A stretch of 32,329 nucleotides of DNA from Flavobacteriales bacterium (lineage in GTDB: Bacteria > Bacteroidota > Bacteroidia > CAIKAF01): NCBI GenBank assembly GCA_026936045.1, contig JAIXKU010000169.1, positions 1 to 32,329 on the forward strand, given 5' to 3'. Below the pieces are notes generated by a model. That model was not told where the DNA came from. It searched no databases and saw only the letters and a list, made by a program, of their open reading frames with translations. The first letter of the stretch is position 1, and each line of letters opens with the position of its first letter. Both the position numbers and the translations under genes were made by a program. Below are positions 1 through 32,329 of the stretch, one piece after another.

Positions 1-1929
1 CGACTGTCACGCTCAAGAAAGATTGAACAGATTGTACTGGCCACTTCGGTTGACGCACGGAATGCGCCGCTTATAGAACATGTGGAGAAACTGGGCTACT
101 TGACTGTGCGGGGTAGTGAAAGTGATGTGCTGCAACGGTATCTGGATGCGGCCCGGCTGGCACATGCTGATGTCGTAGTTCGCATAACAGGAGATTGTCC
201 ACTAATTGATCCCGACCTGGTAGACCAGGTCGTCGAAAGCTTTCTGGCGACAAGAGTTGATTATTTGAGTAACGCTGCACCTGCAACATTCCCTGACGGA
301 CTGGATACAGAAGTTTTCACCATGGATGCATTGGAGCGGGCCGCGCGGGAAACACAAGAAGTTTTCGACCGCGAACATGTAACCCCCTATTTACGGAAGA
401 CCGGTCTCTTTCGTACCGATTCGTACACCAATAAGCAGGACCTGTCAGGCTTGCGCTGGACGGTAGATGAACCGGAAGATTTCACTGTGGTCAGCAATAT
501 ATTCAACCACTTTGCTCCTGAAATTCACTTTACTTGGCAGCAAGTGCTGGAGCTACAAAAACAGCAGCCTATCCTTTTTGCAGCCAATCAACAAATTATG
601 CGTAACGAAGGAGCGACTATGGGTACAGGCCAAAAACTTTATAAACGAGCAAAGAAAGTTATTCCTGGCGGCACCATGCTGCTCTCGAAAAGGCCGGAAA
701 TGTTTTTGCCTGAACACTGGCCGTCATATTTTAGCAAGGCCAAAGGCTGCACTGTGTGGGATCTAGATGGTAACCAGTATACGGACATGAGCATTATGGG
801 CATTGGCACCAACACCCTTGGTTACGGTCATCCTGAGGTTGACGAGGCAGTTATGCAAACTGTGACCAACGGAAATATGTCCACCTTTAACTGCCCGGAA
901 GAGGTCTATTTGGCTGAAAAGCTGGTCGAGCTGCACCCATGGGCAGACATGGTACGTTTGGCGCGTTCCGGTGGAGAAATCAACTCGATAGCAGTACGTA
1001 TTGCCAGAGCGGCTACCGGGCGCGACAAGATTGCAATCTGCGGCTACCATGGTTGGCATGACTGGTACTTGGCCACGAACCTAGGCAATGGAAAAAACCT
1101 GGATGGTCACCTGTTACCGGGACTGAACCCTGCCGGTGTGCCAAGAGGCCTGTCTGGCACTACGTTACCTTTCAACTACAACCAGAGCGATGAACTGGAA
1201 GCCATCATCGCCACCAATCCTGGCCAGATAGCTGCTATCAAAATGGAAGTCTCACGCAATATTGGGCCGGAAGATGGCTTTCTACAAAAGGTCAGGAATA
1301 TTGCCAGCACCAACGACATAGTCCTGATATTCGACGAATGCACGTCCGGTTTCCGCGAAACCTATGGTGGCCTGTACAAGAAGTATGGTGTCGAACCCGA
1401 CATGGCAATTTTTGCCAAGACACTTGGCAATGGCTATGCCATCTCTGCCTGTATTGGCAGAAAAGAAGTTATGCAGGCAGCTCAGCAGACATTCATTAGC
1501 AGTACATTCTGGACTGAGCGTATTGGGCCTACCGCAGCATTGAAAACGCTTGAAGTCATGGAGCGTGAAAAGTCTTGGGAAAAAATCACACATATAGGAA
1601 ATCACATCTCGAACCGCTGGCAAGCTCTGGCCGACAGCTATGGGCTGCCAATACAGCGCTGGGGTATTCCTGCCCTATCTGGTTTCACCATTGTGTCGGA
1701 TAACACACTGGCCTATAAAACGCTCATTACGCAGGAAATGCTGAAAAGAGGCTATCTGGCAGGAAACTCAGTTTATGCCTGTATTGCGCATACGCCTGAA
1801 ATAATCGACGGTTATTTTGAAGCACTTGAACCTATTTTCACGTTAATTCGCGAGTGTGAAGACGGGCGCGACGTGAATGGCCTTTTGGAAGGTCCGGTGT
1901 GTCACGGTGGTTTCAAACGGCTGAACTGA
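1..1929 (+). CDS. Fused SpsF-like cytidylyltransferase / class III PLP aminotransferase (5' partial)
   Basis: The reading frame is open from base 1, so the N-terminus lies outside the window (642 codons seen). Codons 1 to about 200 look like an SpsF/COG1861 cytidylyltransferase, a family that activates sugars with CMP; visible motifs are RGSESDVLQRY (37-47), ITGDCPLIDP (62-71) and PDGLDTEVF (98-106). Codons about 207-642 look like a glutamate-1-semialdehyde-aminomutase-type class III aminotransferase: IFDECTSGFR carries the PLP-binding Asp445, and FAKTLGNGY carries the predicted Schiff-base Lys473. This kind of fusion is known next to pseudaminic acid genes; its exact substrate is not clear to me. 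The stop overlaps the ATG of the pseG remnant (ATGA). An internal AAGGAG plus ATG at 608-621 could also start the aminotransferase alone. Two domains are certain from sequence; the role in nonulosonic acid synthesis is inferred from context. Confidence 0.85.
   Translation, partial: RLSRSRKIEQIVLATSVDARNAPLIEHVEKLGYLTVRGSESDVLQRYLDAARLAHADVVVRITGDCPLIDPDLVDQVVESFLATRVDYLSNAAPATFPDGLDTEVFTMDALERAARETQEVFDREHVTPYLRKTGLFRTDSYTNKQDLSGLRWTVDEPEDFTVVSNIFNHFAPEIHFTWQQVLELQKQQPILFAANQQIMRNEGATMGTGQKLYKRAKKVIPGGTMLLSKRPEMFLPEHWPSYFSKAKGCTVWDLDGNQYTDMSIMGIGTNTLGYGHPEVDEAVMQTVTNGNMSTFNCPEEVYLAEKLVELHPWADMVRLARSGGEINSIAVRIARAATGRDKIAICGYHGWHDWYLATNLGNGKNLDGHLLPGLNPAGVPRGLSGTTLPFNYNQSDELEAIIATNPGQIAAIKMEVSRNIGPEDGFLQKVRNIASTNDIVLIFDECTSGFRETYGGLYKKYGVEPDMAIFAKTLGNGYAISACIGRKEVMQAAQQTFISSTFWTERIGPTAALKTLEVMEREKSWEKITHIGNHISNRWQALADSYGLPIQRWGIPALSGFTIVSDNTLAYKTLITQEMLKRGYLAGNSVYACIAHTPEIIDGYFEALEPIFTLIRECEDGRDVNGLLEGPVCHGGFKRLN
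608..621 (+). promoter_or_regulatory. Internal ribosome-binding site and ATG at the domain boundary
   Basis: AAGGAG at 608-613 lies five bases before an in-frame ATG at 619, exactly where the cytidylyltransferase part ends and the aminotransferase part begins. It could give a separate 436-residue aminotransferase, or be a relic of two once-separate genes. Whether it is used cannot be told from sequence. Confidence 0.4.
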
Positions 1930-2030
1930 TGAACATCACTTTTCGAACCGACGCTTCACTACAAATTGGCACAGGCCATGTTATGCGATGTTTAACCCTT
2001 GCCAATGCCTTAAAAAGAGTAGAAAACTAG
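1929..2030 (+). pseudogene. 5' fragment of pseG (broken duplicate)
   Basis: This 33-codon frame starts with an ATGA overlap on the preceding gene and reads as the beginning of PseG, including GTGHVMRCLTLANAL with the catalytic His17 position. It then runs into unrelated codons and a TAG. It matches the start of the intact pseG at 2681: an 18-base stretch (1952-1969) is identical and most of the next 40 bases agree. The remnant looks like the native pseG of the upstream block, cut off where the antitoxin/kinase pair now begins. It is too short to be a working enzyme. Confidence 0.85.
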
Positions 2031-2075
2031 CTTAAAATAACAGCACCTAGTAACCTTTATGTGTATTAGCTCCTT

Positions 2076-2080
2076 GGAGG
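2076..2080 (+). promoter_or_regulatory. Strong ribosome-binding site of the antitoxin-like gene
   Basis: GGAGG sits six bases before the ATG at 2087. It supports that start over the second in-frame ATG two codons later, and shows that the inserted pair brought its own translation signal. Confidence 0.6.
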
Positions 2081-2086
2081 GTAAAG

Positions 2087-2320
2087 ATGACAATGCTTAA
2101 CGAAAAAACCATGCAAACTTTAGAAAATGAAATCCCTAAACTTGCTGAAGGTGCTGCTAAACAAGCGTATTTGCAAGCGCTAGCCACAGGAAGTAGCGTT
2201 ATACGAATTGTTAATAATCAACTGGTTGAAACCTTTGCAGATGGTTCATTCAAGGTCATAAAGCAGCTAATCGAACCAACCAAAGTAAAGCCAGGCAGTA
2301 AAGTGAGACTTCAAGCGTGA
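2087..2320 (+). CDS. Small antitoxin-like protein paired with zeta-type kinase
   Basis: This 77-residue, soluble and probably helical-plus-beta protein has no signal peptide. It begins with a short helix-forming region (LENEIPKLAEGAAKQAYLQAL), followed by a segment (SSVIRIVNNQLVETFADGSFKVIK) and a basic proline/valine tail. The form resembles small proteins encoded directly upstream of zeta/UDP-GlcNAc-kinase-like toxins. Its last codon overlaps the GTG of the next gene (GTGA), so the two are probably translationally coupled. The antitoxin role is inferred from arrangement and resemblance; I cannot name an exact family. Composition is AT-rich compared with the gene upstream of the junction. 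Confidence 0.55.
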   Translation: MTMLNEKTMQTLENEIPKLAEGAAKQAYLQALATGSSVIRIVNNQLVETFADGSFKVIKQLIEPTKVKPGSKVRLQA

Positions 2321-2679
2321 AGGTAACGCCCAGACTACGAATATTTGCAGGGCCTAACGGCTCTGGTAAAAGCACTTATCTTTATTTTATTGCAACAGAA
2401 GATCCACAAATTAACATTTCTCGCGTTGCTCACCGTGTAAAAGTGGGTGGCCATCCCGTACCTGAAGAAAAAATTGTAAGCCGTTACCATCGCTCACTTA
2501 GTTTGTTACCCCAAGCAATAAATAATGCAGATCGTGCTTATCTTTTTGATAACTCAGGTGACAAAAGTGTTTGGCTTGCAGAAGTAGTAAATGGCGTAGA
2601 GCTAGAATATAAAAGTGAGCAGATACCCAGCTGGTTCAGAAGCTCTTTAAAAGAAATTTTGTCTAAGCCATCTTTGTAA
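2317..2679 (+). pseudogene. Internally shortened zeta-toxin / UDP-GlcNAc-kinase-like protein
   Basis: The 120-residue frame begins at a GTG overlapping the antitoxin stop. A P-loop, AGPNGSGKST (11-20), is followed at once by a segment (YLYFIATEDPQINISRVAHRV, then GGHPVPEEKIVSRYHRSL, then AYLFDNSG) that in full-length zeta/COG4185 kinases lies about 70-90 residues further on. The family is usually about 190-200 residues. The middle region, which carries catalytic and substrate-contacting residues, is therefore missing while the frame is kept. The protein could bind nucleotide but is unlikely to be an active kinase. It ends one base before the intact pseG start. An alternative is a naturally short variant, but the abrupt join right after the P-loop argues for a deletion. 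Confidence 0.7.
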
Positions 2680-2680
2680 A

Positions 2681-3757
2681 ATGAAAATCGTCATCCGCGT
2701 TGACGCTTCACTACAAATTAGCACCGGCCATGTTATACGATGTTTGACTTTGGCAAATACTTTACGAGAGAAAGGTGCCTATTGCGAATTTATTTGTCGT
2801 GAACATAAAGGCAATTTGATTCACTATATTGAGCAACACGGGTTTACAGTTCATCGCCTATCAACCCGTGCAGAATTCATAATTGACCATTCTGCCTTGA
2901 GACATGCCGCTTGGCTTGGTTCTACTCAGCTACAGGATGCACAAGAATGTCTAACGATTCTTCAAGAAAACAAGCCTGATTGGCTTATCGTTGATCATTA
3001 CGGAATTGATAAAAAATGGGAGCAATTATTACGACCGTATTGTAAAAAGATTTTTGTAATCGATGATTTAGCCGATCGTCAGCAAGATTGTGATTTGCTA
3101 TTGGATCAAAATTTGATCGAAAATATGCAAAGTCGCTATATTGACTTAGTGCCACAACAATGTATAAAATTGATTGGCCCAAAATATGCATTGCTTCAAT
3201 CTGAATACTCTAAGTTACATAAGCAGACTCCTCGAAAAAGGAATCAAGTGCAAAGAATATTCGCTTATTTCGGTGGTGTTGATACGTATAATTTAACTAC
3301 TAAGACAATTACTGCATTTAATCAATTAAAGCAACCAGACATTGAGCTTGACTTGGTTGTAAGCGCTCTTTGCTTGAATTTGGGAACTATAGAAAATTTA
3401 GCCTTACATAATAAACGAATACATTTGCATCAATCATTAGCAAGCTTGGCCCCTTTAATGATACAAGCCGATTTGGCCATTGGGGCGGGTGGTGCTACCT
3501 CTTGGGAGCGATGCTGCTTAGGGTTACCGTCGATAGTTGTTACAGTCGCAGAAAATCAAGAGCCGATTGCAAAAGAGATGCATAAACAAAGATATATAAA
3601 TTGGATTGGCAATGCAAGTGAAGTTGACAGTGAACAGTTACTGACAGCAATGAATAGAGTGATAGATAATGCTAATCTTGACAATTGGTCAAAGCATTGC
3701 GCTACGTTAGTCGATGGGTTAGGAGCTCAACGTGTTGTTGAGGCAATGATGGTGTAG
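2681..3757 (+). CDS. pseG: UDP-2,4-diacetamido-2,4,6-trideoxy-beta-L-altropyranose hydrolase PseG
   Basis: PseG removes UDP from the 6-deoxy-AltdiNAc intermediate of CMP-pseudaminic acid synthesis in the cytoplasm. The 358-residue protein has the usual length for the family and a GT-B-like fold pattern: N-terminal VDASLQISTGHVIRCLTLA with the known catalytic His17, a central AYFGGVDTYNLT motif, and a C-terminal AIGAGGATSWERCCLGLPS nucleotide-binding motif followed by VTVAENQ. The start is one base after the stop of the shortened kinase and there is no clear ribosome-binding site, so translation may be coupled to the preceding genes. A second, broken pseG start lies 750 bases upstream. Composition is AT-rich and matches pseH to pseI, so this copy probably belongs to the incoming block. 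Confidence 0.92.
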   Translation: MKIVIRVDASLQISTGHVIRCLTLANTLREKGAYCEFICREHKGNLIHYIEQHGFTVHRLSTRAEFIIDHSALRHAAWLGSTQLQDAQECLTILQENKPDWLIVDHYGIDKKWEQLLRPYCKKIFVIDDLADRQQDCDLLLDQNLIENMQSRYIDLVPQQCIKLIGPKYALLQSEYSKLHKQTPRKRNQVQRIFAYFGGVDTYNLTTKTITAFNQLKQPDIELDLVVSALCLNLGTIENLALHNKRIHLHQSLASLAPLMIQADLAIGAGGATSWERCCLGLPSIVVTVAENQEPIAKEMHKQRYINWIGNASEVDSEQLLTAMNRVIDNANLDNWSKHCATLVDGLGAQRVVEAMMV

Positions 3758-3778
3758 GTTAAATTAATTGTTAAGCTT

Positions 3779-4351
3779 ATGGCATTGATACCTTTAAATA
3801 TAAACAATTATGAGCAAATTCTTGCTTGGCGTAACTCACCTAATGTGCGAAACGCTATGTTTCATTCACAAGAAATTAGTCTTAAAGAACATCAAGAATG
3901 GTTTAAGAAATTACAACGAAACGATGATAGACAATGGTTTATTTTTCAAGATAGCGAAGGTATGGCCCAAGGTGTTGTTTATTTCAATGATATTAATGGG
4001 GTGCATAGTACTGCATTTTGGGGCTTTTATACACGACCGGAAGCTTTGCTTGGTACCGGTATTCGGTTAGCGTTAGAAGCGATTGATCATCTATTTAATA
4101 AATTAGAAATAAATAAGCTATGCGCCGAGGTCCGTAGCGATAATCAAAGATCGCTTATCTTTCACCAAAAAATAGGTTTTATTGAAGAAGGCGTTTTTCG
4201 GTCGCAATACTTTAATGGCCAACAAAGTATTGATATCATACGCTTTGGCATACTATCAGGTGAATGGCCAATACATAAAGAACAGTTACAAAAACGTATT
4301 TGTGAGCTTAGTTTATTGGCAGAGCGCCCCCCCCCCGCCGATATAACATAG
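3779..4351 (+). CDS. pseH: UDP-4-amino-4,6-dideoxy-N-acetyl-beta-L-altrosamine N-acetyltransferase PseH (GNAT)
   Basis: PseH transfers acetyl from acetyl-CoA to the 4-amino group of the PseC product, ahead of PseG. The 190-residue protein is a GNAT: ILAWRNSPNVRNAMFHSQEI near the N-terminus, an acetyl-CoA loop region (LLGTGIRLALEA, about 89-100) and VRSDNQRSLIFHQKIGF (about 118-134), typical of RimJ/PseH-type enzymes. It lies between pseG and the formyltransferases. The last codons contain a run of ten C residues, giving a C-terminal ERPPPADIT. The stop overlaps the GTG of the next gene. With formyltransferases next door, the acyl group finally placed on the sugar may be acetyl, formyl or both. 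Confidence 0.88.
   Translation: MALIPLNINNYEQILAWRNSPNVRNAMFHSQEISLKEHQEWFKKLQRNDDRQWFIFQDSEGMAQGVVYFNDINGVHSTAFWGFYTRPEALLGTGIRLALEAIDHLFNKLEINKLCAEVRSDNQRSLIFHQKIGFIEEGVFRSQYFNGQQSIDIIRFGILSGEWPIHKEQLQKRICELSLLAERPPPADIT
4327..4336 (+). repeat. C10 homopolymer tract in the last codons of pseH
   Basis: Ten consecutive C residues sit 12 bases before the pseH stop. Gain of one C would put pseH into the frame of the downstream gene with no intervening stop (about 402 residues). Loss of one C would end PseH at a TAA at 4344-4346, two residues shorter. A tract of this length is in the range that undergoes slipped-strand changes in other glycan loci. It is also a place where sequencing errors occur. 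Confidence 0.75.
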
Positions 4352-4986
4352 TGATATTAAGTGATTATAAAAGTTGGATTAACCCTGCAATCTATGATTT
4401 GCAAATCGAATGGGCTGAGCTTGGTCATCAAGTATTTTGGCACCATTCGACGAATGAATTACCAGTAGCAGATTTTTGCTTTTGTTTGAGTTTTAGTAAA
4501 ATAATAGATAATAGAATTTTGGCAAACTATAAGCATACTTTGGTGGTGCATGAAAGCGACTTACCACAAGGAAAGGGTTGGTCACCACTCACTTGGCAAA
4601 TTATTGAAGGCAAGAATCGAATTCCGGTGACTTTGATTGAGGCAGCAGAGCAAGTTGATAGCGGTATAATTTATGCTCAGACTTATATTGATTTTGAAGG
4701 CCACGAATTAGTAAATGAATTGCGTAAACAACAAGCACAAGCAACACTATATTTATGTCGTGAATTTATTGATAATTATCCGTTAAGCACCGAAAGCGGG
4801 CAATTGCAACAAGGTGAAGAAAGTTTTTATGCTCGACGAAGACCGGCAGATAGCTTAATAGATATCGACAAATCATTAAATGAACAATTCGATTTGCTTA
4901 GAGTAGTTGATAATGAAAACTACCCAGCTTTTTTTAAGTATAAAGATTTTCAATATCATCTGAAAATTGAAAAAATAAAAGACTGA
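4351..4986 (+). CDS. Formyltransferase-family protein (sugar N-formyltransferase-like) 1
   Basis: The 211-residue protein resembles the formyl-THF-dependent transferase family (PF00551) without being a housekeeping Met-tRNA formyltransferase. The active-site segment reads TLVVHESDLPQGKGWSPLTW (about residues 62-81), followed by VTLIEAAEQVDSGIIY. The catalytic His and the later Asp (VDSG) are present. The Asn that precedes the His by two positions in the classical NxH motif is Leu. Related genes recur in pseudaminic and legionaminic acid clusters, where N-formyl forms such as Pse5Ac7Fo are known, so N-formylation of an amino sugar intermediate is a reasonable inference. The start is a GTG overlapping the pseH stop, and an upstream C10 tract could fuse the two frames. 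It is followed by a second, divergent family member. Confidence 0.75.
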   Translation: MILSDYKSWINPAIYDLQIEWAELGHQVFWHHSTNELPVADFCFCLSFSKIIDNRILANYKHTLVVHESDLPQGKGWSPLTWQIIEGKNRIPVTLIEAAEQVDSGIIYAQTYIDFEGHELVNELRKQQAQATLYLCREFIDNYPLSTESGQLQQGEESFYARRRPADSLIDIDKSLNEQFDLLRVVDNENYPAFFKYKDFQYHLKIEKIKD

Positions 4987-4998
4987 TCAGCTAACTCA

Positions 4999-5700
4999 AT
5001 GAACTTTATTATTGCAACATCTAGGCCTTGGAATAACGTTTTGGCAGAACGTCTTGCCGAAAAGACTGGTTATAAGTTTCACTTGATTACTCAAAAAAAA
5101 GATTTAACTGTTGAGTATATAGAGAAAATCGACCCAAGGTATGTTTTTTTTCCTCATTGGTCTTATATTATTCCAGAAGAAATTCATACTCGCTTTGGTT
5201 GTGTAATTTTTCACATGACTGATTTGCCGTATGGTCGTGGTGGAAGTCCGCTTCAAAATTTAATTCAAAGAGGCCATCATGAAACCAAGATTTCAGCCTT
5301 ACGGTGTACTTCTGAATTAGATGCGGGCCCGATTTACTTAAAACAATCATTATGCTTAGAAGGCTCGGCTTCTGAAATTTTTTTACGAGCAATAGGTATC
5401 ATTGAAAACATGATTGAAGCTATTGTGAAGCAGAATCCTACCCCTCAGCCGCAGAGTGGCGAAGTTACAATTTTTCGACGCCGTAAGCCTTCTGAAAGCG
5501 ATTTGACGAATGCCTCCATTCACTCACTAAATGATTTTTTTGATTTTATTCGTATGCTTGATGCTGAAGGCTATCCTCGTGCGTTTATTAAACTACATAA
5601 TCATAAAATTGAACTTTCGCGAGTCCAAATAGAGCAAGATAAATTAGTTGGCACATTTATTATCTATAAACAAAATGGTATGCCAGAAGAAAATGTATGA
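4999..5700 (+). CDS. Formyltransferase-family protein (sugar N-formyltransferase-like) 2
   Basis: The 233-residue protein is a second formyltransferase-fold member, clearly different from its neighbour. The active-site segment is VIFHMTDLPYGRGGSPLQNL, followed by ISALRCTSELDAGPIYLKQSL. His and Asp (LDAG) are kept, while the Asn two residues before the His is Ile. The C-terminal part (residues about 150-220) contains EVTIFRRRKPSES and FDFIRMLDAEGYPRAFIKL, a small C-terminal domain like the one in the first copy. It overlaps pseI by ATGA, so the pair and pseI are probably made together. It may use a different substrate amine or form a complex with the first copy; neither is shown by sequence. 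Confidence 0.75.
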   Translation: MNFIIATSRPWNNVLAERLAEKTGYKFHLITQKKDLTVEYIEKIDPRYVFFPHWSYIIPEEIHTRFGCVIFHMTDLPYGRGGSPLQNLIQRGHHETKISALRCTSELDAGPIYLKQSLCLEGSASEIFLRAIGIIENMIEAIVKQNPTPQPQSGEVTIFRRRKPSESDLTNASIHSLNDFFDFIRMLDAEGYPRAFIKLHNHKIELSRVQIEQDKLVGTFIIYKQNGMPEENV

Positions 5701-6743
5701 ATTTTAGTATCAATAATCGAGCTATCGGTAAGGGTGAATCCCCCTATATTATAGCTGAACTTTCGGCGAATCATAATGGCGATATTGAGCGGGCTTTTGA
5801 AACGATTAAAGCGGCAAAAGAAAACGGTGCCGATGCTATAAAAATCCAAACCTACACTGCTGATACCATGACCATCGACTGCGATAAAGAAGAATTTATG
5901 ATTCGTGGCGGATTATGGAATGGCTATAAGCTGTATGATTTATACAAGTGGGCCGAAACACCATTTGAATGGCATAAACAACTTTTTGATTACGCGAATA
6001 AAATTGGTATAACTCTTTTTTCGACACCTTTTGACGAAACTGCCGTTGATTTATTAGAGTCTTTAGATGCGCCAGCCTATAAGATTGCCTCGTTCGAGGC
6101 GACTGATTTACCGTTGATTCGATATGCGGCAAGCAAAGATAAACCAATGATTATTTCAACTGGAATGTGTTCCGAAGAAGAGATTGCTGAAATTGTCGAA
6201 ACGGTGCATTCAACCGGTAATCAGCAATTAGTACTACTTCATTGTATTAGTAGTTATCCGGCTCCGATTGAGCAAGCGAATTTATTACAAATGCCAAATT
6301 TAGCAAAACGTTTTAACACTTTGCCGGGTCTTTCTGACCATACATTAGGCACAACAGTAGCCATTGCAGCGGTAGCCTTAGGTGCTTGTGTTATTGAAAA
6401 ACACTTCACGTTAAGTCGAAGTGATAAAGGCCCTGACAGTGCATTTTCAATTGAACCGGTCGAGTTAAAACAACTGTGCGAAGCAACTCATGATGCTTGG
6501 TTGGCACGCGGTAGGATCAGCTTTAAAAGGCAGGCTGTCGAACAAGCAAGCACTCATTTTCGTCGCTCCATTTATTTTGTAAAAGATATGAAAGCGGGCA
6601 CGGTTATTGGTAAAGAACATATTCGTCGAATTCGACCGGGGTTCGGGTTAGCACCTAAATATTATGATGAGTTGATTGGCCGCACTGTAAAGAAAGATAT
6701 TGAACGGGGCACAGCTACCAGTTGGGCTTTACTAAGTGAATAA
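5697..6743 (+). CDS. pseI: Pseudaminic acid synthase PseI
   Basis: PseI condenses the PseG product with phosphoenolpyruvate to give pseudaminic acid. At 348 residues it has the usual length. Domains are a NeuB-type TIM barrel (YIIAELSANHNGDIERAFE at about 17-35, ADAIKIQTYTADTMTI, STPFDETAVDLLESLDAPAYKIAS, STGMCSEEEIAEIV, GLSDHTLGTTVAIAAVALGA, EKHFTLSR) and a C-terminal SAF/antifreeze-like domain from about residue 290 (VKDMKAGTVIGKEHIRRIRPG). The start overlaps the preceding stop as ATGA. The variant signature fits PseI better than NeuB or LegI because PseG and PseH are its direct neighbours. Confidence 0.92.
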   Translation: MNFSINNRAIGKGESPYIIAELSANHNGDIERAFETIKAAKENGADAIKIQTYTADTMTIDCDKEEFMIRGGLWNGYKLYDLYKWAETPFEWHKQLFDYANKIGITLFSTPFDETAVDLLESLDAPAYKIASFEATDLPLIRYAASKDKPMIISTGMCSEEEIAEIVETVHSTGNQQLVLLHCISSYPAPIEQANLLQMPNLAKRFNTLPGLSDHTLGTTVAIAAVALGACVIEKHFTLSRSDKGPDSAFSIEPVELKQLCEATHDAWLARGRISFKRQAVEQASTHFRRSIYFVKDMKAGTVIGKEHIRRIRPGFGLAPKYYDELIGRTVKKDIERGTATSWALLSE

Positions 6744-6747
6744 ACAG

Positions 6748-7419
6748 ATGAATAAAACTGCACTAGTGGTTGCCGCTCATACCGACGACGAAGCACTTGG
6801 TTGTAGCGGCACTATTCTTCGGCATGTTGCTGAAGGCGATACCGTTTATGCTTTATTCTTGGCCGATGGCGTTACCTCAAGGCAAACCAGTGATTCGCAA
6901 GATTTAGAAACCCGAAACAGTGCTGCCGAAAAAGCACGAACAGCGCTTGGCATTCAAAAGAATTTCTATTTAGGGTTACCCGATAACCGGCTTGATACGG
7001 TACCCTTGCTTGATATTATTTATGAATTGGAAAAAGTTATAGAACAAGTACAGCCACAAGTAGTTTATACGCATCATTTGGGCGACTTAAATATAGATCA
7101 TCAAATTACTCACCAAGCAGTGATGACGGCATGTAGACCTCAACCGAATAGTCATATTCATGAAATCTACACCTTTGAAGTAATGTCAAGCACCGAATGG
7201 GCAACACCTGCCACAAATCCGTTTTTGCCAAATTATTACGTTGATATAACAGACTACTTAGAAGCAAAACTTAATGCACTATCTTGTTACAAGAATGAAA
7301 TGCGTTCAGCTCCACATTCACGCACCATTGAACATATAGCCGCTCTCGCTAAGCATCGAGGCTATTCGGTTGGAGTTAATGCTGCCGAGGCGTTTATGGC
7401 GGTAAGGGTGGTAAGGTAG
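6748..7419 (+). CDS. PIG-L/LmbE-family de-N-acetylase
   Basis: This Zn-dependent deacetylase-family protein has 223 residues from the ATG at 6748. An in-frame GTG at 6736, overlapping pseI, would add four residues and cannot be excluded. The N-terminal metal-binding motif AAHTDDEALG (His11, Asp13, Asp14) is the family AHPDDE motif with Thr in place of Pro. The second metal motif is THHLGDLNIDHQITHQ. Family members remove N-acetyl groups from GlcNAc-PI, GlcN-Ins or bacillithiol precursors. Here it directly follows pseI, so it could free an amino group on the nonulosonic acid or a precursor, which might then be formylated by the tandem transferases. That link is inference. It is the last gene of the AT-rich block; the IS remnant begins right after it. 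Confidence 0.82.
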   Translation: MNKTALVVAAHTDDEALGCSGTILRHVAEGDTVYALFLADGVTSRQTSDSQDLETRNSAAEKARTALGIQKNFYLGLPDNRLDTVPLLDIIYELEKVIEQVQPQVVYTHHLGDLNIDHQITHQAVMTACRPQPNSHIHEIYTFEVMSSTEWATPATNPFLPNYYVDITDYLEAKLNALSCYKNEMRSAPHSRTIEHIAALAKHRGYSVGVNAAEAFMAVRVVR

Positions 7420-7422
7420 GGG

Positions 7423-7640
7423 GGTACGAGCGCGGCAAAGATTGCGCAACGCGAAGGAATTACCGCGCACACGCTTTATAAGTTGAAAGAAAAAATAGCT
7501 GCGGGCGATTGCGCGCTACATTCGATTTTATAATCACGAGAAGCCGCATTCGTCGCTCGGTTGGAAGTCGCCGCTTCAATTTGCAGCATGAAAAAAATGG
7601 AGAGCAAATAATAAAAAGTGCTTCCAGTTTCAGGGGATCA
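7423..7640 (+). pseudogene. IS3-family element remnant (OrfA piece, OrfB C-terminus, right end)
   Basis: In one frame 7423-7530 reads SAAKIAQREGITAHTLYKLK, the helix-turn-helix region of an IS3-type OrfA, ending at a TAA at 7531-7533. In the next frame 7526-7591 reads FYNHEKPHSSLGWKSPLQ plus a short tail and stop, which is the typical C-terminus of an IS3/IS51-type OrfB integrase. Nearly all of the transposase between these parts is deleted. At 7623-7640 lies TCCAGTTTCAGGGGATCA, whose reverse complement begins TGATCCCC and fits an IS3-family terminal repeat, so this is probably the right end. No left end was found. The element marks the end of the pseudaminic acid block. Confidence 0.75.
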
Positions 7641-7705
7641 AACCAATTTGCAGGCTGCATGCTGACTGAACTGTATTAAGAGGTTCAAACCGATTTAAAA
7701 CTATC

Positions 7706-8761
7706 ATGAACCAGACTTGGAAACAAAAATTACGGTGGGCAAAGCCTGCATGGCACATAATAAAAACCATTTACGGGTACGGACAAAGGAAGAGACTTAA
7801 AAAGGATCTTTGTAATCGCCGTTCCATGCCTGTTTCTCGAATACAAGAGTTGTCAAAGGATATTCCCGCTCAGAGTACTATCGAACTGCACCCACCCAAT
7901 GATTACTACGGGATTGCTACCAATATTAAACACTATGCAGATTTTCCAATTGACTACGCAATTAAGGCGAGTATTGAGCATGGAGTATACTACGCTGACT
8001 ATTATTGGCAGGCAGACATTGCCGCTCCACTACCGGCAGTATTTTGCCCAAGTGTCCACCGGCAGCAAATACTTAGAAGAGTAACCAATAAACCAGTATA
8101 CCCTATTGGTCCATCTATAGCGTACGCCGAGGGTGTTTTATCCATAGATACTGTAGAGAAAAAATTACGCGAAGAAGGTCCGACTCTCTTGGTCTTTCCC
8201 GCCCATTCAACTCATTGGATTGATGTCAATTTTAGTATTGACCGGTTCTGCACAAATCTAAAAAAGTACAAGAAGGACTTCAAAACTATAAAAATTTGCC
8301 TTTACTGGAAAGACGTACTCCGTGGTAGCCATCAACAGTACAAAGAAGCTGGCTTTGATTGCGTAACAGCTGGGCATATATTTGACCCCTATTTTCTAAA
8401 TCGCCTTAGAAGTATAATAGAGACATCCACTCATACAATGTCTAATAGCATAGGTACTCATGTGGGCTACTGCGTTTTCTTAGGCAAGCCGCACTTTCTT
8501 GTACGCGAAGAAACAACCTACAATATGGCAGAAATGGTCAAGCATGAGGCAACCCAACGACTGCTCAAATACGAAACATCACCGGAACAATTACAATTCT
8601 TCAATATTTTTGGAAAATGGCAAGACAGTATTACAACAGAACAGAAAGAATTAGTTGATTTGTATTGGGGTATCTCACAAATTAAGTCGCCATCAGAGAT
8701 GCACAGAATAATTATAGAAGTAGAAACCCTATATCTCCGTCCTCATACTATAGGTACATAG
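7706..8761 (+). CDS. Unrecognised 351-residue protein, possibly a GT-B-type glycosyltransferase
   Basis: I do not recognise this protein securely. It is soluble, with a basic N-terminus (MNQTWKQKLRWAKP) and no clear signal peptide. The C-terminal half has TLLVFPAHSTHWIDVNF (about 155-171), an alternating beta/alpha pattern, and MSNSIGTHVGYCVFLGKPHF (about 248-267), a sequence that resembles the donor-binding part of GT-B enzymes in which a Ser/Gly-rich turn precedes a 'GKP' segment. Position after the pseudaminic block and before a methyltransferase suits a transferase of a nonulosonic acid or another sugar, but this is a guess from context. No close ribosome-binding site is visible; AAGAGG lies about 22 bases upstream. 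It is one base from the next gene. Confidence 0.4.
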   Translation: MNQTWKQKLRWAKPAWHIIKTIYGYGQRKRLKKDLCNRRSMPVSRIQELSKDIPAQSTIELHPPNDYYGIATNIKHYADFPIDYAIKASIEHGVYYADYYWQADIAAPLPAVFCPSVHRQQILRRVTNKPVYPIGPSIAYAEGVLSIDTVEKKLREEGPTLLVFPAHSTHWIDVNFSIDRFCTNLKKYKKDFKTIKICLYWKDVLRGSHQQYKEAGFDCVTAGHIFDPYFLNRLRSIIETSTHTMSNSIGTHVGYCVFLGKPHFLVREETTYNMAEMVKHEATQRLLKYETSPEQLQFFNIFGKWQDSITTEQKELVDLYWGISQIKSPSEMHRIIIEVETLYLRPHTIGT

Positions 8762-9451
8762 ATGAAAGAATTCCTCCCCAATTGGTACTACATCTTCTCC
8801 AATCCATTCTTCATAACTCGCCGCCATTTGTATCGAAATATTAAAACTCTATCAGCACATTTTGGTACGGGTATGTTATTGGATATCGGCTGTGGCACCA
8901 AACCCTATGCATCGATGTTTGCTCAAGCAGACTATAAAGGTCTTGACTACCGCAAATCGGGGACTAACCAAAACCCAAATGCTGATTTTCTTTACGACGG
9001 TGGAAAATTTCCTTTCAGAGCTCAGACATTCAACTATGCTCTTGCCACTGAGGTTCTTGAACATGTTTTTGAGCCAGACTACTTCGTTCATGAGATCGCA
9101 AGAATACTCAAACCTGGTGGATTTCTATTGTTAACAGTTCCGTTTATCTGGGACGAACATGAGCAGCCTTATGATTATGGTAGATACACTTCATTTGGTA
9201 TCAAAGCGCTATTAGAAAGAAATGGGTTTGAAATATTAGAACAGCGCAAAACCGGTGGCTTTATTGAGACTCTTGGCCAACTTTTTTGTACCTATCTATA
9301 CTATTCTCTTTCCAAAAGGCCCTTTCTGTACAAGCTGAGCTTACCTTTAGTCTTTGCTCCGATACAGCTCTTGTCGATAGCTTTAGAAAATTTGCTACCG
9401 AAGAACAAGGGGTTCTATCTCGATAATATTATTCTCTGTAAAAAAAGATGA
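8762..9451 (+). CDS. Class I SAM-dependent methyltransferase
   Basis: The 229-residue protein shows the Rossmann methyltransferase pattern: motif I LLDIGCGTKPYASMF (about 39-53), an acidic region YKGLDYRKSG, motif IV-like ALATEVLEHVFEPDYFVHEI, and ILKPGGFLLLTVPFIW for motif VI, followed by RYTSFGIKALLERNGFEIL. This set is common for PF08241/PF13489 enzymes that methylate sugars or lipid-linked glycans. The target is not known; in this place an O-methyl group on a polysaccharide residue or at a chain end is a reasonable inference. A hydrophobic stretch near the C-terminus (LPLVFAPIQLLSIALENLLP) could give membrane contact. It overlaps the next gene by ATGA. Confidence 0.8.
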   Translation: MKEFLPNWYYIFSNPFFITRRHLYRNIKTLSAHFGTGMLLDIGCGTKPYASMFAQADYKGLDYRKSGTNQNPNADFLYDGGKFPFRAQTFNYALATEVLEHVFEPDYFVHEIARILKPGGFLLLTVPFIWDEHEQPYDYGRYTSFGIKALLERNGFEILEQRKTGGFIETLGQLFCTYLYYSLSKRPFLYKLSLPLVFAPIQLLSIALENLLPKNKGFYLDNIILCKKR

Positions 9452-9873
9452 AGCAACCAATTATTGTCAAAAACTCTGGATATGTTGAACTGAAACTCAT
9501 TCGCGACGACCGTGATGGCAACCTTATTATTCTTGAAGCCCTGCGGGATGTCCCTTTTGAAGTAAAGCGCCTGTATTACATAACTAATCTTGAAAATTCA
9601 TTCAGTATTCGCGGACAACACGCGCATAGGGAGCTTGAACAGGTAATATTCTGCATACAAGGCAGCTTTACTCTCGGTCTCGATGATGGTCAAAACCAGC
9701 AGCAGGTCTTGATGAACAAAGTAAATGTGGGTATCAAACTTGGCAAGATGCTATGGCACACCATGGAAGATTTTTCTATTGGATGCGTGTTGCTGGTTAT
9801 AGCATCTGACTACTATTCAGAAGCTGATTACATAAGAGATTATGCAGAATTTCTGCAATTAGTCAAGAAGTAA
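9448..9873 (+). CDS. fdtA: dTDP-4-oxo-6-deoxyglucose 3,4-ketoisomerase (FdtA/QdtA family)
   Basis: This 141-residue cupin (WxcM-like) isomerises dTDP-4-keto-6-deoxy-D-glucose to the 3-keto sugar in the cytoplasm. The family signature RGQHAHRELEQVIFCIQGSF holds the two active-site histidines (His58, His60), and YYSEADYIRDYAEFL is the usual C-terminal motif. FdtA (galacto product, toward Fuc3N) and QdtA (gluco product, toward Qui3N) differ in few residues and I cannot separate them here, so the symbol is provisional. The next gene is the partner aminotransferase. dTDP-glucose would come from RmlA encoded about 2.5 kb downstream; no rmlB is seen. Confidence 0.85.
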   Translation: MKQPIIVKNSGYVELKLIRDDRDGNLIILEALRDVPFEVKRLYYITNLENSFSIRGQHAHRELEQVIFCIQGSFTLGLDDGQNQQQVLMNKVNVGIKLGKMLWHTMEDFSIGCVLLVIASDYYSEADYIRDYAEFLQLVKK

Positions 9874-9879
9874 AGACCA

Positions 9880-10989
9880 ATGATTGAATACGAGAATCTG
9901 GCCAGATTGAATGAACCTTTTTTCGCACACCTTGAAACTGAGGCGAGTACTGCAATCCGAAGCGGCTGGTATATTCTGGGTAGTCGCGTTGCGGGGTTTG
10001 AACAGGAGTTTGCCGACTATCTTGGAGCAGAAAATTGTATCGGCGTCGCTTCAGGGCTAGATGCGTTAATTTTATCGTTGCGAGCATTTGATTTCGAATA
10101 CGGAAGCGAAGTTATTGTCCCGGCAAACACCTATATTGCCACGATTCTAGCGATTCTGCACCTTAACTTGACGCCGATTCTGGTTGAGCCTGACCCGGGG
10201 ACTTATAATATTGACCCAAACCAGATCGCAAAATGTATCACACCGAAGACCAGAGCAATTATGGTTGTTCACCTTTACGGAAAGGCCTGCAATATGACCG
10301 GCATAATGCAGATAGCAGGCAAGCATCAGCTTAAGGTAATCGAAGATTGCGCACAAGCACATGGTGCGGAACACTCAGGAAAGAAAGTAGGCACGTTCGG
10401 TGACTGCAATGCCTTTAGCTTCTACCCGACAAAAAACCTTGGGGCTTTAGGTGATGCAGGAGCAATCGTCACAAATAATTCTGCACTCGCAGAAAAAATA
10501 CGAAAACTTCGCAATTATGGATCTGCCGTCAAATACCATAATGAAATGGTAGGCTACAACTCCAGACTAGACGAACTTCAGGCCGCCTTCTTGAGTGTCA
10601 AGTTGCCTCACTTGGACAAGATAGTATCCCACAAACAGGAACTTGCCCTGCTATACGAAAAGCACTTGGATATAAGATTCAAAAAACCAATTCCGGCAAA
10701 TGCTTTGGATAATGTCTTCCATATATACCCCATCAGGCATCCAGCCCGCGACCGATTGCGTGCATACTTGCTTGAGAGAGGAATCAAAACCGAAGTGCAT
10801 TATCCGATATCTCCCCTTGAGCAGCCAGCCTTGGCTCAATTGAGACAAGCAGGCAAGCTAAAGCAAAGGCCAGAAGATTTCCCTATTACTCAGGAAATCC
10901 ATCAAACCATCCTAAGTTTGCCCATATCTCCTATACACACGCAAGCCAACATAATACAAGTAATTGATGTACTTAATAGCTTTTTATGA
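9880..10989 (+). CDS. fdtB: dTDP-3-amino-3,6-dideoxyhexose transaminase (FdtB/QdtB; DegT/DnrJ/EryC1/StrS)
   Basis: This PLP enzyme puts the 3-amino group on the product of the preceding isomerase. At 369 residues it is of normal length. Visible motifs: [16 protein letters not shown] (about 55-70) for phosphate binding, [37 protein letters not shown] with the PLP-stacking and pyridine-contacting region, and [19 protein letters not shown] with the Schiff-base Lys185. [26 protein letters not shown] is the usual following signature. There are six bases between it and the ketoisomerase and an ATGA overlap with the next gene. As with its partner, Fuc3N versus Qui3N cannot be decided. No FdtC/QdtC-type acetyltransferase is present in the window. 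Confidence 0.88.
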
Positions 10990-12230
10990 ACACCGTCAAT
11001 TTTTGCACTCTTTTTGATTTTCGCTATTCTTCAAGAGGATTGGCTCTGTATAAGTCGATAGAAAAGCATTGTGCGGATTTCCATCTATTTGTACTGGCCA
11101 TGGATGATGCGGCGACAGCACTATTAACAAATCTATCCTTGTCAAATATGACAGTAATAACTTTAGCGGAATTTGAAAATGCAGAGTTGAGTCAGGCAAA
11201 GTCGACACGAACCCGGCAAGAGTATTGCTGGACATGCACACCTGCCATTATTCGATTCTGCTTAAACAAATATGAATTACCAGAGTGTACCTATTTGGAT
11301 GCCGATATCCTTTTCTTTAACAATCCCAGAATTATTCTCGAACAACTTCCAAAGCAGAAAACAGTATTAATTACCCCACATCATTACGCCAAAGAATATG
11401 ACCAATCTGCAACCAGCGGCATCTTCTGTGTACAGTTCGTTACATTCAAAAATGAGTCCAGAGCTTTGAAAGTCCTGGATACGTGGTATCACCAGTGCAT
11501 TGAGTGGTGTTATGCACATGTTGAGGATGGAAAATTTGGTGACCAGAAGTATTTAGATTCGTGGCCCGAAGAGTATGATTGCGTAGAGGTATCAGAGCAC
11601 TTCGGCGCCGGTGTGGCTCCATGGAATATCAGAAAATATGACCTCGATGTTACAGATGAGACAATCTTAATCAAAGATTTCACGACAAATAAGATATTAC
11701 CCCTGATCTTTTATCATTTTCATGATCTCTATTTCAACACCACAGGTTCTTGGTATCACAAATCGGGTTATCCCGGATATCAGATTGGTGAAGACGTATA
11801 CCACTTGGTGTATGGAAGCTATCTTCGGCAACTACACGCCATCGGAACAGAGCTTGATTTTCCGATAGGCGTCGATTTCCCTAGACCACCCCTAAACTTA
11901 TCAGTTTCTGATTTTGAGAGGATTATTATTCCAAGAACTAAGACATTTTTGGTAAAAGAAAAACTAAGAAGTTTCTACGTATTCAACGGCCAGGAGTATG
12001 AAGCTACCTCTATAATGCTAAATAATGAAGTTCAAATCTTCGAACTTCTCGTTACAACTCACTACAACTTGAGCTCTGTGACGCTATGGGAAATCCCGGA
12101 AAACTCACTATATCAATCAATTCTACAGACTCAACTACGATTGAACAAGATAAAGAATAATATAATAATCAGGCTTTTCTTTGCTATACGCAATCTATAC
12201 AAGAGTATTACAAGAAAACTCAAGCCATGA
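10986..12230 (+). CDS. Putative GT-A-fold glycosyltransferase
   Basis: The 414-residue protein starts as [20 protein letters not shown], like GT8-type or nucleotide-diphospho-sugar transferases, and has a DxD motif in [11 protein letters not shown] (Asp105, Asp107), where a divalent metal and the sugar nucleotide would bind. Later [15 protein letters not shown] and [11 protein letters not shown] look like acceptor-side or second metal-binding His segments of that fold. The C-terminal 150 residues are less typical, ending in a basic stretch suited to membrane surface contact. Coupled to fdtB by ATGA, it may transfer the 3-amino-dideoxyhexose; this is context only. It is the last gene before a junction marked by a pentanucleotide repeat. 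Confidence 0.65.
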
Positions 12231-12231
12231 T

Positions 12232-12251
12232 CAGTCCAGTCCAGTCCAGTC
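12232..12251 (+). repeat. Tandem pentanucleotide CAGTC x4
   Basis: Four perfect copies of CAGTC begin two bases after the stop of the GT-A-like gene, in a 162-base stretch with no gene. The rest of the stretch (12252-12392) shows no recognisable coding remnant, hairpin or promoter that I can support. Confidence 0.85.
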
Positions 12252-12392
12252 CGCATCGCTCGGGAAGAAGCAAAAAACAACTCAAGGGCGCGTGTTTTGT
12301 TAGGGGGGAGCCTGAGATATTACTTATTCGCACAAAAGTCGTAGTAAAAACAAGTCAAACTGCATTCGCGACCGTTGACAGCACTCTCCTTT

Positions 12393-13283
12393 ATGAAAGT
12401 TAGAAATAGAAGTATTAAAGGCATCGTACTCGCTGGCGGCAGTGGTACGCGGCTTTATCCCATCACAAAAGGAGTAAGCAAACAGCTTTTACCGATTTAT
12501 GATAAACCGATGGTATATTATCCCATTTCAGTTTTAATGTTAGCGGGTATTCGTGATATACTCATTATCAGTACACCCGAAGACGTAGCCGATTACCAAC
12601 GTTTATTGGGAGATGGTAGCGAATTTGGTATTCACCTAAGCTACGCGGTACAACCTAAACCTAATGGCCTTGCCCAAGCGTTCATCATTGGCGAAGATTT
12701 TATCAAAAACAGTCACGTTTGCTTAGTGCTGGGTGATAATATTTTCTACGGTCAAGGCTTTGGTCCAAAGCTACGCAAAGCCACCGCACGCAACACAGGC
12801 GCTACCATATTTGGCTACCAAGTAAAAGACCCAGAGCGCTTTGGAGTGGTTCAGTTTGATAAAAATTACAAGGCCGTATCTATTCAAGAAAAGCCTATAA
12901 AGCCTAAATCACACTTTGCGGTAACAGGCTTATATTTTTATGATAACGATGTGGTGCAAATTGCAAAGGACGTGAAGCCCTCTAAACGTGGGGAATATGA
13001 AATTACCAGTATAAACCAAGTTTATTTGGAACGTGATGATTTAACTGTAGAGCTTTTAGGTAGAGGCTTTGCTTGGCTTGATACGGGCACACATGAGAGT
13101 TTGCTTGAGGCAAGTCAATTTGTAGAGACGATTGAAAAGCGACAAGGCTTTAAGATCGCTTGCCTTGAAGAAATTGGATTTAATAACGGTTGGCTATCGA
13201 AAGAGCAACTTATAGCACAAGCCAAGGCATTGAACAAGAATAGTTATGGGCAGTATTTGTTATATATAGTGAAAGAAAAATGA
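12393..13283 (+). CDS. rmlA: Glucose-1-phosphate thymidylyltransferase RmlA
   Basis: RmlA makes dTDP-glucose from glucose-1-phosphate and dTTP, the first step toward dTDP-rhamnose and dTDP-3-amino-dideoxyhexoses. From the ATG at 12393 the protein has 296 residues, normal for the family; an in-frame TTG 18 bases earlier is less likely. Motifs: [20 protein letters not shown] (nucleotide binding and catalysis), [73 protein letters not shown] and [20 protein letters not shown]. rmlB, rmlC and rmlD are not in the window, so it most likely serves the fdtA/fdtB branch together with an RmlB encoded elsewhere. Confidence 0.93.
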
Positions 13284-13342
13284 CTAAACGATGAACCACT
13301 TCCCCAGAACTAGACCATCGGCAAGGTGGGCTTCTTCTCTGT

Positions 13343-13348
13343 AAGGAG
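13343..13348 (+). promoter_or_regulatory. Ribosome-binding site of the GT2 gene
   Basis: AAGGAG lies five bases before the ATG at 13354, fixing that start. The 70-base gap after rmlA holds nothing else I can identify. Confidence 0.6.
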
Positions 13349-13353
13349 AGAAA

Positions 13354-14187
13354 ATGAAAACAAAATCTATTAAAAAGACTCCCCTCGTCTCCATTGTCAC
13401 TATCAATCTCAACAACGCCGAAGGGCTGCAGAAGACTCTCGATAGTCTTGCGGCACAAACATGGAAAAATTTCGAGTCTGTTATCGTCGATGGCGGTTCT
13501 ACCGATGGTAGCTTTGAAATTATAAAGGAATTTGTAGCAAAAAAACAATTCAAGATTGGCAAATGGGTGTCGGAAAAAGATAAAGGTCTCTATAATGCCC
13601 AAAACAAAGGTATTAAGTTTTCAAGAGGCAAGTATTTACTTTTTCTGAATTCAGGCGATTACCTGGCAAGCGCCGACGTCCTTGAAAAACTAAAGCCTGA
13701 GAAGTGGAGAAAACAGATAATTTACGGAAATCTAAGCCTTGCAAGAAACGGTATTTTTTCACACTTTCGGCCACCGGCAAATGATCTCGACTATTTCCTG
13801 CTTCTTAGCTCTCTACCTCACCCCGCTTCTTTTATCCAATCTAATGTTTTCGGCAAAACTGGCTTTTACCGTGAGGATCTTCGCATCTGCGCTGACTATG
13901 ATTTTTTTCTCAAAGCTCTTTTTAAGCATCGAGTAACTACGCAATATCATGACTTAGCAATCACTGTCTTCGATACAAGTGGCTTAAGTAATAATCCAAG
14001 ACATGCCCGACTCAGCAACGCGGAACGTTTGGCTGTTCAAAAAGAAACACTCCCACAGAGTGCATATGCTATCGTAAAGAGCATTCGAGACTTTGAAGAC
14101 CGTCACAATTCGTTTCGCTTTGCGCTTCTTGCAATCCCTCGTTATTTTGCACGGCGATTGAGAAAGTTTTTTACCCGTCTTAAATGA
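13354..14187 (+). CDS. Glycosyltransferase family 2
   Basis: This is a 277-residue inverting GT-A-type transferase. The N-terminal domain shows PLVSIVTINLNNAEGLQKTL (about 10-29), VIVDGGSTDGSFEII with the nucleotide-contacting Asp, EKDKGLYNAQNKGIKFSRGKYLLFLNSGDYL with the DxD-equivalent SGD, and LPHPASFIQSNVFGKTGFYRED with an HPA-type motif typical of WcaA/WbbD-like O-antigen transferases. The C-terminus is basic and aromatic (PRYFARRLRKFFTRLK), suiting attachment to the inner face of the membrane. It overlaps the next gene by ATGA. Donor and acceptor are unknown; GlcNAc or Gal transferases of O-antigen clusters are the nearest in type. Confidence 0.82.
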   Translation: MKTKSIKKTPLVSIVTINLNNAEGLQKTLDSLAAQTWKNFESVIVDGGSTDGSFEIIKEFVAKKQFKIGKWVSEKDKGLYNAQNKGIKFSRGKYLLFLNSGDYLASADVLEKLKPEKWRKQIIYGNLSLARNGIFSHFRPPANDLDYFLLLSSLPHPASFIQSNVFGKTGFYREDLRICADYDFFLKALFKHRVTTQYHDLAITVFDTSGLSNNPRHARLSNAERLAVQKETLPQSAYAIVKSIRDFEDRHNSFRFALLAIPRYFARRLRKFFTRLK

Positions 14188-15377
14188 ATCTTTTTATCAT
14201 CCCTTCTTGGTACCCCAGTTCAAAAAGTCCACTCGCTGGTTGTTTTATTCAAGAGCAAGCCGAAGTGCTTGCGGAACTTTATCCTAATATAAAAGTCATA
14301 GTCAGTTTATGGGGGCACGCTGATGCCACACTACCGCTTAGACAACCCAGTCGTTGGTTAAGTCTATTTTGGTGGAAGCTAAAACAAAAGAAGAACGGTA
14401 TTCGTTTACGAAACGGCGTTTATGAAATCTTTAACGCCAAAATCCACTGGAGCGATAGACTTCCTTTCGGCGGTATTCAACAACTTCTAAAAGTCAATCG
14501 CCAGAATTTGCAAGTTGCCGAACGCCATTTTGGCAAAATGGAGTTGATCCATGCTCATGTGAGCTATCCTGGAGGTTACATTGCCGCACGGTTAGCAGAA
14601 GAATTTAACCGCCCCTATGTTCTAACAGAACATATGGGCCCGTTTCCCTTTCCAAGCCTTCTTCAAAACGGGCGGCCCCTCTCTGAAATTGCCCAAGCAT
14701 TCCAGCAGGCGGCCGCTTCTATCGCAGTCAGTCCCACATTAGCCGACCGTATCGCTTCCTTTGATTACCCTCGGCCCGTAGTTATCCCCAATATGGTCGA
14801 TGAGCGTTTATTTACTTTAGGACAACCCAACTCGAACAAGACAGTATTTTTTACGTTAGGTAGTCTCACCGAGCAAAAAGGGATAGATCTCTTGCTTGAC
14901 GCTATCGCTCTATGGAACCCACCCGCCGCCGATTTTGAATTCCGTATTGGCGGCGATGGCCCACAGCGCATGGCGTACCAGCACAAAGCACAACGGCTGG
15001 GTATCGCTGACAGAGTGCGCTGGTTAGGCCCCATAAGCCGCGCACAAGCGCCGATGCTATTTCGCGATTGCCATATCTTTGTTCTCCCTTCGCAACACGA
15101 AACCTTTGGCGTTGTCTATGCTGAGGCTATCGCCAGCGGTAAACCGATTCTTGCAACACGCTGTGGCGGGCCAGAATCCATTGTGAACGCTATCAACGGT
15201 AAGTTAGTCGACGTGGGAGATGCACCGGCATTAGCGCAGGCCATGCAAAAGATGGCAGCCCACTGGAAAGACTTCGACCCACAAGCCATTCGGCAAGATT
15301 TTGAGGCGCGTTTTTCACGCCATGCGGTAGCCGAGAAACTCTATACGCTTTATCAAAGCGTAGCGGCAAAAAAATAA
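14184..15377 (+). CDS. Glycosyltransferase family 4
   Basis: The 397-residue GT-B protein starts MNLFIIPSWYPSSKSPLAGC, a classical GT4 opening. The C-terminal Rossmann domain has FTLGSLTEQKGIDLLLDAI, IGGDGPQRMAYQ, RVRWLGPISRAQAPMLFRDC, and FVLPSQHETFGVVYAEAIAS, the last carrying the E-x7-E pair that binds the nucleotide sugar. There is no signal peptide; it would act at the inner membrane face. It is between the GT2 and the asparagine-synthase-like gene with almost no spacing. The sugar transferred is not known. Confidence 0.85.
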   Translation: MNLFIIPSWYPSSKSPLAGCFIQEQAEVLAELYPNIKVIVSLWGHADATLPLRQPSRWLSLFWWKLKQKKNGIRLRNGVYEIFNAKIHWSDRLPFGGIQQLLKVNRQNLQVAERHFGKMELIHAHVSYPGGYIAARLAEEFNRPYVLTEHMGPFPFPSLLQNGRPLSEIAQAFQQAAASIAVSPTLADRIASFDYPRPVVIPNMVDERLFTLGQPNSNKTVFFTLGSLTEQKGIDLLLDAIALWNPPAADFEFRIGGDGPQRMAYQHKAQRLGIADRVRWLGPISRAQAPMLFRDCHIFVLPSQHETFGVVYAEAIASGKPILATRCGGPESIVNAINGKLVDVGDAPALAQAMQKMAAHWKDFDPQAIRQDFEARFSRHAVAEKLYTLYQSVAAKK

Positions 15378-15381
15378 CACC

Positions 15382-17418
15382 ATGTGCGGAATAGCAGCTC
15401 TTTTCTCCCATCGAATCGAAAGCGCGGCGGCGATTGTGCACATGGCCGATACCGTGCGCCACCGTGGCCCCGACGACGAGGGTTTTTTGGCTGTCACGGC
15501 GCAAAAGAAATTATCCTACTTCGGCGGCAAGGACACGCCATCGCAGTGCATGACCCCGGCGCAGCGCAACAAGTTTTCGTATCTACCCGAATCAAAAATT
15601 TCAGCGCACTCGTTTGATAGCTTCAACAAAGCGGGCGATGCGGTTGTGGCGGCATTGGGGCACCGGCGGCTTTCCATTATCGACACCTCCCCTGCCGGGC
15701 ACCAACCGATGGTGTTTCAAAACCGTCTTGCGGTTGTTTTTAACGGCGAAATCTATAACCACATCGAGATTCGCCAGGAGCTTGAAGCACGGGGCCGCCG
15801 CTTCGTTTCGCAAAGCGACACCGAAGTGATTTTGCAGGCGTATGATGAATGGGGCGTTGCGTGCCTCGCAAAGTTCAACGGAATGTTTGCTTTCGTGCTC
15901 TACGATATAGCAAAGGATGATGTCTTTGCCGCACGCGACCGGTTTGGGGTGAAGCCGCTCTACTATTACCGCTCGGGTGAAACGATCGCTTTCGCCAGCG
16001 AAATTAAGCAGTTCACGGTATTGCCAGGCTTCACGGCGCAGCTCAACCGACGGCGAGGGTATGACTTCTTAGTCTATGGCATGCACGAGCATACCGAGGA
16101 AACTTTTTTTGAAGATGTGCATCTCATAGGCCCTGGGAGTTATTACTACGGCTCTCGCGCAGAACTTTTAAGGCCCGGGAAGCAACTGGCGATACAGAAA
16201 TGGTATATTTTTCCCGTCGATAAAAAATTTCGTGGTTCGTTTGCAGATGCCGCGCATGAATTCCATGCTTTACTTAAAGACTCCATCCGCCTGCGCTTGC
16301 GCGCCGATGTGCCTGTCGGTTCATGCCTCTCAGGGGGCCTCGATTCGTCGTCGATCGTCTGCGTGATGAACGAGCTCTTGCGCGAGCAAGGCGCCCACTC
16401 GCTACAAAAAACTTTTTCAGCCTGTGCGAAAGAGAAAGCGTTCGACGAGCGCGAGTTTATCGACGCAGTCGTCAAGCACACGGGCGTCCAAGGGCATTAC
16501 GTCTATCCTCAACTCACGGATTTATTTAAGATAAGCGATCAACTATTGTGGCACCAAGATCAACCGTACGGTTCGACGAGTATCTTCGCACAGTGGAATG
16601 TTTTTCAGCTTGCGCATAAGCACAACGTCAAAGTGATGCTCGACGGCCAAGGCGCCGACGAACAATTGGGAGGGTATGCGGCGTTCTTTATGCCGTGGCT
16701 CTCAAGTCTTGTACGTAGTTTTCGCTGGTTGAAACTCGTCAAAGAGGCACACGCATTAAACCGCATCCATGGCGTCAACATCGGCCGCCTCTCGTGGTTT
16801 GCAGCGAATACGCTGCTCCCGATGCCGGTGCGCCGTTATCTCAAGAAGAAATTACGCGGTGTCACGATGGCTCCCGATTGGCTCAACATGCAGCGCATGG
16901 GATTTGAGCCTTATGACTTGCACCGCGAACTTGGTGTGACAACAAGCTATTCTATCCGCGAGCTTAGCCATACAATGCTCACGGGTTCTAACCTACAAAT
17001 GCTACTCCACTACGAAGACCGCGATTCGATGGCGCATTCTGTCGAGTCGCGTGTGCCCTTTCTCGATTACCGCCTCGTCGAGCACGTCTATTCGCTACCC
17101 GATAGTTACAAGATCCACAACGGGCAAACAAAATACGTGCTGCGCGAAGGTTTGAAGGATGTCTTGCCGCGCGAAATCTATAACCGCAATTCAAAACTTG
17201 GCTTCGCCACCCCCGAAGAAGTGTGGGTGCGGAATGACGCTCCTGACGTATTTCGTAAACGTATGAAAAGGGCGGTCGAAGTTGCCGACGGGTTGATTGG
17301 CCCACAAATTATGCAAGTTCTCGACAACCAAATTTCGGGTAAAGCCCGCTTCGATTTTTTGCCGTGGCGCGTTATCTCTTTTGCCGACTGGATTCGAGTT
17401 TTTGGGGTGAAGATTTAG
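15382..17418 (+). CDS. asnB: Glutamine-hydrolysing asparagine synthetase-like amidotransferase
   Basis: The 678-residue protein has an N-terminal class II glutaminase domain beginning MCGIAALFSH, with Cys2 as the nucleophile exposed after Met removal, plus RHRGPDDEGF, LGHRRLSIIDTSPAGHQPM and NGEIYNHIEIR. The synthetase domain has the PP-loop SGGLDSS (317-323) and DGQGADEQLGGYAAFF. About 40 residues (around 45-85) extend the glutaminase domain compared with the E. coli AsnB of 554 residues, and the C-terminus is longer. Such AsnB-like proteins recur in O-antigen clusters (WbpS type), where they probably amidate a uronic acid rather than aspartate. GC content rises in this gene relative to its neighbours. 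A housekeeping role cannot be excluded. Confidence 0.87.
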   Translation: MCGIAALFSHRIESAAAIVHMADTVRHRGPDDEGFLAVTAQKKLSYFGGKDTPSQCMTPAQRNKFSYLPESKISAHSFDSFNKAGDAVVAALGHRRLSIIDTSPAGHQPMVFQNRLAVVFNGEIYNHIEIRQELEARGRRFVSQSDTEVILQAYDEWGVACLAKFNGMFAFVLYDIAKDDVFAARDRFGVKPLYYYRSGETIAFASEIKQFTVLPGFTAQLNRRRGYDFLVYGMHEHTEETFFEDVHLIGPGSYYYGSRAELLRPGKQLAIQKWYIFPVDKKFRGSFADAAHEFHALLKDSIRLRLRADVPVGSCLSGGLDSSSIVCVMNELLREQGAHSLQKTFSACAKEKAFDEREFIDAVVKHTGVQGHYVYPQLTDLFKISDQLLWHQDQPYGSTSIFAQWNVFQLAHKHNVKVMLDGQGADEQLGGYAAFFMPWLSSLVRSFRWLKLVKEAHALNRIHGVNIGRLSWFAANTLLPMPVRRYLKKKLRGVTMAPDWLNMQRMGFEPYDLHRELGVTTSYSIRELSHTMLTGSNLQMLLHYEDRDSMAHSVESRVPFLDYRLVEHVYSLPDSYKIHNGQTKYVLREGLKDVLPREIYNRNSKLGFATPEEVWVRNDAPDVFRKRMKRAVEVADGLIGPQIMQVLDNQISGKARFDFLPWRVISFADWIRVFGVKI

Positions 17419-17501
17419 GAACAGGAAGTTTGCCACAGAAACAAGCGGGAACTTACGACAACGGACGTTTATTTATTTGACGTATTAGTATAAAGATATA
17501 A

Positions 17502-17507
17502 AAGGAG
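17502..17507 (+). promoter_or_regulatory. Ribosome-binding site unusually close to the DinJ start
   Basis: AAGGAG ends only two bases before the ATG at 17510. A TTGACG at 17477-17482 and a TATAAA at 17497-17502 resemble promoter boxes but are only 14 bases apart, so a promoter here is a weak guess. Confidence 0.4.
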
Positions 17508-17509
17508 TC

Positions 17510-17764
17510 ATGAGAAGTACAGATATTAAAATTCGTACAGATGCAGCATTAGAAGCAAAGGCACAGAAAACTCTATCTGAACTCGGCTTAGATATGACAA
17601 CGGCAATTAATATTTTTTTAACTCAAGTAGTCCAACAACAAGCAATTCCATTTAGAATGAATAACACCCATCAAAAAGGTATTCAGTTTGGAGGTTGGCA
17701 AAATAAAATAAAAATTCATCCAGGGTTTGATGAACCTCTAGACGAGTTTAAAGAATATGTATAA
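17510..17764 (+). CDS. RelB/DinJ-family antitoxin
   Basis: The 84-residue protein has the ribbon-helix-helix N-terminus of the DinJ family: STDIKIRTDAALEAKAQKTL, then LGLDMTTAINIFLTQVVQQQ, then AIPFRMNN. The C-terminal tail GFDEPLDEFKEYV is the usual toxin-binding end. Such antitoxins bind their own promoter and neutralise a RelE/YafQ-type RNase. No RelE-type toxin follows. Instead the next bases encode only the tail of a PIN-domain toxin, so the antitoxin appears orphaned. A short frame MYNKSLTKTC starting at 17757 and overlapping the stop may be the first codons of the lost cognate toxin. The gene separates the asnB-like block from the Wzx/Wzy block. Confidence 0.82.
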   Translation: MRSTDIKIRTDAALEAKAQKTLSELGLDMTTAINIFLTQVVQQQAIPFRMNNTHQKGIQFGGWQNKIKIHPGFDEPLDEFKEYV

Positions 17765-17766
17765 TA

Positions 17767-17925
17767 AGTCTCTCACGAAAACATGTTGATATTGTATCGC
17801 AATTACCTTTTATTCACAAAGACCCGTTTGACAGATTATTGATTGCGACTGCACAAGAAGAAAAATTAACTTTGATAAGTGCAGATAAACATATTCAACA
17901 ATATGATGTTGACTGGCTCTGGTAG
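17767..17925 (+). pseudogene. C-terminal remnant of a PIN-domain (VapC-like) toxin
   Basis: Frame 1 reads HVDIVSQLPFIHKDPFDRLL, then IATAQEEKLTLISADKHIQQ, then YDVDWLW and a TAG. This is the end of a PIN-domain RNase, with the HKDPFDRLL motif holding a conserved metal-binding Asp and the LISAD motif the last acidic residue. About the first two thirds of a normal 130-residue PIN protein, including the first active-site Asp, is absent. No start codon precedes the homologous part in frame. It abuts a DinJ antitoxin, which is not the usual partner of a PIN toxin, so two different modules probably recombined here. Confidence 0.78.
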
Positions 17926-17963
17926 CTTCGGCTATTTTTGTTTTCGAATTCAGTGGCCAAGCT

Positions 17964-17997
17964 CCCTTTTCGTGTCTTTGGTGGATTTCGTGGCAAC
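17964..17997 (+). repeat. Dispersed intergenic repeat of CGTGTCTTTGGTGGATTTCGTGGC type
   Basis: This short noncoding element is made of CGTGT/CGTGG words spaced by T-rich runs, and lies between the toxin remnant and the next glycosyltransferase gene. Related elements lie at 26404 and 27762 in this window, and a weak inverted copy (GCCACAGAAAC) at 17432. No coding or promoter role is visible. Confidence 0.55.
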
Positions 17998-18025
17998 GAT
18001 TAGAAATCTTTGAGTGAGCAAATAT

Positions 18026-19114
18026 ATGAATATCATCTTTCATCATCCGCTCCCTTTAGACCCAAACGCTAAATCCGCCAGCGGTATACGGCCACAACGG
18101 ATGCTTAAGGCGTTTCAAGACTTGGGATGCAAGGTAGATTTAGTTACCGGTTATGCCAAAGAACGTAAAGCTGCGATAAGGCTTATTAAAAAAAATATTA
18201 AGCGAGGTATAAAATACGATTTTGTTTACGCTGAAAGTTCTACTACCCCCACAACAATGACAGAGACTCACCATCTACCTCTTTATCCATTTTTAGATTT
18301 TAATTTCTTTAGATTGTGCAATACATATAATATTCCGATAGGGCTATTTTATCGCGACATTTATTGGCTCTTCAAAGAGTATGGAAAAGGTTTAAATCCT
18401 ATCAAGGTATGGGCTGCTAAACTGGCTTATCGTTTTGATTTGTGGGTCTATAAGAGAACACTGACAAAGCTTTACTTACCCTCGATGGAGATGGGTGAAT
18501 ACATCCCTTATGTCAATTCTAATCAATTTGAAGCCCTCCCCCCTGGACATTCGGCTAATATCCCCCAACAAACACCACAAAAGACGGGAAAAAACTTAAA
18601 GCTATTTTATGTAGGAGGTATGTCTAGCCATTACCAAATGCACAAATTATTTAATGTACTGAAGGGTTTTCCAAACATTGAATTCACGCTTTGTACACGT
18701 AAGAGCGAATGGGAAGCGGTAATGCTAGAATACCCCTCCCCTACATCAAACGTAAAAATTATCCATGAGTCAGGAGACATAATACAGCATTATTTACGAG
18801 AGTGCGATATTACCGTATTATTTGTGAAGCCACAAGAGTATTGGCAGTTTGCTTCGCCCGTTAAGCTTTATGAATATATAGGCGCTCAAAAACCCATCTT
18901 AAGTAGTGCTGGTACGCTGGCAGGGCGTTTTGTAAAAGAGAATGCAGTAGGTTGGACAATCTCTTACGATGAAATAGAGCTACAAAAACATCTACAATGG
19001 TTACTAAAGAACCCAGAGGCAATAGAAGCAGCAACGCAACAGGTAAAATTAGTGACGTCTCACCATTCATGGCAGGTGCGCGCTAAGCAAGTTATACAAG
19101 GACTAACCCCATGA
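18026..19114 (+). CDS. Putative GT-B glycosyltransferase
   Basis: The 362-residue protein from the ATG at 18026 opens with MNIIFHHPLPLDPNAKSASG and RPQRMLKAFQDLGCKVDLVT, a GT4-like N-domain. The middle part has IGLFYRDIYWLFKEY. The C-domain includes LKLFYVGGMSSHYQMHKLF and FASPVKLYEYIGAQKPILSS, the last resembling the donor-binding EP-type region of GT-B transferases. An in-frame GTG at 18014 would add four residues; the ribosome-binding site is poor for both. It is shorter in conserved motifs than its neighbours, so the family assignment is less firm. It overlaps the next GT4 gene by ATGA. Confidence 0.7.
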   Translation: MNIIFHHPLPLDPNAKSASGIRPQRMLKAFQDLGCKVDLVTGYAKERKAAIRLIKKNIKRGIKYDFVYAESSTTPTTMTETHHLPLYPFLDFNFFRLCNTYNIPIGLFYRDIYWLFKEYGKGLNPIKVWAAKLAYRFDLWVYKRTLTKLYLPSMEMGEYIPYVNSNQFEALPPGHSANIPQQTPQKTGKNLKLFYVGGMSSHYQMHKLFNVLKGFPNIEFTLCTRKSEWEAVMLEYPSPTSNVKIIHESGDIIQHYLRECDITVLFVKPQEYWQFASPVKLYEYIGAQKPILSSAGTLAGRFVKENAVGWTISYDEIELQKHLQWLLKNPEAIEAATQQVKLVTSHHSWQVRAKQVIQGLTP

Positions 19115-20211
19115 AAATCGCCCTTATTTCTTCTGCGTCCTCGATCCATACTGTCCGTTGGGCCAATGGCTTAAGCGACGCCGGCCATCAGGTGCACGTC
19201 ATTTCCCAACACGGAGCGTGCGACTCTTTTGTTCCAACTGTACAGGTGCATCGTTTTCCTTTTCGAGGCATGCTGGGGTATTTCTTGATGGTACCAGCGG
19301 TGCGCAAGCTACTCAAAGAAGTAAAGCCCGACGTCGTGAGCGCCCATTATGCCAGTGGTTATGGTACTACCGCGCGGTTGGTGGGCGTCCATCCACTTGT
19401 ACTTTCTGTATGGGGTAGCGACGTGTATGACTTTCCTTATAAATCGCCTCTCCATCGATGGCTGGTGCGCAAGAACCTGATGGCTGCCGACAGCGTGGCC
19501 TCGACAAGCCATTGCATGGCAGAACAAACACGCCAAATCGCGCCGAAGTTGGGCGAGATTTTCATTACCCCCTTTGGCGTAGACATGCAAGCGTATAGCG
19601 ATGCCCCACCGCTAAAAACCCATAACGATAAGTTAGTCATCGGCACCGTCAAAACAATGGCGGCTAAATATGGGATTGATACATTAGTGAAAGCCTTTGC
19701 TTTACTTTACAAAAAACTCGCGGCAACTCAACCAGGTATAGCGCATAAGTTGGAACTCCGTCTAGTGGGTGGCGGGCCACAAATGAACGAACTGCAACAA
19801 CTTGCGAAGGAATTAGGTGTAGCCGATAGAACAGAATTTGTTGGCCAAGTACCACACCACAAAGTTCCTGGTGAACTGGCTCAACTCGATATCTATGTAG
19901 CATTGAGTCGCCAAGAAAGCGAAAGCTTTGGCGTCGCTATCATCGAAGCAGGCGCCGCACGTCGCCCTGTAGTCGTTTCTGACACGGGCGGGTTACAAGA
20001 AGTAATATTAAACGGTAAAACAGGTATTGTGGTACCTCGCGAAAACCCGCAAGCTGCGGCTGATGCTATAGAAAAACTTGTGCTTAACGCTGAGTTACGT
20101 GTACAAATGGGTGAGGCGGGGCGTAAGCATGTCGAAATGCATTATAGCTGGGATGTGTGTATCAAAACGATGGAGCACGTTTTAGAGAAATCTATAAAGA
20201 TAGCCCCCTGA
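19111..20211 (+). CDS. Glycosyltransferase family 4
   Basis: This 366-residue GT-B transferase has N-domain motifs MKIALISSASSIHTVRWANG, VVSAHYASGYGTTARL and LSVWGSDVYDFPYKS. C-domain motifs are IGTVKTMAAKYGIDTLVKAF, LVGGGPQMNELQQL, EFVGQVPHHKVPGELAQLD and VALSRQESESFGVAIIEAGA, with the E-x7-E donor-binding pair. It is cytoplasmic and peripheral. An ATGA overlap links it to the upstream transferase, and 31 bases separate it from wzx. It is probably one of the transferases that build the lipid-linked repeat unit flipped by the next gene product. Donor unknown. Confidence 0.85.
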   Translation: MKIALISSASSIHTVRWANGLSDAGHQVHVISQHGACDSFVPTVQVHRFPFRGMLGYFLMVPAVRKLLKEVKPDVVSAHYASGYGTTARLVGVHPLVLSVWGSDVYDFPYKSPLHRWLVRKNLMAADSVASTSHCMAEQTRQIAPKLGEIFITPFGVDMQAYSDAPPLKTHNDKLVIGTVKTMAAKYGIDTLVKAFALLYKKLAATQPGIAHKLELRLVGGGPQMNELQQLAKELGVADRTEFVGQVPHHKVPGELAQLDIYVALSRQESESFGVAIIEAGAARRPVVVSDTGGLQEVILNGKTGIVVPRENPQAAADAIEKLVLNAELRVQMGEAGRKHVEMHYSWDVCIKTMEHVLEKSIKIAP

Positions 20212-20242
20212 AAGAAGGGCGCTATCCATTCTCGCTTTATTT

Positions 20243-21478
20243 ATGAATTCGTTCTGGAAAAACGTCACTTCGGTTTTCGCCGGGGTATTTATTGCACAGC
20301 TCATTCCGATCATAGGTTCGTTATTCATCGCACGAATTTTTATTCCAGAAGTTTTTGGCGACTTCTCTGTTTGGCTCGCAAACACAACTATACTTGCAAC
20401 CTTGCTCACCTTACGGTTTGAAACTGCGCTCGCCATCGTCGAAGACGGTGAAAAGCGCGTCAAAGCCGTCTTTTATACTTTTGGCATCAGCCTTCTTATC
20501 TCTCTAATTCTTGGTATTTCTCTCCTCCTCTTACTCCTTATCAATAAGTTTGTCCCCTTACCTTTTTCAATAAATACAACTTCTTTTCTATTGAGTATTA
20601 TGGGCGCTCTGGCACTCGCAGGAAATCAAATTTGGCAATCTTGGGCGGCGGCGGAAGGATTTTACAAAAAATTGACGGCCATGCGGTTAGTCCAAGCGGT
20701 ATTCTTAGTGGTCTTACAAATTCTTTTGGGACTGCAAGCGCCCAATACAATGAGCCTCATGGCTGGTTTTACAATTTCCGGATTGTTATCTTTCCTCATG
20801 ATATTACTACTCATGCCGAATATTTTTAAGATGCACTTTATCCAAAAGGATGGTTTCAGAGTTTTTTTCAGTCGCTATAGAAAATTCCCCCAGTACGCTT
20901 TGCCTGCGGATTCCATCAACGTCGTTGTCGCGCAACTACCCGTAGTCATCATTGCATACCGATTTGGAAACGAGATTGCGGGTTTTTTAGCGTTGACGAT
21001 GCGTGTCATGGGTGCCCCTATTGGTTTGATCGGCAAAGCGGTTCTTGACGTCTTCAAAAGATATGCAGTACAAGACTTTAACACCAAGGGGAATTGCAAA
21101 AAATTATATCTCCATACTTTATTTATTTTAACGATAGCCTCCATTATTTTTATTATTGGAACAATTTTTTTGAGTGAAACTATTTTTACTGTTGCATTTG
21201 GTAAAAACTGGCTTTTATCGGGCATTATGGCTATTTGGCTATTGCCGCTCTTCGCATTACGATTTATTGCAAGCCCTCTCAGTTACATGGCATACATTGT
21301 AGAAAAACAGCACGTTGACTTAGTTTGGCAGATTGCTCTATTAGTTTTAACCCTCTTCTGTTTACTTTTTTTTATGGAATACAAATCTACTCTACTTGTT
21401 TATAGCATGGGGTATGCAGTTATGTACGGTATTTACTTACTGCTCTCGTATAATTTTAGCAAAGGAGTATCTTCATAA
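20243..21478 (+). CDS. wzx: Oligosaccharide-unit flippase (Wzx-like)
   Basis: This is a 411-residue polytopic membrane protein with about 11-12 hydrophobic segments. It starts MNSFWKNVTSVFAGVFIAQL and IPIIGSLFIARIFIPEVFGD, the typical first two helices of the MOP/polysaccharide-synthase (PF01943/PF13440) flippases. GDFSVWLANTTILATLLTLR and ETALAIVEDGEKR form the following loop and cationic segments. Wzx moves undecaprenyl-PP-linked repeat units across the inner membrane. A Wzy-like polymerase gene follows after eight bases, supporting the call. A MATE or other flippase is less likely given this context. Confidence 0.87.
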   Translation: MNSFWKNVTSVFAGVFIAQLIPIIGSLFIARIFIPEVFGDFSVWLANTTILATLLTLRFETALAIVEDGEKRVKAVFYTFGISLLISLILGISLLLLLLINKFVPLPFSINTTSFLLSIMGALALAGNQIWQSWAAAEGFYKKLTAMRLVQAVFLVVLQILLGLQAPNTMSLMAGFTISGLLSFLMILLLMPNIFKMHFIQKDGFRVFFSRYRKFPQYALPADSINVVVAQLPVVIIAYRFGNEIAGFLALTMRVMGAPIGLIGKAVLDVFKRYAVQDFNTKGNCKKLYLHTLFILTIASIIFIIGTIFLSETIFTVAFGKNWLLSGIMAIWLLPLFALRFIASPLSYMAYIVEKQHVDLVWQIALLVLTLFCLLFFMEYKSTLLVYSMGYAVMYGIYLLLSYNFSKGVSS

Positions 21479-21486
21479 AAAGAATT

Positions 21487-22773
21487 ATGAAAATAGCCTT
21501 TCTCGTTATTCCGGCCATTTATTTGGCGGGTTTGGCGTTATCGTATTATTGGTATTACGCCAAGTATATAATAGAACCAGACTATCATTATAACTTTAAG
21601 ATGCTTACCTTCGATTACTATACTCTCACCAGTTTCCTTTTAGCGGTAGTGTATTCTTCTATTCTCTTTAAAAGACGTTTTCAAAAACCTTCTGATTTTT
21701 TTCTTTTTTTCTACTCCACTATCGTTGTACTCCCCTACTCTGTCTTACACACACAAACAGGCCATATATTTTTAGGCAATTTACTCGTTCTCTATCTACC
21801 TCTACTATCCGTTTATTTATTCAGCGGAATAAATTTTAGACTCCCCGCTTGGCGGTGGATAGAGGTTGGTCGGCGCATCGACGAAAAGAAATTGATCTAT
21901 GCCATTGCGGCCATTACCGTAGTGACCATATACTTTTTGCTAAAAAAAGCACCTGCAAGCGCGTCCTTTTCGCTTTCCGACATCTATACGCGCCGCCTCG
22001 ACGCGAGAGAAATTTATGGCTCAAGAACTCTCTTGGCTTACTTATCGGCAATCGTTATGAATGGCGCACTTCCTCTCTTTGCTTTTTGGGGATATAGAAA
22101 GCGCAATCTTATTATCGCGCTACTCCCGGTACCTCTTTTCAGTCTATTTTTCTATATTTATGGCGTCAAATCCCCTATCGTCTACATTGTTGCCGCGTAT
22201 CTACTATCGTATTTTATAGAGAAATTTTCAATCGACAGTCTCTTAAGAGCCATTTTCCTGGGACTGACCGTCTTAGTCGCCGCTGTACTTCTCGAGATCT
22301 GGATTAACGACTACTCCTATTTACAACAATATATTTTACGGCGTGCTTATTATGTGACAACAAATATTATCGAGATTTATTTCGATTTTTTCCATCGTTA
22401 TTTAGACTCTCCTTTGACGGGTTTTCGATATATCCCAGAGGGGATAAGTATATATGTCGGAGCGATTTTTTTCAAAACTTCTGGTGTAAATGCAAACACG
22501 AATACATTCTTATATTTCTTAGCCCAATTCGGTCTTATCGGCTATCTTGCCGTGACAGCCTTTATAGGAATACTCTTTTCTATCTTTGATAAACTTGCGA
22601 CAACATATACCACGTTTGTTTTTTTTTCTTTTATGTACGCCATCCTCATTCTCGAACAATCGGCGACAACAGCTCTCCTTTCTTCGGGAATCGGAGTTTT
22701 AGCGATTCTATTTTACTTCACAAAACCCGACGTTATTATCGAGCCCGATAAAACCAGCACTGCCCATGATTAA
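21487..22773 (+). CDS. wzy: O-antigen/oligosaccharide polymerase (Wzy-like)
   Basis: This 428-residue membrane protein has about ten or more hydrophobic helices and a polar periplasmic-type loop (SFSLSDIYTRRLDAREIYGS, about 160-179), followed by ALPLFAFWGYRKRNLIIALL and YGVKSPIVYIVAAYLLSYFI. The pattern is that of Wzy polymerases, which are poorly conserved in sequence and recognised by topology and position. It would join repeat units in the periplasm after Wzx transport. The stop overlaps the start of the HisH-like gene by eight bases. A run of nine T lies at 22619-22627. O-antigen ligase WaaL is a possible alternative but less fitting next to wzx. Confidence 0.75.
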   Translation: MKIAFLVIPAIYLAGLALSYYWYYAKYIIEPDYHYNFKMLTFDYYTLTSFLLAVVYSSILFKRRFQKPSDFFLFFYSTIVVLPYSVLHTQTGHIFLGNLLVLYLPLLSVYLFSGINFRLPAWRWIEVGRRIDEKKLIYAIAAITVVTIYFLLKKAPASASFSLSDIYTRRLDAREIYGSRTLLAYLSAIVMNGALPLFAFWGYRKRNLIIALLPVPLFSLFFYIYGVKSPIVYIVAAYLLSYFIEKFSIDSLLRAIFLGLTVLVAAVLLEIWINDYSYLQQYILRRAYYVTTNIIEIYFDFFHRYLDSPLTGFRYIPEGISIYVGAIFFKTSGVNANTNTFLYFLAQFGLIGYLAVTAFIGILFSIFDKLATTYTTFVFFSFMYAILILEQSATTALLSSGIGVLAILFYFTKPDVIIEPDKTSTAHD

Positions 22774-23386
22774 AATTCTCAACTACGGTATGGGCAATTG
22801 TGGCTCCATCCACAATATGATTCGTTTTTTAGGTGATAAATCCGAGGTTGTCGAAAAGACCTCTGGCTTAAAAAATGCAAAAGCAATAATTTCACCCGGC
22901 GTTGGCTCGTTTGATCACGCTATGGAAAAACTTAAACCGTTCATAGCTCCCTTAGAAGAACTTGTTTTAGAAAAAAAAGTTCCTTTCTTGGGAATCTGCT
23001 TGGGAATGCAGATTCTCTTCGAGAGAAGCGCCGAAGGAACAGCGACAGGATTAGGTTGGATAGAAGGCGATGTCATTCGGTTTGATTTTCAGAATTTGAA
23101 TCTTGATTTACGAATCCCCCACATGGGATGGAACGAGGTGAAACCTACGAGGCCTTCTGCTTTATTTCCAGAGACACAGGAGAATCTTCATCGATTCTAT
23201 TTTGTACACAGCTACCATGCTCGGTGCAAAAATACAACCGATATTTTGGCGACGACGCATTACGGTTATGATTTCCCGTGCGCCGTTCAAAAAGAAAATA
23301 TTTTTGGCGTTCAATTCCATCCTGAAAAGAGCCATCGTTTTGGTAAAAGCCTTTTCCAAAATTTTTTAGAATATCTCTCATGCTAA
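22766..23386 (+). CDS. hisH: HisH-family glutamine amidotransferase of the sugar amidation set
   Basis: The 206-residue class I glutaminase frees ammonia from glutamine. The triad is visible: Cys78 in FLGICLGMQILFE, and His185/Glu187 in GVQFHPEKSH. MIKILNYGMGNCGSIHNMIR is the usual N-terminus. It is encoded with an HisF paralogue that has lost a catalytic Asp, and with a WbpG/PseA-type enzyme. The set is therefore more likely to deliver ammonia for turning an N-acetyl group on a sugar into an acetamidino group than to make imidazole glycerol phosphate; no other his genes are present. It overlaps wzy and the next gene. Confidence 0.88.
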   Translation: MIKILNYGMGNCGSIHNMIRFLGDKSEVVEKTSGLKNAKAIISPGVGSFDHAMEKLKPFIAPLEELVLEKKVPFLGICLGMQILFERSAEGTATGLGWIEGDVIRFDFQNLNLDLRIPHMGWNEVKPTRPSALFPETQENLHRFYFVHSYHARCKNTTDILATTHYGYDFPCAVQKENIFGVQFHPEKSHRFGKSLFQNFLEYLSC

Positions 23387-24147
23387 AAACACGCGTCATA
23401 CCTATTTTACTCCTACAAAACGGCGGATTAGTCAAAGGAGAAAAATTTAAGAACCATAAATATGTCGGCGATCCCATCAATGCCGTTCGTATCTTCAATG
23501 AAAAAGAAGTGGATGAATTAGCGTTCTTGGATATTTCGGCGACACTCGAAAAACGAGAACCGAATTACGAGCTTATCGCAGATATTGCGACCGAAGCGTT
23601 TATGCCTCTCGCGTATGGCGGAGGGATTTCTTCTTTAACGCAGATTGAAAAATTATTTCGATTGGGTGTTGAAAAAGTTATTATAAATTCTACATCAGCT
23701 AAAAATACAAATTTAGTTAAAGAGGCAAGTTTAATAGCCGGCGCACAGAGTATTGTCGTTGCTATAGACGTGAAGAAAACACTACTCGGACGCTATGAAG
23801 TCTTCACCCATAATGGGACGCAAAAAACGGCATTGAACCCCATCGAATATGCGCTAATAGTACAAGAAGCGGGCGCGGGAGAAATTATCCTGACCAATAT
23901 AGAACTTGAAGGTACGGCAAAAGGGTACGATTTAGAAATTATCGAAAAGGTGACCCAAGCCGTCTCTATTCCCGTTATCGCGCATGGCGGCGCTGCAAAT
24001 CTCGCTGATTTCAAACAAGCCGTCGATATAGGCGCCTCAGCCGTCGCCGCAGGGAGTATGTTCACGTTTCACGGTAAACACAAAGCCGTCTTAATCACCT
24101 ACCCTTCTTATACGGAATTAGAGAATTTATTTTTAGAACGAGAATAA
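23380..24147 (+). CDS. hisF: HisF paralogue for sugar amidation (not histidine synthesis)
   Basis: The 255-residue TIM barrel begins MLKTRVIPILLLQNGGLVKG. In true HisF the catalytic Asp11 lies in an IPCLDVKDGRVVKG-type motif; here that position is Leu11 (IPILLLQNG). A second region, LTNIELEGTAKGYD, also differs from the usual TSIDRDGTKSGYD. The ammonia-channel barrel scaffold (YVGDPINAVRIFNEKEVDEL, AFLDISATLEK, PLAYGGGISS, VVAIDVKK, PVIAHGGAANLADF) is kept. This is the known pattern of WbuZ/HisF2-like proteins that pass ammonia from HisH to a sugar amidotransferase. It overlaps hisH by seven bases and is one base from the wbpG-like gene. Confidence 0.88.
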   Translation: MLKTRVIPILLLQNGGLVKGEKFKNHKYVGDPINAVRIFNEKEVDELAFLDISATLEKREPNYELIADIATEAFMPLAYGGGISSLTQIEKLFRLGVEKVIINSTSAKNTNLVKEASLIAGAQSIVVAIDVKKTLLGRYEVFTHNGTQKTALNPIEYALIVQEAGAGEIILTNIELEGTAKGYDLEIIEKVTQAVSIPVIAHGGAANLADFKQAVDIGASAVAAGSMFTFHGKHKAVLITYPSYTELENLFLERE

Positions 24148-24148
24148 A

Positions 24149-25294
24149 ATGGCTAACAAAAAAAATCAAACATGCACGCGCTGCGTGATGGACACAACAG
24201 ACACAGCAATCACTTTTGACACGCAAGGCGTTTGCAGCCATTGTCTTGAGTTTGATGCCGTTACACGAAAGCGGTGGTTTCCCAACGAAGAAGGGAAAAA
24301 ACGGTTAAACGCCATTTTTGAGCGTATCAAAAAAGAAGGAGCGGGTAAAGAATACGATTGCATTTTGGGGCTAAGCGGCGGTCTGGATAGCTCTTACTTA
24401 GCACTCGTGCTCAAAGACTATGGCTTGCGTCCCTTGGTTGTGCATGTCGATGCCGGCTGGAATAGCGAGCTTGCCGTTCATAACATTGAAAAACTTGTAA
24501 AATTTTGTAATTACGACTTACACACACACGTCATGAATTGGCCGGAAGTTAAAGATTTACAACTCGCTTATCTAAAATCCGGCGTTGCCAACCAAGACGT
24601 ACCTCAAGACCACGCTTTCTTTGCGACACTGTATCATTTCGCTGTTAAAAATAAAATAAATTATGTCATCAATGGCGGTAATATTGCAACGGAAGGGATT
24701 AGCGCTGCGTCTTGGCACCATGCGGCGATGGATGCGATCAATTTAAGAGCGATCCATAAAAAATTCGGAACGACTCCACTAAAAGATTATACAACAATTA
24801 GTTTTTTTGATTACTATTTTTATTACCCTTTTATAAAAAAAATGAAAACGGTGCGGCCGCTAAATTTTATGCCCTACTCCAAAGGAAGAGCATTAAAAGA
24901 ATTGCAAGAAAAAGTGGGCTACAAAGCATACGAACGCAAACACGGCGAATCGCGCTTCACGAAATTTTTTCAAAACCATTACTTGCCCGTAAAATTCAAT
25001 ATGGACAAACGCAAACAGCATCTTTCGAGTTTGATTGTAGCCGGTGAAATAACTCGAGACGAAGCATTACGGGAGTTACAAAAACCCCTTTATAATAAAA
25101 CAGAACTACGCGAAGATAAACAATATATCGCCAAAAAACTGGGGATAACCGTTTCCGAATTAGAGAATTACATAAACTCTCCAGGTCATTCTTATAACGA
25201 GTACCCTAACTGGGATTCTCGCTATAAATTGATGAAGAAAATACAAAATTTCGTTTCTCAATTATTAGGCCGCAATGTCAAAAACTATTCCTAA
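24149..25294 (+). CDS. wbpG: N-acetyl sugar amidotransferase (WbpG/PseA family)
   Basis: This 381-residue ATP-dependent enzyme converts a sugar N-acetyl to N-acetimidoyl using ammonia from the HisH/HisF pair. The N-terminal zinc-ribbon-like cysteines are CTRCVM (Cys9, Cys12) and GVCSHCLEF (Cys29, Cys32). The PP-loop ATP site is ILGLSGGLDSSYLALVLKDY, followed by PLVVHVDAGWNSELAVHNIE, then VINGGNIATEGISAASWH. The C-terminal part (HLSSLIVAGEITRDEALREL) is usual for the family. Known substrates include ManNAc3NAcA in P. aeruginosa and nonulosonic acids in Campylobacter; which one applies here is open, since both a 2-epimerase and pseudaminic genes are near. It overlaps the next gene by 20 bases. 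Confidence 0.9.
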   Translation: MANKKNQTCTRCVMDTTDTAITFDTQGVCSHCLEFDAVTRKRWFPNEEGKKRLNAIFERIKKEGAGKEYDCILGLSGGLDSSYLALVLKDYGLRPLVVHVDAGWNSELAVHNIEKLVKFCNYDLHTHVMNWPEVKDLQLAYLKSGVANQDVPQDHAFFATLYHFAVKNKINYVINGGNIATEGISAASWHHAAMDAINLRAIHKKFGTTPLKDYTTISFFDYYFYYPFIKKMKTVRPLNFMPYSKGRALKELQEKVGYKAYERKHGESRFTKFFQNHYLPVKFNMDKRKQHLSSLIVAGEITRDEALRELQKPLYNKTELREDKQYIAKKLGITVSELENYINSPGHSYNEYPNWDSRYKLMKKIQNFVSQLLGRNVKNYS

Positions 25295-26399
25295 AATCGC
25301 ACACCTCACCTCTGTCCACTCGCGCTACGACACGCGCATTTTCTTAAAAGAATGTACGTCGCTTGCGAAAACAGGGTATGAAGTGCATCTCGTTGTGGCC
25401 GATGGCAAAGGCGATGAACAAAAGAACGGGGTGAACATCCACGATGTCGGTGCCTCGAATGGCCGTTTTGATCGTATGCGCCATGCACCAGGGCGCGTAC
25501 TGAAAAAGGCTTTAGAACTAAATGCCACAATTTATCACCTGCACGACCCAGAGCTTATCCCTATAGGGTTAAAGCTGAAAAAGGCGGACAAAAAAATTAT
25601 TTTTGACGCGCATGAAGATGTGCCTAAGCAACTATTAAACAAGCCGTATCTTAATAAGCCATTAAGATGGCTCTTGTCAAAGAGCTTTAGCATTTTTGAA
25701 AAACGGACGTCTAAAAAACTAGATGCTATCGTTGCCGCAACGCCTTTTATCCGTGATAAATACTTAAAGATGGGAGTAAAATCCGTAGACATCAATAACT
25801 ACCCCTTGCTCGGCGAATTAGCGTTAAAAAAAATTGATTGGGCAAAAAAGAAAAAGCAAGTTTGTTATGTCGGCGGCATTTCGCGTATTCGCGGTATTTT
25901 AGAAGTGGTGCAAGCTATGGAATATATAAAGCAAGGGACTTATTTAAGCCTTGCCGGCGAGTTCTCAGAAAGAGATATCGAGATAAAAGTCCGTCGATGC
26001 AAAGGATGGGCGAAAGTGAAAGCAATTGGATTTCTATCGCGGAAAGAAGTCGCGGGGGTCCTATCTTCTTCCATAGCTGGGCTTGTCACGTTTCTACCGG
26101 CGCCAAACCATGTCGATGCCCAACCCAATAAAATGTTTGAGTACATGAGTGCTGGAATCCCTGTTATTGCTTCTAATTTTCCTCTTTGGCGCAAAATTAT
26201 TGAGGACAATCAATGCGGCATTTGCGTAAATCCGCTTGAGCCGCAAGAGATCGCCCGCGCCATAGACTACTTAACGACCCACCCCAAAGAAGCCGAACAA
26301 ATGGGAAAAAATGGCCAGAAGGCAGTGAAGCAAAAGTATAACTGGGGGATAGAAGAAAAAAAGCTCCTTGAATTTTATAGAGAGATTTTTAGTTACTAA
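25275..26399 (+). CDS. Glycosyltransferase family 4
   Basis: This 374-residue GT-B protein has N-terminal motifs PKIAHLTSVHSRYDTRIFLK and ECTSLAKTGYEVHLVVADGK, then IYHLHDPELIPIGLKLKKAD and IIFDAHEDVPKQL, a pattern seen in WbpH-like and similar O-antigen transferases. The C-terminal part has VCYVGGISRIRGILEVVQAM, and PNKMFEYMSAGIPVIASNFP as the donor-binding region. It begins within the last 20 bases of the wbpG-like gene, so translation is probably coupled. It may add the amidated sugar; in P. aeruginosa a related gene neighbours wbpG, which supports but does not prove this. Confidence 0.85.
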   Translation: MSKTIPKIAHLTSVHSRYDTRIFLKECTSLAKTGYEVHLVVADGKGDEQKNGVNIHDVGASNGRFDRMRHAPGRVLKKALELNATIYHLHDPELIPIGLKLKKADKKIIFDAHEDVPKQLLNKPYLNKPLRWLLSKSFSIFEKRTSKKLDAIVAATPFIRDKYLKMGVKSVDINNYPLLGELALKKIDWAKKKKQVCYVGGISRIRGILEVVQAMEYIKQGTYLSLAGEFSERDIEIKVRRCKGWAKVKAIGFLSRKEVAGVLSSSIAGLVTFLPAPNHVDAQPNKMFEYMSAGIPVIASNFPLWRKIIEDNQCGICVNPLEPQEIARAIDYLTTHPKEAEQMGKNGQKAVKQKYNWGIEEKKLLEFYREIFSY

Positions 26400-26403
26400 A
26401 CCC

Positions 26404-26430
26404 TTCCGTGTTTTCCGTGTGTGTCTGTGG
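26404..26430 (+). repeat. Dispersed intergenic repeat TTCCGTGTTTTCCGTGTGTG type
   Basis: This is a noncoding element of the same CGTGT/CTGTGG word family as at 17964 and 27762, directly after the GT4 stop. It lies at a seam between the sugar block and an accessory gene. Confidence 0.6.
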
Positions 26431-26487
26431 TAAAAATTCTTCTTTCTTGACTTTAGAGGGGGGCGTGGCTAAAGAGGTAAGAGTAAT

Positions 26488-27720
26488 ATGACTAAAGCAG
26501 AGCTACTTGAAATCGTCTCTAATTTAGAAAGCTCGGGGGTTGAGTTTAAGCGTGACGATATTCGTCCAGAGCAACTTGCAAAAGAGGTAGTTGCGATGGC
26601 AAATTTTCAAGGCGGTATGGTGCTCTTAGGCGTCGAAGATGACGGTCGTATCAGCGGCATTCACCGAGAGAACCTTGAAGAGTGGGTGATGAATGTTTTT
26701 CAAAGTAAAATCCATCCCATGATTTTACCTTTCTATGAAGAAGTGCGCATAGACGACGATAAAAAGGTGGCCGTCATAAGTTTTCCGATAGGAATCTCTA
26801 AACCCTACGTCGTGCGTCATAACGGTAAAGAAGATATTTATATTCGTGTAGGTTCAACCTCGAAATTGGCGACTCGCGAGCAACAGATGCGGTTGTTTGA
26901 GTTAGGAGGTCTGTTACACACAGAAACTTTACCTATACCACAAACAGATATTACTTGTTTAGACGAAGCGCGACTTTTAAACTACATAAAAGATATTCTA
27001 CAAGACCCCGACATACCGCAAACACCGGAACAATGGCAAACAAGGTTGTTAGGCTTGGGAATGCTATCCGAAGCGGGCGGAAAAATTTGCTGCACGATTG
27101 CAGGACTAGTGTTATTTGGCAAAACTCCAAGACACTATTTAAGACAATCGGGTTTGCATATAATGGCGTTTCACAGTGAAGAAAAAGAATACCAAGCCGC
27201 ACTGGATAAAATAATCGACGGCCCGATAGTGGGGCGTTGGGATACCGTCGGCGGCGGTAAAGCATTGATTGACGGTGGAGTTATCGAGCGCTTTGTTGAA
27301 TACATAACTCCTTTCATCTCCGAACAATCCAACGCCATCGACAGCAACTTACGACGTGAAACAGCGTGGCACTATCCACTGGAAGCTGTAAGAGAATTGG
27401 TAGTGAATGCACTAGCGCACCGTGACTGGACACGCTTTATTGAAATTGAAGTCGCAGCTTATTCCAATAGATTAGAAATCATTAGCCCCGGTACGTTACC
27501 CAATAACATGACTATTGAAAAGATGAAAGCTGGCCAACGCTCGCCCAGAAACACTATTATTATGGAAGTGCTGCGCGATTATGGCTATGTCGATTCGCGC
27601 GGCATGGGGATAAGAGTAAAAGTATTGCCGCTTACAAGGGCATATTCTGGCAAAGAGCCGGTTTTTGAATTAACGGATGATTTTTTAAAAGCGACGTTGT
27701 ATCGGAAAATTAAAAAATAG
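26488..27720 (+). CDS. AlbA_2 (Schlafen-type) domain / HATPase_c_4 putative regulator
   Basis: The 410-residue protein has an N-terminal AlbA_2/Schlafen-like domain: SSGVEFKRDDIRPEQLAKEV and VAMANFQGGMVLLGVEDDGR (about 10-50), with IYIRVGSTSKLATREQQMRL as the later part. The C-terminal half has a GHKL-like ATP-binding motif, NALAHRDW (307-314) with the catalytic-type Asn/His, and YVDSRGMGIRVKVL. Such proteins are annotated as transcriptional regulators or RNA-binding ATPases and turn up in mobile and defence-associated regions; a sugar-related function is not known. AGAGG ten bases before the ATG supports the start. It interrupts an otherwise polysaccharide-only region and is flanked by the dispersed repeats. 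Confidence 0.8.
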   Translation: MTKAELLEIVSNLESSGVEFKRDDIRPEQLAKEVVAMANFQGGMVLLGVEDDGRISGIHRENLEEWVMNVFQSKIHPMILPFYEEVRIDDDKKVAVISFPIGISKPYVVRHNGKEDIYIRVGSTSKLATREQQMRLFELGGLLHTETLPIPQTDITCLDEARLLNYIKDILQDPDIPQTPEQWQTRLLGLGMLSEAGGKICCTIAGLVLFGKTPRHYLRQSGLHIMAFHSEEKEYQAALDKIIDGPIVGRWDTVGGGKALIDGGVIERFVEYITPFISEQSNAIDSNLRRETAWHYPLEAVRELVVNALAHRDWTRFIEIEVAAYSNRLEIISPGTLPNNMTIEKMKAGQRSPRNTIIMEVLRDYGYVDSRGMGIRVKVLPLTRAYSGKEPVFELTDDFLKATLYRKIKK

Positions 27721-27761
27721 CTACTCAAACACACGAAAAAAATCAAAGGCGTTAATTGGTT

Positions 27762-27818
27762 GGTCACGGAAACACACCTCAGCTTATTTTCCGTGTCCTT
27801 CCGTGTATTTCCGTGGCC
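27762..27818 (+). repeat. Inverted repeat of the dispersed CCGTGT element
   Basis: GGTCACGGAAACACAC (27762-27777) and GTGTATTTCCGTGGCC (27803-27818) are inverted copies matching at 14 of 16 positions around a 25-base loop that contains a further TTTCCGTGTCC copy. No T-run follows, so it is not a classical intrinsic terminator. It lies between the AlbA_2 gene and the 2-epimerase gene. Confidence 0.7.
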
Positions 27819-27838
27819 AAAAAACTTAAAAGACCATT

Positions 27839-28924
27839 ATGAAAAAAATACTCACCATCATCGGCGCACGCCCGCAATTCATTAAAGCCAGTGTCGTCTC
27901 AAAAGCTATTCTTGAAACCGAAGGCTTAAGCGAAGTGCTCGTTCATACCGGGCAACACTTCGATACCAATATGAGCGATATATTTTTTGAACAGCTGAAT
28001 ATCCCACGCCCACATTATCAACTCGACATCAACGGCGGTAGCCATGGGGAAATGACCGGCCGCATGCTCGTTGAAATTGAAAAGGCGCTGCTCAAAGAAA
28101 AGCCCGACTGCGTGATGGTCTATGGCGACACCAACTCGACTTTGGCAGGTGCCTTGGCGGCGGCAAAGCTGCATATCCCCGTGGCGCATGTCGAAGCCGG
28201 CTTGCGCAGTTTTAATATGCAAATGCCCGAAGAGGTAAACCGTATTTTAACGGATCGCGTCAGTAATACTTTATTTTGTCCAACACAGGCAGCCGTCGCT
28301 AATTTAGAGAAAGAAGGCTACCCTTTTGTTATGGCCAACGGTCAAAAACAGCGTATTGAAAAAGTGGGTGATGTCATGCAAGACAGCGCCGAGCTCTTTG
28401 CAACGCGCGCCGTAGCCCCTAAAGATTTTAATTTGCAGGACGGCTTTGTGTTAACGACGATTCATCGGGCGGAAAATACCGATCAAAGCGAACGGTTGCA
28501 AAATATCCTTGAGGCACTCCATGAAATTGCAGCACATACTCCTGTCGTTTTACCCATCCATCCCCGCACCCGAAATCGCATCGCTCAATTAAAACTAAAC
28601 ACCGAGCGACTAACCCTCATCGACCCCGTCGGGTATCTAGAGATGCTGTGGCTGCTTACGCATTGCGGCTTGGTTGTCACCGACAGCGGCGGCGTGCAAA
28701 AAGAAGCCTTTTTTTTCGGCAAAGCGTGCGTCACCATGCGCGACCAAACCGAATGGGTCGAACTCATCGAAGCGGGTGCCAATGAATTAGTGGGAGCTCA
28801 AAAAGATACGATTATAGACGCCATAAAACGCAATCTCGGACGAGAAGTAAAAGACACAGAGAAACTTTATGGCGGCGGCACGGCGGCAAAGCGCGTAGCA
28901 GAGTTGCTTAAAACAATTCCGTAA
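27839..28924 (+). CDS. wecB: UDP-N-acetylglucosamine 2-epimerase family (non-hydrolysing), WbpI/FnlC-like subgroup
   Basis: This is a 361-residue GT-B-fold epimerase. Motifs: TIIGARPQFIKASVVSKAI, HTGQHFDTNMSDIFF, VMVYGDTNSTLAGALAAAKL, AHVEAGLRSFNMQMPEEVNR and VVTDSGGVQKEAFFFGKACV. At the position where classical WecB reads RxxTERPEA, this protein reads RDQTEWVELIEAGAN, a signature I associate with WbpI (UDP-GlcNAc3NAcA 2-epimerase) and FnlC/WbjD/CapG (L-FucNAc pathway) rather than with the UDP-ManNAc enzyme. The symbol is thus the family name only. With a WbpG set and a WbuB-like transferase nearby, either a ManNAc3NAmA-like or an L-FucNAc-like product is possible. Its last codons contain the first copy of the palindromic array. 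Confidence 0.85.
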   Translation: MKKILTIIGARPQFIKASVVSKAILETEGLSEVLVHTGQHFDTNMSDIFFEQLNIPRPHYQLDINGGSHGEMTGRMLVEIEKALLKEKPDCVMVYGDTNSTLAGALAAAKLHIPVAHVEAGLRSFNMQMPEEVNRILTDRVSNTLFCPTQAAVANLEKEGYPFVMANGQKQRIEKVGDVMQDSAELFATRAVAPKDFNLQDGFVLTTIHRAENTDQSERLQNILEALHEIAAHTPVVLPIHPRTRNRIAQLKLNTERLTLIDPVGYLEMLWLLTHCGLVVTDSGGVQKEAFFFGKACVTMRDQTEWVELIEAGANELVGAQKDTIIDAIKRNLGREVKDTEKLYGGGTAAKRVAELLKTIP

Positions 28925-29019
28925 TTTACGTATCTATATTCCGTAATTTACGGCTTCAAATTCCCTGTTTTACTATCCGCAATTCCGTAATTTACGCTTT
29001 ACAATTCCGTAATTTACGG
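28916..29019 (+). repeat. Four-copy palindromic array ATTCCGTAATTTACG(G)
   Basis: Copies lie at 28916-28930 (overlapping the epimerase stop), 28938-28953, 28981-28996 and 29003-29019. The core CCGTAA-T-TTACGG is a perfect palindrome around one base in copies 2 and 4, and lacks the last G in copies 1 and 3. The array fills the gap before the DUF4143 ATPase gene, with the last copy 11 bases from its GTG. The form fits a cluster of operator sites for a dimeric DNA-binding protein. Spacers are not of equal length and not spacer-like, so it is not a CRISPR. Confidence 0.8.
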
Positions 29020-29030
29020 CAAGATGGCTT

Positions 29031-30275
29031 GTGGATTCGACCGAGCCTTATTACCGTTTCATCGAATCGAGTATCGAAGAAGCACGAACAGACACCCCCG
29101 TCATTATGATTATCGGTCCAAGACAGGCGGGTAAAACAACTTTAGCCAAGCAGTTAACGAATAAAGGTATTCAATATATCACCCTCGACGACGAAACAAC
29201 ACGTCTTGCCGCACAGCGAGACCCTGCGGGCTTAATTCGTTCGTTAGACAAAGTCGCTATCGACGAGATTCAAAGGGTACCGCAGTTATTACTCGCCATA
29301 AAAAAGAGCGTCGATGACGACAGGCGCCCGGGGCGTTTTTTGCTCACCGGCTCGGCGAATTTGATGGCGCTCCCTACTGTCGCCGATTCGTTAGCGGGCA
29401 GAATGGAAACGCTTTCGCTTTTTCCTTTAGCGCAAGCTGAAATTGAGCGGCATCCTACAAACTGGCTCGACGCAGCCTTTTCGGGGCGCTTATTAAAGCT
29501 TTCCAAAAAATCAATAACGAAAACTCTTATCGACCGTGTATTGATGGGTGGCTATCCCGAAATGCTAAAACGCCCTTCGCCGAGAAGGCGAGCGACCTGG
29601 GCGAAGCAATACATTGCCGCTATCGTTGAACGCGACGTGCGCGACATCGCCGACATCGAAAAACTCGATCGCCTACCCCGGTTTTTGCAAATCTTAGCAC
29701 AAACGGCTGGACAGATGTGCAACTACACGCACCTCGGCGCGCAAATCGGGTTAGACGGCAAGACCGCTGCAAAATATATCGGAGTTTTAGAAAATATGTT
29801 TCTACTGCGGCGCGTGCAGGTCTGGACGAGCAACAAGATTAAACGCATCGTAAAGACACCGAAGTTACAATTCTTAGATTCGGGGTTACTGACGACACTC
29901 TTAAACTTAGATGCAAAGGCTATCCAACGCGACCACACAAAATTTGGATCGCTGCTTGAAACCTTCGTTTTCACAGAACTACTCAAACACGCGACATGGT
30001 CTCATAATACATACCAATTTTTATATTACCGCGACGCCGACAAATTTGAAGTCGACTTCGTGCTTGAAAACACCGAGGGATTGCTTATGGGCATCGAAGT
30101 GAAAGCCGCTGCCAGCATCAATAGCGAAGATTTACGAGGACTTAAAAAGCTCGCCGGTCTTGCGAAGAAGAAATTTTTTAGAGGGATTATTTTTTACGAC
30201 GGCGACGAGACGCTACCCTTGGGCGACAATATTTGGGCGACTCCCGTCGCCGGCTTGTGGGCGGGTGAAGGTTGA
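29031..30275 (+). CDS. AAA ATPase with C-terminal DUF4143 domain
   Basis: The 414-residue protein starts at GTG. An ATG at 29024 is out of frame. The Walker A motif is IIGPRQAGKTTLAKQL (about 28-43), the Walker B is VAIDEIQRVPQLL, and the sensor-like FLLTGSANLMALPTVADSLA with GRMETLSLFPLAQAEI is typical of AAA_14 proteins. The C-terminal DUF4143 domain (about 200-350) has IVERDVRDIADIEKLDRL and LLETFVFTELLKHA, and ends in a nuclease-like DKFEVDFVLENTEGLLMGIE-VK pattern (D-x-E-V-D, then E-x-K) of restriction-endonuclease-like proteins. Function is unknown for the family; toxin-antitoxin and defence links have been proposed. It is followed after seven bases by a Fic gene and preceded by the palindromic array. 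Confidence 0.82.
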   Translation: MDSTEPYYRFIESSIEEARTDTPVIMIIGPRQAGKTTLAKQLTNKGIQYITLDDETTRLAAQRDPAGLIRSLDKVAIDEIQRVPQLLLAIKKSVDDDRRPGRFLLTGSANLMALPTVADSLAGRMETLSLFPLAQAEIERHPTNWLDAAFSGRLLKLSKKSITKTLIDRVLMGGYPEMLKRPSPRRRATWAKQYIAAIVERDVRDIADIEKLDRLPRFLQILAQTAGQMCNYTHLGAQIGLDGKTAAKYIGVLENMFLLRRVQVWTSNKIKRIVKTPKLQFLDSGLLTTLLNLDAKAIQRDHTKFGSLLETFVFTELLKHATWSHNTYQFLYYRDADKFEVDFVLENTEGLLMGIEVKAAASINSEDLRGLKKLAGLAKKKFFRGIIFYDGDETLPLGDNIWATPVAGLWAGEG

Positions 30276-30282
30276 AACGCCA

Positions 30283-31035
30283 ATGAAATACTTGGGACTC
30301 GATGCACAATTCGAACTCGTCGATTTATTGAAACAAAAAATCGATTCTTTTAGACCTTTTACTTCTGAAGTTATTAAAACACTTCGTGAAAAATTGATTG
30401 TCGAATGGACCTACAACAGCAACGCTATCGAAGGCAACACGCTAACAATGTCGGAGACGAAAGTCGTTCTCGAAGGCGTTACAATCGGCGGCAAAACTAT
30501 CGTCGAACACCTTGAAGCGATTAACCACCGTGATGCAATTGAGTTGATAGAAAGCCTCGTTAGTCGACGAGAATCTTTAACCGAAGTAAACATAAGAGCT
30601 ATTCACTCGCTCATTTTGAAAGGAATCGACGGCAAAAATGCGGGTGCCTATCGTTCGCAAAACGTACTTATTAGCGGAGCGAAACATACACCGCCTAAAC
30701 ATTTTGAGATTTCTATTTTAATGCGACAATTCATAGAAGAGTATTCGCACAGTTGGTTAAACTACCATCCTGTCGTTCGTGCCACATTATTACACGGAGA
30801 GTTTGTCAAAATCCATCCTTTTATAGACGGCAACGGTAGAACGGCAAGACTACTCCTCAATTTTGAACTACTCAGAAACAACTACGCTCCTATTATCATT
30901 AAGAATGAAAACAGAGCGAAATATTACGAAGCGTTAGACGTCGCCCACACAACGTTAAATTACGGCGCGTTTTTAACATTGGTTGTCGATTCGCTTTTAG
31001 AAGAGGAACGACTTTGGCTTTCTGTGATGGAGTGA
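30283..31035 (+). CDS. Fic-family protein (predicted AMP transferase, class II autoinhibited)
   Basis: The 250-residue protein starts from the ATG at 30283, with GAAGG upstream; longer in-frame extensions would overlap the ATPase gene and are unlikely. The catalytic loop HPFIDGNGRTAR (178-189) matches the Fic consensus HxFxxGNGRxxR, so target AMPylation is expected. An inhibitory helix motif (S/T)xxxE(G/N) is present as SNAIEGN (46-52) at the N-terminal side, putting it in class II, where Glu50 blocks ATP gamma-phosphate. GAYRSQNVLISGAKHTPP is the usual flap region. There is no separate FicA-like antitoxin. Paired with the DUF4143 ATPase, it forms an accessory unit between two sugar genes. 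Confidence 0.88.
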   Translation: MKYLGLDAQFELVDLLKQKIDSFRPFTSEVIKTLREKLIVEWTYNSNAIEGNTLTMSETKVVLEGVTIGGKTIVEHLEAINHRDAIELIESLVSRRESLTEVNIRAIHSLILKGIDGKNAGAYRSQNVLISGAKHTPPKHFEISILMRQFIEEYSHSWLNYHPVVRATLLHGEFVKIHPFIDGNGRTARLLLNFELLRNNYAPIIIKNENRAKYYEALDVAHTTLNYGAFLTLVVDSLLEEERLWLSVME

Positions 31036-31036
31036 G

Positions 31037-32263
31037 ATGAAAGAAAAAAAAACTCTTTGGATAATCCATCAATACGCTTCGACACCCGATACCGGTATGG
31101 GAGGCAGGCATTTTTATTTGGCCGAGGAGTTAGCGAAGCTTGGACACAAGGTTTATGTCGTTGCCGCCTCGGCGAATCACTTGTTGCACACACAACCGCA
31201 CTTAACGAGTAAATTTACGTTTGAAAAAATTAGTGGATTTACTTTTGTCTGGGTAAAGATGCCGCCGTACGCAGAGGCGCATAGCAAGCAACGTGCGCTT
31301 AATTGGTTTTTATTTCCATGGCGCATTCAAAAACTTACGCAAGTTATTGTCGACAAGCCTGACGCCGTTTTGTGCTCTTCACCTTCTCCCATCGCTTTCT
31401 TAGGAGCAGAACGCTTGGCAAAAAAGCTCAAGGCTAAGTTAATTTTTGAAGTCCGCGACATCTGGCCGCTGACACTCACAGAAATTGGCGGCTATTCTCC
31501 TAAGCACCCGTTTATTCGTTTGATGGGTTGGGTTGAAAGACGTGCCTATAAAAATGCGGATTTAGTCGTTTCCAATCTAAAAAATGCCGTGGAGCACATG
31601 GTAACCCAAGGTTTGAGACGTGAGAAGTTCGTCTGGATTCCAAACGGTTTTTCGCTGACTGAAGTGAGCCAAAAAACTCCGCTCAATAAACAGGCGACAA
31701 ATCAACTCCCAAAAAATAAATTTATCGTCGGCTACACCGGCACCATAGGTGTCGCCAACGCACTCGATTCCTTAATCGAAGCAGCGGCGATTTTACGAAA
31801 AAATAAAGATATTGCTTTTGTGTTGGTCGGGCACGGCAAAGAAAAAACAACGCTGCAAGCGTTGGTTGAAAATAAACAGCTCAAAAATGTGTACTTTATC
31901 GACTCTATACCAAAAATTGAAATCCAAGCAATGCTTGCAGAATTTAGCGTTTGCTATATGGGACTGACAAAAGATCCTCTCTTTCGATTCGGAGTATCTC
32001 CGAATAAGTTATTTGACTACCTCTATTCAGGAAAGCCCGTTCTTTACGCCGTAGATTCGGGGAACTATACGCCCATCAAAGACAGCAAGGCAGGCATGCA
32101 AATCGAACCCCAGAATCCGCAAGCGATTGCAGATGCTGTGTTAAAGTTCTACAATATGACTCCCAAAGAACGTACTAAAATGGGAGAAAATGGGTGCAAA
32201 GTCGCGATGCAACAATACGAGTATGGCAAGCTGGCGAAAAAATTAGAAAAACTATTGTTTTAA
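31037..32263 (+). CDS. Glycosyltransferase family 4, WbuB-like
   Basis: This 408-residue GT-B protein has N-terminal motifs LWIIHQYASTPDTGMGGRHF and YLAEELAKLGHKVYVVAASA, then LIFEVRDIWPLTLTEIGGYS and FIRLMGWVERRAYKNADLVV, the pattern of the WbuB/WcaI-like GT4 subgroup that includes predicted L-FucNAc transferases. The C-terminal part has KFIVGYTGTIGVANALDSLI, AFVLVGHGKEKTTLQALVEN and GVSPNKLFDYLYSGKPVLYA with the donor-binding region. The start is one base after the Fic stop. In E. coli O26-type clusters fnlC directly precedes wbuB; here an ATPase-Fic pair separates the matching genes. The donor is inferred only. Confidence 0.85.
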   Translation: MKEKKTLWIIHQYASTPDTGMGGRHFYLAEELAKLGHKVYVVAASANHLLHTQPHLTSKFTFEKISGFTFVWVKMPPYAEAHSKQRALNWFLFPWRIQKLTQVIVDKPDAVLCSSPSPIAFLGAERLAKKLKAKLIFEVRDIWPLTLTEIGGYSPKHPFIRLMGWVERRAYKNADLVVSNLKNAVEHMVTQGLRREKFVWIPNGFSLTEVSQKTPLNKQATNQLPKNKFIVGYTGTIGVANALDSLIEAAAILRKNKDIAFVLVGHGKEKTTLQALVENKQLKNVYFIDSIPKIEIQAMLAEFSVCYMGLTKDPLFRFGVSPNKLFDYLYSGKPVLYAVDSGNYTPIKDSKAGMQIEPQNPQAIADAVLKFYNMTPKERTKMGENGCKVAMQQYEYGKLAKKLEKLLF

Positions 32264-32276
32264 AGTGCCCATACCC

Positions 32277-32329
32277 ATGATAAAAGGTGCTTGCGGGCTA
32301 CTCTTATGGCACCCTTCTTTGTTTTGTAT
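32277..32329 (+). other. Possible start of a further gene, cut by the window end
   Basis: An ATG at 32277 opens a frame (MIKGACGLLLWHPSLFC) that runs off the window. It could be the start of a membrane protein such as an initiating sugar transferase, but the fragment is too short to tell. The same stretch has a weak pairing between AAGGTGC and GCACCCTT, so an untranslated end is also possible. Confidence 0.2.

Follow-up and report, generated by a model that had tools for sequence, protein, structure and literature searches.

The window, which is the whole stretch of DNA analysed (32,329 nucleotides from a Flavobacteriales bacterium), carries a pseudaminic acid (pse) operon on its forward strand. 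The operon includes pseG (2681-3757; UDP-sugar hydrolase; TIGR03590, 313 bits, cutoff 153.6), pseH (3779-4351; UDP-4-amino-sugar N-acetyltransferase of the GNAT class; TIGR03585, 131.7 bits, cutoff 93.1), a sugar N-formyltransferase of 211 aa here termed FMT1 (4351-4986; PF00551, 1.7e-9), a second formyltransferase, FMT2 (4999-5700; PF21553, 6.8e-18; PF00551, 1.1e-5), pseI (5697-6743; pseudaminic acid synthase; TIGR03586, 510.9 bits) and a PIG-L family de-N-acetylase (6736-7419; PF02585, 3.1e-27). PseG, PseH and PseI all score above the NCBIfam equivalog cutoffs, and overlaps between neighbouring genes are common within the operon. Several related clusters likewise pair a PIG-L de-N-acetylase with FMT2. 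Most of the remaining window is a glycan locus, with genes for glycosyltransferases, a flippase-like protein and a DegT aminotransferase. A mis-binned contig was considered and rejected, as the window lies at a tetranucleotide distance of 0.17 from the genome's other contigs, inside the range found among those contigs (0.12-0.19), and contamination is not indicated.

Upstream of the true pseG, a short stretch at 1929-2018 is 70% identical to part of that gene, which looks partly duplicated; two pseG pieces likewise occur at locus L038. Positions 1-1929 encode a 642-aa fusion, open at the window start, of a PseF-like cytidylyltransferase domain to a class-III aminotransferase. These are separate genes at locus L056.

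Window PseH consists of a complete GNAT domain (residues 3-156 of 190, covering model positions 3-155 of 156) and a tail of about 30 residues that bears a C tract. It thus resembles PseH proteins in exceeding the equivalog cutoff and in its placement within a pseG-pseI operon, but differs in its tail, its tract and a potential fusion to a formyltransferase. FMT1 reaches 38.2 bits against PF00551 (Formyl_trans_N) versus a gathering score of 26.1. Its reading frame, taken from base 4312 and modelled with AlphaFold on a 15-row alignment, had a mean pLDDT of 92.6 and matched 1zgh, ArnA, WbkC, VioF and further formyltransferases by Foldseek (E 1e-12 to 1e-15). FMT1 shares fold and PF00551 domain with sugar N-formyltransferases (the ArnA transformylase domain, WbkC, VioF, Rv3404c; 1zgh) but is shorter, has V for the Asn of the Asn-x-His motif and has its N-terminus behind poly-C. 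Within the FMT1 family, all aligned members share His80 and Asp116 (alignment A2 numbering), and each has V or I at the Asn position, two residues upstream of the His. The usual Asn is also apparently absent from 1zgh, which is named as a methionyl-tRNA formyltransferase but may instead act on sugars.

Reading frames through the C10 tract

A homopolymer of ten C occupies positions 4327-4336 (+) at the pseH-FMT1 junction, a few codons ahead of the pseH end (...GCAGAGCG-C10-GCCGATATAACATAGTGATATTAAGTGAT...). The initial annotation had located such a tract at 4320-4360, just before the pseH stop and an overlapping GTG, and these coordinates are correct. As assembled, the C-terminal tail of PseH reads ...LLAERPPPADIT*, and the TAG stop of pseH shares one G with the GTG at 4351 that begins FMT1 as called (TAGTG). 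Every tract length from C7 to C13 was translated to recompute the products. Lengths C10 and C7 give PseH of 190 and 189 aa, respectively, and the ADIT tail is kept at C7, C10 and C13. Lengths C9 and C12 give proteins of 188 and 189 aa that end ...PPPPI*, two and one residues shorter. At C11 and C8, PseH and the formyltransferase are fused in frame into proteins of 402 and 401 aa (...ERPPPRRYNIVILSDYKSW...), with a junction peptide of ...LLAERPPPRRYNIVILSDYK in the fusion versus ...ERPPPADIT in the split form. The frames therefore bear out three earlier statements: that the genes are separate as written, C10 ending PseH at 190 aa with the one-base TAG/GTG overlap; that one extra C would yield a fused acetyltransferase-formyltransferase of about 402 residues; and that one C fewer would trim PseH by two residues.

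The C10 tract is the sole run of at least nine C or G across the 2.79-Mb genome, where the remaining runs of at least eight are three C8. A simple base-composition model predicts about 0.3-0.5 runs of at least ten C or G per genome, so one such run somewhere is unsurprising and the tract by itself is not proof. What is surprising is the exact place of the C10, together with a C14 at the equivalent junction of a second genome.

GTG 4351 is the sole ATG, GTG or TTG at the FMT1 N-terminus, and the frame is open back to 4312. Homologues without a fusion start with M-K-I-x-I-L or similar, and the window aligns to them as Y-N-I-V-I-L, in which V is the GTG; the codons TAT AAC ATA (Y-N-I) at 4342-4350 on the forward strand, before the GTG, align with the M-K-I start. 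In the AlphaFold model, strand 1 comprises N-I-V-I-L (residues 12-16) with the GTG at residue 14. Thus, initiation at the GTG would drop the first two residues of a core (Rossmann) strand. A separately made FMT1 is therefore probably defective, with the enzyme produced only as a fusion, and the split state would be formyl-OFF, not another functional state. Annotators should be wary of a downstream formyltransferase called from this GTG, which is probably half a gene, truncated at the N-terminus.

A second tract and the wider formyltransferase family

Loci were gathered by protein and profile searches of about 1,100 genomes, genome contigs and viral contigs, and 29 FMT-family loci, the window included, were compared. 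A PseH-like domain lies directly upstream of FMT at two of the 29, the window and a genome of the same phylum (G398), each with poly-C at the junction (C10 and C14). No C or G run of at least six was present from -200 to +60 at any of the 26 other readable junctions, a count that leaves out L054, whose junction is missing, and includes L038, which is disrupted there. By exact count, the probability of a 2/2 versus 0/26 association arising by chance is 1 in 378.

G398 shows the arrangement PseG-GNAT-C14-FMT, and its proteins are 51% (FMT) and 27% (GNAT) identical to those of the window. Its 515-aa fusion of PseG and GNAT terminates within the C14 as ...GFNDIPPPPP*, and the formyltransferase frame continues through the tract. 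Lengths C13 and C16 would give PseG-GNAT-formyltransferase proteins of 735 and 736 aa, and C12 and C15 a third ending. Fusion thus needs opposite shifts in the two genomes, +1 in the window and -1 in G398. The G398 sequence holds no ATG, GTG or TTG between C14 and FMT strand 1, and the nearest start is a TTG upstream of C14 in a frame different from that of the GNAT. Taken together, the internal GTG of the window and the missing start in G398 point to the fusion as the likely working form of the formyltransferase. The G398 GNAT reaches 52.1 bits against TIGR03585 (cutoff 93.1), covers model positions 9-134 of 156 and lacks the last strand. As it falls below the cutoff, we term it PseH-like rather than PseH, and its acetyl activity appears doubtful. 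The tract is separated from FMT strand 1 by three residues in the window and eight in G398, and lies about 30 residues past the GNAT core in the former and at its edge in the latter. Because these distances to both domains differ, separate origins of the two tracts are more likely than inheritance of a single one.

Beyond this junction, C or G runs of 9-11 in G398 break the frames of an FkbM methyltransferase (L116 1529-1538), a C-methyltransferase (L115 1451-1459) and a SAM methyltransferase (L117 1569-1579), and a similar methyltransferase is broken at C12 in G122, a genome of the same genus as G398 (L146). Genes for FkbM and other methyltransferases are typical phase-variable classes. The broken genes of this lineage may form a phase-variable glycan gene set or reflect homopolymer assembly errors.

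In other pse clusters, the formyltransferase stands directly between pseG and pseI, with pseH not found (L031, L037, L053, L062), or adjoins FMT2 in clusters with pseG and pseI where pseH was likewise not found (L036, L066). A further cluster (L114) has the plain order pseG-pseH-pseI and no formyltransferase. That FMT takes over the position of PseH in relatives is most simply explained if both enzymes act on the same 4-amino group. FMT would then most likely compete with PseH for this amine on a UDP-sugar of the Pse pathway and formylate it. For another sugar, a Geobacillus formyltransferase likewise takes the place of an acetyltransferase (PMC5109656). Fixed fusions are also found: PseG-FMT of 567 aa (L031) and, in a Prochlorococcus record, PseG-unassigned segment-FMT of 695 aa (L033 1543-3627). 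The window resembles both in the potential placement of FMT as the C-terminal domain of an upstream Pse-pathway enzyme, but the L031 and L033 fusions are fixed and have no C tract. They suggest that FMT is viable as a C-terminal module. The middle segment of the L033 protein, about 110 residues without a Pfam hit, may be a decayed GNAT, and an A8 run lies at its junction.

Searches of 97 other genomes of the order of G398 and 395 genomes of the class of the window revealed no third GNAT-FMT locus, and no orthologue of the locus was present in the three other species of the window's genus. Plasmid and phage collections contained only remote formyltransferases (at most 32% identity), and a PseH scan of viral contigs gave no match. 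Stand-alone FMT-family copies with no Pse cluster nearby were seen on viral-classified contigs (L068, L069, L070, L071, L072, L073).

A candidate fusion switch and its alternatives

The pseH-FMT1 junction likely constitutes a phase-variable fusion switch. Slipped-strand mispairing in the C run would alter its length by one. At lengths of 8, 11, 14 and so on, a single acetyltransferase-formyltransferase of about 402 residues would be made; at 9, 10, 12, 13 and so on, PseH would stop just past the tract and FMT1 would be absent or weakly made by re-initiation at the GTG that truncates strand 1. One length in three would thus fuse FMT1 to PseH and the other two would leave PseH alone. With PseH present in every state, the sugar would always be completed, and the tract would set whether formyl competes with acetyl. 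The population would then alternate between N-acetyl and N-formyl forms of pseudaminic acid at one position, N7 of the nine-carbon sugar. That C10 slips during replication and that the fusion is used are inferences, as are the substrate and the effect on the glycan; we give roughly even credence to C10 being a slipped-strand contingency tract that would set translation of FMT1 as the C-terminal half of PseH, toggling formyl activity and its competition with acetylation. The initial annotation had proposed a toggle between split and fused enzymes. Its frames are exact and the distant C14 locus favours a hypermutable switch, but the split state probably lacks a second working enzyme, given a GTG that cuts strand 1 and a relative with no start behind C14. 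A formyltransferase switched ON and OFF is thus more likely than a pair of active enzymes that alternates between split and fused forms.

A serious though less likely alternative is a constitutive PseH-FMT1 fusion encoded by C11, with the C10 a miscount of sequencing or assembly and C13 or C16 likewise the true length in G398. Both genomes are fragmented assemblies, and housekeeping genes are broken at comparable tracts in related assemblies: accC, identified by sequence motif, at a G10 in G001 (L127 1501-1510) and rng at a C10 in G398 (L119 1826-1835). Assembled tract lengths may therefore be wrong, and a miscount would also fit internal or missing FMT starts that imply the fusion as working form, as well as the existence of fixed FMT fusions to upstream partners. 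Against a miscount, most other C9-C11 coding tracts in assemblies of the genus are in frame (lepA C11, valS C10, dnaB C9, rsmA C9 and others, named by inspection). Nor would a constitutive fusion explain why two distant lineages keep a poly-C linker free of interruptions: in the window, only 24% of proline codons are CCC, a usage at which the chance of three consecutive CCC in a PPP stretch is about 0.014.

Alternatively, pseH and FMT1 could be separate, translationally coupled genes, with FMT1 starting at GTG 4351 and the tract incidental. The one-base TAGTG overlap is a plausible coupling arrangement in an operon where overlaps are common, and the number of long C or G runs expected from composition allows for an incidental tract. 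We nevertheless regard such coupling as unlikely, since a start at the GTG would cut strand 1, the equivalent junction of G398 has a C14 where a start codon is absent, and the tract is associated with PseH-like-FMT junctions at 2/2 versus 0/26 elsewhere. Less probable again is transcriptional slippage or ribosomal frameshifting on the C run, which would yield PseH and some fusion with no heritable switching. RNA polymerase tends to slip on homopolymers, a single added C in the mRNA would suffice, and PMC4256274 and PMC1088944 document two products made by transcriptional frameshifting; however, the slippage motifs described in PMC3711429 are runs of A or T, and the window and G398 would require opposite shifts (+1 and -1).

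Phase variation of sugar-modifying genes through homopolymers is well known. A survey of Campylobacter lists as phase-variable a formyltransferase-domain gene, CFT03427_1556, with a G9-10 tract (PMC6321876). The proposed fusion switch resembles the simple sequence repeats (SSR) of that phasome in a G or C homopolymer of similar length within a glycan-modifying gene, where the long frame returns at one length in three. It differs in that the window tract lies between two enzymes, that the acetyltransferase survives every state and only the appended formyltransferase would be toggled, and that the tract is known here from a single assembled length. As in SSR phase-variable loci, the window has a long mononucleotide tract at the end of a coding frame, one-unit changes alter the protein, and a tract recurs at the equivalent G398 junction. 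Within the limited library searched, no report was found of an acetyltransferase-formyltransferase fusion toggled by a tract, and an equally limited search found no paper on homopolymeric phase variation in Chlorobium.

More tentatively, two distant lineages may each have gained poly-C between the acetyltransferase and the formyltransferase as a hypermutable linker, through which a competing enzyme would be reversibly joined to the first; heritable acetyl/formyl switching on one sugar position would then proceed by domain fusion, not simple gene inactivation. If true, a slip of one base would change the acyl group on a surface nine-carbon sugar while the sugar itself is kept, and the switch would act on the chemistry of one position, not on whether a glycan is present. 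The locus would then be an example of homopolymer phase variation beyond the well-studied pathogens, with reversible gene fusion as its mechanism.
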